Source: Nesterenkonia sp.
GTDB lineage: Bacteria; Actinomycetota; Actinomycetes; Actinomycetales; Micrococcaceae
Assembly (NCBI RefSeq): GCF_029265375.1
Contig: NZ_JAJUJJ010000011.1
Location: 25,390 to 89,389 of the forward strand
Length of the DNA stretch: 64,000 nt
Direction: 5' to 3'
In this document: piece by piece, positions 1-64,000 of the stretch
Layout of the letters: each line of letters opens with the position of its first letter
Position numbering within the stretch: the stretch's first letter is position 1
Made by a program: the position numbers and the translations under genes
The notes under the pieces: generated by a model
What the model saw: only the letters and a program-made list of their open reading frames with translations
Database searches by the model: none
Told to the model about the DNA's origin: nothing

Positions 1-1
1 G

Positions 2-760
2 CTGATCACCTTGGGCATTCTGGGTCTGCTGTTTGTGGTCTGGGAGCTGTGGTGGACCGGGATCGAGGCGGAATCTGACCGTCAGGACACGCTGGAGGAG
101 TTCTACGCGCAGATGCCGCAGCCGCCGGGCGGCGAGTCTGCCGGCGAGTCCGCGGGCGATCAGGGGCCCCAGCCGGCCGATTTCGAGGTCTGCTACACCT
201 TGGAGGACGGCACCGAGATCGGCTGCGCACCGATAATGGAGCAGCTGGCCTCCACCGGACAGGTGATGGCCACCCTCTATGCCCCCAGACTCGGTGATCA
301 GTGGGCGGCTCCCGTGCGTGAGGGTGTGGCCGCCGAGCAGATCGACCGCGGCGGAGTGGGCCGCTATCCCAGCACTCAGATGCCCGATCAGCCGGGGAAC
401 TTTGCGGTGGCGGGCCACCGCAACACCTATGCCAGCATGCTCGGCAGGCAGGACGAGCTGCAGATCGGCGATCGGCTGTACCTGGTCTCCCCGGACGGGA
501 TGTACACCTATGAGGTTGCCCAGCGGCAGGTCGTCGCCCCTTCGCAGACCGAAGTGCTGGCACCGGTGCCCGGCCAGCCCGGTGTGGACCCAGAGACCGG
601 CATGCTGACCCTGACCACCTGCCACCCGATGTACTCCAACGCCGAACGGCTGATCCACCATGCACAGATCGTGGACTTCACCCCCTTGGGCGGGGAAGTC
701 CCGGACGAGCTGGCCCACCACGAGCCGATCCGCGAGATGTTCTACGCAGGAGGCGCCTGA
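2..760 (+). CDS. Class E sortase (5'-truncated by window edge)
   Basis: Membrane-anchored transpeptidase that cleaves a sorting signal and attaches or polymerises surface proteins outside the cell. The window opens inside the N-terminal membrane helix (LITLGILGLLFVVWELWW), so the true start lies upstream. The sortase beta-barrel follows, with the fold's His in the VAGHRNTY segment, the catalytic Cys in TLTTCHPMYSNAERL and the Arg in the same stretch. An acidic, Gly/Ser-rich spacer separates helix and barrel. The gene overlaps the next ORF by one base, and its position before trpG is usual in actinobacteria. The family assignment is firm; the substrate is unknown. Confidence 0.9.
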   Translation: MITLGILGLLFVVWELWWTGIEAESDRQDTLEEFYAQMPQPPGGESAGESAGDQGPQPADFEVCYTLEDGTEIGCAPIMEQLASTGQVMATLYAPRLGDQWAAPVREGVAAEQIDRGGVGRYPSTQMPDQPGNFAVAGHRNTYASMLGRQDELQIGDRLYLVSPDGMYTYEVAQRQVVAPSQTEVLAPVPGQPGVDPETGMLTLTTCHPMYSNAERLIHHAQIVDFTPLGGEVPDELAHHEPIREMFYAGGA

Positions 761-927
761 TGTACGCCTGGTTCTTCAACGAGGTCCTGCCCGGCCCGCT
801 GTGGCTGCGCATCATTCTGGCGCTGCTGATTGTGGCCGGTATTGTGTTCCTCCTGATGGAGTACGCCTTCCCCTGGCTGAGCGAGTACAGCCCGCTGGGA
901 GATGTCACGCTGGACGAAGAGGCCTGA
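760..927 (+). CDS. Small single-pass membrane protein, 55 aa
   Basis: Too short for the ORF track. The ATG overlaps the sortase TGA by one base, and an AGGAGG-like sequence (gcaggaggcgcctgATG) lies just upstream, so translation is probably coupled. The protein starts MYAWFFNEVLPGPLW, has one strong transmembrane helix (LRIILALLIVAGIVFLLMEYAFPW) and ends in a short acidic tail. Small proteins of this kind occur between sortase and trpG in Micrococcales. Function is unknown; coupling to the sortase suggests a membrane partner, which is inference. The next gene starts two bases after its stop. Confidence 0.75.
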   Translation: MYAWFFNEVLPGPLWLRIILALLIVAGIVFLLMEYAFPWLSEYSPLGDVTLDEEA

Positions 928-928
928 G

Positions 929-1648
929 ATGACTGAGACCAACCCGACGACGTCGCTGCCGGCCTGCGCCCAGACTCAGGACCGCCACATGCGCGACGAC
1001 GCCCCGGACCTGGGCCGCGCGGCCCGGATCCTGGTGGTGGACAACTATGACAGCTTCGTCTACACCCTGGTGGGGTACCTGCGGGAGCTGGGTGCCGAAA
1101 CCACCGTGATCCGCAATGATGATCTCCCTGCTCAGCAGGCCGCCGCGCTGGCCGCCGAGCACGACGGCGTACTGATCTCCCCGGGGCCGGGCACGCCTTC
1201 AGAGGCAGGCATCACCGTTGAGCTGATCCGCTGGTGCGAGCAGGCCCGCGAACCGATGCTGGGCGTCTGCCTGGGTCACCAAGGACTGGGAGAGGCATTC
1301 GGCGCCACCGTCAGTCACGCCGAGCAGCTGATGCACGGCAAGACCAGTCCGGTGACGCATACCGGCCACGCCTCCTTCGCCGGACTGCCGGAGACCTTCG
1401 AGGCCACCCGCTACCATTCGCTGGCGGTGGTGCCGGAGACGGTCCCCGAGATCCTGGAGGTCACCGCCACCACCGCGGACGGAGTCATTATGGGGCTGGC
1501 CCACCGCACCGCACCGCTGTGGGGAATGCAGTACCACCCGGAGTCGGTGCTGACCGAAGGCGGCTACCGCATGCTGGGCAACTGGTTGGAGGCCCTGGGT
1601 CAGCGCGGTGCCGCCGAATGCGCCGCGAGTCTGAATCCGATTCGCTGA
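929..1648 (+). CDS. trpG: Anthranilate / aminodeoxychorismate synthase glutamine amidotransferase subunit
   Basis: Class I glutamine amidotransferase that hydrolyses glutamine and passes ammonia to chorismate in the TrpE or PabB partner, for tryptophan or folate synthesis. The core begins ILVVDNYDSFVYTLVGYL, the nucleophile elbow is GVCLGHQGLGE with the catalytic Cys, and the C-terminal dyad sits in QYHPESVLTEGG. I chose ATG 929, preceded by GAAGAGG and two bases after the upstream stop. A second ATG at 989 would also keep the full domain. No trpE or pabB is present here, so trpG versus pabA cannot be settled; this locus usually carries the amphibolic form. Confidence 0.88.
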   Translation: MTETNPTTSLPACAQTQDRHMRDDAPDLGRAARILVVDNYDSFVYTLVGYLRELGAETTVIRNDDLPAQQAAALAAEHDGVLISPGPGTPSEAGITVELIRWCEQAREPMLGVCLGHQGLGEAFGATVSHAEQLMHGKTSPVTHTGHASFAGLPETFEATRYHSLAVVPETVPEILEVTATTADGVIMGLAHRTAPLWGMQYHPESVLTEGGYRMLGNWLEALGQRGAAECAASLNPIR

Positions 1649-1674
1649 GGAGTCCTCCGGCTGAGCCCCGGCAC

Positions 1675-1720
1675 ACACAGAGGCGGCCCCGTCCCTGGAG
1701 GGATGGGGCCGCCTCTGTGT
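1675..1720. terminator. Bidirectional hairpin terminator
   Basis: A perfect 16-bp stem, ACACAGAGGCGGCCCC against GGGGCCGCCTCTGTGT, with a 14-base loop. It lies between the convergent ends of trpG and the minus-strand gene at 1734, so it can serve both directions. There is no long T-run, as is common in high-GC actinobacteria. Confidence 0.85.
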
Positions 1721-1733
1721 CTCTGAGGAGCTG

Positions 1734-2504
1734 TCAGGCTGCCGGCTTGGGGGCCGGAACCTCCGCCTCAGTGGGCTTGGTGTCCGCATTGGTCTCCGCC
1801 TGGGCCGCCGGCTTCGGGGAGCTGGCGGGGGTGCGGGAGGAGACCGGCTCGGGCTTCTTCCACGGGTCCTCCACCGGCTGGGAGGCCCGCCAGGCGGCCA
1901 CACCAGCAGTCACGCCGGCAGCCACCAGGCCGAAGATGAGCAGGCCCTTCTTCCGTGAGTTGGCCTTCTGCTGCTTCTTCAGCTCCTTGGCGGCACGCTT
2001 GGCGGCCTGCTCGGAGTTCTTCCGCAGCTTCTTGACGATCTTCTTATCCCCGGTGGCCCGGACCAGCGCCCGCTCCACCCGGGGGTCGACCTCCGCCTTG
2101 TGGATGAGCTTGGCGGTGCGGTCGGCGTAGCCTCCCAGCTTCGCTGAGGCTGCCGGGACGTACTTGGTGGTGAAGTCCGCCTTTGCGTCGTCGTACCGAG
2201 ACATGACCTTCTGGATTTCCTTCTTAGCCTGCGGCGGCAGCTTGTCATACTGCGCGGCGATGCCGACTCCGGCCGCGCCGGAGAGTTCCTTGACCTTTGA
2301 ACCGGCCACAGCTGCACCGTCGTTTACCGCATGCAGCGCTTTGGCCGAGGCGTCCTGAACCTTCGGAGCGCTCTTGCGGTAGGTTTTCTCCGCCCAGTCT
2401 GCGGTCGCGCCGAGCTTCGGCGCGGCCCACTCCTGGGCAGTTTCGACTCCGGCGAGCACCTTGTGCTCCCAGCTGTGGCTCGGTTTCTTCTTCTTACCGA
2501 ACAT
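1734..2504 (-). CDS. DUF5324-like lysine/alanine-rich membrane protein
   Basis: A 256-residue protein starting MFGKKKKPSHSW. The ORF-track start 43 codons upstream is rejected because GGAAGG sits about eight bases before this ATG. Residues 20-170 are Ala/Lys-rich helical sequence with little hydrophobicity. A single transmembrane helix (GLLIFGLVAAGVTAGVAAW) lies near 195-215, followed by ASQPVEDPWKKPEP and a Pro/Ala-rich tail. This layout resembles the DUF5324-type proteins found beside rhomboid/ppi genes in actinobacteria; the similarity is from memory. Function is unknown. It occupies the place where crgA usually lies. Confidence 0.7.
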   Translation of the reverse strand: MFGKKKKPSHSWEHKVLAGVETAQEWAAPKLGATADWAEKTYRKSAPKVQDASAKALHAVNDGAAVAGSKVKELSGAAGVGIAAQYDKLPPQAKKEIQKVMSRYDDAKADFTTKYVPAASAKLGGYADRTAKLIHKAEVDPRVERALVRATGDKKIVKKLRKNSEQAAKRAAKELKKQQKANSRKKGLLIFGLVAAGVTAGVAAWRASQPVEDPWKKPEPVSSRTPASSPKPAAQAETNADTKPTEAEVPAPKPAA

Positions 2505-2635
2505 GCATGTGCCTTCCGAATCAGGATGCGTTGCTTCCCTTAGCCTACGTCCTATCCAGTGCCCTGGGCTACGCATCGCGCCACTTGCGGGGGGTTCGCT
2601 CAGGTTTGTTTCGGATCTTTCCCAGCTGCACACAC

Positions 2636-2723
2636 TTTTCCACAGGAGTTATCCCCAATGTGGAAAAACTACACGGGTGTAACTCCCCAGATCAGCACGT
2701 TTTCCACAGATTGCTGTGGAGAT
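2636..2723. promoter_or_regulatory. Cluster of five DnaA-box-like sites outside oriC
   Basis: Within 88 bases: TTTTCCACA (2636-2644), TTATCCCCA (2649-2657), TGTGGAAAA (2659-2667), TTTTCCACA (2700-2708) and TGTGGAGAT (2715-2723). The first four are one mismatch from TTATCCACA; TGTGGAGAT is a weaker two-mismatch site. The cluster lies in the 225-bp gap upstream of the gene starting at 2504, about 18 kb from oriC. It could be a DnaA-titrating or DnaA-regulated site; nothing in the sequence proves binding. Confidence 0.55.
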
Positions 2724-2729
2724 CTACCG

Positions 2730-3605
2730 TCAGAGAAGGATGGATTCGTAGGGACTCACCAGGCCGGAGCCCGCCCACGCGGCGGCCAGCAGCAGCACGC
2801 CCACACCGGCCAGCCCGCATGCCTGCCAGAGTCCGCGCAGACGCCCGCGGGGAGCATAGGCGATGATTCCGGCGCACAGCAGTCCGGTCAGCAGGCCGCC
2901 CAGATGGCCCTGCCACGAGATGTTGAGTCCGGGCATGAAGCCGATGACCATATTGACCGCCACCAGAGCCACCAGTCCCCCGGTCTGGGCTCCACTGGAG
3001 CGAAGCAGGATGAACAGGGCGCCGAAGAGCCCGAAGACTGCCCCGGATGCCCCGACTGTGTGCACCCAAGGATCCGAGAGGTACATCACCGCCACCGAGC
3101 CGCCCAGGGCGGAGAGCACCAGCAGTGCGGCGAAGCGCAGGCCTCCGACAGCTGGTTCCACCACGCGGCCGATGAACCACAGCGCCATCATGTTGAACAG
3201 GATGTGGATCGCGCTGGAGGGCGAATGCAGCACTGCAGAGGTCAGCATCCTCCAGGGCTCAGGGTCGGGGTACCAGGCGGCGGTGTAGACCGGGGCGTAG
3301 GCGAAGAGCCCAGTCACATCGGGAGCCTGTCCCAGAGGCGAGGGCAGATATACCGCGGCCAGCTGCAGCAGATACACCACTGCGCAGAGGGCGATGGCCG
3401 CATAGGTGACCATGGGCCTGTCGGAGCCTGTGCGGGCGCCGTACCGCGTGCGCTGGACCGGCCGGGCCCGTTGAGCCTGTTTCAGGCAGACCGGACAGTG
3501 GAATCCCACCGGGGCCTGGATCATGCAGGCAGAGCAGAGAGGCCTATCGCAGCGCTGACACTGCACATAGGCCTCTCTGTCCGGGTGCTGGAAGCAGGAG
3601 TTCAC
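2730..3605 (-). CDS. Rhomboid family intramembrane serine protease
   Basis: Membrane-embedded serine protease of 291 residues. The N-terminus carries a small Cys/His zinc-finger-like domain (CFQHPDREAYVQCQRCDRPLCSACM ... HCPVC) before six or more transmembrane helices. The catalytic Ser is in GASGAVFGLFGA and the partner His in SWQGHLGGLLTG; the loop motif HILFNM is also present. Such N-terminal fingers are typical of actinobacterial rhomboids. Substrate unknown. The gene is followed on the same strand by the DUF5324-like gene and preceded by ppi, a conserved arrangement in this lineage. Confidence 0.92.
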   Translation of the reverse strand: MNSCFQHPDREAYVQCQRCDRPLCSACMIQAPVGFHCPVCLKQAQRARPVQRTRYGARTGSDRPMVTYAAIALCAVVYLLQLAAVYLPSPLGQAPDVTGLFAYAPVYTAAWYPDPEPWRMLTSAVLHSPSSAIHILFNMMALWFIGRVVEPAVGGLRFAALLVLSALGGSVAVMYLSDPWVHTVGASGAVFGLFGALFILLRSSGAQTGGLVALVAVNMVIGFMPGLNISWQGHLGGLLTGLLCAGIIAYAPRGRLRGLWQACGLAGVGVLLLAAAWAGSGLVSPYESILL

Positions 3606-3657
3606 CGGTGCCCTCTTTCAGAGGCGGAAGCCGGTGCTCCTGCGGCGCGGAGGGTGC

Positions 3658-4191
3658 TCAGAGCTTGGTGACCTCGATAGTCGTGATCACCACGTCCTCG
3701 GTGGGGCGGTCGCGGCTATCGGTGCGCACCGAGTTCAGTTCATCGACCACCTTCTGGGACGCCTCGTCACGCACCTCGCCGAAGATGGTGTGACGGCCCT
3801 GCAGCCAGGTGGTCGGTACTGAGGTGATGAAGAACTGTGAGCCGTTGGTGCCGGGGCCGGCATTGGCCATGGCCAGCTTGTAGGGCTCGGTGAAGTCCAG
3901 CTCCGGGTGGATCTCATCCTTGAACTCGTAGCCGGGACCGCCCACGCCCAGGCCCAGGGGGTCACCGCCCTGGATCATGAAGTCTTTGATGATCCGGTGG
4001 AAGATCGTGCCGTCGTACAGCGGCGTGCCGGTCTTGTCCTCACCGGTCTCCGGGTGCTTCCACGACTTCTCCCCGGTGGCAAGGCCCACAAAGTTCTCCA
4101 CAGTCACCGGGGCGTGGTGGCCGAAGAGCTCGACGACGACGTCGCCTGCAGTGGTCTTGATGGTCGCCTGATGCGTTGCAGTTGCTGTCAT
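3658..4191 (-). CDS. Cyclophilin-type peptidyl-prolyl cis-trans isomerase
   Basis: Catalyses proline isomerisation during protein folding in the cytoplasm. The 177-residue protein is a single cyclophilin domain: FHRIIKDFMIQGGDP holds the catalytic Arg, MANAGPGTNGSQFFIT and GRHTIFGEV complete the active-site cleft. There is no signal peptide. I chose the third ATG of the ORF (4191) because GGAAG lies 10 bases upstream; the ATG at 4200 nearly abuts that site. It corresponds to the ppiA gene of the actinobacterial origin block. Confidence 0.93.
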   Translation of the reverse strand: MTATATHQATIKTTAGDVVVELFGHHAPVTVENFVGLATGEKSWKHPETGEDKTGTPLYDGTIFHRIIKDFMIQGGDPLGLGVGGPGYEFKDEIHPELDFTEPYKLAMANAGPGTNGSQFFITSVPTTWLQGRHTIFGEVRDEASQKVVDELNSVRTDSRDRPTEDVVITTIEVTKL

Positions 4192-4262
4192 GGCCGCCAT
4201 TCTTCCATTCCGGGCGTTCCGGTGCCGCACCGTTCACTCTCAGAGCAGTCGCCTCGGGACGG

Positions 4263-4925
4263 TCAGAGGCTGGAATCGAAGTCGCCGCCGTCCAGCAGCC
4301 AGTTGTAGCGCAGACGCAGGGCACGCTCCACCGAGGCGAGGACAGCGGCTGCGGTCAGCGCCCCATTGGCTCCGTCAGGAAGCTGCACCGGGGAGGTCCA
4401 GGTTCCGGTGTACTCGGCGATGAGGTCCCATCGGGTGACCAGTTCGATCAGTTGCGGGACGCCGAGCAGGAGAGCTATCACTAAGATCGCCAGGGACCCG
4501 ATCCCGATCCACCTGCTGAGCACCGGCCGGCGGCGATCCAAGGCGGCACGGTGACCCTCTGCAGAGTCAGGATCCGGTGTCAGCTGACTGGTGGTGCCGT
4601 CCTCACTCACGTAGTGGCAGCGCTTCAGGCCCATAGCTCCCATCGCCACCTCGATGTGCCCGCCGGGCACTGGGAAGGCGGTCGGGAGTTTCGATCTGGC
4701 GTGGTGCGCACCTTGAACGTAGAGGTCTGCCGCGGCCTCGTTGAGCAGATAGTCCCAGTAATTGACATTCACTGCGTAGGTTCGCTCAGCACCATCAGCA
4801 GCGGGAATGCTCACGTAGAACAGTCCCCTGGACAGCCACTGCCACCACCTGTACGGCTTCAGCGGGCGGCCGTCTCCAGGCTTGACCCGCTGCACCGCCC
4901 GACGGCGCCTCCACTGTTTGAACAC
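4263..4925 (-). CDS. Conserved hypothetical membrane protein
   Basis: A 220-residue protein that I do not recognise by name. It begins with a basic, Trp-rich segment (PYRWWQWLSRGLFYVS) and a globular part with AVNVNYWDYLLNEAAADLYVQGAHHA, which suggests a small beta-rich domain. One transmembrane helix follows (WIGIGSLAILVIALLLGVPQLI), then a C-terminal domain of about 55 residues. It stands between ppi and the accessory stretch, 70 bases upstream of ppi on the same strand. No catalytic motif is visible and no strong ribosome binding site precedes the ATG. Confidence 0.6.
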   Translation of the reverse strand: MFKQWRRRRAVQRVKPGDGRPLKPYRWWQWLSRGLFYVSIPAADGAERTYAVNVNYWDYLLNEAAADLYVQGAHHARSKLPTAFPVPGGHIEVAMGAMGLKRCHYVSEDGTTSQLTPDPDSAEGHRAALDRRRPVLSRWIGIGSLAILVIALLLGVPQLIELVTRWDLIAEYTGTWTSPVQLPDGANGALTAAAVLASVERALRLRYNWLLDGGDFDSSL

Positions 4926-5090
4926 ACCTTCAGGTTAGCGAGCTGCACCGCGCAGCGGATCATCCCTCTGGGGATTTCATCCCCGGTCCCCCGGCCCCGC
5001 TGCTGAGGCAGCTCACCGCTGCAGGGGGCTGCGCAGCAGACTGGGTTCCCGGTCAGCCCGGCATGAGAGGTTATGTTTTGACACTTTGCG

Positions 5091-5119
5091 GTTCAATCAA
5101 TGAACTGCGGCCGTAGAAT
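5091..5119 (+). promoter_or_regulatory. HxlR gene promoter: inverted repeat plus TAGAAT box, leaderless
   Basis: The repeat GTTCA-atcaa-TGAAC (5091-5105) lies just upstream of TAGAAT (5114-5119), which is seven bases before the ATG at 5127. No Shine-Dalgarno sequence is present. The spacing fits a leaderless transcript. The repeat could be the regulator's own operator. Confidence 0.55.
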
Positions 5120-5126
5120 AACCGTC

Positions 5127-5936
5127 ATGGCCGACCGACGAACCTACCCCGATTCCTGCGGCATGGCCCAGGCGTTGAACATTATCGGTGAGCGCTGGGC
5201 GATGCTGGTGGTCCGCGAGCTGCTGCTGGGACCGAAGCGCTTTGCCGACCTGAACCGCGAGCTGCCCGGAATCAGCAAACCGGTGCTCAGCCAGCGGCTG
5301 GATGATCTTCAGGAGCGCGGGGTGCTTCGACGTCGGAGGTTGGACCCACCGGTCTCCGCGTGGGTGTACGAGCTGACCGAGTGGGGCGCTGAGCTGGAGC
5401 CGGTGGTGATGGAATTGGGGCGCTGGGGTGCTCGCTCGCCCTTCTTCGATATGAACCAGCCCCTCAGCTGCGCCTCGGCGGCCATGTCCATGCGGACCAT
5501 GTTCTCCCCGGAGGCCGGCGAGCATCTGGAGGTCTCAGTGGACTTCGATCTGGGTGCCGAGCGGCTGCACGCTGAGGTCAGGCACGGTCAGCTTCAGGTG
5601 CAGCGGGCTGCCGGCGAAGGCATGCCCCTCGCCGATGCGGCTGTGAGCACCACACCGGAGTCTCTGGCCGCAATGCTCTACGCCGGACTCGCCATCGAAG
5701 ACGCCGAGTCATCCGGAGCGGCCAAAGTATCCGGCGACCGTGAATCACTGCGCGCCTTTCTCACGTGCTTCCGGCTCCCCGGGCCGGCGAAGACATCCGA
5801 GCCGCTGAGAAGAGTCCATGCCCGCGCGTCAGCGGCTGACCGCTCCGAAGACCTCCGCGCCCGCTCTCGTCCGGTACTGGACAGTCGTTCTCCCGAGGAG
5901 ATTCTCGGTTTTGACGACGATGGTCTGCCGACATGA
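5127..5936 (+). CDS. HxlR family transcriptional regulator with C-terminal SCP2-like domain
   Basis: Winged-helix DNA-binding regulator of 269 residues. Residues 1-105 are the HxlR domain: CGMAQALNIIGERWAMLVVREL, PGISKPVLSQRLDDLQ (recognition helix) and a wing at RRRRLDPPVSAWVYEL. Residues 130-220 resemble the SCP2/sterol-binding-like domain found in long HxlR proteins (LEVSVDFDLGAERLHAEV), perhaps binding a ligand. A polar tail ends EEILGFDDDGLPT. Start chosen at the second Met (5127) because of the TAGAAT box seven bases upstream. The stop overlaps the vapC remnant start (ATGA). Likely targets are itself and the reductase genes downstream; this is inference. Confidence 0.85.
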   Translation: MADRRTYPDSCGMAQALNIIGERWAMLVVRELLLGPKRFADLNRELPGISKPVLSQRLDDLQERGVLRRRRLDPPVSAWVYELTEWGAELEPVVMELGRWGARSPFFDMNQPLSCASAAMSMRTMFSPEAGEHLEVSVDFDLGAERLHAEVRHGQLQVQRAAGEGMPLADAAVSTTPESLAAMLYAGLAIEDAESSGAAKVSGDRESLRAFLTCFRLPGPAKTSEPLRRVHARASAADRSEDLRARSRPVLDSRSPEEILGFDDDGLPT

Positions 5937-6206
5937 AACAGGTCGTTCTTGACACTTCTGCCCTTAAGGCGGTCCTTCTGGGTGCACAAACTGTTGAAGC
6001 TCCTGTCCTGTGAGATCGAGCCTTTCACTGTTTCGCATGCTCGCACCGCCCATCAGGGGTGGAAGCGTTTCGGCAAGGGCCGCCATGAGGCGGGCGTGAA
6101 TCTAGGGGACTGCTGCGCCTACGGCCTGGCCGAGTCATCGGGCGCCAGCCTGCTGTTCAAAGGAGAGGACTTCTCCAAGACAGACATTGCAGCCGTTCTG
6201 AGCTAG
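5933..6206 (+). pseudogene. vapC (PIN-domain toxin) remnant with internal deletion
   Basis: Reading from ATG 5933 gives MKQVVLDTSALKAVLLG, the start of a PIN-domain RNase with its first catalytic Asp, then a stop at codon 27. In another frame, KLLSCEIEPFTVSHA ... GWKRFGKGRHEAGVNLGDCCAYGLA ... LLFKGEDFSKTDI is the VapC C-terminal half with its acidic residues and the LLFKG.DF motif. Roughly 50 central residues are missing and the two halves are out of frame, so no functional toxin is made. No vapB antitoxin gene is present. Base composition is less GC-rich than the neighbours, which suggests acquisition followed by decay. Confidence 0.82.
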
Positions 6207-6251
6207 TGCGCTCGGCCACCTTGAGGCAATAGGGGCGCACGACAGCATGAT

Positions 6252-6303
6252 GGTAAGTAATTAGTACCTAACTGTTGTGTTGAGCAACTCTTGCGAGTAG
6301 CGT
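6252..6303 (+). promoter_or_regulatory. Promoter and candidate operator of the VOC/reductase operon
   Basis: A -35-like TTGTGT (6275-6280) and a -10-like TAGCGT (6298-6303) are 17 bases apart. Just upstream is an imperfect inverted repeat, GGTAAGTAATTAGTACC (6252-6268), in an unusually AT-rich patch. The adjacent HxlR regulator is a plausible ligand for it; this is inference. Confidence 0.45.
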
Positions 6304-6342
6304 GAGCCATGCCACCCCGATCGGCAGCTCAGGAGCTTTGCG

Positions 6343-6675
6343 ATGTCCCACCCGATCGTCCATTTCGAGATCATCAGCACCGACCCCGACCGTCTCCAGG
6401 AGTTCTACTCCACGGTCTTTGACTGGAGCTTTCAGAATCGGTTCGTCTCCGCCGACTCCGCAGGCATCAACGGAAATCTTGATGCCGGGGAGGAGGAAGA
6501 GCAGCGTCTGACCCTGTATGCCGCCGTCGACGACGTCGAAGCGGCCCTGCAGCGGGCGGAGGCGGCAGGCGGCGAGCGCATCATGGGACCGCACACAGTG
6601 GCACCCGGGGAGCTCGTGGTCGGCCGTTTCCGCGATCCGTTGGGGAATCTCATCGGCGTCGCCGGAGAGAAGTGA
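6343..6675 (+). CDS. VOC (glyoxalase/bleomycin resistance-like) family protein
   Basis: A 110-residue protein with the paired beta-alpha-beta-beta-beta modules of the vicinal oxygen chelate superfamily: PIVHFEIISTDPDRLQEFYSTVFDW at the start, VDDVEAALQRAEAAGGERI in the middle and VVGRFRDPLGNLIGVAGE at the end. These proteins bind metals or small ligands; the reaction cannot be told from sequence. AGGAG lies eight bases before the ATG. The next gene starts three bases after the stop, so the two are probably co-transcribed. Confidence 0.85.
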   Translation: MSHPIVHFEIISTDPDRLQEFYSTVFDWSFQNRFVSADSAGINGNLDAGEEEEQRLTLYAAVDDVEAALQRAEAAGGERIMGPHTVAPGELVVGRFRDPLGNLIGVAGEK

Positions 6676-6678
6676 CCC

Positions 6679-7275
6679 ATGGGCCGCGTCGTCGTGGACA
6701 TTTCGATGTCCGTGGACGGATACATCACCGGCCCCAACCCTGGCCCGGAGCACGGCCTGGGGGTTGGCGGAGAGGACCTGCATAGATGGGTCTTCCATTC
6801 GGAGAACTCTCCGGATGACCGCCAGTTCCTGGAAGCGGCGGATCAGCACGGGGCGGTGATTATGGGCCGGCGGACCTTCGATTTCGTGGATGGTCCGAAC
6901 GGGTGGGACGACGAGGTCAGTTACGCCTATGACCACGATCTCCCCGGCCGACCGCCGATCTATGTGGTGACACACCAAGCGCCGGAGTCAACCCGTCTGA
7001 CCGGCTTCACCTTCATCACCGACGGTATCGGCGCGGCAGCGGAGGCGGCCCAGCAGACCGCCGGCGAGCGCGACACCGTCATCATGGCCGGCGCCGATGT
7101 CATCGACCAGGCGCTGGTCGCCGGCTTGGTGAATGACCTGCGCGTCCACCTCTCCCCGGTGCTGATGGGAGCCGGGACCAAACTGTTCGAGCTGGTCACC
7201 AGCAAGGTCTCTCTGACCCAGAGCGACGTTGTGGTGACGCCATATGCCACCCACCTGACCTACCGGGTCACCTGA
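6679..7275 (+). CDS. Dihydrofolate reductase family protein (RibD C-terminal domain)
   Basis: NADPH-dependent reductase fold of 198 residues, related to the C-terminal domain of RibD. It begins MGRVVVDISMSVDGYITGPN, contains VIMGRRTFDFVDG, PPIYVVTHQAPE and the dinucleotide-loop region VIMAGADVIDQALVAGLVNDLRVHLSPVLMGAG. Substrate unknown; such genes are often called dihydrofolate reductase although they sit outside folate genes. It lies three bases after the VOC gene, with a broken paralogue 40 bases downstream. Confidence 0.87.
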   Translation: MGRVVVDISMSVDGYITGPNPGPEHGLGVGGEDLHRWVFHSENSPDDRQFLEAADQHGAVIMGRRTFDFVDGPNGWDDEVSYAYDHDLPGRPPIYVVTHQAPESTRLTGFTFITDGIGAAAEAAQQTAGERDTVIMAGADVIDQALVAGLVNDLRVHLSPVLMGAGTKLFELVTSKVSLTQSDVVVTPYATHLTYRVT

Positions 7276-7315
7276 GCACTGCGCGCCGGGAGAGCGGGCG
7301 CAGGAGGGCATCACT

Positions 7316-7942
7316 ATGAGACTGACAGTCAATATTCAGGTCTCCGTGGACGGGGTCTACCAGTCCAACGGGGGCCGGCATCGCGATCTCGATCCCGGGA
7401 TGGAACGCGGCGGGTGGGCCCGGCCATTGTTCGACGAGGACTCGATGGCCTATGTCAGCGACTACTACCAGCGGGCCGATGCCTTCCTGTTCGGCCGGCG
7501 CACCGACGAGATGTTCGCCAGGTCCTGAGGCTCCGGCAGCTGGGGGCCTGACAGAGGGGATAACCTCATTTCCAACGCGCTGAATACCCGGCGCAAGTAC
7601 GTCGTCTCCACGACGCTCACCGAGCCGAGCTGGGCGAATACGACCGTGGTGTCCGGTGACATAGCTGCATCTCTTCGCAGCCTGAAGAGCGGGTCCGAGG
7701 GCGAACTGCAGGTGCACGGCAGCGGTGCTCTGACCCGTTGGCTGCTTGCGAACGATCTCGTCGACGAGCTCACTCTGCTCGTGGTCCCGGTGATCGTCGG
7801 TCAGGGCGACCACCTGTTCCCGCAGGACGGCCCCGATCTGGCTCTCGAACTCCTCAAGACACATGCTTTCTGCCGGGGCATCGTCCCGCAGACCTACCGG
7901 CCGGCCGGAGCGCCGCAGTGCGCCTCCGATCCCACCACCTGA
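7316..7942 (+). pseudogene. Second RibD-type reductase, interrupted by an in-frame TGA
   Basis: One continuous frame encodes MRLTVNIQVSVDGVYQSNGG ... FGRRTDEMFARS, then TGA (7526-7528), then GSGSWGPDRGDN ... NTRRKYVVSTTLTEPSWANTTVV ... ELQVHGSGALTRWLLANDLVDELTLLVVPVIVGQGDHLFP. Both parts belong to one reductase of about 208 residues. Family members usually read FA.SWG at the break, so about five extra codons including the stop seem to have been inserted. No good start follows the stop, so the gene is probably inactive unless the stop is a sequence error. Confidence 0.82.
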
Positions 7943-7953
7943 GCGAGGCCAGC

Positions 7954-8304
7954 ATGACCGCAGAGATGACCGCGCTGTTCACCGTCTTCTCGGTCACCGA
8001 CCAGAAGGCCTCGAGCAGCTGGTATGAGGTCCTTTTCAACCGACCCGCCGATCAGGTGATCGGCGATGAACTGATGTGGATGATCAGCGAGTCAGCATGG
8101 CTGGTGAGCCGGCAGGAGCCGGGCCGGGCAGGCGGCGGTGAGGTGACCATGGAAGTGCGCGGCCTGGACCGCATCCTGACGCGCGTGGATGCGGTCCAAT
8201 CCGACCGGGACCCCGTGGAGACCTACAGCAACGGAGTGCGCCACGTAGTGATCCGCGATCCAGACGGAAACCGTATCGCTCTGGCCGCTCCACCAGAGGC
8301 CTGA
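7954..8304 (+). CDS. VOC family protein (glyoxalase-like)
   Basis: A 116-residue single-domain protein: MTAEMTALFTVFSVTDQKASSSWYEVLFNRPAD, GGEVTMEVRGLDRILTRVDAV, and the closing YSNGVRHVVIRDPDGNRIALAAP typical of VOC folds. The track ORF starts far upstream, but the ATG at 7954 follows GAGCGAGG and begins the conserved domain. It lies 11 bases after the broken reductase and was probably the last gene of that operon. Ligand and function unknown. Confidence 0.8.
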   Translation: MTAEMTALFTVFSVTDQKASSSWYEVLFNRPADQVIGDELMWMISESAWLVSRQEPGRAGGGEVTMEVRGLDRILTRVDAVQSDRDPVETYSNGVRHVVIRDPDGNRIALAAPPEA

Positions 8305-8351
8305 GGCGGTGTACGCCACATGGACGAACTCACCCAAGCGACCGCATGTAC

Positions 8352-9323
8352 TCAGTCCTGCGGCGCGCGGGCTGTGCGCAGCGGAGTGGCAAGCACCACG
8401 ACGACGGCGACCGCAAAGATCAGGATCATCCACCAGATGGTGACCCGGTAACCCAGCAGTCCGGCCAACACTCCGCCCAGCAGCGACCCCACCACGGCCA
8501 TAGTCCGGTTGGCCGAGCGCATCGTGGCATTGAGCCGTCCGAGCATCGACGGTGCGGTGACCGCCTGCCGGTACCCCAGTTCCGCCGGATCTTCGAAGCC
8601 GATGCTGAATCCATAGAGCATCTTGGCCCCGGCCAAACACACCACAGCCCAGGGTTCGGCGTGGGGCACCAGGGCCACGCCGATCCACGCCAATGGGGTG
8701 ATGGTCTTTCCGATCAGGATGGTGCGTCCTTCGCCCAGCCGCCGAACCGCAGCCGGAGCGCAGAAAGCACCCAAGAGTCCGCCCACGCCCACGCCCACGC
8801 AGGCCAGCATCACGCCGTAGAGAACGGGACTGAGCCCCAGCTCGCGCAGCGCGTAGAGCGCGAAGACCGTCATTGCCGCGCTGTTGGCGATGAACCATAT
8901 GTGGGTGGAGATCCCCAGCGGGGCAAGCGTGCGGTGACGGTAGACGAAAGCCAGCCCCTGGCCGATGCTGCGGAGGACTCTGGATCCTGCCGGTCCATCT
9001 GTTCGCCGTTCCTGCACCTGGACGGTGGTCATCAGCAGTGCTGCCGCCAGGTGGCTCAGGGCGGCGATGAGAAGGGTCGCCGGCGCGGAGATCCAGCTCA
9101 CCAGTGCGCCGCCCACGGCCGGCCCCGAGGTTTGGGCCACTGTTCCGGACTGTCCGAACCGCGCATTGGCGGTGACCAGCAGCGGCCGCGGCACCAGATC
9201 CGGAATGATGGACTGCTCTGCGGCCGCGCTGAAGACGCTGAGCACGCCGACGGCGAAGAGCGCCACGGCCAGCAGCGGCAGAGTGAGGTGTCCGGTCAGC
9301 GCCAGCAGCGGTACGGCAAGCAT
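8352..9323 (-). pseudogene. MFS exporter lacking its N-terminal quarter
   Basis: The 323-residue ORF matches the MFS_3 / enterobactin-exporter-like family from the third transmembrane helix onward: AAEQSIIPDLVPRPLLVTANA, STHIWFIANSAAMTVFAL, TMRSANRTMAVVGSLLGGVLAGLLGYR. Full members have about 410 residues and 12 helices; here 9-10 helices remain. In-frame sequence upstream of the Met still looks like the family (PLIWTHLGAALGML) but ends at a TAG (9390-9392) 23 codons upstream. The first 80 or so residues are therefore missing, and the gene is likely non-functional. Confidence 0.78.
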
Positions 9324-9415
9324 CCCGAGCGCAGCTCCCAGATGTGTCCAGATCAGCGGGGTCGGCGGGCTCCGCCATGACGGGGGCTCCTAGCTGCTGG
9401 TGGCCTGAGGCGAGC

Positions 9416-9432
9416 CTACATCTAGCATGTAG
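9416..9432 (+). promoter_or_regulatory. Inverted repeat over the -10 box of the amidohydrolase gene
   Basis: CTACAT-ctagc-ATGTAG is a perfect 6-bp inverted repeat. It overlaps TAGCAT (9423-9428), which stands seven bases before the GTG at 9436, again a leaderless arrangement. The arms resemble ACAT/ATGT half-sites used by PadR-type repressors. No such regulator is in the window. Confidence 0.5.
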
Positions 9433-9435
9433 CAC

Positions 9436-10338
9436 GTGACGGACTTCTCCTCCCCGGCGGCCGATGATCGTGTGCCCAAGTTCGTGCGTCAGCTGGGACT
9501 TCCTGGGCTGGCCGATATCCATGTTCACTTTCTGCCCGAGAGGATGCAGCAGAAGGTGTGGAACTACTTTGACCAGGCTGAGCAGTCCTACGGCACCCCC
9601 TGGCCCATCCGCTACCGCTGGCCTGGGCTGCAGCGGCTGAGGCATCTGCGCCGCCTGGGACTGCGTGCGGTACCGGCCCTGACCTACCCTCACAAGCCGG
9701 GCATGGCCGACTGGCTGAACCAGTGGAACGCCCAGTTCGCGAACGAGCACAGCGATGTGCTGCGCTGCGCCACGTTCTACCCCGAACCCGGCGCCGCCGA
9801 GGTGGTGCGTCAGGCTGTGCAGGCAGGAGCCCGGCTGTTCAAGGCCCACGTGCAGGTTGGCGAGTACGACCCGACTGATCGGCTCCTGGACCCGGTGTGG
9901 GGCCAGCTGGCGGATCAGCAGATCCCGGTGGTGATCCACGCAGGCTCAGCCCCGCTGCGGGGACAGCACACCGGCGCTGAGCCTATTGCCCGGCTGCTTG
10001 ACGACCACCCGAGCCTGGTGCTGGTCATTGCTCATATGGGGATGCCGGAATATCACGAGTTCGCCGACCTGGCCGAACAGTACGACGGCGTCCACTTGGA
10101 TACCACCCTGGCGTTCACCGACTTTGCCGAATCACTCGCCCCAGTGCCGGCGGGCTACAGAGCGCGACTGGCAGAACTCCGGGACAAGATCGTGCTGGGC
10201 AGCGACTTTCCCAATATTCCCCACCCCTATGCTGACCAGGTGGAGGCGCTGGTGAGGCTGGGCCTGGGGGATCAGTGGCTGCGCCACGTGCTCTGGCGCA
10301 ACGGCGCCCGGCTCATGGGCCTCAGCGACGGCGTCTGA
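9436..10338 (+). CDS. Amidohydrolase family protein (Amidohydro_2)
   Basis: TIM-barrel metal-dependent hydrolase or decarboxylase of 300 residues. The N-terminal metal motif is ADIHVHFLPE; VVIHAG, LVIAHMGMPEYH and the late Asp in IVLGSDFPNIPHPY complete the metal site. The family acts on small carboxylic or amide substrates; the substrate is not predictable here. The GTG start is seven bases after TAGCAT and no ribosome binding site is seen, so leaderless translation is likely. It diverges from the truncated MFS gene, perhaps once a regulated transporter/enzyme pair. Confidence 0.87.
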   Translation: MTDFSSPAADDRVPKFVRQLGLPGLADIHVHFLPERMQQKVWNYFDQAEQSYGTPWPIRYRWPGLQRLRHLRRLGLRAVPALTYPHKPGMADWLNQWNAQFANEHSDVLRCATFYPEPGAAEVVRQAVQAGARLFKAHVQVGEYDPTDRLLDPVWGQLADQQIPVVIHAGSAPLRGQHTGAEPIARLLDDHPSLVLVIAHMGMPEYHEFADLAEQYDGVHLDTTLAFTDFAESLAPVPAGYRARLAELRDKIVLGSDFPNIPHPYADQVEALVRLGLGDQWLRHVLWRNGARLMGLSDGV

Positions 10339-10425
10339 CGTCTGCGCTGTTGGTACTGCAGTGAGGGCCAGCATGCGTGCGAACCCATAAACCTGCTCCC
10401 GAATTTTATGATTTGGATCAGTATC

Positions 10426-10452
10426 CCATAACAACCGGCAGGATGGTTATGG
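10426..10452 (+). promoter_or_regulatory. Inverted repeat upstream of the antitoxin-like gene
   Basis: CCATAAC (10426-10432) and GTTATGG (10446-10452) form a perfect 7-bp inverted repeat with a 13-base spacer, 65 bases before the small ORF at 10518. A similar half-site, CCCATAAA, occurs at 10384. Toxin-antitoxin operons are usually autoregulated through such repeats; binding here is inferred. Confidence 0.45.
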
Positions 10453-10517
10453 CATCCGTTCCTTACCCACAACGTAAACATGTTCCGTCCATCCTGCACT
10501 GAGCGGGAGAGGGTGTT

Positions 10518-10703
10518 ATGCGCACTAAGTCCTACTACCTGGTGCGCACCCTGGAGGAGCACCTGGAAGAGACCGAGTACGTCTACGGCCTGGAGCGTGA
10601 TGCTGAGGCCGCCCGTCGCGGTGAGCTGGAGACCAAGCCCCTGAGTGACCTCTGGGACGAGCTGGGCGTCACCGCCGAGGACGAGCACGAGAGCACCGTC
10701 TGA
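10518..10703 (+). CDS. Small RelB-like antitoxin (possibly N-terminally altered)
   Basis: A 61-residue acidic protein, MRTKSYYLVRTLEEHLEE, followed by LERDAEAARRGELETKPLSDLWDELGV, which resembles the toxin-wrapping C-terminus of RelB-type antitoxins. The N-terminal ribbon-helix-helix DNA-binding part is not obvious, so the gene may be shortened or a divergent type. A purine-rich GGGAGAGGGTG precedes the ATG. The relE remnant begins directly after its stop, which is the usual antitoxin-toxin order. The call rests mainly on this context. Confidence 0.6.
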   Translation: MRTKSYYLVRTLEEHLEETEYVYGLERDAEAARRGELETKPLSDLWDELGVTAEDEHESTV

Positions 10704-10985
10704 GTGGCCGAAGAAGCAAAGTGGTGAACCTTCGAGTACACCAACAAGGCAGAGAAGGCCCTCAGGAAGCTGAATAAGCCTGTCCTGAGTCGGATCAAGA
10801 AGTACCTGGACGAAGTTGCTGAGCTGGAGAACCCCCGCGACCGAGGCAAGCCGCTGACGGCGAATAAAGCAGGACTGTGGTCCTACCGCCAGGGCGGCTG
10901 GCGAGTCGTCTGTGACATCCGGGACGAGAAGCTGGTTGTTCTGATCGTGGACGCAGGGCCCCGCAACAGCATCTACGACGACTAG
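10704..10985 (+). pseudogene. relE-type toxin with an early in-frame TGA
   Basis: From GTG 10704 the frame reads VAEEAKW, TGA (10725-10727), then TFEYTNKAEKALRKLNKPVLSRIKKYLDEV ... GKPLTANKAGLWSYRQGGWRVVCDIRDEKLVVLIVDAGPRNSIYDD. This is a nearly complete RelE/ParE-superfamily mRNA interferase of about 93 codons, with the conserved GLWSYR..GWRVV.DI core. Only the stop at codon 8 disrupts it, and no ATG or GTG start occurs soon after. The toxin is therefore probably silent while the antitoxin ORF stays open. Confidence 0.82.
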
Positions 10986-11105
10986 CCTCCGACGGCAACG
11001 CGCGATCAAGACAAACGACTAGCCAACCAGGCGCTGACCACCGGCATCGAGATACACGAAGACGAAAGGGAGATGGCCCGGCTCTCTGAACCGTTCGCCG
11101 GCCTG

Positions 11106-11137
11106 ACACCTTCTTCGGCGTCTGCCGATGTCGGTGT
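11106..11137 (-). terminator. Possible hairpin downstream of tRNA-Ala
   Basis: On the minus strand ACACC-gaca-TCGGC-agac-GCCGA-agaa-GGTGT forms a two-part stem about 20 bases beyond the tRNA-Ala 3' end. There is no T-run, so this is a weak call. Confidence 0.35.
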
Positions 11138-11156
11138 TCAAATACATCCAAAATTG

Positions 11157-11229
11157 TGGAGGCAAGGGGACTCGAACCCCTAACCCTCTGCTTGCAAAGC
11201 AGATGCGCTACCAATTGCGCCATGCCCCC
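11157..11229 (-). tRNA. tRNA-Ala (anticodon TGC)
   Basis: Minus-strand sequence of 73 nt with a 7-bp acceptor stem (GGGGGCA/TGCCTCC), D arm GCGC-AATTGGTA-GCGC, anticodon arm TCTGC-TTTGCAA-GCAGA with anticodon TGC, T arm AGGGG-TTCGAGT-CCCCT, and discriminator A. CCA is not encoded. The adjacent tRNA-Ile is on the same strand, as in other actinobacterial origin regions. The accessory stretch lies immediately on its 3' side. Confidence 0.96.
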
Positions 11230-11245
11230 GTGCAGGGTTGTTCAC

Positions 11246-11365
11246 TCAGCTCCTGACGGAGTCGGTGGCTTGGTCCCAGACCTGCCTAGTCTCCTCGGAG
11301 CGCTTCCATTCGCGATACGCCAGGAATCCGGCGACCGCGGCAGCGGTGAGGAGCAGACGTTTCAT
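11246..11365 (-). CDS. DLW-39 family micropeptide, 39 aa
   Basis: Below the ORF-track cut-off. The minus strand between the two tRNA genes encodes MKRLLLTAAAVAGFLAYREW followed by KRSEETRQVWDQATDSVRS, exactly 39 residues. A short hydrophobic N-terminus is followed by a charged tail with the W..ATD motif that defines the DLW-39 family of Micrococcales. GGAAGG lies a few bases before the ATG. It is probably a membrane-associated peptide; no function is established. Its place between tRNA-Ile and tRNA-Ala is the usual one. Confidence 0.85.
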   Translation of the reverse strand: MKRLLLTAAAVAGFLAYREWKRSEETRQVWDQATDSVRS

Positions 11366-11405
11366 AGAACCTTCCCAGCGCCCACACCGTGGGCGAGTGA
11401 ACGAG

Positions 11406-11479
11406 TGGGCGTACGTGGACTTGAACCACGGACCTTCACATTATCAGTGTGACGCTCTAACCGCCTGAGCTATACGCCC
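11406..11479 (-). tRNA. tRNA-Ile (anticodon GAT)
   Basis: Minus-strand sequence of 74 nt: acceptor GGGCGTA/TACGCCC, D arm GCTC-AGGCGGTTA-GAGC, anticodon arm TCACA-CTGATAA-TGTGA with anticodon GAT, T arm CGTGG-TTCAAGT-CCACG, discriminator A. CCA is not encoded. Confidence 0.96.
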
Positions 11480-11550
11480 GAAACCTCTTCAAGGGGACAC
11501 TCCGAAGAGCGACCACTACACATTACACCAGTACCTCGGCAGGCAACAAC

Positions 11551-12213
11551 TCAGTCGTCTGTGAGGGTGACTCCGATACCTCCGACCAGTGAGGCCGACA
11601 GGTTGTAGAGCACCGCCGAGAGCATGGACAGCACCGTGAGCAGCACCACGTTGATCACCGCGATGATAGTGGCGAAGGAGGCCACCTGACCCACCGTCAC
11701 CAACTCTTCGATGGCGAAGGCCGGGCCGCCGTCCTCTGAGCCGAGCACCTGGCTGGCCAGATCATTGACCCGGCCGAAGATACCGGTGATGTCCATAGCT
11801 GACCACAGAGTCACCGCACAGACCACCGTCATAATGCCCAGGGCCACCGACAGCAGGAAGCTCATTTTCAACACTGACCACGGGTCCACCTTGGAGACCA
11901 GAAGCCGGGCCTTGCGCACCTTCGCCTTGGGAGTCGGGCGCACCAGGTGAGGCTGGGGCCTGCCGGCCGGACGCTGGGCCGAGCCGGGGCGCGGCTGCGG
12001 GCGGGCCGCCGGACGGCCGCCGCCAGCGCGCTGCTGGCCGCCGGGGGCGTGGGGACGCGGGCGGGGCCTCGGAGCTGTCTGGGTGCCTGCACCGGGCTTA
12101 GCTGCAGCAATCGTCTCCGTGGGCTGGGAGGCGCGGGGCCGCGGCGCCGGGAAGCGGCCGGTTCCCTGCGACGAGCCGGACTGGCTTCCCTGGCCGCCGT
12201 TGCTTGCGCTCAC
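11551..12213 (-). CDS. DUF3566 domain membrane protein
   Basis: A 220-residue protein with a disordered first half rich in Gly, Ser, Pro, Arg and Gln (RPRPRPHAPGGQQRAGGGRP). The DUF3566 domain begins around residue 115 (KARLLVSKVDPWSVLKMSFLLSVALGIMTVVC) and carries two transmembrane helices, the second VASFATIIAVINVVLLTVLSML. Function unknown. The gene directly follows gyrA on the same strand, as in nearly all actinobacteria, 60 bases downstream of it. Confidence 0.93.
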   Translation of the reverse strand: MSASNGGQGSQSGSSQGTGRFPAPRPRASQPTETIAAAKPGAGTQTAPRPRPRPHAPGGQQRAGGGRPAARPQPRPGSAQRPAGRPQPHLVRPTPKAKVRKARLLVSKVDPWSVLKMSFLLSVALGIMTVVCAVTLWSAMDITGIFGRVNDLASQVLGSEDGGPAFAIEELVTVGQVASFATIIAVINVVLLTVLSMLSAVLYNLSASLVGGIGVTLTDD

Positions 12214-12273
12214 AGTTGACCTCCATGGGGAGAGAAAGTCTTGTTCATCGTCAGACCACGGTACTGCATGGAA

Positions 12274-14889
12274 CTACTCGGAGCTTCCAGATTCCTGAAC
12301 CTCAGCTTCAGGCGTGACCTGGGTCTCGTCTGTGGCCTGGTCACTGCTGTGGCCTTCCGTGTCCTCGCCGGTGGCGGCCAGGGTGGCTCCGGAGGACTTG
12401 GCGACCTTCAGGATCCGGTCATTCTTCCGCGGTTTGGCGAAGATGACACCCATGGTGTCGCGTCCGCGAGGCGGAACGCCGGAGACTGACGAGCGCACCA
12501 CGTTCCCCGAGCTCATGACCACCAGGACTTCGTCGTCCTCCTCCACGATCATCGCCCCGACCAGGTTGCCGCGGTCCTCCACGAACTTGCCGACCTTGAT
12601 GCCCAGTCCGCCGCGACCCTGGATCCGGTACTCGTCCACATGGGTCCGTTTGGCGTAGCCGCCCTCGGTGACGACAAAGACGTAGGAGTCCTCGGTGACG
12701 ACGTCGGCGGTGAGCAGCTCGTCGTCCTCGCGGAACTTCATACCCGTCACCCCGGAGGTGGCCCGGCCCATGGGCCGCAGCGCCTCATCGGTGGCGGTGA
12801 ACCGCAGCGACTGCCCCCTGCGGGAGACCAGCATCAGATCATCCTGGGCGGAGATGAGTTTGGCAGAGACCAACTCGTCGTCCTCGCGCAGGTTGATGGC
12901 GATCACTCCGGCCTGGCGCGGGGAGTCGTAGTCGCGCAGCCGGGTCTTCTTCACCAGGCCGCCCTTGGTGGCCAGCACCAGGTAGTCGGCGTCGTCATAG
13001 CTCTTCAGGGTCAGCACCCCAGCGATGTGCTCATCGGGCTGGAAGGCCACCACATTGGCCACATGCTGGCCCTTGGAGTCGCGGCCGGCTTCCATGAGGT
13101 CATAGCACTTGGTGCGGTAGACCCGGCCCAGGTTGGTGAAGAACAGAATCCACTGGTGGGTGGTGGTGACGAAGAAGTGCTCCACCACGTCCTCGGCGCG
13201 CAGCTGAGCGCCGCGCACTCCCTTTCCGCCGCGGTTCTGGGCGCGGAAATTGTCGATTCTGGTGCGTTTGACGTAGCCGTCGCGGGTGATGGAGACGACC
13301 ACGTCCTCCTCCGGAATGAGGTCCTCCATGGACATATCGGCGTCGTAGCCGCGCAGCACGTGGGTGCGGCGCTCATCTCCGTGGCGCTCGACAATGCCGT
13401 CCAGCTCATCGCCGATGATCTGGCGCTGACGGTCCTCGGAGGCCAGGATCTCCTTGAAGTCGGCGATCATGCTCATCAGCTCGTCGTACTCCTCCTGGAG
13501 ACGCTGACGCTCCAGTGCGGCCAGCTTGCGCAGCTGCATGTCCAGGATGGCCTGGGCCTGATCGTCGTCGATCTCCAGCAGGGCCTTCAGGTTCTGCCGG
13601 GCCACCTCCACTGTGGAGGACTCGCGGATGGTGGAGATCACCCGGTCCAGATCGTCCAGGGCCTTGAGCAGGCCCACCTTGATGTGGGCCTCGCGCTCGG
13701 CCTTCTCCAGCCGGAACCGGGTGCGCCGGACGATGACGTCCATTTGGTGGGTGACCCAGTGGTGGATGAAGGCGTCCAGGCTGAGGGTTCGCGGCACCCC
13801 GTCCACCAGGGCGAGCATATTGGCGGAGAAGTTCTCCTGCAGCGAGGTGTGCTTGTACAGATTGTTCAGCACCACCTTGGCCACTGCATCGCGCTTGAGC
13901 ACAATGACCAGGCGCTGTCCGGTGCGTCCGGAGGACTCATCGCGGATCTCGGCGATCCCGGCGACCTTGCCGTCCTTGACCAGCTCGGCGATCTTCACCG
14001 CCAGCCGGTCCGGATTGGCGTGGTATGGCAGCTCAGTGACCACCAGGCAGGTGCGGCCGGCGATCTCCTCCACATTAACCACCGCGCGCATGGTGATCGA
14101 CCCGCGGCCGGTGCGGTAGGCCTCTTCGATGCCCTTGGTGCCCAGGATCTGGGCGCCGGTGGGGAAATCGGGGCCCTTGATCCGCTCCAGCAGAGCCTCC
14201 AGCAGCTCCTCGCGGCTGGCCTGCGGATTGGCCAGGTACCACTTGACGCCCTCGGCCACCTCACGCAGGTTGTGCGGCGGAATATTCGTGGCCATACCCA
14301 CCGCGATGCCGGAGGAGCCGTTGACCAGCAGGTTGGGGAACCGGGAGGGCAGGACCACCGGCTCCTGCTGCTTGCCGTCGTAGTTGTCCTGGAAGTCGAC
14401 GGTGTTCTCATTGATATCCCGGACCATCTCCATGGCCAGCGGAGCCATCTTGGTCTCGGTGTATCGCGGAGCTGCGGGGCCGTCGTCGCCCGGGTTTCCG
14501 AAGTTGCCCTGACCGGCGGCCAACGGATAGCGCATCACCCAGTCCTGGATGAGCCGGGCCAAGGCATCGTAGATGGCCGAGTCGCCGTGCGGGTGGTAGT
14601 TGCCCATCACGTCCCCGACCACACGCGCGCATTTGTTGAAGCTGCGGTCCGGGCGGTAGCCGCCGTCGTACATCGCGTAGAGCACCCGGCGGTGGACCGG
14701 CTTCAGGCCGTCGCGCACATCCGGCAGCGCACGCCCGACGATCACCGCCATGGCGTAGTCCAGGTAGGACCGCTTCATCTCCGTCTGCAGGTCCACCTGA
14801 CGGACCCGGTCGGAGAGGGCCGCAGCCACATCAGCAGGGGGGAGATCGGGGGTCTGCTCAGATCCCTCGGGGGGCAGGTTCTCGCTCAT
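12274..14889 (-). CDS. gyrA: DNA gyrase subunit A
   Basis: Breaks and rejoins DNA in the A2B2 gyrase that introduces negative supercoils. At 871 residues it is of normal length. The winged-helix/tower part contains [19 protein letters not shown] (quinolone-resistance region with the usual Ser and Asp) and the catalytic Tyr in [14 protein letters not shown]. The C-terminal beta-pinwheel carries the GyrA-box as QNRGGKG, a one-residue variant of QRRGGKG. The tail is acidic. It starts [12 protein letters not shown] at 14889, 53 bases after gyrB, in one operon with gyrB and DUF3566. Confidence 0.98.
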
Positions 14890-14942
14890 CAGTGAAGTTC
14901 TCTCTCAGCTGTGCTCAACACGTACGACGACGACGGCGGGGT

Positions 14943-17273
<2,331 letters not shown>

Positions 17274-17837
17274 TCACCCGTAGGTGTCGCGGGGTCCGCG
17301 TCCGCCGCGGACGCTGTAGCCGCCCTTCTTCCAGCTGGGAGCCTGGGGTCCGCGGATCTCGATCTCTGTGACGATTCCGGCGCCGAGTTCCCGGGCGAAG
17401 ACCTCCATCAGCTGCGGCTTCATCAGCTTCAGGTTGGTCGCCCAGGCGGTGGAGTCGCACACCACTGTGACCACGCCGTCTTCGAATCGCTCCGGTGTGC
17501 AGTGCTCCGCAATGGCTGCTCCCACCAGCTGCTCCCAGCGGCTGATCACCGAGCCGACCGCTACCGGTGCGCTCCATCCCCGAGTTCGGATCAGACCCTT
17601 CACCGCAGCGCCCAGGGGCCTGGGATCGCGCAGATCCGCCTCCCGCCGCTCAGCGCCGTCGTCCTTGGCTGCCCGGGCGGTGGCACGGGGATCCGTGCTC
17701 AGCGAGGAGCCTCGCGGGGGCCGTGCCAGCCGGCGGTATCCCTGCTCCTGGGCAGCCTTGCGGAGCCGGTGGAACAGCACAGTGGCTGCGTCCTCCGGCT
17801 CATCAGCTGTCTGACGGCTCTGCGGATCCTCAATCAT
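17274..17837 (-). CDS. dciA: DUF721 / DciA-like helicase-recruiting protein
   Basis: A 187-residue protein with a basic, flexible first half and a C-terminal DUF721 domain (VISRWEQLVGAAIAEHCTPERFEDGVVTVVCDSTAWATNLKLMKPQLM). DciA proteins of this family load or recruit the DnaB helicase at initiation. Start chosen at ATG 17837, which overlaps the recF stop by eight bases (ATGATTGA); the track start lies deep in recF. Its position between recF and gyrB matches other actinobacteria. The symbol follows family and context. Confidence 0.85.
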   Translation of the reverse strand: MIEDPQSRQTADEPEDAATVLFHRLRKAAQEQGYRRLARPPRGSSLSTDPRATARAAKDDGAERREADLRDPRPLGAAVKGLIRTRGWSAPVAVGSVISRWEQLVGAAIAEHCTPERFEDGVVTVVCDSTAWATNLKLMKPQLMEVFARELGAGIVTEIEIRGPQAPSWKKGGYSVRGGRGPRDTYG

Positions 17838-19056
17838 CACTGGGTCCCGTGGTGGACTCAGAGCCGGAGAGCGGCACCACGCTGCTGAGCTGATCGGCCG
17901 ACTCCACACGGTAGGCATTGGCCAGCAGCTGCTCGGGCACGTCGTCGTCGACTGCCGCGGTGACGATCAGCTGCTCGGCTCCGGTGGCCAGCTGTGCCAG
18001 CCGGCGTCGGCGTCTGGCGTCGAGCTCGGCGAAGACGTCGTCGAGGATCAGGATCGGCTCCGCACCGGCGGCCGGGTCGTCATCGAGCATGACTCGGTAG
18101 GTGGCCAGACGCAGGGCCAGGGCGAAGGACCAGGTCTCTCCGTGGGAGGCGTATCCCTTCACCGGGGTGGCATCCAGGCTGAAGTGGACATCGTCCCGGT
18201 GAGGTCCCACCAGAGTGATGCCGCGTTCACGCTCCTTCTTCCGGGCTGCGCGCAGCGCCGCCAGCAGCTGCTCGGCGAGCTCCTCCGCTGCGGCGGACTC
18301 CAGGGGGGAGGACTCAGCAGGGTCGGTCTGCGCGTGCTCGGCGTCCTCGTCATGACCGGTCAGCGAACTCAGATAGCTCATCCGCGCGGTGCGCACTGAT
18401 TCGGAGAGCTCATGGTAAGCCTCTGCCACATGCGGGCGCAGAGCCGCCAGCATCTCCAGACGGGTCTTCAGCAGCCGTGCACCGGTAGTGGCCAGCTGCT
18501 GGTCCCAGACCTCCAGGGTGGACTCATGGGTGGGGGTGAAGCCCTCATGGCGGATGGACTTCAGCAGCGCGTTGCGCTGGCGCAGCACCTTCTCATACTC
18601 CTGGCGCAGCGCTCCCAGAGCCGGGCGCATCTGAACGGCCAGGGTGTCGAAGAGCCGGCGGCGCACGGAGGGGGATCCTTTGATCAGCTCCAAGTCCTCC
18701 GGAGCGAAGAGCACGCTGCGCAGGATGCCCAGGATCTCAGTGGACCGCACCGGGGCGCCGCGGTTGATCCGCGCCCGGTTGGCCCGGCCCGGATTGATCT
18801 CCACCTCCAGGTAGGCCTCCTGGCTGCCTCGGTGGGCTTGGGCCCGAAGGATCGCCTGCGATGCCCCGTGGCGGATCAGCGGAGGGTCATGGGGCACGCG
18901 GTGGGAGGACAGCGAGCTGAGATAGCCGATGGCCTCGGCAATGTTGGTCTTGCCGACGCCGTTGTATCCCAGCAGCACATTGGGGCCGGGCTGCAGGGCC
19001 AGATCAGCTTCGTGATAGCTGCGGAAGTTCTGCAGGACCAGTTGGGAGAGCCGCAT
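17830..19056 (-). CDS. recF: DNA replication and repair protein RecF
   Basis: SMC-like ATPase that helps load RecA at single-strand gaps. The 408 residues include the N-terminal MRLSQLVLQNFRSYHEADL, Walker A GYNGVGKTNIAEAI, the signature region GPHRDDVHFSLD and Walker B LILDDVFAELD. Length is slightly above the family norm because of an acidic insert around 230-255. It lies 18 bases after dnaN and overlaps the DUF721 gene. Confidence 0.97.
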   Translation of the reverse strand: MRLSQLVLQNFRSYHEADLALQPGPNVLLGYNGVGKTNIAEAIGYLSSLSSHRVPHDPPLIRHGASQAILRAQAHRGSQEAYLEVEINPGRANRARINRGAPVRSTEILGILRSVLFAPEDLELIKGSPSVRRRLFDTLAVQMRPALGALRQEYEKVLRQRNALLKSIRHEGFTPTHESTLEVWDQQLATTGARLLKTRLEMLAALRPHVAEAYHELSESVRTARMSYLSSLTGHDEDAEHAQTDPAESSPLESAAAEELAEQLLAALRAARKKERERGITLVGPHRDDVHFSLDATPVKGYASHGETWSFALALRLATYRVMLDDDPAAGAEPILILDDVFAELDARRRRRLAQLATGAEQLIVTAAVDDDVPEQLLANAYRVESADQLSSVVPLSGSESTTGPSDD

Positions 19057-19074
19057 GGGATTCGGCTCCTTCCA

Positions 19075-20202
19075 TCACTGGTTGAGCAGACGCACCGGCA
19101 TCAGCAGATACCGGAAATCGGTGGAGTTCTCACCCTCGGGGGACTCCTGCCCGGTGATCATGGCCGGTTTGGGAGCTGAGACGAAGGAGAAGCGCAGGTA
19201 CTCGGTGTCGATGACGTTGAGACCTTCGTTCAGGTAGGTGGGGTTGAAGCCCACTGTGATCGGTTCGCCGCTGAGCTGGGCCTCGATGACTTCAGAGGCC
19301 GAGGCGTTGTCATCTACTCCGGCGTCGAGCGTGACCCGGTTGTCCTCGGTGAACTGCAGGCGCACATGCCCGTTGCGCTCGGAGACCAGGGAGACCCGGC
19401 GCGATGCCTCGATCAGCTCAGCAGTGCTGACCACCGCGTTGATGGGTGTCTCCTCCGGGAAGAGCTGCCGGATCTTGGGGTATTCGCCGTCGACCAGCAC
19501 GCTGGTGGTCCGCCGGCCGCCGGAGGAGAAGCCGACCAGATTCTCGGATTCGGACATGGCCAGGGACAGGTCCCCGCCTCCGGCCAGGGATTTGGCCACG
19601 TCGTTGAGCGTCTTGGCTTTGATCAGCAGGGAGGTGGAGATGCTGGGCTCGGCGGGACTCCAGGTGATCTCCCGCATGGCCAGCCGATACCGGTCGGTGG
19701 CCAGGAAGGTGATGGTGTCGCCTTCGAACTCCAGCTTCACACAGGGCAGGATCGGCAGAGTGTCGTCCTTTGCTGCCGCTGTGGTGACCTGCGAGACCGC
19801 ACGGGCGAAGACCGAGCCGTCCACAGTTCCTGCAGCCTCGGGCTGCGCCGGGAGATCCGGATACTCATCCACCGGCATCGTGGTCAGAGTGAAGGTGGAT
19901 GACCGGCAGGTGACGACCACCTTGGACTCCTCCAGCGAGAGGGTCACCGGGGCGTTCGGCAGAGCTTTGACGATGTCATTGAGCAGTCGGCCGGAGACCA
20001 GCACCGTCCCCTCGGCTGCGACGTCGGCTTCGATGTGCAGCTGTGCGGAGACCTCGTAGTCGAAGCTGGAGATGGTGACGATCTGGTCCTCGGCGGTGAT
20101 CAGCAGCCCGGAGAGCACCGGTGCCGGAGGACGCGGTGAGAGGGATCGTGCAGTCCAGGAGACCGCCTCGGACAAAACGTCACGGTCAACGGTGAACTGC
20201 AC
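19075..20202 (-). CDS. dnaN: DNA polymerase III beta subunit (sliding clamp)
   Basis: Ring-shaped processivity factor for the replicative polymerase, 375 residues, made of three clamp domains and ending in LMPVRLLNQ. I chose the GTG at 20202, giving VQFTVDRDVLSEAVSW, because GAGGAG lies six bases upstream and family members begin at this point; the track start adds 41 unlikely residues. It lies directly downstream of oriC and reads away from it into recF. Confidence 0.97.
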   Translation of the reverse strand: MQFTVDRDVLSEAVSWTARSLSPRPPAPVLSGLLITAEDQIVTISSFDYEVSAQLHIEADVAAEGTVLVSGRLLNDIVKALPNAPVTLSLEESKVVVTCRSSTFTLTTMPVDEYPDLPAQPEAAGTVDGSVFARAVSQVTTAAAKDDTLPILPCVKLEFEGDTITFLATDRYRLAMREITWSPAEPSISTSLLIKAKTLNDVAKSLAGGGDLSLAMSESENLVGFSSGGRRTTSVLVDGEYPKIRQLFPEETPINAVVSTAELIEASRRVSLVSERNGHVRLQFTEDNRVTLDAGVDDNASASEVIEAQLSGEPITVGFNPTYLNEGLNVIDTEYLRFSFVSAPKPAMITGQESPEGENSTDFRYLLMPVRLLNQ

Positions 20203-20810
20203 TGCGGTCTCCTCGAGTCGTCGATCGTCGATCTGTGCAATGTCAAGCACCCTGAGGTGCCGTGTCTGCTGAGGCATGAGCTTACCCCGAACACTAGATA
20301 GGCCGAAAGTCCGGGGGTGAACCACAACATCTTGAGACCGCGCAGCGTCGGAGGGCGGACTGTTGTTTGTGCAGAAGCATGTCGGAGAAGAAGGACAGAA
20401 GTGGTAGTAACGGGTGTGGATTCTGTGGATAACCGGCTGCTGGTCGCTGATGCCGCCGTCGAGCCTGTGAGGACCACGGTGGAGGAGAAACGGTGGGGCT
20501 GTAAATCACACGGGGAGGATTCTGAGCATGCTGAGGCGGATCTCCCCACATGAGGCGGGTGACTCCACAGGAAACCGGTGTGTCGTCCTCACATAATCCA
20601 CCGAGTTATCCACAGGTGTGGGAAGCGTGGTGGAGAAACTTCACCGCTGCCTGTGGATATGTGGGGAAAACTGTGGAAGACGCTGCGGGCTGTCGGCAGC
20701 GTCTCCGCTGATGGCGCGGAACTACATGCGTGTGAGATGTGCACAGAACCGCTGCCCACACCTGTCAGCGACGAGTTTGACATGCTCCTGCAACCGGAGG
20801 GTCACCAGAG
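20203..20810. other. oriC: Chromosomal replication origin oriC (dnaA-dnaN intergenic region)
   Basis: A 608-bp non-coding stretch between dnaA and dnaN. Perfect DnaA boxes are TGTGGATAA at 20424-20432 and TTATCCACA at 20606-20614. Near matches include TGTGGATTC (20415-20423), TGTGGATAT (20652-20660) and TGTGGAAGA (20672-20680), plus several CCACA-containing sites around 20545-20600 and 20755. Location and box density match mycobacterial and streptomycete origins. The dnaN promoter must also lie here. Confidence 0.93.
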
Positions 20811-22373
20811 TCAGCGGCCCTGCTTGATCTTGTTGGTCAGCTCGGTGACCTGGTTGAACACCGCTCGGCGCTCGGCCATCAGTTCGCGGATCTTGCGCTC
20901 GGCGTAGATCACGGTGGTGTGGTCACGTCCGCCGAGGGCCTGTCCGATCTTCGGCAGGGACATCTCAGTCAGCTCCCGCAGCAGATACATGGCGATCTGA
21001 CGGGCGGTGACCAGAGTGCGGTTGCGCGACTTGGAGGTCAGCTCATCGACGGTGAAGCCGTAGTACTCCGCAGTGGCGTCGATGATCTTCTCCGCCGTGA
21101 TCTCCTGTGCATTGTCATCGGAGATCAGATCGCGCATGACCTGCTCAGCCAGCGGCAGGTCCACTTCCTGCTTGTTCAGTGCCGCGTAGGCGGTCACGCG
21201 GATCAGCGCTCCCTCCAGCTCGCGAATATTGGTGGAGATCTTCGAGCCGATGTATTCCAGGACGTCGTCGGGGCATGAGAAGTTCTCCGCATTGGCCTTC
21301 TTGCGCAGAATGGCGATGCGGGTCTCCAGGTCAGGCGGCTGAATATCTGTGATCAGGCCCCATTCGAACCGGGAGCGCAGCCGCTCTTCGAATCCGGAGA
21401 GCTGCTTGGGCGGCTCATCAGAGGTGATGACCACCTGCTTATTGTTGTTGTAGAGGGTGTTGAAGGTGTGGAAGAACTCCTCCACGGTACGTTCCTTGTC
21501 CGCGAGGAACTGGATATCGTCCAGCAGCAGGATGTCCACATTGCGGTAGAGATGCTTGAAGCTGGCGCCTTCGTCGTCGCGGATGGAATTGATGAAGTCA
21601 TTGGTGAACTCCTCAGAGTTCACGTACCGGACCCTGATGCCGCTGTAGAGGCGCTGGGCGTAGTGGCCGATGGCGTGGAGCAGGTGGGTCTTGCCCAGGC
21701 CGGAGTCGCCGTAGATGAACAGCGGGTTGTACGCCTTCGCCGGAGCTTCAGCCACAGCATTGGCAGCCGCGTGGGCGAAGCGGTTCGAGGAGCCGATGAC
21801 AAAGGTCTCGAACGTGTAGCGCGGATTCAGCCGTGAGGTCTCGAAGCTTCCGCCCTCCGGACCGATCGACGCCGGGACCGACTGCTGCGCACCGGCAGAC
21901 GGGCCGCGCTCGGCAGAGCCGGCCGGGTAGGGGACGGCGGTGCTGCGGTCCGGCACCGGGTGGGGCGGAAGCGGGGTGTCGCTGCCGCCCGGAGACGGGG
22001 CAGAGGCGGCAGGGCTCTCCACAGCGGGGGAAGGGGTCTCAGCGGCAGAGAGCGTCTCCTCGGTGGTCCCGCGGCTGGCCTGGGCCTGCTGCTTGTCCAG
22101 GTCTGGATCGATCACATAGGCGACCAGAATGTCGCGGCCGAAGACGCTGCGCAGGGCGTCCGACAGCTCCGCCTGCAGCTGGGACTGCATCAGTTTGCGC
22201 ACCCGCTCATGGGGTACGGCAAGCAGCAGGGTGTCGCCGATGAGCTGCTCGGACTGCGGAACGGCGCGGCCCATATCGGTGAGCTTCAGCCCGGTGATGC
22301 CGTGGTGCTCGCGCAGCTCGGTGAGCACCTGCTGCCATTTCACGGACACGGTGGCGTCGGACTCAGCGGACAC
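20811..22373 (-). CDS. dnaA: Chromosomal replication initiator DnaA
   Basis: AAA+ initiator of 520 residues that binds the boxes in oriC and melts DNA. Domain I spans residues 1-95 and a Pro/Ser-rich domain II about 95-185. Domain III has Walker [18 protein letters not shown], Walker [16 protein letters not shown] and sensor motifs. Domain IV contains the DNA-binding signature [16 protein letters not shown] chose GTG 22373 ([14 protein letters not shown]), with GGGGGAG five bases before it, over the track start 11 codons upstream. Confidence 0.98.
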
Positions 22374-22426
22374 GCTGCTCCCCCTGATGGTTCGGTGGTC
22401 GGGCACGGTTCAGATTGTTCGAACAG

Positions 22427-22449
22427 TATTCCACAACATCTGTGGATAA
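22427..22449 (-). promoter_or_regulatory. DnaA boxes upstream of dnaA
   Basis: TATTCCACA (22427-22435) and a perfect TGTGGATAA (22441-22449) lie 55-75 bases before the dnaA start, in the 120-bp gap to the TM2 gene. They are suited to autoregulation of dnaA; this is inference from position. Confidence 0.65.
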
Positions 22450-22493
22450 GTGCCCGCACCTGTGGGAAACCGGCGCTCAGCGGGTGAGGTGAC

Positions 22494-22733
22494 TTATCGC
22501 AGTCCCAGGGCGCGCTCGCGATTGACCTTACGGGTGGCGCCGCCGATGGTGAACAGCGAAATGATGGTGCCGATATAGAGGAATCCGATGGTCAGCAGAA
22601 ACAGCAGGCCTTTGAGGTGCTTCCCCAGATAGAAGTACTGCAGACCTGCCACGAAGAAGAACCCTAAAATGGTCAGCACCAGCGCAATGCCGGGATCCTT
22701 CTGCGGGCCGTCATACGGTCGGGGATATGCCAT
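22494..22733 (-). CDS. TM2 domain-containing membrane protein
   Basis: A 79-residue protein with two transmembrane helices joined by a short turn: IALVLTILGFFFVAGLQYFYLGKHLKGLLFLLTIGFLYIGTIISLF. The GLQYFYLGK turn is the TM2 hallmark. A Pro-rich N-terminus and a basic C-terminus (RKVNRERALGLR) flank it. The family is poorly characterised. It lies just upstream of dnaA on the same strand, a place normally occupied by the dnaA-rpmH divergent promoter region. Confidence 0.88.
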   Translation of the reverse strand: MAYPRPYDGPQKDPGIALVLTILGFFFVAGLQYFYLGKHLKGLLFLLTIGFLYIGTIISLFTIGGATRKVNRERALGLR

Positions 22734-22880
22734 AGTCCGAGTCTACAGGCGCGTGACGCTGCGGCGGGGCTGCCGGTTTCGCAGCCAGCCCGGGTGCCAG
22801 CTCTGCAGTCCGCTGCTGGCCGGACGCCCCTGGATCGGAGCTGCCGGCCAGCAGCAGGGACTGACGGTCGCCTGGATCGG

Positions 22881-24536
22881 TTAGGCCCGGTTGATCTCCC
22901 GGCGGTTCCACCCCACAAAACCGATCAGGATGCCGACCAGACCCAGACCGGTCAGCACCAGCACCGGCGTCCAGCTGACCTCCTCCACCGGGTACTCCGC
23001 CAGGTGCCCGAAGAGGTTCGCATCGTGCATCAGCTCGGGGACCTCCAGCAGCCGGCCGAAATTGGTCATGAAAGCGCAGTAGCCGATGATCAGCCAGCCG
23101 ACCAGTGACGCAGCGCGCGGGAACCAGCCGAAGAGCGCGACGACGATTCCCACCACTGCGAGCACGGCTGGTCCCTGGTGGATGGTGGCCAACAGCAGCT
23201 CGCCGAAGTAGTCGCCGTCGTCTTCCAGCACCGCTACCGCGGCGGCGGCAGTCCCCAGACCCACAAGCACCAGGATGAGCGCCAGACCCACCAGCAGCAC
23301 ACTCAGATGTGCGGCCAGCCAACCGGTGCGTCCCACGGGCGCGGACAGTGTCAGCTCGGCTCGTCCGCGAACCTCCTCCCCCCGCATCTGTGTGAGGGCG
23401 CTGACGCCTGCCGCTGCGGTGAACAGCGCCATGAACACGGCCATACAGGCCATATAGCCGAGCATGATGGATTCGCCGGTGAAGATCTGGGCGAACTCCT
23501 CGGGTAGATCACCTGCGGCATCCACCAGAGCTTGGGCGTACCCGCCGAACATCATTCCGGAGAGCACCAGGGCGATGCCCCAGGCCCGCAGGCCGCCGCG
23601 CAGCACCCGCGCGGCCACGCCCACCGGGGTGCCCAGCGCCGGGCGAGCATCGCGCCGACCCGGCCGGGTGGGCATCAGGCTGGCGCCCACATCGCGCTTG
23701 GTGCTCAGCCAGTAGCCGAGCAGCACCAGGAGTGCGGCGCCGCCGATCAGCAGCAGCACCGGACCCCACCGGTCCTCCACATAGGGAGCCGTCTGCTGGG
23801 ACCAGCCCAGCGGAGAGAACCAGGACAGGGCGTTGCCGCCCTGTTCGGCCATGTCTCCGCCCATACGGATGACGTAGGACAGCCCGATCAGACCCCCGGC
23901 CATTCCGGAAGCACCGCGGGACGATTCGCTCAGCTGAGCGGTGATCGCGGCCGCACCGGAGAAGAACAGCCCAACGCCGGCCCCAGCGGCGGCCACCAGC
24001 ACTGTTCCAGCCGGATCGAAGCCGCCGACCAGCGCAGCCAGGCAGACCAATACCGCCGTGGCCGCATTGGCGGCGGCCACCAGCAGCAGCGCCGCTGTCA
24101 GTGTGGCGTGGCGGCCCACCACATTGGCCCGGACGAGCTCCGCCCGCCCCGTCTGCTCCTCCGCGCGGGTATGCCGCACCAGAGTGAAGACGCTCATCAG
24201 CGCGATGAGGATGTAGATGAACAGCACGTACCCGGCGGAGAAGAACCGTTCGAAGGTCGGCTCGTCCATGCCGAAGGCGGGGCCGGTCATCAGCCTGCCT
24301 ACGGGGTCGGTGAACATTCCGGCCATCTGAGCCAGCTCCGCCTCATCCTCGGCGATGCCTTGGATCGCGTTGGCGAAGTAGAAGGCCATTACCCCGATGC
24401 CCAGGACCCACAGGGTCAGCCGAATCCTGTCCCGGCGCAGCATGAACCTCAGAAGGGTCCAGGTGTCGTGCAGGGTTGACTCGCTGGCTTCCGGGCTGGG
24501 GGCGTGCCGTGCAGAGACAGTCGCAGTGGAGCTCAT
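22881..24536 (-). CDS. ABC exporter permease (polyketide-antibiotic exporter type)
   Basis: A 551-residue integral membrane protein with about 12 helices in two repeats, as in permeases annotated as exporters of polyketide antibiotics. Features include FMLRRDRIRLTLWVLGIGVMAFYF at the start and RHTRAEEQTGRAELVRANVVGRHA, a coupling-loop motif repeated later as TQMRGEEVRGRAELTLSAPVGRTG. Its ATG overlaps the stop of the ATPase gene by one base (24536), so the two form one transporter. The substrate is unknown; drug or peptide export is likely. Confidence 0.88.
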   Translation of the reverse strand: MSSTATVSARHAPSPEASESTLHDTWTLLRFMLRRDRIRLTLWVLGIGVMAFYFANAIQGIAEDEAELAQMAGMFTDPVGRLMTGPAFGMDEPTFERFFSAGYVLFIYILIALMSVFTLVRHTRAEEQTGRAELVRANVVGRHATLTAALLLVAAANAATAVLVCLAALVGGFDPAGTVLVAAAGAGVGLFFSGAAAITAQLSESSRGASGMAGGLIGLSYVIRMGGDMAEQGGNALSWFSPLGWSQQTAPYVEDRWGPVLLLIGGAALLVLLGYWLSTKRDVGASLMPTRPGRRDARPALGTPVGVAARVLRGGLRAWGIALVLSGMMFGGYAQALVDAAGDLPEEFAQIFTGESIMLGYMACMAVFMALFTAAAGVSALTQMRGEEVRGRAELTLSAPVGRTGWLAAHLSVLLVGLALILVLVGLGTAAAAVAVLEDDGDYFGELLLATIHQGPAVLAVVGIVVALFGWFPRAASLVGWLIIGYCAFMTNFGRLLEVPELMHDANLFGHLAEYPVEEVSWTPVLVLTGLGLVGILIGFVGWNRREINRA

Positions 24537-25474
24537 CAGGACACCTTCTTCGCAGTGGCGTCCTCGACGCCGCGGCCGTGCAGGTCATCGCCGTAGTGAC
24601 GCATCAGCAGCTGCTCCAGCGTGGGCGGATGCGCCACGATCGAGCGGATGCCCAGCGGCGCCAGACGGTCCATCACCTGCTGGACGTGCTCGCCGTCGAC
24701 CTCGAAGACTGTCCGTTCGCCCTCGCTGCGCGCATCATGGACGCCGTCGAGCTCCCCCAGGAATCCTGCCGGCTGCGCCGTCTCGGCTTCAATGGTGGTT
24801 CGGGTCATATGGCGCAGCTCCGAGAGCGTCCCCGACTCGACGATATGGCCGGCCCGGATGATGGAGATGCGGTCCGACAGCGCCTCCACCTGGGCCAATA
24901 TGTGGCTGGAGAGCAGCACGGAGTGTCCATTGCTGGCCGCTTCCTTGATGACCTGCTGGAAGACCACTTCCATCAGCGGATCCAGCCCGGCGGTGGGCTC
25001 ATCCAGCAGCAGCAGGTCGACGTCGGCGGCGAGGGCGGAGATCAGTGCCACCTTCTGGCGGTTGCCCTTGGAGTAGGTGCGGGTCTTCTTCCGCGGGTCC
25101 AGGTCGAACCTCTCGATCAGCTCATCGCGGCGAGACCGGTTATAGCTGCCGCGCAGGCGCAGGAACATATCGATGACCTCACCGCCGGTGAGGTTGGGCC
25201 AGAGCTCGACGTCGCCCGGGACATAGGCCAGCCGTTTGTGCAGCTCGACTGCGTCGCGCCACGGATCGCGGCCGAAGAGGTTCACCGTGCCGGAGTCAGG
25301 GCGCAGCAGACCCAGCAGCACCCGCATGGTGGTGGACTTGCCGGAGCCGTTGGGCCCCAGAAAGCCGTGCACCTCTCCGGGAGCGATGCTCAGGCTGAGG
25401 TTGTCCAGCGCGCGCACGGATCCGAACTGCTTGACCAGATCCTGCGCATAGATGACCGGAGGGTTCTCGCTCAC
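24536..25474 (-). CDS. ABC exporter ATP-binding protein
   Basis: ATPase of 312 residues that powers the adjacent permease. Walker A GFLGPNGSGKSTTMRVLL, a signature region written TYSKGNRQKVALISAL (YSKGNRQK in place of LSGGQ, usual in this subfamily), Walker B LLLLDEPTAGLDP and the H-loop SSHIL are all present. The C-terminal 90 residues form the accessory domain of daunorubicin-type exporters. It overlaps the TetR gene by four bases (ATGA) upstream and the permease downstream, giving a regulator-ATPase-permease operon. Confidence 0.93.
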   Translation of the reverse strand: MSENPPVIYAQDLVKQFGSVRALDNLSLSIAPGEVHGFLGPNGSGKSTTMRVLLGLLRPDSGTVNLFGRDPWRDAVELHKRLAYVPGDVELWPNLTGGEVIDMFLRLRGSYNRSRRDELIERFDLDPRKKTRTYSKGNRQKVALISALAADVDLLLLDEPTAGLDPLMEVVFQQVIKEAASNGHSVLLSSHILAQVEALSDRISIIRAGHIVESGTLSELRHMTRTTIEAETAQPAGFLGELDGVHDARSEGERTVFEVDGEHVQQVMDRLAPLGIRSIVAHPPTLEQLLMRHYGDDLHGRGVEDATAKKVS

Positions 25475-26253
25475 CGTTCAGTTCCTTTCGTGGTGTCCGG
25501 GTTATGGACGCTGTCGACGTCGGTCGGGGTGGCGGTGCTGCCGTCGGTGGTCTCCTGCTGGGCCTGCAGCAGTTCGCCGAAGATGTCCGGGTTGATCACC
25601 GGCCGGGTGTAGAGCTCGATGACGGTCTCCCAGTACGGGCCCGCAGCCTCGGGTTCGTCCTCCAGCGGGTCGAAGTCCAGCTGCCGCTTCATCTGGCGGT
25701 GCAGCATCAGCGAGCCGAACTGCTGCAGCAGCAGCACTGCTGCGCGGTTGCGGGGATTGGCGCTGGGGTAGACCAGGCCGAGCTCCTCTGCCTCCGCGGT
25801 GTACTCCAGCGAGTCCTCGATGAGCCGGTCGAACAGCTGGTCCATCTCCGGCCCGCCGACGGCGAAGGCCCTGACCAGATACTTGATCAGCGGACGGTTG
25901 GTCCGCAGCGCCTCATAGACATAGTTGCGCGGCATCGGCCCCTGATGGTGGACCCCCTCGGTCTTGGCCTCGCGGAACTGCTCTGCGGCATGCTCATCGC
26001 AGGCTTTGCGCAGCCCGGCCTTGGACCCGAAGTGGTGGATCACCAGAGGAGCCGAGACCCCGGCGTGACGAGCAATCTCTTTGATGGTGACGCGATCGAA
26101 TCCGTGCTCGCCGTAGAGATGGATGGCTGCCTGCAGGATCCGCTCCGGCGCCGGCGCTGATGAGTTCCCTGACTCGGCGGCGGTGCGCGGTGCAGGAGTC
26201 TCCTGGGACTCGTGTCCGCGACGGGAGCGGGTTGCTCCGTAGGTGTACACCAC
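25471..26253 (-). CDS. TetR family transcriptional regulator
   Basis: A 260-residue repressor-type regulator. After 35 polar residues the TetR helix-turn-helix reads RILQAAIHLYGEHGFDRVTIKEIARHAGVSAPLVIHHFGSKAGL. The C-terminal ligand domain includes VRAFAVGGPEMDQLFDRLIEDS. The GTG start has GGAGG six bases upstream, and a palindrome GGTGTACACC covers the first codons. It heads the exporter operon and probably represses it in the absence of a toxic ligand. It diverges from rpmH. Confidence 0.92.
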   Translation of the reverse strand: MVYTYGATRSRRGHESQETPAPRTAAESGNSSAPAPERILQAAIHLYGEHGFDRVTIKEIARHAGVSAPLVIHHFGSKAGLRKACDEHAAEQFREAKTEGVHHQGPMPRNYVYEALRTNRPLIKYLVRAFAVGGPEMDQLFDRLIEDSLEYTAEAEELGLVYPSANPRNRAAVLLLQQFGSLMLHRQMKRQLDFDPLEDEPEAAGPYWETVIELYTRPVINPDIFGELLQAQQETTDGSTATPTDVDSVHNPDTTKGTER

Positions 26254-26373
26254 AGGTGGCCTCCAAGCGTGCGTGCGCTGTCGGGCTGAACGCGGCGGGC
26301 ACGCCGTTCAGCACTGAGGTTCTGTGAGCGAGGGCAGAGGGCCGGGCAGGACCCCGCGGCGAGGTATGCCGAT

Positions 26374-26403
26374 TTGACCTGGCGCGGATGCGGCGCGTAG
26401 TGT
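26374..26403 (+). promoter_or_regulatory. Likely rpmH promoter
   Basis: TTGACC (26374-26379) and TAGTGT (26398-26403) are separated by 18 bases, about 88 bases before the rpmH start. A second TTGACA overlaps the -10 box (26403-26408) without a clear partner. Confidence 0.55.
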
Positions 26404-26490
26404 TGACAGGTCGCTCTGCTGACCTTGCGCGCCCTCGGGCGGCGCACCAGAGCAATCAAGACTTCACATCCATCACTTTGGGAGTACACA

Positions 26491-26628
26491 GTGAGCAAGC
26501 GGACTTTCCAGCCGAGCAATCGCCGTCGCAGCCGCAAGCACGGCTTCCGTTCCCGTATGCGCACCCGTGCCGGCCGCTCCATCATCTCGGCACGTCGCAA
26601 CCGCGGGCGCAAGTCGCTGTCTGCCTGA
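26491..26628 (+). CDS. rpmH: 50S ribosomal protein L34
   Basis: Short basic ribosomal protein of 45 residues, [19 protein letters not shown] then [26 protein letters not shown], matching L34 over its full length. The ORF track shows it within a longer frame; GTG 26491 is the conserved start, with GGGAG upstream. It heads the rpmH-rnpA-yidD-yidC-jag-rsmG-parAB series. Confidence 0.96.
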
Positions 26629-26703
26629 GGCCACGCGAACACCTGCGGCCCGTCCCGGCTTCTGGCCGGTGGCGGGTCGTTTCTGTCTGAGACGACCCAG
26701 GCC

Positions 26704-27177
26704 ATGCTCCCTGCGCGCCACCGGCTGACCTCACCGAAGGAGTTCTCCGCGGTGATGCGCGGTGGTGCCCGGGCCGGCACCAGCACTGTGGTTGCCGCCG
26801 TGCTGATCACGCCGGCGCAGAGCAGCAACCCAGCCGCACCATCTGCGGGATGGCAGTGCGGATTCATCGTGTCCAAAGCAGTGGGAAATGCGGTGGTGCG
26901 GCATCGCACCACGCGCCGGCTGCGCCACATTGTCCGGGAGCTGATCGAGGCAGGTCAGGTGAGCCTCCCGGAGGGCCGGCATACCCAGATCGTGCTCCGA
27001 GCCCTGTCCGAGGCGCCCTCGGCCGATCATCGGAATCTGCGTCAGGACACGGCCTCAGCCCTGCGGCGGGCGCTGAAGAAGGCTGCGGGCCGGCAGAACC
27101 CCGGCACCGATTACCGCAGCAGGCAGGTCGCCGCACGCCAGAAGAGTCTGAGCAGCGGGGCGGAGCAGTCCCGGTGA
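26704..27177 (+). CDS. rnpA: Ribonuclease P protein component
   Basis: Protein cofactor of the ribozyme that matures tRNA 5' ends, 157 residues. It begins MLPARHRLTSPKEFSAVMRGG, and the conserved RNA-binding helix is GFIVSKAVGNAVVRHRTTRRLRHIV. The C-terminus has a basic extension (DYRSRQVAARQKSLSSG) beyond the usual 115-130 residues. It overlaps yidD by four bases (GTGA), so the two are coupled. Confidence 0.95.
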   Translation: MLPARHRLTSPKEFSAVMRGGARAGTSTVVAAVLITPAQSSNPAAPSAGWQCGFIVSKAVGNAVVRHRTTRRLRHIVRELIEAGQVSLPEGRHTQIVLRALSEAPSADHRNLRQDTASALRRALKKAAGRQNPGTDYRSRQVAARQKSLSSGAEQSR

Positions 27178-27626
27178 GCAGCCCCGGTGTTCCGGATCAG
27201 CCGCCGCCCGAGGACCCGTGGGTCAGCCACCGTGACTTCTATGTGCCGCCCGGGCAGACCCCCGGCCTCCCCTGGTCCCAGCCGAACCCCGAGCAGCTGC
27301 GCCGGCACCGCTGGGGTCCGATCCGCCGGGCGCCGTCGTGGATTCTCATCGGTTTCATCACCCTGTGGCGCCGCATCGTCTCCCCGCTCTACGGCCAGGT
27401 GTGCACCTACTACCCCTCCTGCTCCGCCTACGGCCTGGAGGCCGTCACGGTGCACGGGCTGCTGCGCGGCGCAGCTCTGACCCTGTGGAGGATCCTGCGC
27501 TGCAATCCGTTCAGCAGCGGCGGCATCGATCATGTGCCCGCATCTGGGCGTCTCTGGCGGTGCAGCGAGGTCCCGGAGATTGTGCGGCTCAACCACCCGC
27601 CGATGGATCCCGACGACGGCGCCTGA
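27174..27626 (+). CDS. yidD: Membrane protein insertion efficiency factor YidD
   Basis: Small amphipathic protein that assists YidC-dependent membrane insertion. The domain spans residues 50-125: FITLWRRIVSPLYGQVCTYYPSCSAYGLEAV, with conserved Cys residues, then ALTLWRILRCNPFSSGGIDHVP. An N-terminal Pro-rich extension of about 45 residues makes it longer (150) than the typical 70-110. I use the GTG at 27174 overlapping the rnpA stop; the track start lies inside rnpA. Confidence 0.93.
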   Translation: MSSPGVPDQPPPEDPWVSHRDFYVPPGQTPGLPWSQPNPEQLRRHRWGPIRRAPSWILIGFITLWRRIVSPLYGQVCTYYPSCSAYGLEAVTVHGLLRGAALTLWRILRCNPFSSGGIDHVPASGRLWRCSEVPEIVRLNHPPMDPDDGA

Positions 27627-27802
27627 GACTCGATTCACAGGCTTCCAGTGACATCAAGTACCCTTAAGGCTGGATTTTTACGTGCCTTGCGTGCCGGGCA
27701 CCCCCTCTGTTCCTGAGGCGGTGATCCAGTTCCTCGCACGGGAGCTGCGATCGCCGTCGTCCTCAGGGACCGCTGCGCCCGGCCTGACACCCTGAGAGAT
27801 CA

Positions 27803-28783
27803 ATGGCTTTCCTAGACGCGATTATGTGGCCCTTCAGCTGGGCCGTGTCCTTCATTCTGAGCATGTTCCACAGCGTGCTCTCTATGCTTGGGCTGCCCAC
27901 CGATTCAGGCTGGAACTGGACCATCTCCATCGTCCTGCTGGTGCTGGTGGTGCGGATCATTCTGATCCCGCTGTTCGTCCGGCAGATCAAGTCCCAGCGC
28001 GGGATGCAGATCATCCAGCCGGAGATTCAGAAGCTGCAGGCCAAGTACAAGGGCAAGAAGGACCCGGTCTCCCGGCAGCAGCAGGCGGCCGAGCAGCAGG
28101 CGCTGTTCAAGAAGCACAAGGTCAATCCCTTCATGACCTGCCTGCCGATCCTGGCGCAGATGCCGATCTTCTTCGCCCTGTTCTGGATGCTGAACCGCAT
28201 CGGCCGAACCAACGGTGAGTATCAGACTGATGGCTACTACGCGCTGAGCCCGCAGGAGGTCGTCGGGTTCTCCAGCTCCGACATCTTCGGAGTCGGTATG
28301 GCCGATATCTTCCTGCCGGCCGTCCAGTCCGACCCCGCCGAAGTCAATGTGCTGGTGCTGACCTCGGTGATGATCGTGATGATGGTCGGCGCCCAGTTCT
28401 TCACCCAGAAGCAGCTGATGAGCAAGAACATGTCTGAGGCGGCGCTGCAGGGACAGTTCGCCCAGACCCAGAAGATGATGCTCTACGTGCTGCCGCTGGT
28501 GTTCGTCGTCGGCGGCGTGAACTTCCCCGTCGGCGTGCTGATCTACTGGACCGCAACCAACTTCTGGACCCTCGGCCAGCAGTGGTGGGTCATCCGCAAC
28601 AACCCGACGCCGGGCTCCCTGGCGGAGAAGGAGCTGAACCTGCGGCGCGCGGCCAAGGGACTGCCGCCGGTGGGTGAAGAGGCCCGCAAGGCTCGCGAAG
28701 AGGCGCAGAAGCCCAGCGGCCAGCACAAGGGGCACACCGCACAGCCGAAGAAGAAGAAAAAGAAGAAAAAGGGACGCCGATGA
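27803..28783 (+). CDS. yidC: Membrane protein insertase YidC
   Basis: Insertase for inner-membrane proteins, 326 residues, with the five-helix YidC/Oxa1 core typical of Gram-positive bacteria. The first helix holds MWPFSWAVSFILSMFHSVLSML and the conserved cytoplasmic hairpin follows the second helix (RQIKSQRGMQIIQPEIQKLQAKYKGKKDP). The hydrophilic-groove Arg is within VLLVLVVRIILIPLFVRQ. The tail is strongly Lys-rich (QPKKKKKKKKGRR), suited to ribosome contact. It overlaps jag by four bases. The 176-bp gap to yidD shows no gene. Confidence 0.96.
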   Translation: MAFLDAIMWPFSWAVSFILSMFHSVLSMLGLPTDSGWNWTISIVLLVLVVRIILIPLFVRQIKSQRGMQIIQPEIQKLQAKYKGKKDPVSRQQQAAEQQALFKKHKVNPFMTCLPILAQMPIFFALFWMLNRIGRTNGEYQTDGYYALSPQEVVGFSSSDIFGVGMADIFLPAVQSDPAEVNVLVLTSVMIVMMVGAQFFTQKQLMSKNMSEAALQGQFAQTQKMMLYVLPLVFVVGGVNFPVGVLIYWTATNFWTLGQQWWVIRNNPTPGSLAEKELNLRRAAKGLPPVGEEARKAREEAQKPSGQHKGHTAQPKKKKKKKKGRR

Positions 28784-29400
28784 GCGAAAACACCACATCT
28801 GAGGACGTTGTCGAGGCCGGCAACGAGACCGCAGCCCCGGAGGAGGCCCGCCTGGTGGAGAACCAGGACGCCGATGGACAGGTCGCGCAGCACCAGCCGC
28901 AGGAGCAGGCCGACGGCCCAGAGCCGGAAGGCGACGACACCGGCAGCGACGAGGGCGATATCGCCGCCGACTATCTGGAAGAGCTTCTGGACATTGTCGA
29001 TCTCGACGGGGATATCGAAATTGAGATCCGCGGGGAGCGGACCTTCATCTCCATCCAGGCTGAAGCCGGCAGCGAAGAGCTGCAGGACCTGGTCGGCTCC
29101 AAGGGCGAGGTGCTGGACGCCCTCCAGGAGCTGACCCGCCTGGCAGTGCTGACCGCGACCGGCAACCGGACCCGGTTGGTGCTCGACATCAACGGCTACC
29201 GCGCCCAGCGCAATGACCAGCTGAAGAAGATCGCCGAGGACGCAGTGACCAAGGCCCGGGAGACCGGAGACGAGGTGCACCTGGAGCCGATGAGCGCCTT
29301 TGAGCGCAAGATTGTCCACGACTTTGTGGCCGAAGCCGGTTTGGTCTCTGAGTCTGAGGGCGAGGGCAAGCGCCGCCACGTTGTGGTGAGCACGGACTAG
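28780..29400 (+). CDS. Jag / KhpB family RNA-binding protein (R3H domain)
   Basis: A 206-residue protein with a Glu/Gln-rich acidic N-terminus (1-60), a KH domain (IRGERTFISIQAEAGSEELQDLVGSKGEVLDALQELTRLAV) and an R3H domain (VHLEPMSAFERKIVHDFVAEAGLVSESEGEGKRRHVVV). Family members bind RNA and influence cell shape and division in Gram-positive bacteria. Coupled to yidC through ATGA overlap, as is usual. Confidence 0.93.
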   Translation: MSENTTSEDVVEAGNETAAPEEARLVENQDADGQVAQHQPQEQADGPEPEGDDTGSDEGDIAADYLEELLDIVDLDGDIEIEIRGERTFISIQAEAGSEELQDLVGSKGEVLDALQELTRLAVLTATGNRTRLVLDINGYRAQRNDQLKKIAEDAVTKARETGDEVHLEPMSAFERKIVHDFVAEAGLVSESEGEGKRRHVVVSTD

Positions 29401-29408
29401 GTGGGCGT

Positions 29409-30131
29409 GTGAGCCGCACAGGACACGGCGAACCTGCAGAGGGACCGGACGCGGTGAGCAGTCACGGCGACGGGGCCCAGGAGTCCCCTGCAGAGGCGCC
29501 CGAGCCCCTGGAGGGAGAGCTGCTCCGGGCTGCCGAGCGGCTCTTCGACCAGCGTCTTCCGCTGGCCCGGACCTACGCCGAGCACCTGTGCACCACCGGC
29601 ATCACCCATGGCCTGCTGGGGCCCAGGGAGGTGCCGCGGATCTGGTCGCGCCATGTGCTCAACTGCGCCGTCCTGGGACCTGAGCTCCCGTCAGGGGGCA
29701 CAGTGGCCGACGTCGGATCCGGCGCGGGTCTTCCCGGAATCGCACTGGCGCTGAGCCGGCCTGATGTCGACTTCATGCTCATCGAACCCATGGAGCGCCG
29801 CGTGGACTGGCTGGATGCCGTGGTCAAGGACCTCGGTGTGGACAACGTCCAGGTGATCCGAGCCCGTGCCGAGGAGGTCAGCGACGAGGTCATGGCCGAT
29901 GTGGTCACCGCACGGGCTGTGTCATCACTGAAGAAGCTGATACCCCTGACCGTACCGCTGCTCGATGACGACGGCGAACTTATGCTGCTCAAAGGCCGCA
30001 GCGCTGCTGAGGAGATCGCTGCAGCCGGCAAGGCCATCAAGAAGGCGCGGCTGCAGACCCCGCGGGTGCAGCTGCTGGGTGAGGATATGCTGCCTGAGCC
30101 CACCACCGTGGTGCGGGCGCGGCGGCGCTGA
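29409..30131 (+). CDS. rsmG: 16S rRNA (guanine-527-N7)-methyltransferase
   Basis: SAM-dependent methyltransferase that modifies 16S rRNA near the decoding site; its loss gives low-level streptomycin resistance in other bacteria. Of 240 residues, about 35 at the N-terminus are an acidic extension. The SAM motif is VADVGSGAGLPGIALAL, followed by LIEPMERRVDWLDAVV and VTARAVSSLKKLIPL. The GTG start lies nine bases after jag. Confidence 0.93.
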   Translation: MSRTGHGEPAEGPDAVSSHGDGAQESPAEAPEPLEGELLRAAERLFDQRLPLARTYAEHLCTTGITHGLLGPREVPRIWSRHVLNCAVLGPELPSGGTVADVGSGAGLPGIALALSRPDVDFMLIEPMERRVDWLDAVVKDLGVDNVQVIRARAEEVSDEVMADVVTARAVSSLKKLIPLTVPLLDDDGELMLLKGRSAAEEIAAAGKAIKKARLQTPRVQLLGEDMLPEPTTVVRARRR

Positions 30132-30161
30132 GCTGATCTGCGCAGCATCCTCCCCCTGGCC

Positions 30162-30167
30162 TAAACT
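30162..30167 (+). promoter_or_regulatory. parA -10 box, leaderless spacing
   Basis: TAAACT ends seven bases before the parA ATG, and no Shine-Dalgarno sequence is present in the 43-bp gap after rsmG. This fits transcription starting at the A of the ATG. Confidence 0.5.
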
Positions 30168-30174
30168 GGCGAGC

Positions 30175-31062
30175 ATGACCGAATCGCTATCCGAGTCCCC
30201 CCTGGCAGCACAGCTTCAGGACGAGCAGCAGCGCCGACGTAAGCTTTCCGAGCTGACCCTGGAGAAGCCGGAGGAGACACGGATCATCACCGTGTCGAAT
30301 CAGAAGGGTGGAGTGGGCAAGACCACCACCACGGTGAACCTCGCTGCCGCCCTGGCCGATCATGGATTCAATGTGTTGGTCATCGACATCGATCCGCAGG
30401 GCAACGCCTCCACCGCACTGGGGGTGCCGCATTCAGCCGAGACCGACTCCATCTACGACGTCATGATCGACGACCTGAGCATGGCCGATGTGGTGGCGGA
30501 GTGCCCGGATGTGGAGCGGCTCTCGGTGGTCCCTGCGACCATCCATTTGGCCGGAGCGGAGATCGAGCTCGTCTCATTGGTGGCTCGGGAGCAGCGCCTT
30601 CAGCGGGCGTTGGAAGAGTACTTCCGGCACCGTGAAGAGTCCGGAGATGAGCGGCTGGACTACGTGTTCATCGACTGCCCGCCCAGCTTGGGTCTGCTGA
30701 CGGTCAACGCCTTTGTCGCCGCTCGTGAAGTGCTTATTCCTATTCAGTGCGAGTACTACGCGCTGGAGGGCCTGAGCCAGCTGCTGAACAACATCCGCAT
30801 GATCCAGAAGCACCTGAATCCTCCGCTGCGGGTATCCACCATTCTGCTGACTATGTATGACGCGCGCACGAACCTCGCGGCTCAGGTGGTCGAAGAGGTG
30901 AAGGAGCACTTCCCCCAGGAGGTGCTGGAGGCCAAGATCCCGCGCAGCGTTCGGATTGCTGAGGCGCCCAGCTATCAGCAGAGCGTGATCTCCTATGATC
31001 GTTCCTCCACCGGGGCCCTGGCCTATTTGGAGGCTGCCGCAGAACTGGTGCAGCGAGGCTGA
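30175..31062 (+). CDS. parA: Chromosome partitioning ATPase ParA
   Basis: Walker-type ATPase that moves ParB-parS complexes, 295 residues. The deviant Walker A motif is QKGGVGKTTTTVNLAAAL, followed by DIDPQGNASTALG and the DCPPSLGLLTVNAF motif. The track ORF begins 70 codons upstream inside rsmG; I chose the ATG at 30175 because of the TAAACT box seven bases upstream and the family N-terminus. A parS site begins six bases after its stop, and parB lies unusually far downstream. Confidence 0.96.
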   Translation: MTESLSESPLAAQLQDEQQRRRKLSELTLEKPEETRIITVSNQKGGVGKTTTTVNLAAALADHGFNVLVIDIDPQGNASTALGVPHSAETDSIYDVMIDDLSMADVVAECPDVERLSVVPATIHLAGAEIELVSLVAREQRLQRALEEYFRHREESGDERLDYVFIDCPPSLGLLTVNAFVAAREVLIPIQCEYYALEGLSQLLNNIRMIQKHLNPPLRVSTILLTMYDARTNLAAQVVEEVKEHFPQEVLEAKIPRSVRIAEAPSYQQSVISYDRSSTGALAYLEAAAELVQRG

Positions 31063-31067
31063 GCGCC

Positions 31068-31081
31068 GTTTCACGTGAAAC
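31068..31081. other. parS: parS site 1
   Basis: GTTTCACGTGAAAC, a perfect 14-base palindrome core of the bacterial parS consensus, six bases after the parA stop. Confidence 0.95.
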
Positions 31082-31506
31082 ATCCGGGCTAGGCCATTCC
31101 GCGGCGAAGCCCCGGCACGTGCGACACCTCGATATTACTGGCCAGTAGCTCTCCATGGAGGGCGCGGAATGTCGATCGGGTGTCTGGGCGGGTAAGCGGT
31201 GGCGAGAACGGCGCCTGGGGTGAGGAACCGCTCTTAAGCCCGACTCTAGCGGCGGTCGGCGCGAGGAGACTGGCCGGCCGATGAGCCGCAGGATGGCGCC
31301 GGCAACCAGGGTGCCGTCGCCGTCCAGGATGCTTGCCCTTGCGCTACCCGGGAGAGCGTGAACCCAAGCCACAGAGAGAACCACGTGTCGCCGCATCGGT
31401 CCTGCTGATTCCCGAAGTTGGCGCTTCCGCTCGATCGGATGGTCGATCCCCCCTACCGATGACCCACGGACTGAGCGGACAGTATGCAGGATGTGCAGGT
31501 CGTGGT

Positions 31507-31520
31507 GTTTCACGTGAAAC
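31507..31520. other. parS: parS site 2
   Basis: GTTTCACGTGAAAC in the middle of the parA-parB spacer. Confidence 0.95.
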
Positions 31521-31913
31521 GTGAGGACGTGAGCCTGCGCGACGGCTTTTTGCATGAGCTGGAACGGCATACCCACTGGGACATATGCCCACGCACAGCG
31601 CTGCCGGACGAGCGGTCCGTTGGCTTGGGCGTAGACCACCGGTTGGCGCCTATCGCGGCTCATCGGATCCTCCCCGGGGCCCGGGGCGTGGCCAGCGGCG
31701 ACAGATGCTCTGGCGCGAAGCCGAGCACGCAGCCCATCAGGGGCGGCGAGGTCGAGCGGTCCATACGCTCCATAAGCTCCACAGGTCCGGCACGTGGCGA
31801 AGGTGGTCCACCTCGAGAACCGCACGACCGCAAGTCTCATGCTTCCGGATGATGCGTTGGCAGAACGGTGTAGTGCTCTACACACGGTGAAGTTCATCCG
31901 TACACGGGAGTGC

Positions 31914-31927
31914 GTTTCACGTGAAAC
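31914..31927. other. parS: parS site 3
   Basis: GTTTCACGTGAAAC, 75 bases before the parB start. Confidence 0.95.
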
Positions 31928-32001
31928 AGTGATGGCGCGTACGGTGATTCGACGCCTGGGTACATAGACTGGTTCAGACAATCAACGTGTGGAGGATCAA
32001 C

Positions 32002-33228
32002 GTGGCGGAACGCAAGCGACGTGGGCTGGGACGCGGCCTGGGGGCGCTCATCAACAGTGATGCAGAAGACGGTGCGACGACAGGCGCGGCAGCCCATTCG
32101 ATTCCACCGGTAGAGCCGGAAGTCGAGGCCGAGCCTGTCGAGGTTTCACGTGAAACATCTCAGCCGGAGCGTCCAATTGATGTGTTCTTCTCTGCAAAAT
32201 CGCACCTAGCCACTCAGCGGGTGGAGCGGGACTCCGGGGATCAGAGGCCCGCGCGACGGGAACGCACCCCCAGCACGCAGCCGCGGCGCAGCAATGGTGC
32301 CAAGCGTGCGCAGATGCCCGACGTACTGGGGACAGGATCCTCGGCACCGACATCGCCCAGTGAAGACCAGCCAGCGCCCGTTTCACGTGAAACGGAGTCG
32401 GTGGAGGCAACGGAGTTCCGCGAGGTCCCGGTCTCGCAGATTCGGCCGAACCCGCGCCAGCCCCGCGAGGTCTTCGACGAAGACGAGATGAACGAGCTGA
32501 TTCACTCGGTCCGAGAAATCGGGGTGCTGCAGCCCATTGTTGTGCGACCGGCCGAGGACGGGGCCTTCGAGCTGATCATGGGTGAGCGTCGCTGGCGCGC
32601 CTCCGAGGCCGCTGGCCGCGAGACGATCCCCGCAGTGATTCGCCGCACCAGCGACGAAGACCTGCTGCGCGACGCCCTGCTGGAGAACATCCACCGCTCT
32701 GAGCTGAACCCGCTGGAGGAAGCCGCGGCATATCAGCAGCTCCTGGTTGATTTCGGCATCAGCCAGGAAGAGTTGGCCCGCAGAATTGGGCGGTCCCGAC
32801 CACAGATCTCCAATACTCTGCGACTGATGAGACTCCCCGCGGCAGCCCAAAGGCGGGTCGCTGCCGGGGTGCTGTCCTCGGGGCACGCCCGTGCCCTCCT
32901 CAGCCTGGAGACTGAGGAAGAGATGGAGGAGCTTGCTCAGCGCATCATCGCGGAGGGTCTGTCCGTCCGGGGCGCTGAAGAAGCTGCGACACTGATGAAG
33001 CGCCAAGCGGCAGACGAACCGGAGGTTTCACGTGGAACGTCCCGTCTGCCGTCTACCACGCAGGTTCAGGAGCTGGACGAGTATGCCGAAGCCCTGACCG
33101 ATCGGCTGGATACCCAGGTGAAGATCAGCCTGGGTGCCAAGAAGGGACGCATTGCCATCGATTTCGCATCCCTGGAGGATCTGGAACGCATTCTGCAGCA
33201 GATGGGCGCCTATATTCCCGAGCGTTAG
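32002..33228 (+). CDS. parB: Chromosome partitioning protein ParB
   Basis: CTP-dependent DNA clamp that loads at parS, 408 residues. The N-terminus GLGRGLGALI contacts ParA. The CTPase domain holds VPVSQIRPNPRQPREVF and GERRWRASEAAG. The helix-turn-helix domain includes ISQEELARRIGRSRPQISNTLRLMRLP, and the C-terminal dimer domain ends LERILQQMGAYIPER. The GTG start follows GGAGG by seven bases. About 130 residues between the N-terminus and CTPase domain are low-complexity and contain two copies of VSRET, each encoded by a parS site; a third copy (VSRGT) lies before the dimer domain. Confidence 0.97.
   Translation: MAERKRRGLGRGLGALINSDAEDGATTGAAAHSIPPVEPEVEAEPVEVSRETSQPERPIDVFFSAKSHLATQRVERDSGDQRPARRERTPSTQPRRSNGAKRAQMPDVLGTGSSAPTSPSEDQPAPVSRETESVEATEFREVPVSQIRPNPRQPREVFDEDEMNELIHSVREIGVLQPIVVRPAEDGAFELIMGERRWRASEAAGRETIPAVIRRTSDEDLLRDALLENIHRSELNPLEEAAAYQQLLVDFGISQEELARRIGRSRPQISNTLRLMRLPAAAQRRVAAGVLSSGHARALLSLETEEEMEELAQRIIAEGLSVRGAEEAATLMKRQAADEPEVSRGTSRLPSTTQVQELDEYAEALTDRLDTQVKISLGAKKGRIAIDFASLEDLERILQQMGAYIPER
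32143..32156. other. parS: parS site 4, inside parB
   Basis: GTTTCACGTGAAAC within the parB coding sequence; it encodes part of EVSRETSQ. Confidence 0.93.
32380..32393. other. parS: parS site 5, inside parB
   Basis: GTTTCACGTGAAAC within the parB coding sequence; it encodes part of PVSRETES. Confidence 0.93.
33025..33038. other. parS: parS site 6, inside parB (one mismatch)
   Basis: GTTTCACGTGGAAC, one base from the palindrome, within parB; it encodes EVSRGTSR. Confidence 0.75.
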
Positions 33229-33300
33229 ACCCAGCCTCAGCGAGCCGTGCGCCACCGTGGTGGTGAGTTGCGACGCCGCAAGCAGTCTGTCAACGAAAAA

Positions 33301-33329
33301 CTCCCCGGCGCCGTCACGGCGCCGGGGAG
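33301..33329. terminator. Bidirectional terminator between parB and trxA
   Basis: A 13-bp stem, CTCCCCGGCGCCG-TCA-CGGCGCCGGGGAG, with AAAAA before it and TTT after it. It serves the convergent parB and trxA genes. Its last base is the first base of parS site 7. Confidence 0.92.
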
Positions 33330-33342
33330 TTTCACGTGAAAC
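33329..33342. other. parS: parS site 7
   Basis: GTTTCACGTGAAAC directly abutting the parB/trxA terminator. Confidence 0.95.
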
Positions 33343-33352
33343 GGAGGGTCGT

Positions 33353-33679
33353 TCAGCCCAAGAGCTCGGCGAACTCTTCCTCCAGAGCCGGCTTCGGCTT
33401 GGCCCCGATGGAGGTCTTCACATTCTCTCCGCCCTTGAAGGCATAGACCGCAGGGATGGAGGTGATGCCGAACTTCGCGGCGGTGGCGGGATTCTCATCG
33501 ACGTTGACCTTCACCACCTGGATTGTGTCCTCGTGCTCAGCGGCGAGCTTCTCCAGCTCGGGGGTCAGCGCCCGGCACGGGCCGCACCATTCGGCCCAGA
33601 AGTCGACGAGCACCGGCTTGTCCGCCTGAAGCACATCCTGTTCGAAGGTGTCATCGGTGACGGCTTTGAGTTCGGCCAT
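33353..33679 (-). CDS. trxA: Thioredoxin
   Basis: Cytoplasmic disulfide reductant of 108 residues. The active site WAEWCGPCRALTPEL, the cis-Pro loop GITSIPAVYAF and the buried-charge region VLVDFWA are all present. I chose the third Met of the track ORF (33679) because AAGGAA lies at a suitable distance and MAELKAVTDDTFEQDV fits the family. It follows trxB on the same strand, 79 bases downstream. Confidence 0.96.
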   Translation of the reverse strand: MAELKAVTDDTFEQDVLQADKPVLVDFWAEWCGPCRALTPELEKLAAEHEDTIQVVKVNVDENPATAAKFGITSIPAVYAFKGGENVKTSIGAKPKPALEEEFAELLG

Positions 33680-33758
33680 GAGCATGTTCCTTTCGTATGG
33701 CTGCTGCAAATAATCGCTGACTGTTCGCGGCGGGGTTCAGCCGCCCCCGCCGCTGGTG

Positions 33759-34775
33759 CTATGTCCGCGCCGGGACAGGCTCGGCGGCGAGGTCGGAACC
33801 GTGGGGCTGGGTCTCCACTGCATCTGAGTCGGCTGCATCGGCCAGATACTGCTCGACGTCGAGCGCTGCGACGCAGCCGGAGCCGGCAGCCGTGATGGCC
33901 TGGCGGTAATGCGGATCCAGGACGTCGCCTGCGGCAAAGACGCCCGGCAGAGAGGTTCGGGACGTGCGGCCCTCCACCTCCACAGTGCCTTCGGAGGTGA
34001 GGCGCAGCTGATCGGCGAACAGCTCCACGCGGGGGTCATGGCCAATCGCCACAAACAGTCCTGTCACGTCCAGAGTGGACTCTTCGCCGGTGACCGTGCT
34101 GCGCAGCCGCAGGCTGCTCACCTTGCCCTCGCCCTCGACGCGGACGACTTCAGAGTTCCAGATGAATTCGATCTTCTCGTTCGCCTTGGCCCGGTCGGCC
34201 ATGATCTGCGAGGCGCGCAGCTCCTCGCGGCGGTGGATGACGTAGACCTTGGAGGCGAATTTGGTGAGGAACAGCGCCTCTTCCATGGCGGAGTCGCCGC
34301 CGCCCACTACAGCGATGGCCTGCTCGCGGAAGAAGAAGCCGTCGCAGGTGGCGCACCAGCTGACTCCATGGCCGGAGAGCTCCTTCTCCCCGGGCACGCC
34401 GAGCTCGCGGTAGGCCGATCCGGTGGCCAGGATGACTGCCCGAGCGTGCAGCACCCCGCCGGAGCCGAGGGTGATCTCCTTGATCGGCTGATCCAGCTTC
34501 AGCTCGGTGGCGTCCTCATGGCGGATATCGGCGCCGAACCTCCGGGCCTGGGCCTCCATATTCATCATCAGATCAGGACCCTGAATGCCCTCGGGAAAAC
34601 CGGGGAAGTTCTCCACCTCGGTGGTGTTCATCAGCTCGCCGCCGGCGGTCACGGAGCCGGCCAGAACGATGGGATTCAGATTGGCGCGAGCGGTATAGAC
34701 GGCCGCAGTGTAGCCTGCCGGGCCTGAGCCGATGATGACAACATCGTGCACGAGGTCAGGGGTCTGTTCAGTCAC
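33759..34775 (-). CDS. trxB: Thioredoxin-disulfide reductase
   Basis: FAD/NADPH flavoenzyme that reduces thioredoxin, 338 residues. FAD-binding [19 protein letters not shown], the redox pair in [16 protein letters not shown]-binding [13 protein letters not shown] and the late [24 protein letters not shown] are intact. The GTG start has AAGGA seven bases upstream. It forms a trxB-trxA unit. Confidence 0.97.
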
Positions 34776-34889
34776 GTGGGGTCCTTACAGATGAAGTGAT
34801 TGCCTAGCAGATCGAACGATACGGGCGCACCGACTATTCCGCGAGTTCACCTGGTCAGCGCCCATGGGGAATCCGTGCACCGAACGGCG

Positions 34890-36230
34890 CTAATTCAGGA
34901 CGTTGAACAGGATGACTGCAGCAGCCAAGACCAGGGCCGCCAGCACGACGGCGGCGAGCCACCAGGTCAGGCTCCCGGACCCGGAGGCCTCCGAGTCACG
35001 CTCGGTCGAGGAGGCCGAACCCTCAGGTGCCGGGAATGAGGACTTCGCACGTGAGGGAACGGCGGTGATCAGGCTGGTGAACGTCGCTGGGTCCTGCTGG
35101 GAACCGCCGGCACCCAGCTCTGCGGCAGGCGCAGTCCGGGTCGGCGGATGGGCATCCGAGCCGAATGACTCCTCCCCGGAGTCCGCGCCGCCGGCGCCCG
35201 TCCCGGGCTGCGGCTCGAAGCGGGGATCCGGCTCGGCGGGAGGATCATCGACGACCTCCTCGCCTTCAGCCAGCCGTTCATCAACCTCCGGTGGAGCACC
35301 AGTGGCGCTTCCGGAGGCTGACAGGGTGGAGATGGCAGCAGAGGGAGCCTGCTCATACAGCGGTCCCTCCGGCTCCTCCTGGTTCTCGGCCTCCTCCACA
35401 GTCGGCATCATCTTTGAGTCTGGACTGGGGTCCTCGGCTTTCGGCGCCCAGGCGTAGACGGCCTCCAGAGTCTCCTGCTGGACATCGGCGGAGGGGTCGA
35501 CGTCCACCTCCTCCAGGTCGGTTCGCAGAGAGAAGACCCGCTGAATCTCCTGGGAGGGCTGGATGCCGTGGGCGTCGCCTGCCTCTTCCAGAGCAGACTG
35601 CAGGTCCTCTGAGCTGAAGCTCGCCGGAACAGGTTCCTGCTGCACCGGTCGCGGGGGTGACTCCTGGGGCCGGTCGGCGGCTGTGCCGGCATCGTCGGCG
35701 CCGGACTGGCCGTGCTGAGGCGTCACTTTGTCCAAGAAGGCCGGGCGCCGCCGGACAAAGCCGGGCAGCCGCGGTCCGCCCTCGGACTCGCCGGCCAGGT
35801 CGGCCTGCAGGCGCGCGTAGTACTCGGCGTCGTCGTCGTAGGTCTGGGGCTGCATCTCACGGGACTGGCCGAACAGCTCCGAGCCCAGCGAGTCGGTGAA
35901 ATACGGCTCCACGTACGGGGCGGCGTCGGGAACCACCAGGTCCAGCAGCTCATTGGGATCCACCAGCGTGGAGATCAGATAGGTCCGGTCCTCGGCCAGG
36001 CCCAGGTCCAGCACCTGCACCTCGGAGGAGCGCTCCCCGGTGGCCAGCTCCTTGGCAGAGGTGGCCACCTGCTTGGCGTTGGCGCGGGAGGCCACCAGCA
36101 CGCTCACCTCACGGCTGAGCACCTCATCAGTGGCCTGGAACACAATGTCCTGATCCGCCGAAGTCACCACGTGATGAGTGATGCGGTACCGACCGCCCAC
36201 TACATCACCGACGCCGAACGGCTTGGCCAC
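34890..36230 (-). CDS. MurJ-associated pseudokinase-like membrane protein (N-lobe only)
   Basis: A 446-residue protein. Residues 1-90 resemble the N-lobe of a Ser/Thr kinase (GDVVGGRYRITHHV, then DIVFQATDEVLSREVSVLVAS), but the VAIK lysine is absent and there is no HRD or DFG segment. Residues about 120-415 are long, acidic, Ser/Pro-rich disordered sequence. A single transmembrane helix (LTWWLAAVVLAALVLAAAVILF) ends the chain, so the N-lobe faces the cytoplasm. It lies 39 bases downstream of murJ. Mycobacterial MurJ (MviN) carries a fused pseudokinase; here the comparable part is a separate, reduced gene. Confidence 0.7.
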   Translation of the reverse strand: MAKPFGVGDVVGGRYRITHHVVTSADQDIVFQATDEVLSREVSVLVASRANAKQVATSAKELATGERSSEVQVLDLGLAEDRTYLISTLVDPNELLDLVVPDAAPYVEPYFTDSLGSELFGQSREMQPQTYDDDAEYYARLQADLAGESEGGPRLPGFVRRRPAFLDKVTPQHGQSGADDAGTAADRPQESPPRPVQQEPVPASFSSEDLQSALEEAGDAHGIQPSQEIQRVFSLRTDLEEVDVDPSADVQQETLEAVYAWAPKAEDPSPDSKMMPTVEEAENQEEPEGPLYEQAPSAAISTLSASGSATGAPPEVDERLAEGEEVVDDPPAEPDPRFEPQPGTGAGGADSGEESFGSDAHPPTRTAPAAELGAGGSQQDPATFTSLITAVPSRAKSSFPAPEGSASSTERDSEASGSGSLTWWLAAVVLAALVLAAAVILFNVLN

Positions 36231-36269
36231 GGGTCCTCCAAAGGTTGCCGAAGAGTACGCCAGTCCAGA

Positions 36270-38144
36270 CTACCCGGCCAAGCGCCCAAGAGCAGGAATT
36301 CGACGGGCCAGCGGCGCCATGAACTGGGAAAACTCAGGGACGTTGAGCAGCCGGAGCACGACGACGAACACTGCCGCCATCACCGCCCCCACCACTGCGC
36401 AGCTGAGCACAGCGGTGAGGATGCTGCTCCACGCGAACCCGTAGCTGTAGCCTCCCAGCAGCCACAGCACGCCCGCGCCGACGGCTCCGGCGGCCGCGGC
36501 CGCGAAGCCGGACCTGGTGTAGGCCGCCAGCACCGAGACGACGTCGAAGCTGCCCCAACGGCGCACCACCAGAACGTGACAGATCACATACTGCAGCAGG
36601 TGCAGGGCAGAGAAGATCCCCACCACCAGATAGGGAACGTGCTGATTATCGATCACCAGCGCCGCGCCGTAGGCGGTGGAGAGTCCCACCACGGCCGCAG
36701 TGGTGAACACGCCCATCGGGGTCTTCGCATCCTCTGCGGCGTAGAAGGCCCGCAGCAGGTAGAAGGCCGCCGAACGGAAAGGCATGCCCAGGGCCAGGAT
36801 CACCAGCAGCTGGCCGATGGCCGCCCCGGCAGCATGGGCATCCTCCCCGGCACCGCCGAAGATCCGGCCCAGCGGCCCGGAGAGCACCAGCACTGCGACC
36901 ATGCAGAACATCACCGGGATCGCGAAGATCCGCAGTCCCTCATTGATCAGCTCCCGGGCGCGGTGTGTCTGGCCCTCGTGCATCGAGTGCGACAGCTGGT
37001 TGAACAGCACAGTGGCGATGGAGAGCACGAACACCGAATGCGGCAGGATCGCGATCAGCTCAGCCACATTGGCCGCGTACTCGCCGGGCACGCCCGCGCC
37101 GCCGTCGTCCATCTGTTCGCGGGCCGCCGTCGCCCCGGAGATCAGCCGCAGGTACAGCAGATTCGCCACGTTGCCGATCAGCATGGTCACCAGAGTCCAG
37201 GCCGCCACCTGACCGGTGCGGCGCAGGCCCATGCCGCGGAGTCCGAACCTGGGGCGCAGCCTCAGGCCCAGGGCCTTCAGCGGCCACAGCAGCAGCGCCG
37301 CCTGGGCGATGATCCCCAGGGTGTGACCTCCGGCCAGCCAGACTGTCTGCACCGGGCTCCACTCGGCCAGTGGATCCCCGCCGGCCTGGTGGGCGCCGAA
37401 GGCGAAGATATAGGCCAGGATCACGGTGATGGCGATGACGTTGTTCAGCACCGGGGCCCACATGTACCAGCCGAACTTGGCATTGGCATTGAGGATCTGG
37501 CCCACCACCGCGTAGAGCCCGTAGAAGAAGATCTGCGGCAGGGTCCACAGCGCGAAGGAGGCGCCCAGCGTGAGCATCTCCGGGGTCCAGTCTCGGGTGA
37601 GCGCGGCGATGATGGGATACGCCGCCGCAGTGACCAGCACGGTGCCGGCGGCCAGGACCGTCACGGTCAGGGTCAGCAGCCGGGAGGTGTAGTCGGCTCC
37701 GCGGTCTGGCTGCTTCGCGGCCTTGATCAGCTGCGGGACCAGCACCACGTTGAACATCCCGCCGGCCAGCAGCAGATAAATGATGTTGGGGATGCTGTTG
37801 GCCTTTTCGAAGACGTCGGCCATCAGCGTGGTGGAGCCGATCGCCACGGCAAGCAGCGCGGTGCGCACGAAGCCCAGCACGCGGGAGACCATGGTGCCGG
37901 CAGCCATGATTGCGCTCGCGGCGGCCATGCCCTGCTTCGGCATATGCGCCGGAAGCTCGGAGGTGCTCTGCGCGGCCTGCGGGCCGGCCGGCTGCGACTC
38001 CGCAGGAGCTTGGGGATCCGGTGATCGCTGCTCAGGCGGCGTCGGTGCGGTCCGGCGGTCCGCGGAGCTGGTGGGGCTGGACTCGCCGGGGGAATGGGGG
38101 CGCCCCGCGTGCCGGGGACGGTACGGGGACGGTGTGGGGCTCAT
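36270..38144 (-). CDS. murJ: Lipid II flippase MurJ
   Basis: Peptidoglycan-precursor flippase of the MOP superfamily, 624 residues. A disordered Pro/Ser-rich N-terminus of about 70 residues precedes 14 or so transmembrane helices; conserved stretches are IMAAGTMVSRVLGFVRTAL, ADVFEKANSIPNIIYLLLAGGMFNVVLVPQL and YALRAFYAAED-like YLLRAFYAAEDAKTPM. There is no fused pseudokinase C-terminus, unlike mycobacteria. It is probably co-transcribed with the downstream pseudokinase-like gene and follows the NUDIX gene by 24 bases. Confidence 0.94.
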   Translation of the reverse strand: MSPTPSPYRPRHAGRPHSPGESSPTSSADRRTAPTPPEQRSPDPQAPAESQPAGPQAAQSTSELPAHMPKQGMAAASAIMAAGTMVSRVLGFVRTALLAVAIGSTTLMADVFEKANSIPNIIYLLLAGGMFNVVLVPQLIKAAKQPDRGADYTSRLLTLTVTVLAAGTVLVTAAAYPIIAALTRDWTPEMLTLGASFALWTLPQIFFYGLYAVVGQILNANAKFGWYMWAPVLNNVIAITVILAYIFAFGAHQAGGDPLAEWSPVQTVWLAGGHTLGIIAQAALLLWPLKALGLRLRPRFGLRGMGLRRTGQVAAWTLVTMLIGNVANLLYLRLISGATAAREQMDDGGAGVPGEYAANVAELIAILPHSVFVLSIATVLFNQLSHSMHEGQTHRARELINEGLRIFAIPVMFCMVAVLVLSGPLGRIFGGAGEDAHAAGAAIGQLLVILALGMPFRSAAFYLLRAFYAAEDAKTPMGVFTTAAVVGLSTAYGAALVIDNQHVPYLVVGIFSALHLLQYVICHVLVVRRWGSFDVVSVLAAYTRSGFAAAAAGAVGAGVLWLLGGYSYGFAWSSILTAVLSCAVVGAVMAAVFVVVLRLLNVPEFSQFMAPLARRIPALGRLAG

Positions 38145-38168
38145 CAGTGGAGGACTATAGACCAGGAG

Positions 38169-38714
38169 CTAGAGCGAGTCCTGGATGACCTGCCTGGCCG
38201 CCTGAACGATCCGCCGCTCATTGGGAAAGGACAGCACCCGGTCCAGATCGTCCAGGTTGACCCAGGCGACGTCGACCGCCTCATGGTCCGGGTCCTTCTC
38301 AATGGTCAGCTCCCCGCCGACGGCCTCGAGCAGGAAGTGATGGACGGTCTTGTGCACCCGGTGGCTGGGCACGGTGAACCAGTACTCGATGCTGCCCAGG
38401 GTGGTCAGGATGGACCCGGCGATCCCGGTCTCCTCCTCGACCTCCCGGACCGCGGCTTCCTCAAAGGATTCGCTGCCCTCCGGGTGGCCCTTCGGCAGGC
38501 ACCATTCGAGCCGCCCGCCCCGGTTGTACCGGGCGATGATGGCCACATCGAACCCACGTGCGGCCGGGCTGATGACCACTCCGCCGGCGCTGACCTCCTC
38601 CACTGTGCGCAGATGCCCATTGGCTCGCCCCGGAGCGGAGCCGGACGCGCGCCGCGCACCCCGTGACACTGTCAGGGGGGTGGTGCGTTCACCTCCGGTT
38701 TCCGCATTGGTCAT
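38169..38714 (-). CDS. NUDIX hydrolase
   Basis: Pyrophosphohydrolase of 181 residues with an intact NUDIX box, GHPEGSESFEEAAVREVEEETGI (quoted in part: REVEEETG). The N-terminal 40 residues are polar. Substrate unknown; NUDIX genes next to murJ and pcnA are conserved in actinobacteria. I chose the ATG at 38714 rather than GTG 38720 because TAAAGT (38723-38728) stands exactly seven bases before it, consistent with a leaderless message. Divergent from pcnA. Confidence 0.88.
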   Translation of the reverse strand: MTNAETGGERTTPLTVSRGARRASGSAPGRANGHLRTVEEVSAGGVVISPAARGFDVAIIARYNRGGRLEWCLPKGHPEGSESFEEAAVREVEEETGIAGSILTTLGSIEYWFTVPSHRVHKTVHHFLLEAVGGELTIEKDPDHEAVDVAWVNLDDLDRVLSFPNERRIVQAARQVIQDSL

Positions 38715-38852
38715 AATCACTACTTTAACCGTCGCAGGAGGCCCCGGGACCCTCGCTCCCTCTCAGCCCAGCACGCCACGTGTGAACCCGGCCACGCACC
38801 TGGCTGCTGGCCGGGCTGCCAGCGGCTGAGCTGTGAAAGACTGAACAGCATC

Positions 38853-40277
38853 ATGGTTGAACTTCCCCACGGCTTTCCTGCCGGCGCCGCGCTGCCCGAC
38901 GTCGTCGTCGAACTCGGCGAGGTCTTCGCCCGCGCCGGCCATGATCTCTCCCTAGTGGGCGGTCCGGTGCGCGACCTGTTTCTGGGGCGCAGTTCGCCGG
39001 ACCTGGACTTCACCACCGACGCCACCCCGGATGAGATTCTGGCCGCTGTGGACGGCTGGGCCGATGCCCACTGGGACATCGGGCGGGACTTCGGCACTAT
39101 TGGGCTGCGCAAGGGCGGCACCACCCTGGAGGTCACTACCTACCGTGCTGAAGCCTATGATCCGGCGTCCCGGAAGCCGCAGGTGCGCTTCGGCCGCAGA
39201 CTGGAAGACGATCTGCTCCGCCGGGACTTCACGGTCAATGCGATGGCGCTGCGGCTGCCCAGCTTCGAGCTGGTGGACCCGCACGGGGGTGTCCGTGACC
39301 TCTATGCCAAGCAGCTTCGCACCCCGGCCACTCCGGAGGAGAGCTTCTCCGACGACCCGCTGCGGATGATGCGTGCCGCACGGTTCGCCGCGCAGTTGGG
39401 GCTGGATGTGGCAGACGAGGTGCAGCAGGCCATGGGCAGGATGGCCGCCCGCATTGAGATCGTCTCGGCCGAGCGGGTGCGCGAGGAGCTGGTGAAACTG
39501 ATCTGCGGAGCGTATCCGCGTGCTGGGGTGGACCTGCTGGTCTCCACCGGCGTGGCCGATAAGGTGCTTCCGGAGATCCCGGCGCTGAAGCTCACCGATG
39601 ACGAGCACCGCCGGCACAAGGACGTCTACCAGCATTCCCTGCAGGTCATGGAGCAGGCTGCGGAGCTGGAGACCGACCAGGACGGCCCGGTGCCGCGGCC
39701 GGACTTCATCCTCCGCTTCGCCGCGCTGATGCACGATGTGGGCAAGCCGAAGACCCGGCGCTTCGAACCCGGCGGCGGAGTCAGCTTCCGCCACCACGAT
39801 GTGGTCGGCGCGAAACTGACGCGCAAGCGGATGAAGGCGCTGAAGTTCGACAAGGAGACCACCCGGGCAGTCTGCCACCTGGTGGAGCTGCACATGCGGT
39901 TCTACGGCTACGGCGAGCAGGAGTGGACCGACTCCGCGGTGCGGCGCTACGTCACCGATGCCGGCGACCAGCTGGAGCGGCTGCACCGGCTGACCCGCTC
40001 CGACGTGACCACCCGCAATCGGAAGAAGGCGGCACGCCTGGCGCGGGCCTACGACGATCTGGAGCAGCGCATCGCGGAGCTGGCCCAGAAGGAGGAGCTG
40101 GCCAAGATCCGCCCCCACCTGGACGGCGAGCAGATCATGGAGATCCTGGACATCCCGCCGGGGCCGACGGTGGGCCGGGCGTACAAGTTTCTGCTGGAGC
40201 ACCGCATGGAGCACGGGCCGATCGATCACGACGACGCCGTGGCGCTGCTGAAGGACTGGGCCGCCGAGAACCTCTGA
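38853..40277 (+). CDS. pcnA: CCA tRNA nucleotidyltransferase
   Basis: Adds or repairs the 3' CCA of tRNAs, required here since neither tRNA gene encodes CCA. The 474 residues carry the class II signature SLVGGPVRDLFLGRSSPDLDFTTDA with catalytic Asp residues, the RRDFTVNAMAL motif, and a C-terminal HD domain (FAALMHDVGKPKTR). Starts MVELPHGFPAGAALP; no clear ribosome binding site. Divergent from the NUDIX gene. Confidence 0.93.
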   Translation: MVELPHGFPAGAALPDVVVELGEVFARAGHDLSLVGGPVRDLFLGRSSPDLDFTTDATPDEILAAVDGWADAHWDIGRDFGTIGLRKGGTTLEVTTYRAEAYDPASRKPQVRFGRRLEDDLLRRDFTVNAMALRLPSFELVDPHGGVRDLYAKQLRTPATPEESFSDDPLRMMRAARFAAQLGLDVADEVQQAMGRMAARIEIVSAERVREELVKLICGAYPRAGVDLLVSTGVADKVLPEIPALKLTDDEHRRHKDVYQHSLQVMEQAAELETDQDGPVPRPDFILRFAALMHDVGKPKTRRFEPGGGVSFRHHDVVGAKLTRKRMKALKFDKETTRAVCHLVELHMRFYGYGEQEWTDSAVRRYVTDAGDQLERLHRLTRSDVTTRNRKKAARLARAYDDLEQRIAELAQKEELAKIRPHLDGEQIMEILDIPPGPTVGRAYKFLLEHRMEHGPIDHDDAVALLKDWAAENL

Positions 40278-40382
40278 GCGCTGCGCGGGGCCGGGTGGTC
40301 CGCCACTTTACGGTTGGCGTCGCTGGTGGCGCGGCCGCGCCGCGCACCCGGGGGCGGATCAGACGGCCGGGTGCTGGCCCCT

Positions 40383-40423
40383 GCTTTTCAGAATCGGGCC
40401 GCGGCGGGGTCGAAATGAAAAGC
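40383..40423. repeat. Inverted repeat downstream of pcnA
   Basis: GCTTTTCA (40383-40390) and TGAAAAGC (40416-40423) are perfect 8-bp arms 25 bases apart in the gap between the convergent pcnA and GT87-like genes. It may be a weak terminator. The rest of the gap is GC-rich and shows nothing. Confidence 0.35.
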
Positions 40424-40504
40424 GAGGGACGTGATCGAGCAGGATGTGGCGGGCCGGGGACGGCGCGATGGCGGCCGGAGGCGGCGGCGCTGGGGCCGGG
40501 CTGC

Positions 40505-41899
40505 TCAGGCAGCCGCGTGGAGTCGACCGGCAGGGCCGCTGGATCGGACCACATCACGTTCGGGCCGGTAGATATCGGCAACCACCTGCGCGGCGATGTA
40601 GGCGGTGGAGAGCATATGACCGATGGCCGCCAGCGCGTAGAGCGTCGGGTCGAAGGTGTGCTGCGGCTCGGCATCGCCCACAATGCCGGCCAGATGCATC
40701 CACACCGCCCAGAAGTGCAGCAGCTGCACTGCGTGCCAGATCAGAATGTCCCGCACCCGCGGAGCCGCCAGCACCATCAGCGGAACCAGCCACACCATGA
40801 ACTGCGGCGAGTAGACCTTATTGCACACCACGAACGCCGCGACGATCAGGAACAGCAGCTGCACCATCCGGGGCCGCTCCGGTGCGGTGAGACCCACCGC
40901 CAGCACCCCGGCGCAGGCGGCGGCGAAAAGCCCCAAGCTGCCGGCCGAGACTGTGGCGGCATCCGGCCCGGATTCTCCCAGAACAGCCCAGACGTGCCAC
41001 AGGGAGGAATAGCCGGCCCCACGCTCAGCGGAGAAGAGGAAGAACCTCGCCCACGAGTCGAAGCTGACCAGCATCACCGGCAGATTCACCGCCGACCAGG
41101 TGGCCGAGGCAGCTCCCAGGGTCCGCAGGAACGCCCACCAGGACAGGCCGTGGGCCTCCCGCCGCAGCCAGCGCCGCGCCGCCAGGGTGAACAGCGCCCC
41201 GAGCATAAACAGCGGATAGAGCTTGAAGGAGACCCCGATGCCGATCATGACTCCGGTCAGCACCCACCAGCCCCGCAGCCAGAAGAGCACCGCCAGCGCC
41301 AGGGCGGCCGCCGGCCAGATGTCCCAATTGATGCCGATGCCGAAGATGATCGCCGGAGACACCGCCACCAGGACGGCGTCCCAGCCCCGGCGCCCGGCCG
41401 CCTGCATCGTGGCCAGCACCAGCACCACCCACGCCCCGGCGGCCAGCAGGAAGGACACGTCCCAGAACAGCAGGCCGGTGCGGTCGCCCCAGTACCCCAG
41501 CACGGTGCCGCCGAGCAGATCGTGCACACCGTGGGTGACCGTGGCGGTCAGGGATGCCAGCAGCATGGTCAGAGCCGGGTACTCAAAGGTGGAAAGGTCC
41601 TCACGGAACGGGGCCCATGCCGATTGGTCGAAGTCCCGGGTGCCCCACAGAGCAGCCACATCCGAATAGCAGCCCCAGTGGTAGACCGCCGTGCCGCCCC
41701 AGCCGTTGATCCTGCAGTACTGAGAGGCCAGCGCGGAGATCAGCACCGCCACCACGGTGAGCGCGGTGAGGACCTGTGCCATGGAGAGCCGGCCCCGCGG
41801 CATCGGACGCAGCCGGCGCCCAGCGGGTCCGCCGGCCCGGTCGGAGAGATACCCCACCAGCGGATCAGTGCGGGAGAGCGGTTCCACGGAACGGGTCAC
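40505..41899 (-). CDS. GT87-like polyprenyl-dependent glycosyltransferase (membrane)
   Basis: A 464-residue integral membrane protein with about 11 helices, in the style of GT87/DUF2029 mannosyl- or arabinosyltransferases that use polyprenyl-phosphate sugars. The loop after the first helix (GGTAVYHWGCYSDVAALWGTRDFDQ, with FEYPALTMLLA beyond it) and WDIWPAAALALAVLFW are typical. The likely role is cell-envelope glycan or lipoglycan synthesis. Homologues lie near rpsF-ssb in other actinobacteria (Rv0051 in M. tuberculosis); here it is divergent from ino1. Confidence 0.8.
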   Translation of the reverse strand: MTRSVEPLSRTDPLVGYLSDRAGGPAGRRLRPMPRGRLSMAQVLTALTVVAVLISALASQYCRINGWGGTAVYHWGCYSDVAALWGTRDFDQSAWAPFREDLSTFEYPALTMLLASLTATVTHGVHDLLGGTVLGYWGDRTGLLFWDVSFLLAAGAWVVLVLATMQAAGRRGWDAVLVAVSPAIIFGIGINWDIWPAAALALAVLFWLRGWWVLTGVMIGIGVSFKLYPLFMLGALFTLAARRWLRREAHGLSWWAFLRTLGAASATWSAVNLPVMLVSFDSWARFFLFSAERGAGYSSLWHVWAVLGESGPDAATVSAGSLGLFAAACAGVLAVGLTAPERPRMVQLLFLIVAAFVVCNKVYSPQFMVWLVPLMVLAAPRVRDILIWHAVQLLHFWAVWMHLAGIVGDAEPQHTFDPTLYALAAIGHMLSTAYIAAQVVADIYRPERDVVRSSGPAGRLHAAA

Positions 41900-42088
41900 C
41901 CTGCCACCCTACCGATCAGGGCCGGAAAGTCGCCGTCGTCGTCGTGATCCTCCCAGGTCGGCACCGTGGCCTGGATTTTTCGGGAATAATGTGTGCGGAA
42001 GTGAACGGCAGGTGAATACGTTGCACCGCACACTGCGCCCCCGCAGAAGGGGCGTAGTCTTCGGGTGTCGAATATGAAGGAGTCACTG

Positions 42089-43174
42089 TTGGCAGAGAAC
42101 CCCATCCGCGTCGGCATCGTCGGCGTCGGCAACTGCGCAGCGTCACTGGTGCAGGGCGTGGAGTACTACAAGGACGCTCCCGCAGAGCAGGACGTGCCCG
42201 GTCTGATGCATGTGCAGTTCGGCGACTACCACATCAGCGATGTGCAGTTCGTGGCCGCATTCGACGTCGACGAGCAGAAGGTCGGCACGGACCTGGCCGA
42301 AGCGATCGTGGCCAGCGAGAACAACACCATCAAGCTCGCCGAGGTGCCCACCACCGGCGTGACGGTCCAGCGCGGCCCCACCCTGGACGGTCTGGGCCGG
42401 TACTACACGGAGATGATCACCGAATCGGCTGCCGAGCCGGTGGACGTCGTCGCGGCTCTGCGCGAGGCGCAGGTGGATGTGCTGGTCTGCTATCTGCCGG
42501 TGGGCTCCGAGGAGGCCGCACGGTTCTACGCCCAGGCCGCGCTCGATGCCGGCTGCGCCTTCGTCAACGCGCTGCCGGTGTTCATCGCCGGCACCGAAGA
42601 GTGGGCGGAGAAGTTCACCCAGGCCGGACTGCCGATCGTCGGCGATGACATCAAATCTCAGGTGGGCGCCACGATCACCCACCGCGAGCTGGCCCACCTG
42701 TTCCAGGAGCGCGGCGTGCACCTGGACCGGACCTACCAGCTGAACGTCGGCGGGAACATGGACTTCAAGAACATGCTCGAGCGTGAGCGGCTGGAGTCGA
42801 AGAAGATCTCCAAGACCCAGGCGGTGACCTCCAACACCACCGCGAAGCTCGCCGACCGCGACGTGCACATCGGACCCAGCGACTACATTCAGTGGCTGGA
42901 CGACCGGAAGTGGGCCTTCATCCGGCTGGAGGGGCGCAACTTCGGCGACGCTCCGGTCTCCATCGAGCTGAAGCTGGAGGTGTGGGACTCTCCCAACTCC
43001 GCAGGAGTGATCATCGACGCGATCCGGGCTGCGAAGATCGGGCTGGACCGCGGCATCGGCGGCCCGCTGCTCTCGGCCTCCAGCTACTTCATGAAGTCCC
43101 CGCCGGAGCAGTACAACGACGACGTCGCCTACGAGAAGGTCGAGGCCTTCATCCGCGGAGAGATCGACCGCTGA
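42089..43174 (+). CDS. ino1: Inositol-3-phosphate synthase
   Basis: Converts glucose-6-phosphate to inositol-3-phosphate with NAD+, feeding phosphatidylinositol and mycothiol synthesis. The 361 residues begin with the NAD loop [55 protein letters not shown] and the [13 protein letters not shown] catalytic lysine region are conserved. I chose TTG 42089 (AENPIRVG follows) because AAGGAG is six bases upstream; an ATG five codons earlier overlaps that site. A PadR regulator and penicillin-binding protein gene often found beside it are absent. Confidence 0.94.
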
Positions 43175-43418
43175 GATCCTGCTGACAGCGAGGGGTGCAC
43201 TGCTGCCTCGGCGGTGGCCGGTGGGTCGCGCTACCGGTGTGGCGTGCTGCCGCTGTGGCGGGAGTCTGACCGGTTGGGGGCAGCGCCGGGGCGCACTCCG
43301 CCGCCGGGGCGCACAGCCGCGGCAGCAGCGGCGCCCTGGCCAACGGATCGGGGAGGCATGCGCAGACCGTGGGAAACGATCAGCCCTACGGATGACGTTG
43401 CCGCATGCGCACCGGCCC

Positions 43419-43424
43419 TAGGCT
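43419..43424 (+). promoter_or_regulatory. -10 box of the DUF418 gene, leaderless spacing
   Basis: TAGGCT ends seven bases before the ATG at 43432, and no ribosome binding site is seen. The remaining 240 bases after ino1 are GC-rich and featureless. Confidence 0.45.
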
Positions 43425-43431
43425 GAGTTCC

Positions 43432-44733
43432 ATGCGACTGCGAGAGGTCGACGCACTGCGGGCCCTGGCGCTGCTGGGGATCCTCAGCGTCAACGTCTGG
43501 TACTTCGCACACCCGGAGAGCCTGGTCACCGGGATGCGCAGCGGTGCGGCAGAGACCTCGGCCGACCAGCTGGTCCGGTTCGCGACCACCCTCATCTTCG
43601 AGGGCAAGTCTTATGTGGTCTTCAGCTTCCTGTTCGGCCTGGCCTTCGTGCTCTCCTGGGGGTCTGCGGGCCTGAGCGGCGGCGCCGGTCGGCGGCCGCC
43701 CGTGGGCTGGCCGGGCGCCGGAGGCGACGGCGAACAGGAGAGACGGACCGCCCGCAGGCTCACCGCGCTGATCATCCTGGGGGTGCTGCACGGGATCCTG
43801 CTGTTCGCAGGAGACATCCTGCTGGCCTACGGACTCTTCGGCTTCGTGCTGCTGGGGCTGCGCAGAATCCGCACCCTCTGGGCGCTGATCATCGCAGCCG
43901 GCCTCTTCCTGCTCTGGTGCGGCGTCACCACCGGCATCGGTCTGCTCACCACCGCGCTGGAAGGCACTCCGATGTGGGACCAGTCCATGGTTCCCAGTGC
44001 GGACGCTGATGCGGAGCGGGCAGCCTACACCGCAGGAATCGGCTCCTACCTCTCATTCCAGCTGGGCGCCTACGGCACGGTGGCGGTGAGCATTCTGCTG
44101 GGCCAAGGCCCGATGGCGCTGGCCGCTTTCCTCATCGGGCTGGTAGTGGGACGCTCCCGGCTGCTGGAACGCATCCTGCGCGGGGAGGTCACCAGCGCGA
44201 AGCTGACTGCCTGGATGCTCCCCGCCCTGGCGTTGGGTCTGACGCTCAGTGCGACGGCGGCTGTGCTGCTGTGGGGCCCGCCGGGCAGCACCGCATCCCG
44301 CGCAGCCGCGTCGGAGCCGGCACTGGGCGCCGAACTCACCGCGACCGGTCTGGTGCTGCTGGCCGGACCGATCCAGGCCGCCGGATACATCATGGGGCTG
44401 ATGCTGCTGCTGCGCAGCCGTGCCGGGCGGCCGATCACCGCCGCTCTGGCGCCTGCCGGCCAGATGTCGCTGACCAACTACCTGACCCAGTCGCTGGTGC
44501 TGGCGCTGCTCTTCTCCGGACTGGGCCTGGGCCTGGCCGGTCAGCTGGCACCCACGGTGGTGGCCGCCGTCGTCGTGGTGGTGTGGGCCGGGCAGCTGCT
44601 GATCTCCCGGCTGTGGCTGAGCAGATTCCGCCGCGGTCCGGTGGAGATCCCGCTGCGCGCCTGGACCTACCGGACCAGCATGCGCGCTGCAGCGGCCGGG
44701 GCTGCCGCCGACGACGCCGGGCAGCGCCGCTGA
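43432..44733 (+). CDS. DUF418 domain-containing membrane protein
   Basis: A 433-residue protein with about 10 transmembrane helices. It starts MRLREVDALRALALLGILSVN, the DUF1624/DUF418 acyltransferase-like N-terminus, has FEGKSYVVFSFLFGLAF, and ends with the DUF418 part (GQMSLTNYLTQSLVLALLF and WLSRFRRGPVEIPLRAWTY). Function is unsettled; an envelope acyl-transfer role has been suggested from fold similarity. Start chosen nine codons inside the track ORF because of TAGGCT seven bases upstream. Confidence 0.88.
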   Translation: MRLREVDALRALALLGILSVNVWYFAHPESLVTGMRSGAAETSADQLVRFATTLIFEGKSYVVFSFLFGLAFVLSWGSAGLSGGAGRRPPVGWPGAGGDGEQERRTARRLTALIILGVLHGILLFAGDILLAYGLFGFVLLGLRRIRTLWALIIAAGLFLLWCGVTTGIGLLTTALEGTPMWDQSMVPSADADAERAAYTAGIGSYLSFQLGAYGTVAVSILLGQGPMALAAFLIGLVVGRSRLLERILRGEVTSAKLTAWMLPALALGLTLSATAAVLLWGPPGSTASRAAASEPALGAELTATGLVLLAGPIQAAGYIMGLMLLLRSRAGRPITAALAPAGQMSLTNYLTQSLVLALLFSGLGLGLAGQLAPTVVAAVVVVVWAGQLLISRLWLSRFRRGPVEIPLRAWTYRTSMRAAAAGAAADDAGQRR

Positions 44734-44868
44734 GGAATATCAGTCCGGGGGCGGATGTGGTCATCCCCCAGGCGGAGTAGATTCCTGCATGACTGATCCC
44801 GGCAGCGCTGCGGGACCGACACGGCGGCCCGACGGGCCGGCCAGCCACCGACGAGAAGTGAGAGCAGC

Positions 44869-45816
44869 ATGATCACAGCAGAGAACCTGCGGAAGCGCTA
44901 CGGTGCGAAGACCGCCGTGGACGGCATCAGCTTCCAGCTCAGCCCGGGCCAGGTCACCGGGTTCCTCGGTCCCAACGGCTCCGGAAAGTCCACCACCATG
45001 CGGCTGGCCGTAGGTCTGGACAGACCAACCTCCGGAAGCATCACGATCGGAGGGCGTCCCTACGCCCAGCACCGCGCACCGGTGCACAGCGTGGGGGCTG
45101 TGCTCGACGCCGGAGCCACCCACCCCGGCCGGACCGGCCGGCAGCACCTGCGGGTGCTGGCCGCCACCCACAGGATCAGCCGCGGCAGGGTGGAAGAGGT
45201 CATCGAGCTCACAGGACTGGAAGCCGCCGCCTCCAAGCGCATCCGCGGCTACTCCCTGGGCATGAATCAGCGGCTCGGCATCGCCGCGGCGCTGCTGGGC
45301 GACCCTGCGGTGCTGATCTTCGACGAGCCGGTCAACGGACTGGACCCCGAGGGGGTGCGGTGGGTGCGCCGGCTGGCGCGCCAGATGGCGGCAGAGGGCC
45401 GCACCGTCTTCGTCTCCTCCCACCTGATGAGCGAGATGGCCCAGACCGCCGACCACCTCATTGTGCTGGGCCGCGGCCGCATCATTGCCGATGCGCCGCT
45501 GCAGCAGCTGCTCAACGACGACGGCCACCGGGTGCTGGTCCGCACCGAACAGGCCGCCCAGCTGATGAACGCCCTCTCTGCCTCCGGGGTCACCATTCAG
45601 CACCGCGATGCGGAGTCCTTTGAGATCACCGGCGTGGACCCGCGCTCCATCGGCCGCCGCGCCCTGGAGGTCGGAGCCGTGATCCACGAGCTCACCCCGC
45701 TGCACAGCAGCCTGGAGGACCAATACATGAAGCTCACAGGCGAGCATGTGGAGTACCGCTCCGGCGCACTGCACACCGCTGAAGCCGCGCACCCCGTGGA
45801 GGAGACGCGCCCATGA
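44869..45816 (+). CDS. ABC transporter ATP-binding protein
   Basis: ATPase of 315 residues. Walker A GFLGPNGSGKSTTMRLAV, signature-like RIRGYSLGMNQRLGIAAAL, Walker B VLIFDEPVNGLDP and SSHLM (H-loop) are present. The C-terminal 85 residues are the accessory domain seen in exporters of the bacitracin/lantibiotic-immunity type. It overlaps the permease gene by four bases (ATGA) and is followed by a two-component system, an arrangement typical of self-regulated drug or peptide export modules. Confidence 0.92.
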   Translation: MITAENLRKRYGAKTAVDGISFQLSPGQVTGFLGPNGSGKSTTMRLAVGLDRPTSGSITIGGRPYAQHRAPVHSVGAVLDAGATHPGRTGRQHLRVLAATHRISRGRVEEVIELTGLEAAASKRIRGYSLGMNQRLGIAAALLGDPAVLIFDEPVNGLDPEGVRWVRRLARQMAAEGRTVFVSSHLMSEMAQTADHLIVLGRGRIIADAPLQQLLNDDGHRVLVRTEQAAQLMNALSASGVTIQHRDAESFEITGVDPRSIGRRALEVGAVIHELTPLHSSLEDQYMKLTGEHVEYRSGALHTAEAAHPVEETRP

Positions 45817-46688
45817 ATCCCGCACTGCATACTGCCAGCGCCGCCGAGCGGCCCAGCCCTGTCGTCGCCGATCCGGACCGTGATGGCTCCACCTTCGGCG
45901 GCGCCGTCTCCTCCGAGCTGCTCAAACTCGCCGCCCTGCGCACCGCCTGGGTGCTTTCGGTGATCACCCTGGTGCTCGGGGTGCTCGTCGCCGGATCTGC
46001 GGCCTTCTCCTATCAGCAGTTCACCGCAGGCACCGAGTTCGACACCGGCGAGCCCCTCCAGCTGGCCTCCCAGGGGATGACCGGCAGCTACTTCGCCATG
46101 ATCCTGCTGGGCGCCCTCGGCGTTCTGACCATCACCACCGAATATGCCAGCGGATCGATCCGCTCATCGGTGACCGCCGTTCCGCAGCGCAGCCGGCTTC
46201 TCGCGGCCAAAGCGCTGGCCCTTGCGGCGTGGACGGCGGTGGTCACCGCGGCCATGATCCTGCTCTCCCACATTGTGGTGGCGCTGATCACCGAACCGGT
46301 GGGTATGACCGATGTGGTGGCAGACGCCGGAATCGCCGGCATGTACGCAGCCACCTGGGCCTCGGTGGTCCTCACGGTGCTGATGGGCTTCGGCTTGGGC
46401 ACCCTGCTGCGCAGCTCCGCCGGGGGCATCGTGATGCTGGCCGTCATCCTCTTTGTGGTCCAGATAGCCCTGACCATCCTGTGGAGCATCACCAACGGCG
46501 CCGACTGGACCCAGACGCTGCTGCAGCTGGAGTACATGAGCCTGGTGGGACAGTTCACCGAGGCCGGGGACGGCCAGATGCCCGGGATGGAGCCTCTGGC
46601 CCGGTGGCAGGCCGGGCTGGGAATCCTGGTTTGGACCGCAGTGCCGGTGCTCGCCGGATGGATGAGCTTTCTGCGCCGGGACGTCTGA
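45813..46688 (+). CDS. ABC transporter permease
   Basis: A 291-residue ABC-2-type permease with six helices. A polar 30-residue N-terminus precedes SSELLKLAALRTAWVLSVITLVLGVLVAG; TTEYASGSIRSSVTAVPQRSRLLAAKALAL is the conserved cytoplasmic loop of this family. It pairs with the overlapping ATPase gene. Substrate unknown; peptide antibiotic or lipid export is likely from the neighbouring two-component system. Confidence 0.88.
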   Translation: MNPALHTASAAERPSPVVADPDRDGSTFGGAVSSELLKLAALRTAWVLSVITLVLGVLVAGSAAFSYQQFTAGTEFDTGEPLQLASQGMTGSYFAMILLGALGVLTITTEYASGSIRSSVTAVPQRSRLLAAKALALAAWTAVVTAAMILLSHIVVALITEPVGMTDVVADAGIAGMYAATWASVVLTVLMGFGLGTLLRSSAGGIVMLAVILFVVQIALTILWSITNGADWTQTLLQLEYMSLVGQFTEAGDGQMPGMEPLARWQAGLGILVWTAVPVLAGWMSFLRRDV

Positions 46689-46733
46689 GCACCGACCTCC
46701 GAGCCCCGGCAGCGGGGATGACACCATAGAACC

Positions 46734-48170
46734 GTGACTGACAGCAGCGCCGATCCCGCAGCAGCGCCGATGCCCGGGTGGGACGAGCTCGGCCTGGTTC
46801 GCCGGCGCGGACTGCGCGGCTGGTTCCGGCGCCACCCCGGGTGGATGAACGCGGTGGTGGTGACCTGCTACCTGCTGTGGAGTCTGTGGACCTTTCCCGC
46901 CGCCTACGCGGATATGGGGCCCGACGCGCTGCCGCAGCTGTTCGGCTACGTGGTGATCGCCGCCGCCCTGTGCTTCCGGCACTGGCGGCCGTTCGCTGTG
47001 CTGCTGGTGGTTGCGCTCTTCGAAGCGGCTCTGCTGCTGTTCAATCCCTGGCAGGGCTCCCAGATGCTCGGGCTGTGCCTGGCCGCCTACGCGATGGCCT
47101 TCCACCACGGGCTCCGGCTGGGCCTGCTGGTCTCGGTCGCATCCTGCCTGTTCAGCTACACCGCGCTGCTGCGCGCTGAGAGCTGGAGCGACCAGTACGG
47201 ACCAAGCATCTGGCTAGGGGTCTACGGGCAGCAGGACCAGACGTTCATGGGCGAGCGGGAAATGCTGTGGCTGATGATGGTCACCATGGTGTTCCTGGTG
47301 GGCATCTCCGCGGGCATCGGTGCCGCGGTGCGCCGCGGCCGCGAGCACGAGCGGGAGATCCTCGACTGGGCGCGCCGCTCCCGCCAGCTCGCCCAGGTCG
47401 GTGAGCGGAACAGGATCGCCCGGGAGATGCACGACGTCGTCGCCCACTCCCTGTCTGTGATGATTTCGCTGGCCGACGGCGCCCGAGTGGTGGTGCGCCG
47501 AGACCCGGAGCGGGCCGCAGAGGTGCTGGAGGAGCTCTCCGGCACCGGGCGCACGGCACTGGCCGATATGCGCCGGGTCATTGGAGTGCTGCAGAAGGGC
47601 GACGACGTCACCGAGGCCCGCCGGCCGGTGCACGAGTCCCTGCAGGACCTCTATGAGGGGTTCAGGCAGGCCGGACTTCCCCTGGAGGCCGCTCACACCG
47701 GGCCCCCGCTGCCGGAGGATCCCGCCTTCGGCCTGACCGTCCACCGCATCATCCAGGAGTCGCTGACCAATGTGCTGCGCTACGGCCGGCAGGTCACCCG
47801 AGTGACGGTGACGGTGGAGCACCAGCCGGCCACCTCCGCCCGCGAGCGGGATGCGCTGCAGCAGCAGGGTTTCAGCACCAAGGAGCAGCAGGCGCTGGGC
47901 CTGGCCGGTCCCGCCCAGGTGGTGCTGACCATCACCGATGACGGCGTGCTCCCCGCGGAGGGCACCCGCCGCGAGTCGGTAGGCTCGCAGCTGGGCATCC
48001 AAGGGATGCAGGAGCGGGCCGGGTTCTACAACGGCTCGGTCTACGCCGGTCCGGGCAAGCACCGGGGCTGGACTGTGCGTGCGGTGCTGGAGCCCCCGGA
48101 GCCGGCCGGGGCAGCACGAGCATCGGCCCCACACGCTGTGCAGGCGCCACTGACTGCGGAGGAGACATGA
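46734..48170 (+). CDS. Sensor histidine kinase (NarL/DesK type)
   Basis: A 478-residue kinase. Four to six N-terminal helices (residues 30-200) form the sensor. The HisKA_3 phosphoacceptor is RNRIAREMHDVVAHSLSVMI, and the HATPase domain shows IIQESLTNVLRYGR, VLTITDDG and LGIQGMQERAGFYNGSV. A loop in the ATPase domain is extended by about 25 polar residues (SARERDALQQQGFSTKEQQ). The stop overlaps the regulator start (ATGA). It likely senses an envelope-acting compound and controls the adjacent exporter, which is inference. Confidence 0.93.
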   Translation: MTDSSADPAAAPMPGWDELGLVRRRGLRGWFRRHPGWMNAVVVTCYLLWSLWTFPAAYADMGPDALPQLFGYVVIAAALCFRHWRPFAVLLVVALFEAALLLFNPWQGSQMLGLCLAAYAMAFHHGLRLGLLVSVASCLFSYTALLRAESWSDQYGPSIWLGVYGQQDQTFMGEREMLWLMMVTMVFLVGISAGIGAAVRRGREHEREILDWARRSRQLAQVGERNRIAREMHDVVAHSLSVMISLADGARVVVRRDPERAAEVLEELSGTGRTALADMRRVIGVLQKGDDVTEARRPVHESLQDLYEGFRQAGLPLEAAHTGPPLPEDPAFGLTVHRIIQESLTNVLRYGRQVTRVTVTVEHQPATSARERDALQQQGFSTKEQQALGLAGPAQVVLTITDDGVLPAEGTRRESVGSQLGIQGMQERAGFYNGSVYAGPGKHRGWTVRAVLEPPEPAGAARASAPHAVQAPLTAEET

Positions 48171-49057
48171 GCGAAGACAGCACCGAGCCCGACGGCGGCG
48201 GACCGATTCGGGTGATGCTGGTGGACGACCAGCATCTGCTGCGGATGGGGTTCCGGCTCATACTGGAGGGCGAAGAGGACCTGGAGATCGTCGGCGAGGC
48301 GGCCGATGGCATCGAGGCTGTGGAGACCATCCAGGCGCTCGCCGACCCGCAGCGCACCGACTCGACGCCGCCGGATGTGGTGCTGATGGACGTGCGCATG
48401 CCCAGGATGGACGGCATCGAGGCCACCGCACAGATTGTGCAGCGCTGGTGCGAGACCAAGGTCATCATCCTCACCACCTTTGATCTGGACGAGTACGCCT
48501 TCTCCGGACTGCAGGCCGGCGCCAGCGCTTTCCTGCTCAAAGACGTCACCCCCGAGGATCTGGTGGACGCCGTAAGGGTGGTGGCCTCCGGTGACGCGGT
48601 GGTGGCCCCGCGCATCACCCAACGGCTGCTGGAGGTCTACCTGCGGCAGGGGGCAGCCCCCGGCGCCCCGGACGCCCCGGGGGACCAGGCACCGGCTGCC
48701 GGCCCCGCCGGCGAGGCGCGGTCTGGGACTGCCGGGCAGCCCCAGGGAGCCGCAGCGGCCCTGACGGGTGCCCCTGCTGCTGCGGAGCCCGAGACCGGCG
48801 CCGCGGCCCGGAAGGTCACCGGCGAGCAGGTCGCGACTGCCATGCAGGACTCGGTGGTCCGTGAGCCGCTGACCGCCCGGGAGACCGAAGTGCTCTTCGC
48901 CGTCGCCGAAGGCCTGTCCAATGCAGAGATCGCCGCCCGCTTCTTCCTCTCCGAAGCCACCGTGAAGACCCATGTGCGCCGCATCCTGACCAAGCTGCAG
49001 CTGCGCGACCGGGTCCAAGCCGTGGTCTACGTCTACCAGGCGGGCCTGCTGGACTGA
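48167..49057 (+). CDS. LuxR/NarL-type response regulator with a long linker
   Basis: A 296-residue regulator, about 75 longer than usual. The receiver domain has IRVMLVDDQHLLRMGF, the phospho-acceptor Asp in VVLMDVRMPRMDGIEA and the Lys in AFLLKDVTPEDLV. Residues about 165-220 form an Ala/Gly/Pro-rich linker (GAPDAPGDQAPAAGPAGEAR). The GerE/LuxR helix-turn-helix (LTARETEVLFAVAEGLSNAEIAARFFLSEATVKTHV) closes the protein. It pairs with the upstream kinase. Confidence 0.93.
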   Translation: MSEDSTEPDGGGPIRVMLVDDQHLLRMGFRLILEGEEDLEIVGEAADGIEAVETIQALADPQRTDSTPPDVVLMDVRMPRMDGIEATAQIVQRWCETKVIILTTFDLDEYAFSGLQAGASAFLLKDVTPEDLVDAVRVVASGDAVVAPRITQRLLEVYLRQGAAPGAPDAPGDQAPAAGPAGEARSGTAGQPQGAAAALTGAPAAAEPETGAAARKVTGEQVATAMQDSVVREPLTARETEVLFAVAEGLSNAEIAARFFLSEATVKTHVRRILTKLQLRDRVQAVVYVYQAGLLD

Positions 49058-49098
49058 CGGTCGCTGGCTGCGCCGCGGCCTTGGATAGTGTGGTGCCC

Positions 49099-50400
49099 AT
49101 GAGTCTGAGCGCTGATGAGCTGATTGAGGATCTCGGCCGGTTCGTAACCGAGTCGCCGTCGTCGTACCACGCCGCAGAGGTGACCGCCCAGCGGCTGAGC
49201 GCCGCCGGCTTCACCCGGCTGTCCGAGCAGCAGGACTGGCCGGCGCAGCCGGGCCGGTACGTGGTGGTCCGCGACGGCGCAGTGCTGGCGTGGATCCTCC
49301 CCGACGACGCAGCTGCCACCACACCGCTGCGCATCCTGGGGGCCCACACCGATTCCCCCGGATTCAAGCTCAAGCCCAAATCCACCGTGATCAGCCACGG
49401 GTGGGTCCAGGCCGGGACGGAGGTCTACGGCGGACCGCTGCTGAACTCCTGGCTGGACCGGGAGCTGCGGCTGGCCGGACGGCTGGTCACCCGCGACGGC
49501 GCCACCCACCTGGCCGCCACCGGACCGGTGGCGCGGATCCCCCAGCTGGCCATCCACCTGGACCGCCAGGTCAATGAGGGGCTGAAGCTGGGCAAGCAGC
49601 AGCACACCACCCCGGTGCTCGGCCTGGCCGGCAGCTCCGAGGCGGCCGCCGAAGCCGATGTGCTGGCCGTCATCGCCGCTGCCGCCGGAGTGGAGGCATC
49701 CGAGGTGGACGGCTATGACGTTGTGGTCGCCGACTCCCAGACCCCGGCCCGGTTCGGAGCGCAGCACGAGTTCTTCGCCTCCGGGCGGCTGGACAACCTC
49801 TCCAGCGTCTACGCCGGCCTGCAGGGACTGCTGGATGCCGCTGAGAACGGCACCGGCGGGATGATCCCCATGCTGGCGGCGTTCGACCATGAGGAGCTCG
49901 GCTCAGCTTCGCGCTCCGGGGCGGCAGGACCATTCCTGGAAGAGGCGCTCGGACGCATCTACGAGGCCCTGGGAGCCACCGCCGCCCAGCGCGCCCAGGC
50001 ATTGGCCGGCTCCTGGCACCTCTCCTCCGACGCCGGCCACGCGGTGCACCCGAACTACTCCGAACGCCATGACCCGGCGAACCGGCCGCTGCCCAACGCC
50101 GGGCCGCTGCTGAAGATCAACGCTAACCAGCGCTACACCACCGACGCGCCCGGTGCAGCCATGTGGGCCCAGGTGTGCCGGGCCGCCGGGATCCCGAGCC
50201 AGGAGTTCGTCTCCAACAATGACATCCCCTGCGGCTCCACCATCGGCCCCATCACCTCCACCCGGCTGGGCATCCGCACCGTCGACGTCGGGATCCCGCT
50301 GCTGAGCATGCACTCGGCACGCGAGATGTGCGGAGTCGACGACGTCGCCCACCTCCGCTCGGCCGCCGCCGCCTTCTTCAGCGCCGAACTGACCGTCTGA
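49099..50400 (+). CDS. M18 family aminopeptidase
   Basis: Zinc aminopeptidase of 433 residues that removes N-terminal, preferentially acidic, residues from peptides in the cytoplasm. Metal and catalytic segments are LGAHTDSPGFKLKPKS, AFDHEELGSASRSGA, SDAGHAVHPNYSERHDP and the C-terminal LLSMHSAREMCGVDD. Start placed at ATG 49099, six codons inside the track ORF, since TAGTGT (49086-49091) stands seven bases upstream and no ribosome binding site exists, another leaderless candidate. Confidence 0.93.
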   Translation: MSLSADELIEDLGRFVTESPSSYHAAEVTAQRLSAAGFTRLSEQQDWPAQPGRYVVVRDGAVLAWILPDDAAATTPLRILGAHTDSPGFKLKPKSTVISHGWVQAGTEVYGGPLLNSWLDRELRLAGRLVTRDGATHLAATGPVARIPQLAIHLDRQVNEGLKLGKQQHTTPVLGLAGSSEAAAEADVLAVIAAAAGVEASEVDGYDVVVADSQTPARFGAQHEFFASGRLDNLSSVYAGLQGLLDAAENGTGGMIPMLAAFDHEELGSASRSGAAGPFLEEALGRIYEALGATAAQRAQALAGSWHLSSDAGHAVHPNYSERHDPANRPLPNAGPLLKINANQRYTTDAPGAAMWAQVCRAAGIPSQEFVSNNDIPCGSTIGPITSTRLGIRTVDVGIPLLSMHSAREMCGVDDVAHLRSAAAAFFSAELTV

Positions 50401-50542
50401 GGGCTGGGCGGCGTCCGGGCCTGCCCCGGCCGGTGCCGCCGCAGCCGAGGTCGGTCGCGACGGCGGCTGCCGGGGAGGGCAGCCCATGCCGGCCAGGGGA
50501 AGAGCAGCTGATGGCCGCTGCAGCCCGCTGTCGACCTGCGGG

Positions 50543-50572
50543 TTCGTCTTCGCGGTGATCTGCCGGTAGGAT
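50543..50572 (+). promoter_or_regulatory. Possible rpsF operon promoter
   Basis: TAGGAT (50567-50572) with a weak -35 TTCGTC (50543-50548) at an 18-base spacing. It would give a 5' leader of about 100 bases before rpsF. Confidence 0.4.
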
Positions 50573-50628
50573 TGACCAGGTTGTCTGCCCTGGTGCCGTG
50601 TGCCCAGATGCAGACACTACGCAGAAGA

Positions 50629-50672
50629 ACCTCCTGTTACGGAAATACCGTGACCGCAAGACCGAAGGAGGT
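50629..50672 (+). promoter_or_regulatory. rpsF leader structure, candidate S6:S18 autoregulatory element
   Basis: ACCTCC (50629-50634) can pair with the Shine-Dalgarno GGAGGT (50667-50672). Between them GTTACGG-aaata-CCGTGAC forms a 7-bp hairpin (50636-50654), leaving CGCAAGACCGAA as a one-sided bulge. The fold would hide the ribosome binding site of rpsF. rpsF leaders in many bacteria bind the S6:S18 complex; the match here is structural inference. Confidence 0.6.
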
Positions 50673-50681
50673 GGGTTCACA

Positions 50682-50981
50682 ATGCGTCACTATGAACTGA
50701 TGGTGCTCGTCGACCCCGAGGTGGACGAACGCACCGTGGAGCCGACTCTGGGCAAGTACATGGAGCTGGTCAAGAAGGACGGCGGCTCGGTGGACGAGAT
50801 CGACGTTTGGGGACGTCGGCAGCTGGCCTACGAGATCCAGAAGAAGAACGAGGCGATCTACGCCGTCGTGAACTTCCACTCCACTCCCGAATCCGCCAAG
50901 GAGCTGGACCGTCTGCTGCGCCTGAACGAAACCATCATGCGCACCAAGATCATCCGTCCCGAGGAGTTCAAGGTCGCCTGA
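50682..50981 (+). CDS. rpsF: 30S ribosomal protein S6
   Basis: A 99-residue ribosomal protein, [16 protein letters not shown] ... [25 protein letters not shown] ... [11 protein letters not shown]. It binds S18 on the small-subunit platform. Start at the ATG following GGAGGTGGGTTCACA; the track start 28 codons upstream lies in the leader. First gene of rpsF-ssb-rpsR-rplI. Confidence 0.97.
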
Positions 50982-51079
50982 GCATCGGCGCACATGCCTC
51001 GGCATGGGCACCGGTTCCCGGGCCGCGACCCTGAGAACTGCACCACCCCCATTAGGTACACAAGCCCAAGGAGCGCAGC

Positions 51080-51646
51080 ATGGCAGATGACACCATCATG
51101 ACCGTGGTCGGGTACCTGACCGCCGATCCCGAACTGAGGTACACGCCCTCGGGAGCGCCGGTCTCGAACTTCACCATCGCGTCCACCCCCCGCTATTTCG
51201 ACCGCTCAGCCAATGAGTGGAAGGACGGCGAGACGCTGTTCATGCGGTGCTCGCTGTGGCGTGAGGCGGCGGAGAACGCCTCCGAATCGCTGCGCAAGGG
51301 GATGCGCGTCATCGCCCAGGGCCGGCTGAAGGCTCGCAGCTTCGAAACCCGTGAGGGTGAGCGCCGCACGGCGTGGGAGCTCGACGTCGACGAGATCGGA
51401 CCCTCGCTGCGCAAGGCCACCGCCCAGGTGCAGAAGACCACCGGCGGCGGAGCATCCGGCGGCGGATTCGGCGGAGGCTCCCCCCAGGGCGGCTTCGGCT
51501 CCGGAGGCGACTCCTTCGGCGGCGGCCAGCCCGGCGGATGGGGCGGCGGCCAGCAGGCCGGCGGCGGGCAGTCCGACCCCTGGGGAGGCCAGCCCTCCTC
51601 CGGCGGCGGATGGGACACCCCCAACAACGACGAGCCGCCGTTCTAA
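51080..51646 (+). CDS. ssb: Single-stranded DNA-binding protein
   Basis: Replicative SSB of 188 residues. The OB-fold covers 1-115 ([57 protein letters not shown]). A Gly/Gln-rich tail ([18 protein letters not shown]) leads to the acidic interaction tip NNDEPPF. AAGGAG precedes the ATG. It lies in the conserved place between rpsF and rpsR. Confidence 0.96.
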
Positions 51647-51723
51647 AGCGGCTCACCCTGAATTGATCCACCATCCCGCGCCCGGCGAGGGCTGCGGGCT
51701 CCACCACAGTAAGGAGCACCACG

Positions 51724-51963
51724 ATGGCAAAGGCTGAACTGAAGAAGCCGAAGCCTAAGGCGAACCCGCTGAAGGCTGCTGACATCAAGGTAATCGACTA
51801 CAAGGACACCGCCCTGCTGCGGAAGTTCATCTCCGACCGAGGCAAGATCCGCGCTCGCCGCGTCACCGGCGTCTCCGTCCAGGAGCAGCGCAAGATCGCC
51901 CAGGCGATCAAGAACGCGCGCGAAATGGCTCTGCTGCCCTACTCCGGCGCAGGCCGCGGCTGA
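51724..51963 (+). CDS. rpsR: 30S ribosomal protein S18
   Basis: A 79-residue protein with a Lys/Pro-rich start ([15 protein letters not shown]) and the conserved core [49 protein letters not shown]. There is no N-terminal Cys cluster, so it is the zinc-independent form. AAGGAG precedes the ATG. Confidence 0.97.
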
Positions 51964-51991
51964 AACGACTGAGGAAGGAACGGACATACCT

Positions 51992-52444
51992 ATGGCAAAG
52001 CTCATCCTGACTCAGGAAGTGACCGGCCTCGGCACCGCCGGCGACGTCGTTGACGTCAAGGACGGCTACGCACGCAACTACCTGCTGCCCAACGGCTTCG
52101 CGATGCTCTGGACCAAGGGAGGCGAGAAGGATGTGGAGCGCATCCGCGCCGCCCGCCGGGCCCGCGAGATCGCCACGGTCGAAGAGGCCCAGCAGATCGC
52201 TGAGAAGCTGCAGGCACAGCCTGTGACCGTCGGTGTGAAGACCGGCGAGTCCGGCCGCCTGTTCGGCACCGTCGGGCCGGCCCAGGTGGCCGAGGCCGTG
52301 GAGGCCGCCGGCCTGGGAAGCATCGACAAGCGCTCGGTGGAGATCCCCGAGCGCATCAAGTCAGTGGGTAACTACACCGCCACGGTGAAGCTGCACGCTG
52401 ATGTGACCGCCAGCATCGACCTGCAGGTGGTCTCCGCCGGCTGA
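51992..52444 (+). CDS. rplI: 50S ribosomal protein L9
   Basis: A 150-residue protein: the N-terminal domain [37 protein letters not shown], a connecting helix rich in Glu and Lys, and the C-terminal RNA-binding domain ([17 protein letters not shown]). GGAAGGAACG lies upstream. Last gene of the operon. Confidence 0.97.
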
Positions 52445-52468
52445 CAGCCGCCGCTGCACCATCACGAG

Positions 52469-52506
52469 GGCCCCCGCCCCAGTCCGCAAGGACCGGGACG
52501 GGGGCC
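52469..52506 (+). terminator. Terminator after rplI
   Basis: GGCCCCCG...GTCC-gcaa-GGAC...CGGGGGCC, a long GC stem with two internal mismatches, followed by TTCGTCGT. It lies 24 bases after the rplI stop. Confidence 0.8.
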
Positions 52507-52620
52507 TTCGTCGTAGGAGGCGGAGCTGTCTGAACCTGCAGCAGGGCAGGTCACGCCAGTCGAGGGGTGTCGCGGGTGTGGGTGGTCAGCCCCAGCGCGC
52601 CGCGGGCTGCGGGCGGAGGC

Positions 52621-53745
52621 TCAGCTGCCGGTCTCCGCCTGGACTCCGCCGGGGACGGGGTCACGCCCCTCCGCCCGCCGGCGCTTGAGCGACTCGTGGG
52701 TCGGCGGCTCCGGAGTGCCCTCCGGCTGCCGGGCGGCCACCTCTCTGCGCAGCACCGGCACGACCTGCTCACCCAGCATCTCGATCTGCTCCAGAACAGT
52801 CTCCAGGGGCAGGCCGGCATGATCGATGAGGAACAGCTGACGCTGGTAGTGTCCGGCGTACTCGGCGAAGCTCAGGGTCTTCTCGATGACCTGGTCCGGG
52901 GTGCCCACCGTCAGCGGGGTCATCTCAGTGAAGTCCTCCAGTGAGGGGCCCCCGCCGTAGACCGGCGCATTGTCGAAGTAGGGGCGGAACTCCCGGACCG
53001 CGTCCTGGGACTTCTCCCGCATGAACACCTGTCCGCCCAGGCCGACGATCGCCTGCTCGGCGCTGCCGTGGCCGTAGTGCTCGAAGCGCTCGCGGTAGAG
53101 CTGCACCATCCGGCCGGTGTGCTCCTTGTTCCAGAAGATGTTGTTGTGGAAGAAGCCGTCCCCGTAGTAGGCAGCCTGTTCAGCGATCTCCGGGGAGCGG
53201 ATGGAGCCGTGCCACACAAAGGGAGGCACCGAGTCCAGCGGCCGCGGGGTGGCGGTGAAGTCCTGCAGGGGGGTGCGGTAGCGGCCCTGCCAGTCCACGT
53301 TCTCCTCGCGCCACAGCCGGTGCAGCAGCGCGTAGTTCTCCACCGCCAGCGGGATGCCCGCGCGTATGTCCTTGCCGAACCACGGGTAGACCGGCCCGGT
53401 GTTGCCCCGACCCAGGGTCAGATCGATCCGCCCATCCGCCAGGTGCTGCACGTAGGCGTAGTCCTCAGCGATGCGCACTGGGTCGGTGGTGGTGATCAGG
53501 GTGGTGGCGGTCGAGAGCAGAATGCGCTCGGTCTGGGCGGCCACATGCGCCATGAGGATCGGTGGGTTCGCCGGGGCCACGAACGGCGGATTGTGGTGCT
53601 GACCGATGGCGAAGACGTCCAGGCCCACCTCCTCGGCCTTTTTAGCGATGGCCACGGTGGCTTTGATGCGCTCATGCTCGGTGGGGCGGCGTCCCGTGGT
53701 GGGATCTTCGGTGACATCGCCGATGGAAAAGATGCCGAACTGCAT
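52621..53745 (-). CDS. LLM class flavin-dependent oxidoreductase
   Basis: Luciferase-like flavin monooxygenase of 374 residues: MQFGIFSIGDVTEDPTTGRRP, EEVGLDVFAIGQHHNPPF, ILLSTATTLITTTDPVRIAEDYA and LTLGRGNTGPVYPWFGKD are family segments. It uses FMNH2 from a reductase; substrate unknown. I place the start at 53745, with GAGGAG five bases upstream; the 45 extra track residues are non-conserved. The C-terminus has a polar extension. A 12-bp palindrome lies in the promoter. Confidence 0.9.
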   Translation of the reverse strand: MQFGIFSIGDVTEDPTTGRRPTEHERIKATVAIAKKAEEVGLDVFAIGQHHNPPFVAPANPPILMAHVAAQTERILLSTATTLITTTDPVRIAEDYAYVQHLADGRIDLTLGRGNTGPVYPWFGKDIRAGIPLAVENYALLHRLWREENVDWQGRYRTPLQDFTATPRPLDSVPPFVWHGSIRSPEIAEQAAYYGDGFFHNNIFWNKEHTGRMVQLYRERFEHYGHGSAEQAIVGLGGQVFMREKSQDAVREFRPYFDNAPVYGGGPSLEDFTEMTPLTVGTPDQVIEKTLSFAEYAGHYQRQLFLIDHAGLPLETVLEQIEMLGEQVVPVLRREVAARQPEGTPEPPTHESLKRRRAEGRDPVPGGVQAETGS

Positions 53746-53789
53746 AGCTGCTCCTCGGTGCAGGAGATGGGGAGGGTGAGAACGACTCC

Positions 53790-53808
53790 ATAATACTTCA
53801 AATTTGAA
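53790..53808 (-). promoter_or_regulatory. Promoter with palindromic operator of the flavin oxidoreductase gene
   Basis: TTCAAATTTGAA (53797-53808), extended by ATA/TAT flanks to nearly 20 bp, lies directly upstream of a minus-strand -10 box TATTAT (53790-53795). The palindrome is of the MarR-operator type and very AT-rich against its surroundings. No MarR gene is in the window. Confidence 0.6.
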
Positions 53809-54860
53809 ATATATGCATCCGCAGGGCCTGACGCTGCAGCCTGCAGGACCGCCGGGAGGCACTGGCTGCAGAGGGCGCACAGACCTCTCGGCTGCGCCGG
53901 CTCTGGGCGGGTGCCGGGGGTGCAGTGCTGACCAGGACTTTTGGCCGAACGCCGCGCCTGTGCCTGCTCACTGGCTGTGGAGTACCTGTGGAAATCGGGC
54001 GCTGGAATGTGTCTATACACCCAACTGCGGGTGAACGGCAAGCGCCTCCCAGCGACCGGGAAGGTGAAGAAAAAAATTTGAACTCACAGGCGTGTCGCTA
54101 CATAACCCCAGGTCAACGCGATACCCAGACAGGATGTGGAAAAGAATCCACAGCAGTTCCCCCAGGTTGTGCACACGACACGCCGCGCAGTCCACATTTT
54201 ATCCACAGGCCCCGGTCTGCGAGCTATTGCCCAGGCGCTCAATGGGCCATACAGTGTGAACGTCCCTCAGCACCGATGGGAGTTTTCGGTATCCGCCCCA
54301 CGGTGGTCCGGCAGCTCTCAGACGGTGCGCGGGTCCGCCTTAGGCGGGGTCGCACCATGATGCGGGTATTGGCGGGCAGCACTGCCGGCGTGCATCCGCA
54401 TCAGACCACCGTCCGCTGTCCCAGTGGCCGGACTGAGAAGCCAGGGTGCCTGTTCGCGGTGTCCCTGGATTCTCCTGGGGACGCGAATGGCGGGCCGCTG
54501 TACGCCGCGGCGGCTCGAATCGGATCGCCGAGACCGAGGCACAGGGAAGGGGATCAGAACGGATCGGGCCCTACCGGCCTGACGCGCTGATCCAGCCTCG
54601 GCTCGGCGATCCGGCCCGTTCAGCGGCGGTTCTGCGCGGATCTCTGTGGAGATACCGCATGTTTCATGCCGACGTCGGCATCTGCGTGCCGGTGTCCGAC
54701 CGGGATCCACTCTCACCTGCGGGCAGTAGAGTAGTGCAGACGCTGCGATCCCGCCGTCGCCGAATCTCCCTGTGCCCCGGACGCCTGCGCAGTGGCCGGC
54801 GGTGAGCACCTCGGCGCCGGTAAGCCTGCTGGTCTGCTGTACGAAAGGACGACCGTCTAC
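53809..54860. other. Non-coding stretch upstream of dnaB
   Basis: About 1.05 kb without a convincing gene. The 221-residue ORF at 53925 and the 119-residue ORF at 54446 show no family character and odd composition. It contains the DnaA-box cluster listed separately and must hold the dnaB promoter; TAGAGT at 54729-54734 is one possible -10 box. I see no tRNA or known RNA. Confidence 0.6.
53976..54207. promoter_or_regulatory. DnaA-box cluster upstream of dnaB
   Basis: A perfect TTATCCACA (54199-54207), one-mismatch TGTGGAAAA (54135-54143), and weaker TGTGGAGTA (53976-53984), TGTGGAAAT (53986-53994), GAATCCACA (54144-54152), TTGTGCACA (54167-54175) and CAGTCCACA (54188-54196). The cluster ends about 650 bases before dnaB. 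Confidence 0.6.
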
Positions 54861-56222
54861 GTGAGTGTGGACACCTACGATCCGAGCACCGGTGCTGGGG
54901 CCGAGTCGCGCACTCCGCCCCAGGACATGGTGGCCGAGCAGTCGGTGCTCGGTGGAATGATGCTCTCCAAGGACGCCATCGCCGATGTGGTGGAGATCCT
55001 GCGCGGCCGCGACTTCTACCGTCCGGCCCACGAGATGATCTTCGACGCCATCGTGGACCTCTACGGCCGCGGCGAACCGGCCGATGTGGTCACCATCTCC
55101 GACCATCTGACCAAGAAGCAGCAGCTGCAGCGCATCGGTGGACCTGCCTATCTGCACAACCTCGCACAGTCGGTGCCCACCGCCGCCAATGCCGCCTTCT
55201 ATGCAGAAATCGTGCGCGAACGCGCGATCCTCCGCCGTCTGGTGGAGGCCGGCACCAAGATTGTGCAGCTGGGCCACACCTCCGACGGCGAGGTGGACGC
55301 GATCGTCAATGAGGCGCAGGCGGAGATCTACAACGTAGCGGAGAACCGCCAGTCGGAGGACTACACCCCGCTTTCGGAGGTGCTGGCGCCGACGATCGAC
55401 GAGATTGAGACCAACGCGGCCCATGACGGCAGTCTCACCGGGATTCCCACCGGCTTCCGGGAGCTGGACGAGCTGACCCACGGCTTCCACGGGGGCCAGC
55501 TGATCGTCATCGCCGCCCGTCCGGCGATGGGCAAGTCCGTGCTGGCGCTGGACTTCTCCCGCTCGGCAGCGGTGGCCAACGGGATGACCACCGCCTTCTT
55601 CTCCCTGGAGATGGGCAAGATGGAGATCGCCACCCGACTGCTCTCCGCGGAGTCGGGGGTGCTCTTCGGGGATCTGCGCAAGGGCCGGCTCGAGGACAGC
55701 GACTGGGAGAGGATCTCCCAGGCGGTGGACAAGCTGGACCAGGTGCCGCTGTTCATCGACGACTCCCCGAACCTCTCGCTGATGGAGATCCGCGCCAAAT
55801 GCCGCCGGCTGAAGCAGCGGAACAATCTGAAGCTGGTGGTGGTGGACTACCTGCAGCTGCTTGCCTCCGGCAAGCGGGTGGAGTCCCGCCAGCAGGAGGT
55901 CGCCGAGTTCTCGCGCACCCTGAAGCTGCTGGCCAAGGAGCTGGATGTGCCGATCATCGCGCTCTCCCAGCTCAACCGCGGCTCTGAGCAGCGCCCGGAT
56001 AAGAAGCCGCAGGTCTCGGACCTGCGAGAATCCGGATCGATTGAGCAGGACGCCGATATGGTGATCCTGCTGCACCGGCCTGAGGTCTACGACAAGGAGA
56101 CTGAGCGCGCCGGAGAGGCCGACATCATCGTGGCCAAGAACCGCAACGGCCCCACCCGTGATGTGGTGGTCGCATTCCAGGGTCACTACCAGCGGTTCCG
56201 GGACATGGCGCAGGACTTCTGA
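54861..56222 (+). CDS. dnaB: Replicative DNA helicase DnaB
   Basis: Hexameric 5'-3' helicase of 453 residues. The N-terminal primase-interacting domain begins PPQDMVAEQSVLGGMMLSKDAIADVV. The RecA-like motor has Walker A AARPAMGKSVLALDFSR, Walker B LVVVDYLQLLASG and ALSQLNRGSEQRPDKKPQVSDLRESGSIEQDAD. There is no intein. I chose GTG 54861 (VSVDTYDPSTGAG), with GAAAGGAC upstream; the track start adds 23 doubtful residues. Confidence 0.97.
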   Translation: MSVDTYDPSTGAGAESRTPPQDMVAEQSVLGGMMLSKDAIADVVEILRGRDFYRPAHEMIFDAIVDLYGRGEPADVVTISDHLTKKQQLQRIGGPAYLHNLAQSVPTAANAAFYAEIVRERAILRRLVEAGTKIVQLGHTSDGEVDAIVNEAQAEIYNVAENRQSEDYTPLSEVLAPTIDEIETNAAHDGSLTGIPTGFRELDELTHGFHGGQLIVIAARPAMGKSVLALDFSRSAAVANGMTTAFFSLEMGKMEIATRLLSAESGVLFGDLRKGRLEDSDWERISQAVDKLDQVPLFIDDSPNLSLMEIRAKCRRLKQRNNLKLVVVDYLQLLASGKRVESRQQEVAEFSRTLKLLAKELDVPIIALSQLNRGSEQRPDKKPQVSDLRESGSIEQDADMVILLHRPEVYDKETERAGEADIIVAKNRNGPTRDVVVAFQGHYQRFRDMAQDF

Positions 56223-56311
56223 GGCTGACGCATGGAATGCAGGAGTCGCCGCAGCCTGGCCGACCAGGCACCGGCGCTTCTTCCTCCCTGAACATCACAG
56301 TTAGCGCGGGC

Positions 56312-56845
56312 TCACCAGCCGTATGGGGCCAGCACACCGAGGATCTGGTCCAGCAGCAGGAAGCCGGCGAGCCCGTAGAGGATGCCGATCCACAGGGAGT
56401 GAGTCAGGCTGAGCCAGAACCGGCCGGTGGCGATGAGCAGACCGAAGGCGGAGGGGAGGCAGGCCAATCCGTAGCCGGTGACGATCATCCACAGGCCGGA
56501 GAACTCCCCGGCCGCCACCAGATAGACCCCCACGCCCAGGGTCCACACCATGGTCGGCTCGAACAGCAGGGCGGCGATCACCAGACCAGCCACCACTGCC
56601 CACAGCAGCCGCATCGCATTCACCGAATACCGGACCGCGGCCCGGCCCCGGGAGCGTGCGGGGGAGGAGGCCGCAGAGGAGACGTGCCCACGCGAGGCTG
56701 CACCTGCTCGGCGCTTCTGCGCGTTCGTGCGGCCGCCCGAGGCTTTCGACCGGCTTGCAGACGCGCGGGCACGCGACCCCGCGGCGGTGCGGCGGGGTGC
56801 GGATCTGCTGCGGCCCGGCGAACGCCTGGCGGACTGTCTGGACAT
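56312..56845 (-). CDS. Small membrane protein with basic N-terminus
   Basis: A 177-residue protein. The first 85 residues are disordered and Arg/Ser-rich (RQSARRSPGRSRSAPRRTAAG). Four transmembrane helices follow (LLWAVVAGLVIAALLFE, MVWTLGVGVYLVAAG, LWMIVTGYGLACLPSAFGLLIA, LWIGILYGLAGFLLLDQIL). I do not recognise the family. Start at the second Met of the track ORF (56845), by its better fit to the coding composition; the promoter is not clear. Convergent with dnaB. Confidence 0.6.
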   Translation of the reverse strand: MSRQSARRSPGRSRSAPRRTAAGSRARASASRSKASGGRTNAQKRRAGAASRGHVSSAASSPARSRGRAAVRYSVNAMRLLWAVVAGLVIAALLFEPTMVWTLGVGVYLVAAGEFSGLWMIVTGYGLACLPSAFGLLIATGRFWLSLTHSLWIGILYGLAGFLLLDQILGVLAPYGW

Positions 56846-57001
56846 GACACTGCCAGCATATCCGCCGGCCCGGACACTCATCGCCGCTTGGTCCGGCGGC
56901 GCCGGCAGCGCCCGACCGGGATGAGCGGCTCAGCGCACTCAGCACACAGTGCCGATGCGACGTCAGAATGTGGACAGTGAGCCGCCCGGGGTGGGCCGCA
57001 T

Positions 57002-57208
57002 TCAGCGGGAGCCGAGGTACGGCAGCATCAGCACCAGCACCATCAGGCCGATGCCGATGGCCAGCGTGATGCCGACTGCGCGGTTGGATGCGGAGAAGGG
57101 AAGATCGTCGTGGTGGTGTGCTGAACGCTGCTCGCCGTCGTCGTGCTCACGGCGTGCGGCGCGCAGATCAAACCCACCGTGGGTGTGGTCTGACTCTTGT
57201 GACGTCAT
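57002..57208 (-). CDS. Small single-pass membrane protein, 68 aa
   Basis: MTSQESDHTHGGFDLRAARREH, a His/Asp-rich middle (SAHHHDDLPFSASNR) and one C-terminal transmembrane helix (AVGITLAIGIGLMVLVLMLPYLG). GAGG is five bases before the ATG, so the track start 20 codons upstream is unlikely. Function unknown; the His-rich part could bind metal but is too short to say. Confidence 0.6.
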   Translation of the reverse strand: MTSQESDHTHGGFDLRAARREHDDGEQRSAHHHDDLPFSASNRAVGITLAIGIGLMVLVLMLPYLGSR

Positions 57209-57387
57209 GGTCACCTCGCTGCTCGCAGGAGGGATGGCTAGGCTTCTGTCGCCTCCGACCGTAAGCACCTACTCTGGGAGAGACCTTAGCGGCAGGTAAA
57301 TCTTCTCCCGGGGTACGGCGGGCCGGCTGGACGCATGCCCACAGCCGAGAGTGCGGCATCGTCTCAGGTCAGAGCCGAGGCCGCCGT

Positions 57388-58065
57388 TCAGTGCAGACTG
57401 CCCGCCGGGATGGATTCGTCCGGCAGCGGCTTCAGCGACTCGGTCAGCAGCAGATCCACGGCAGCGGCTGCCTGATCCAGACTCACCGGTGCCTCAGGGC
57501 TGCGCAGGTCAGGCACGTGCACAAATCCGGCCGGGACGGCGGGGCCGTTCCGCTGCAGGTGGTGCAGCAGAGTGTAGAGCACCTCATTGCACAGGTAGGT
57601 GCCTGCGCTCAGGGAGAGCCGGACCGGAATCTCGGCTGCAGCGATGCGTCGGTGAGCGGCTTTCAGGCGCAGTGTGCTGAACCAGGCCGCCGGTCCGTCC
57701 TCCGCGATGGGCTGATCCACCGGCTGGGCTCCCGCGTTGTCCGGAATCCGCGCATCCCGCAGGTTCACTCCGATCCGCTCCAGGCGGACGGCGTCGGTGC
57801 CGGCGGCCAGTCCCAGGGCGACGACGGCGGCCGGCTGGGCCTCTGCCACCGCGGAGGTCAGAAGCTCCCCGGCGCGGCCGAACTCCACCGGCAGGGTCAC
57901 TGTGCGCAGCTGCAGCGGGCCGTGCTCGCGCTGGCAGAGCAGCTGCTGGTGCGCGGCCCGGTGCGCCAGCAGCGCTGCCAGATCGGCCGAGGGGTTGTAG
58001 TCGAGGGCGCCGAAGGGCTCGAAGGCGGAGATCAGTATGGTCCGTTCGGCAGGCAGCGGTGCCAC
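57388..58065 (-). CDS. pcp: Pyroglutamyl-peptidase I
   Basis: Cysteine peptidase (C15) of 225 residues that removes N-terminal pyroglutamate. It begins ILISAFEPFGALDYNPS (family: TGFEPFGG..NPS), has the catalytic Cys in LSAGTYLCNEVLYTLLHHL and the catalytic His in AGFVHVPDL; the Glu lies in the LGLAAGTDAVRLERIGVN region. GTG start four bases after the galK stop, so probably co-transcribed with it although the pathways differ. Confidence 0.88.
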   Translation of the reverse strand: MAPLPAERTILISAFEPFGALDYNPSADLAALLAHRAAHQQLLCQREHGPLQLRTVTLPVEFGRAGELLTSAVAEAQPAAVVALGLAAGTDAVRLERIGVNLRDARIPDNAGAQPVDQPIAEDGPAAWFSTLRLKAAHRRIAAAEIPVRLSLSAGTYLCNEVLYTLLHHLQRNGPAVPAGFVHVPDLRSPEAPVSLDQAAAAVDLLLTESLKPLPDESIPAGSLH

Positions 58066-58069
58066 GGGC

Positions 58070-59392
58070 TCACACCACCCGGGCCGCGGCTGAGGGCTGC
58101 ACGCTGAGGAATCGGATGCCTCCGGAGAGCCGGGCGGCCGCAGCGGTGACCTGCTCGGTGGCGTCCTTGGGGCAAAGCACCAGCACGCTCCCGCCGAAGC
58201 CGCCGCCGATCAGCCGGGCTCCCAAGGCGCCCGCACCCAGCACCGCGTCCACCACCTGGTCGGCCAGCGGGAAGCTGACCTCGGCGTCCTCACGCATGGA
58301 CAGGTGCCCGGAGGTCATCACCTCGCCGATCATCTCCACAGTGTGATCCACCCCGTGAGCATCACCATTGAGCAGAGCGTGGATCTTCTCTGAGCGCATC
58401 ATCTCGCCCAGGGCGTGCTTCAGCCGACGTCGGCAGGCCTGGGGGTCCTTCTGGCCCAGGTCCGCTGCGCCGACCGCCTCGTCAAACCGGGCCAGCGCCC
58501 GTTCGACGTCGGCCTTGCGCGGCTTCTCCGGCAGGGCGTCGCGCAGCTGCTGGACACCCAGCGCCGCCGCGGCGGCCTCCGACTCTTCCCGCCGCGCACC
58601 GAACTCACTCTCGGCCAGAGCGTGGGGCTGGCCGGTGTCCACGGCCAGAAACCGGTAGTCCCGCAGTAGGAAGGAGATGTCGGTGCGCACCACGGAGAAG
58701 TCCCGGCAGTCCAGGGAGACCAGCTTGCCCTCGGCTGCCCGCAGGCTCGCTGTCTGGTCGAGTCCGCCGGTGCCGGCGCCTACTGCCTCCACCTCGGCGC
58801 GCATGCAGGCCTGCGCCAGCACCGCCCGCAGCTCGTCGCTGAGCCCCACGGTGAGGTCGCCGTCGGGGTACTCCCGCCCAACCTCGGTGCCCAGCGCGGT
58901 GAACGCCAGGGCGGCTGCGCACTCGAGCGACGCGGAGGAGGAGAGGCCGGCCCCGATGGGAAGGGTGGAGCGGATCAGCACATCGGCTCCGAATCCGGAG
59001 GGCAGCTGCAGCTGGGACGGGTCGGAGATCTGCTGCATGGCCCACCGGACCCCGGAGACGTAGCGGGTCCACTCCGGGGCGGGCTCCTCGGCGGAGGCGC
59101 CGTCTGCGTCCAGCTCCACCACTCCGGTGTCCAGGTTCGGCTCCAGGGTGCGCAGCCGCAGCAGCCCGTCCTCCCGTGGTGCCGCGGCGGCGTAGGTTCC
59201 GTGGCGCACCGCCATGGGCAGGCAGCGGCCCCCGTGGAAGTCGATGTGCTCACCGTTGAGGTTGGCGCGTCCCGGGGCAAACCACACTCCTGCGGCCTCG
59301 CGGTCGAACACCTGGGCAAAACGAGTGGCCACGGAGGAGGAGACGGCGTCGGGGTCGCCGGCCTTCAGCCACCGGGCGGAGTTCTCACGCAT
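58070..59392 (-). CDS. galK: Galactokinase
   Basis: GHMP kinase that phosphorylates galactose, 440 residues. Motif 1 GRANLNGEHIDFHGG contains the sugar-binding residues (GRxNLIGEHTDY in most), motif 2 is the ATP loop LPIGAGLSSSASLECA, and motif 3 is GARLIGGGFGGSVLVL. No galT or galE lies nearby, so its use for free galactose is uncertain and another sugar is possible. I start at the second Met (59392, MRENSARW); CAGAAT lies eight bases upstream and there is no ribosome binding site. Confidence 0.88.
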   Translation of the reverse strand: MRENSARWLKAGDPDAVSSSVATRFAQVFDREAAGVWFAPGRANLNGEHIDFHGGRCLPMAVRHGTYAAAAPREDGLLRLRTLEPNLDTGVVELDADGASAEEPAPEWTRYVSGVRWAMQQISDPSQLQLPSGFGADVLIRSTLPIGAGLSSSASLECAAALAFTALGTEVGREYPDGDLTVGLSDELRAVLAQACMRAEVEAVGAGTGGLDQTASLRAAEGKLVSLDCRDFSVVRTDISFLLRDYRFLAVDTGQPHALAESEFGARREESEAAAAALGVQQLRDALPEKPRKADVERALARFDEAVGAADLGQKDPQACRRRLKHALGEMMRSEKIHALLNGDAHGVDHTVEMIGEVMTSGHLSMREDAEVSFPLADQVVDAVLGAGALGARLIGGGFGGSVLVLCPKDATEQVTAAAARLSGGIRFLSVQPSAAARVV

Positions 59393-59579
59393 AAGCCCAC
59401 ATTCTGCCACTGCCGCGCCGCTGATCCACACCGGGTGAACGTAGAGCCAACTGTGCTCGTATTCCCTGCTGGACCCTAGCCACAGACACCAGACTGTGAT
59501 GGTCTAGAAGGGAACGACGGCGCCGGAGGCGTCGTCGCCGATCGGACGGAACGAACCACGAACTGAGAAGGAGCACACG

Positions 59580-60008
59580 ATGGCAGTTGAGGTTCTCTAC
59601 ACCGCTGAGGCACTGGCCACCGGAGACGGCCGCAACGGCCGCACCAAGACCGCCGACGGCGTGGTCGACTTTGAGCTGGCTGCTCCGCAGGTCATGGGCG
59701 GCTCCGGCGACGGCGCCAATCCTGAGCAGCTCTTCGCCGCCGGATACGCCGCGTGCTTCCACGGCGCGCTGCGCAAGGTTGCCGGCGAGGCCGGTGCTGA
59801 TGTGACTGACTCCTCGGTGGGGGTGAAGGTCGGGATCGGCAAGGACGACGACGGCGGCTTCGGGCTGACCGCCACTATCGAGGTGGTGCTGCCGAACCTG
59901 GAGCGCTCAGAGGCGGAGGATCTGGCCAAGAAGGCGCATGACTTCTGCCCCTACTCCAAGGCCACCCGCGGCAACATCGACGTTGAGGTGACCGTCGTCG
60001 AGGACTGA
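59580..60008 (+). CDS. Organic hydroperoxide resistance protein (Ohr/OsmC family)
   Basis: Thiol peroxidase of 142 residues that reduces organic hydroperoxides. The two redox Cys are in AGYAACFHGAL and HDFCPYSKATRGNIDV; the N-terminus VLYTAEALATGDGRNGR is characteristic of Ohr. AAGGAG precedes the ATG at 59580. No ohrR regulator is adjacent. A terminator follows. Confidence 0.93.
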   Translation: MAVEVLYTAEALATGDGRNGRTKTADGVVDFELAAPQVMGGSGDGANPEQLFAAGYAACFHGALRKVAGEAGADVTDSSVGVKVGIGKDDDGGFGLTATIEVVLPNLERSEAEDLAKKAHDFCPYSKATRGNIDVEVTVVED

Positions 60009-60027
60009 CTCCCACCCACGCTGCACG

Positions 60028-60059
60028 GGGCCCTGCGAGCTGATGTTCGCAGGGCCCTT
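60028..60059 (+). terminator. Terminator after ohr
   Basis: GGGCCCTGCGA (60028-60038) and TCGCAGGGCCC (60047-60057) form an 11-bp stem with an 8-base loop, followed by TT, 20 bases after the ohr stop. Confidence 0.85.
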
Positions 60060-60183
60060 GTGCTGTCCAGCATCGGCGTGGGCGGTGCCGGAGTCACTCT
60101 GCGGAGCGGGTCCAGTAGTATCTAGCGCAGTGCATACGGATCGCTCACCCCAGCGGGACCAGACCTGAGCAAAGGGGACGGCC

Positions 60184-60945
60184 ATGGCCGCAGCCGCAAA
60201 CCCAGGGCAGTTAGCTCGTAGGATCTTCCTCTGGTGCATGATCAGTTCCTTCTGCCTGGCCGCGGCTGCCGGCATCCTGGTGCTGTTAGGCATCGAATTC
60301 AACGAAACCGGCGCCCAGGTGCTGCTGACCACTGTGGTGGTCGGCCTCTACAGCTTGGCAATGCTCTGCTGCGCTGCCGTGTTCTCCCGGCCGGAGAGGG
60401 CGGTCGGGTTCCTCGGCACCGCAGTCGCGCTGGCCAGCCTGATCTGGACGGTGATCCTGATCTGGTCAGAGGGCACGTGGGAGTGGGATCCCGTGCAGAT
60501 CCTGCTGACCGGCATCACCCTCACCGTCGCCTTCTGCTTCCTCAGCCTGCTGCTGGCCTTGACTACCTATCGTGACGCTTTCATCCGCGCCTTCCTGATT
60601 GCCGCGCTGGTGCTCATCAGCCTGGCCACCGTGCTCACGGTGGGACAGTTCTGGAACTCAAGCTGGGACAATGAGGGCTTCCTGCGGTTCTACGGGATCG
60701 TGCTGATTCTGGCGGTGCTCACCGGGGTGATCACACCTCTGGCCTCCCTGCTCCGCCGGCGCACCTCCGCAGCGCCGGCAGCCCGTCCGGAAGCTGACCC
60801 GCCCAGCGCCGCCTCAGCCATAGATCCTGAGACCGCCGCGGCCCTGGTGGCAGAAGCTCAACGCCGAGGAATCTCCGTCGCGCAGCTGGTAGCCCCGCTG
60901 CTTCGCGCCGGGAACCCGCGAGAGGCTGATGACGAGCTGGACTGA
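60184..60945 (+). CDS. Hypothetical multi-pass membrane protein
   Basis: A 253-residue protein with six predicted helices in the first 190 residues (CMISSFCLAAAAGILVLLGI, VLLTTVVVGLYSLAMLCCAAVF, AVALASLIWTVILIWSEG and others). The soluble C-terminus includes DPETAAALVAEAQRRGISVAQLVAPLLR, a short helical motif of unknown role. AAAGGGGAC precedes the ATG. It overlaps the next gene by 17 bases, so they are co-translated. Family not recognised. Confidence 0.7.
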   Translation: MAAAANPGQLARRIFLWCMISSFCLAAAAGILVLLGIEFNETGAQVLLTTVVVGLYSLAMLCCAAVFSRPERAVGFLGTAVALASLIWTVILIWSEGTWEWDPVQILLTGITLTVAFCFLSLLLALTTYRDAFIRAFLIAALVLISLATVLTVGQFWNSSWDNEGFLRFYGIVLILAVLTGVITPLASLLRRRTSAAPAARPEADPPSAASAIDPETAAALVAEAQRRGISVAQLVAPLLRAGNPREADDELD

Positions 60946-61897
60946 CCGCCTGCAGAGCCTGCTGGTGGCCGCGGCCGCTGCGGCAGGGCTGGGCATCGGC
61001 CTGACCACCGGCTGGGGAAGCGCGGGCCAATACCTGGTGATCCCCGCACTGCTGGTGATGCTCACCGCCGTCTTCTGGCAGATGGATATCTCCCGGGTCA
61101 GCGAGATCCGCCGGGCGAAGAGCCTGCTGACCGCCAGTCTGCTGCTGAACTATGTGTTCACTCCCGCCCTGGCCTGGGCACTGGGGGCCGGGCTCCTCGG
61201 CGGTCAGCCGGACCTGCGGATCGGCCTGCTGCTTCTGCTGGTGACCCCCTGCACCGACTGGTACCTGGTGTTCACCTCCATCGCACGGGGCAACACAGCT
61301 TTGGCCGCCGCCCTGCTGCCGCTCAACCTGGTGCTGCAGCTGGTTCTGCTGCCGCTCTACGTCCTGCTGCTGGGCGGGGAGGCGACCATGGTGGACCCGG
61401 CCGCCGTGATCCAGGCCGTGGTGCTGATGCTGCTTCTGCCCCTGACCGCCGCGCTGCTGCTCCGCCTGGCCACGCGGCGCAGCCGCACCTCGGTGCACCA
61501 GCAGGTGCAGCGCTGGGCATCCAGCTCCGTGGTGCCGCTGCTGTGCCTGGCGGTCTGCGCCATGTTCGCCTGGCAAGCACCGGCCGTGGCCGAACACGCT
61601 GAGCAGGTTCTGCTGCTGCTGCCCGCACTGGGGCTGTTCTTCCTCATCCTGCCCGCCGTCGCCACCGCCGCCGCCTGGCTGCTGCGGCTTCCCGGCGCCC
61701 AGCGGGTGACGCTGACCATGGTCACCACCGCCAGGAACTCGCCGCTGGCGCTGGGCGTCGCCGTCGCCGCCTTCCCCGACCGGCCGCTGACCGCCGTCGC
61801 GCTGGTGCTCGGAGCTCTGGTGGAGCTGCCGGTGCTCGCGGTGGTGGCCCAGCTGGTCCGCCACAGGCAAGCCGGCACCCAGCCTCCAGCGGCATGA
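60929..61897 (+). CDS. BASS / ACR3-like transporter
   Basis: A 322-residue membrane protein with about 10 helices, of the bile acid:sodium symporter and arsenite-exporter superfamily. LLLLVTPCTDWYLVFTSIARGN has the Cys-containing motif shared with ACR3-type proteins, and VTLTMVTTARNSPLALGVAVAAFP the second conserved crossover region. No arsR or arsC lies nearby, so arsenic export is not established; an organic anion is equally possible. Overlaps the preceding gene. Confidence 0.82.
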   Translation: MTSWTDRLQSLLVAAAAAAGLGIGLTTGWGSAGQYLVIPALLVMLTAVFWQMDISRVSEIRRAKSLLTASLLLNYVFTPALAWALGAGLLGGQPDLRIGLLLLLVTPCTDWYLVFTSIARGNTALAAALLPLNLVLQLVLLPLYVLLLGGEATMVDPAAVIQAVVLMLLLPLTAALLLRLATRRSRTSVHQQVQRWASSSVVPLLCLAVCAMFAWQAPAVAEHAEQVLLLLPALGLFFLILPAVATAAAWLLRLPGAQRVTLTMVTTARNSPLALGVAVAAFPDRPLTAVALVLGALVELPVLAVVAQLVRHRQAGTQPPAA

Positions 61898-61955
61898 TGA
61901 CACACAGAGCAGCATCTGTTCACATTTGGAACACTAGGCGGGAGAGGAGCGTGCC

Positions 61956-63236
61956 ATGAGCAACACTGAGACCCAGCCCCGCGAGCAGGTCTGCATCAAC
62001 GGTCCCTATACCTACGACTCCCACGGCCAGGCCGACGACGCCGTCTCCGGCTCCGCGACCGCGGCCGGGACTCCTCCGGAGGGGCGGCTCAGCCCCGGCA
62101 TCACTGAGACCCCCAGCGGTGTGCAGCTGCTTCAGCCCCGCGACGTCCCCCTGGGCGGACCGCGGGCCATGTCCGTGCGCCGGACGCTGCCGCAGCGCAC
62201 CCGCTCCCTGGTGGGGGCATGGTGCTTCCTGGACTTCTACGGACCCGATGACCTCACCGAAGCCACTCCCATGCGAGTGCCCCGCCACCCGCACACCGGG
62301 CTGGCCACCTGCTCCTGGCTGTTCTCCGGCCGGATTGACCACCTCGACTCCGCAGGCAACTGGGCCACCGTCAGGCCCGGGGAGGCCGCACTGATGAACG
62401 CCGGGCGCGGCATCAGCCACTCCGAATACTCCACCGCCGACACCAAGATCCTCCACGGCGCCCAGCTCTGGTACGCCTTCCCTGACAAGCACCGCTTCAC
62501 AGAACCCAGCCTGGAGGCCCACCGGCCGGAACCGGTCCGCGGAGACGGCTGGGAGGCCAAGGTCTTCCTCGGCGAACTGCTGGGACACCGCTCCCCGGTG
62601 AAGACCTACTTGCCGCTGACCGGCGCGGAGATCCGCCTGGAACCGGGAACCGCCCTGGAGATCGAGGTGCCTGCAGACCACGAGCACGGTCTGCTGCGCG
62701 TGGCCGGGGAGATCACTCTCAACGGGTGCCAGCTGCCTGCCGATCACCTGGCTGTGGTGGACACCGGCTCCAACCGGCTGCAGGTCAGCGCCGGCGAGGA
62801 GCCGGCACTGGCGCTGCTGATCGGCGGTGAGCCGCTGGGCGAGCAGATTGTGATGTGGCGGAACTTTGTGGGCCGGTCTCATGAGGAGATCGCCGCCTAC
62901 CGGGCGGCCTACCAGGCGGAGATGGGATTTGAGGCACCTGAACCCGGCTCACCGCTGGCCCAGCGGCTGCAGCCCGGCGCCCAGTCTGCCCAACCCGGCC
63001 GCCCTGAGAATCCGCGCAGCGAGGCCGCCGCCCGCCCCGACGGAAGCCAGCTCCAGGTGCCGGTGGCCCCCGATGCCCTGGCAGAGCCGATTCAGGGGGA
63101 GCTGCGCGATGCTCTCGCAGGCAGCCAGTACGACGACGGCCGCCCCTTCCCGCAGTTCGGGGACTTCCCGCCGGGTCAGCATCCACCGCTGCCGGCGCCG
63201 GAGCTGCCCAGCACCCGCATGAAGCCGCGCGGCTGA
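61956..63236 (+). CDS. Pirin family protein
   Basis: Bicupin iron-binding protein of 426 residues, longer than the usual 290-330. The N-terminal cupin holds RVPRHPHTGLATCSWLFSG and ALMNAGRGISHSEYS, which carry the metal His and Glu ligands. The Pirin_C domain covers about 195-300. A C-terminal extension of some 100 residues ends GRPFPQFGDFPPGQHPPLPAPELPSTRMKPRG, a tail seen in actinobacterial pirins. Some pirins are quercetinases. GAGAGGAG precedes the ATG. Confidence 0.9.
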   Translation: MSNTETQPREQVCINGPYTYDSHGQADDAVSGSATAAGTPPEGRLSPGITETPSGVQLLQPRDVPLGGPRAMSVRRTLPQRTRSLVGAWCFLDFYGPDDLTEATPMRVPRHPHTGLATCSWLFSGRIDHLDSAGNWATVRPGEAALMNAGRGISHSEYSTADTKILHGAQLWYAFPDKHRFTEPSLEAHRPEPVRGDGWEAKVFLGELLGHRSPVKTYLPLTGAEIRLEPGTALEIEVPADHEHGLLRVAGEITLNGCQLPADHLAVVDTGSNRLQVSAGEEPALALLIGGEPLGEQIVMWRNFVGRSHEEIAAYRAAYQAEMGFEAPEPGSPLAQRLQPGAQSAQPGRPENPRSEAAARPDGSQLQVPVAPDALAEPIQGELRDALAGSQYDDGRPFPQFGDFPPGQHPPLPAPELPSTRMKPRG

Positions 63237-63325
63237 GGCGTCCCAGCACAGCACGCCCCCAAGCAGAGGCGCCCAGGCGCCACGTCCGCAGACCCCCGGC
63301 AGTCCTGAAGAAAGGACCCCTGCCC

Positions 63326-63895
63326 ATGGCCCATATCGCCTACATCATCGGAAGCCTCGCTCCGGACTCCATCAACCGGAAGCTGGCCCGGGTCATCGTG
63401 GACCAGGCCCCGGCCGGCACCGAGCTGGAGGAGATCGACATCTCCGGCCTGCCGCTCTACGACCGGCACCTGGACGAGGACTTCCCCGATGTCATGGCCC
63501 AGTTCAAACAGCGGGTCGCCGATGCTGATGGGCTGCTGCTGGTCACCCCGGAGCACAACCAGTCCTTCCCCGCCCCGGTGAAGAACGCTCTGGACATCCT
63601 CACCCGCGGCGGCAGCTCCGAACTCTCCGGCCTGAAGCTGGGCATCGTCGGAGCCTCTCCGGGGCGGTTCGGCACCATCAACGGCCAGTCGCAGCTGCGC
63701 CAGTTCCTCCCGCCGCTGGGGGTGCGGATTATGGGATCCCCGGTCCTGGCGGTCACCGTGGGGGAGAACACCTTCACCGACGACGGCGGGGCCGACGAGG
63801 CCACCACGCGTCGGGCGGGGGACTACATCGCAGCCTTCAGCCGGTTCGTGGCAGCCCCCGCTGTACTTCCCCGTGAGGTTGTGAACACGGGCTGA
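63326..63895 (+). CDS. NADPH-dependent FMN reductase, C-terminus replaced by IS sequence
   Basis: Flavodoxin-like reductase of 189 residues: IAYIIGSLAPDSINRKLARVI, the FMN-contact VTPEHNQSFPAPVKNALDIL and LKLGIVGASPGRFGTINGQSQLRQFL. Family members end shortly after the AAFSRFVAAP helix. Here the last ten codons (VLPREVVNTG) coincide with the terminal repeat of an IS481-type element starting at 63862, so the natural end is probably altered. The core fold looks intact. AAAGGA lies upstream. Confidence 0.88.
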   Translation: MAHIAYIIGSLAPDSINRKLARVIVDQAPAGTELEEIDISGLPLYDRHLDEDFPDVMAQFKQRVADADGLLLVTPEHNQSFPAPVKNALDILTRGGSSELSGLKLGIVGASPGRFGTINGQSQLRQFLPPLGVRIMGSPVLAVTVGENTFTDDGGADEATTRRAGDYIAAFSRFVAAPAVLPREVVNTG

Positions 63896-64000
63896 GGGGA
63901 CTTCTCCGTCGATGGCGGTGTGGGTGCGGTGGTGATTGTAGTAGTGCAGGAAGTCCTCATAGGAGGCTTCTCGATCTGCTTCGCTGCGGTAGGCCGTGGC
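63862..64000 (-). mobile_element. IS481-family insertion sequence, transposase C-terminus (cut by window end)
   Basis: On the minus strand the last 139 bases encode ATAYRSEADREASYEDFLHYYN, then HHRTHTAIDGEVPSARVHNLTGKY, the C-terminal end of an IS481 transposase (DDE integrase fold; HYN.HR.H.A is typical). The element's end would be TGTACTTCCCCGTGAGG at 63862, a terminal repeat of IS481 style beginning TGT. No stop codon occurs at the expected place, and the frame reads on into the reductase gene; such elements may take their stop from the target. The rest lies beyond the window. Confidence 0.8.

Follow-up and report, generated by a model that had tools for sequence, protein, structure and literature searches.

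The whole stretch of DNA that was analysed, 64 kb from Nesterenkonia sp. (hereafter the window), carries the replicative helicase gene dnaB behind a gap of 1115 bp, measured from 53745, the start of a divergent gene for a luciferase-like monooxygenase, to the dnaB GTG codon at 54861 (Table 1). The sequence-only reading that preceded this work had described here a non-coding region of 1.1 kb with one perfect DnaA box and about six weaker sites; the length agrees with our measurement, and a sequence scan recovered the perfect TTATCCACA as well as the roughly six weaker boxes at 53976–54207. Within these 232 bp, six TCCACA/TGTGGA cores were observed where 0.23 were expected at the window's own rate, and the core density is the highest found anywhere in the 64 kb. 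Besides the cores of the two individually listed boxes, TCCACA cores are located at 53976, 53987, 54147 and 54191. An inverted motif (GGCGTGTCG and CGACACGCC, at 54089–54097 and 54176–54184) was seen flanking the inner boxes, and the same words occur near boxes in other families.

Table 1. Features of the interval upstream of dnaB in the window.
Feature	Position	Strand	Basis or remark
Luciferase-like monooxygenase gene, between rplI and the box module	52621–53745	-	identity from sequence resemblance only
Left DnaA-box pair, TACTCCACA + ATTTCCACA (read on the - strand)	53976–53995	-	cores 11 bp apart
DnaA box TTTTCCACA	54135–54143	-	sequence scan
Weaker DnaA box GAATCCACA	54144–54152	+	~44 bp left of right pair; 44-bp spacing recurs in relatives
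Palindromic TTGTGCACA	54167–54175	.	recurrent in relatives
Right DnaA-box pair, CAGTCCACA + perfect TTATCCACA	54188–54207	+	cores 11 bp apart
Perfect DnaA box TTATCCACA	54199–54207	+	sequence scan
-35 element TTGCCC	54227–54232	+	conservation; 36 bp from start of right pair's first core
-10 element TACAGT	54250–54255	+	conservation; spacer 17
Predicted structured RNA, ~350 nt	~54262–54616	+	ends inferred from alignment
RNA 5′ domain, hairpin with internal loop GUAUUG / GUGCAU	54358–54404	+	R2 match, E 4.6e-10; covariation; fold z -3.9
RNA 3′ domain, long hairpin with one-sided internal loop	54517–54616	+	R1 match, E 8.7e-8; covariation; fold z -7.4
Conserved GGGAAGG in 3′-domain internal loop	54544–54550	+	dnaB Shine-Dalgarno position in Micrococcus/Citricoccus
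dnaB (replicative helicase), GTG start	54861–56222	+	

The motif TTWTCCACA occurs only 16 times in the 2.72-Mb genome, and eight of the 16 occurrences lie in the window, where they form three groups: one at 2.6–2.7 kb, one in the dnaA/oriC region at 20.4–22.4 kb and the pre-dnaB cluster. The dnaA gene (20811–22406) and dnaN (19075–20325) are accompanied by boxes at 20424, 20606 and 22441, and the pre-dnaB cluster, ~32 kb from these genes and the main box cluster there, was rejected as a candidate oriC. The first group (2636–2708) is a second extra-oriC cluster, comprising three copies of TTTTCCACA and one TTATCCCCA. A rhomboid-like gene and a small gene flank it, and cyclophilin-like and pabA-like genes lie close by; judged by gene order, we take it to be the counterpart of the Mycobacterium tuberculosis DnaA site Rv0010c–Rv0011c (crgA).

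Upstream regions of dnaB were compared more widely. In a set of 20 genomes from the order, of which six belong to the same family, the 500 bp preceding dnaB contained 25 copies of TTNTCCACA (0.24 expected) and 76 cores (5.6 expected), although a few genomes (L054, L056 and L060) have none within this distance. The corresponding interval in 29 genomes from the class, one of which (L153) duplicates an order genome, gave 31 copies of TTNTCCACA (0.26 expected) and 103 cores (7.8 expected), and each of the 29 has at least two cores. A DnaA-box site before dnaB is a feature of actinobacteria almost throughout the class. An additional motif, GCAGGTCAG / CTGACCTGC, was noted near DnaA boxes in 16–18 of 48 dnaB upstream regions from the order and class genomes (L051–L070, L133–L160), and L056, from genus g6, has a detached box cluster ~2.8 kb upstream of dnaB at which no RNA of the kind described below was recognised.

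In vitro affinity sequencing has shown M. tuberculosis DnaA to bind upstream of dnaB (Rv0057 region), the other sites being oriC, rpmH–dnaA, Rv0010c–Rv0011c and Rv3843c–RVnc0040, and the same authors followed this up by ChIP-seq in M. smegmatis (Hicks et al. 2020, PMC7738170). The DnaA mutant I282T bound the dnaB promoter more weakly, and dnaB was under-expressed (PMC7738170). Given this binding and the class-wide boxes, a box cluster before dnaB is, as such, already a known kind of site, and it is well supported that the boxes in the window are genuine DnaA sites tied to dnaB. The earlier suggestion that clusters bracket oriC on both sides matches the groups at 2.6–2.7 kb and before dnaB, and it has an experimental parallel in M. 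tuberculosis, where DnaA binds both the pre-dnaB site and Rv0010c–Rv0011c, taken above as the counterpart of the first group.

A first look limited to 1.5 kb upstream of dnaB gave the impression of box loss in most Nesterenkonia, which was rejected when 6-kb stretches showed the boxes to have moved; they are kept in 20 of 20 relatives examined. The typical module consists of two minus-strand cores 11 bp apart, ~200 bp, and two plus-strand cores 11 bp apart, with an extra core ~44 bp ahead of the right pair, and a TGTGGA pair with the 11-bp spacing was found at the position of the left pair in most aligned Nesterenkonia. Its distance from dnaB ranges from 0.2 to 5.5 kb for the module as such. 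Bases between the boxes are conserved too, including an AT-rich stretch, GTGTGTCGCTACAT, GGTTGTGCACA and ACACGCCGC.

A simple promoter and terminator scan of the window returned no consensus promoter, and the candidate promoter became visible only through conservation. It is predicted to be of the sigma-70 type, with TTGnnn, a spacer of 17–18 bp and TAnnnT. The distance from the right pair to the -35 element is 36 bp in 18 and 37 bp in two of 20 Nesterenkonia, and TAnnnT follows at a spacer of 17 or 18 in all 20. Every Micrococcus and Citricoccus leader for which both an exact pair and a -10 element could be located has the same 36-bp spacing. This order of boxes and promoter could persist merely through inheritance of the unit as a block.

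The promoter is followed by a predicted structured RNA with two domains. In the 5′ domain, 9 of 13 pairs have changed on both sides, and the covariation score is 0.471 against 0.224 for shuffles (0 of 500). In the 3′ domain, 11 of 29 pairs have changed on both sides, 91% of cells are paired and the score is 0.223 against 0.137 (0 of 500), in an alignment where the window copy is misaligned in the apical part, its own fold being unambiguous (z -7.4). G-U cells outnumber A-C cells by 44 to 16, which favours an RNA of the sense strand, and the RNA model scores much higher on this strand than on the complement. The RNA is present as a single copy per genome, on the sense strand, in the rplI–dnaB region. 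With strict filters, a model of the 3′ domain (R1) matched 23 of the 24 Nesterenkonia listed and gave no match in the other 31 genera, while a model of the 5′ domain (R2) had matches in Nesterenkonia, Citricoccus, Micrococcus and genus g2 and one weak match in g6; the G003 RNA was found by R2 though missed by R1. Over 297 genomes of the order, R2 returned only the window and one weak match (E 0.0096).

Several further searches around the RNA were negative. Comparison with Rfam 15 returned nothing that covers the RNA, either in the window (E <= 5) or in six relatives (E <= 1), and no terminator was seen. A closing helix joining the 5′ end to the middle of the RNA did no better than shuffles and was rejected, as was a coding function, a stop-free frame being present in some single genomes with no frame open throughout and the predicted length varying between 172 and 458 nt. 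A pattern scan for the 5′ domain in the named genomes gave 110 matches, of which 22 lie at the rplI–dnaB locus; the others, spread across unrelated phyla and about as many as chance would produce, were discarded. Weak R1 and R2 matches in L053 fall on a hairpin that resembles a terminator and has no boxes, and were set aside. The description of the gap as non-coding stands with respect to protein and fails with respect to the conserved promoter and the predicted structured RNA within it.

The unit of boxes, promoter and RNA is located 0.6–5.6 kb from dnaB in 24 other Nesterenkonia, mostly at 2–5.6 kb, often with a convergent gene in between, and it is inverted in five genomes (G003, G004, G008, G013 and G029). 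In most species the RNA is followed by the end of a convergent alpha/beta-hydrolase-like gene, after which G014 has a condensation-domain-like gene and then dnaB (identities judged from sequence). The window alone among the genomes examined is without these intervening genes; its RNA lies 248 bp before dnaB on the same strand, and the unit was probably brought back near dnaB by a deletion. The sequence-only reading had named loss of the boxes from close relatives that retain dnaB as evidence against it: in Nesterenkonia the boxes are retained and their adjacency to dnaB is not, the module persisting, through changes of distance and five inversions, at 20 further Nesterenkonia loci as well as in the window. 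More generally, the rplI–dnaB interval (L031–L050) is a rearrangement hotspot in the genus, in which the monooxygenase gene, the box-RNA unit and neighbouring genes have been inverted or moved independently.

The same promoter and RNA are joined directly to dnaB in Micrococcus, Citricoccus and g2, where the 3′ hairpin extends over the start of the gene. The outer helix of this domain is formed there between bases of the leader and early codons of dnaB, the one-sided internal loop carries GGGAAGG(G) at the Shine-Dalgarno position, and the start codon is found in the apical loop; eight such leaders have fold z values of -3.0 to -5.6. Homology of the leader and detached forms is supported by a 3′ model built from detached Nesterenkonia RNAs only, which, among 54.7 kb searched, placed the dnaB-start hairpins of eight leader sites at the top ranks (L116, L130, L112, L122, L128, L115, L129 and L127), with modest E values of 0.003–0.11. 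The RNA-bearing genera group together in a DnaB tree, weakly (74/46), which falls short of proving a single origin of the RNA. The detached state is probably derived, since across the class the boxes generally lie next to dnaB. The predicted RNA of the window stops ~245 nt short of the start codon and does not overlap the dnaB start as a cis-acting leader does; in other Nesterenkonia there is likewise no overlap, and the 3′ hairpin is without the dnaB start codon.

Taken together, the pre-dnaB locus is fairly probably a promoter under DnaA control from which a conserved structured RNA is transcribed. DnaA would bind the box module. As the right pair is located 36 bp ahead of the -35 element, protein bound there could contact RNA polymerase, and the amount of RNA made would depend on how much DnaA is present or on its nucleotide state, and through this on the replication cycle. 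In the group of Micrococcus, Citricoccus and Nesterenkonia, the transcript would have acquired a structured leader overlapping the dnaB start. In the genera with the leader form, DnaA would couple dnaB transcription to this cycle and the hairpin would control dnaB translation, in keeping with an internal-loop Shine-Dalgarno sequence and an apical-loop start codon. In Nesterenkonia the unit as a whole would have become separated from dnaB and persisted as a stand-alone RNA gene with a DnaA promoter, its product acting in trans or serving another purpose. For this genus we infer both DnaA binding and transcription, and the sign of regulation, the transcript ends and the RNA target are likewise predictions. 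As the detached unit persists, the RNA should do something beyond leading dnaB, and it is best read, from sequence comparison, as a regulatory RNA that is linked to replication and descends from a dnaB leader. The fuller account, in which a new RNA family with transcription set by DnaA, formerly the leader of the helicase mRNA, became an independent trans-acting regulator in one genus and was kept beside its DnaA promoter through rearrangements, is put forward tentatively, and we consider it somewhat less probable than its opposite.

Direct regulation of dnaB by DnaA, as the sequence-only reading had proposed, fits the enrichment of boxes before dnaB throughout the class and the binding and dnaB effect in M. 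tuberculosis (PMC7738170). If this were the entire function, the RNA would be merely the 5′ leader of dnaB, in the window included, where the unit lies on the dnaB strand 248 bp upstream and, pointing at dnaB, may again act as a leader; the Micrococcus/Citricoccus arrangement agrees with this as well. Such plain promoter control is possible but rather unlikely to be the full explanation: in the 24 other Nesterenkonia the unit is remote from dnaB, mostly with a convergent gene between, and in five it is inverted, and the 3′ hairpin of the genus does not contain the dnaB start codon. DnaA control of dnaB transcription, doubtful for the genus overall, is by position possible in the window and, as the unit is far from dnaB or inverted, appears unlikely in the other Nesterenkonia.

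It is unlikely that the boxes instead form a reservoir or activity-modulating locus (datA- or DARS-like, or a titrating cluster) holding DnaA near oriC, with promoter and RNA incidental. The module does stay intact near oriC while its relation to dnaB shifts, an AT-rich stretch lies between box pairs that face opposite ways and few such clusters exist in the genome, but the constant distance of 36 bp from a conserved promoter, seen in three genera, and the adjoining covarying RNA would be left unexplained. It is very improbable that the hairpins work as single-stranded DNA, as a landing site for helicase or primase beside the DnaA cluster; boxes, AT-rich stretch and strong hairpins do adjoin one another and base-pair conservation by itself cannot separate RNA from DNA, yet a conserved promoter lies directly ahead of the hairpins, and both the G-U excess and the strand preference of the model argue for RNA. 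That the unit has been a functionless, slowly decaying relict since its detachment in Nesterenkonia would agree with the large length differences between the domains (predicted RNA 172–458 nt) and is just as improbable, as throughout the genus the boxes, their spacing, the promoter and the two RNA domains have been retained, with compensatory changes.

The predicted DnaA-driven RNA gene can be compared to several known systems. In E. coli, datA and DARS are short non-coding DnaA-box clusters away from oriC with a fixed arrangement of boxes, a likeness to the module described here, whereas their action on the nucleotide state of DnaA is assisted by IHF or Fis and they have no tie to dnaB. The clusters H69, H24 and D78, which surround oriC in another actinobacterium, Streptomyces coelicolor, were reportedly described by Smulczyk-Krawczyszyn in 2006 as DnaA titration sites, one of which is said to limit initiation; they are not known to have a linked RNA. 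The Micrococcus/Citricoccus RNA resembles structured 5′ leaders that regulate how the gene behind them is translated in that it overlaps the dnaB Shine-Dalgarno sequence and start codon, and differs in that no Rfam family matches and that the Nesterenkonia RNA stands alone. A further parallel is the M. tuberculosis Rv0057-region site, which is also a DnaA-box cluster upstream of dnaB and one of few extra-oriC DnaA sites; in contrast to the present case, no structured leader RNA was noticed in the report of that site (PMC7738170), and the Nesterenkonia unit is detached from dnaB. Neither the RNA or its detachment from dnaB nor a post-transcriptional layer of bacterial replication control of the kind such an RNA could provide was found described in the literature searched, most subscription papers lying outside the search.

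The DnaA site before dnaB known from mycobacteria is thus class-wide in actinobacteria and is here linked to an RNA absent from Rfam. The change from leader to free RNA between related genera offers a natural experiment on the role of the RNA without dnaB attached. Should DnaA drive the RNA, the helicase or another replication factor could have its level tuned post-transcriptionally in step with initiation.
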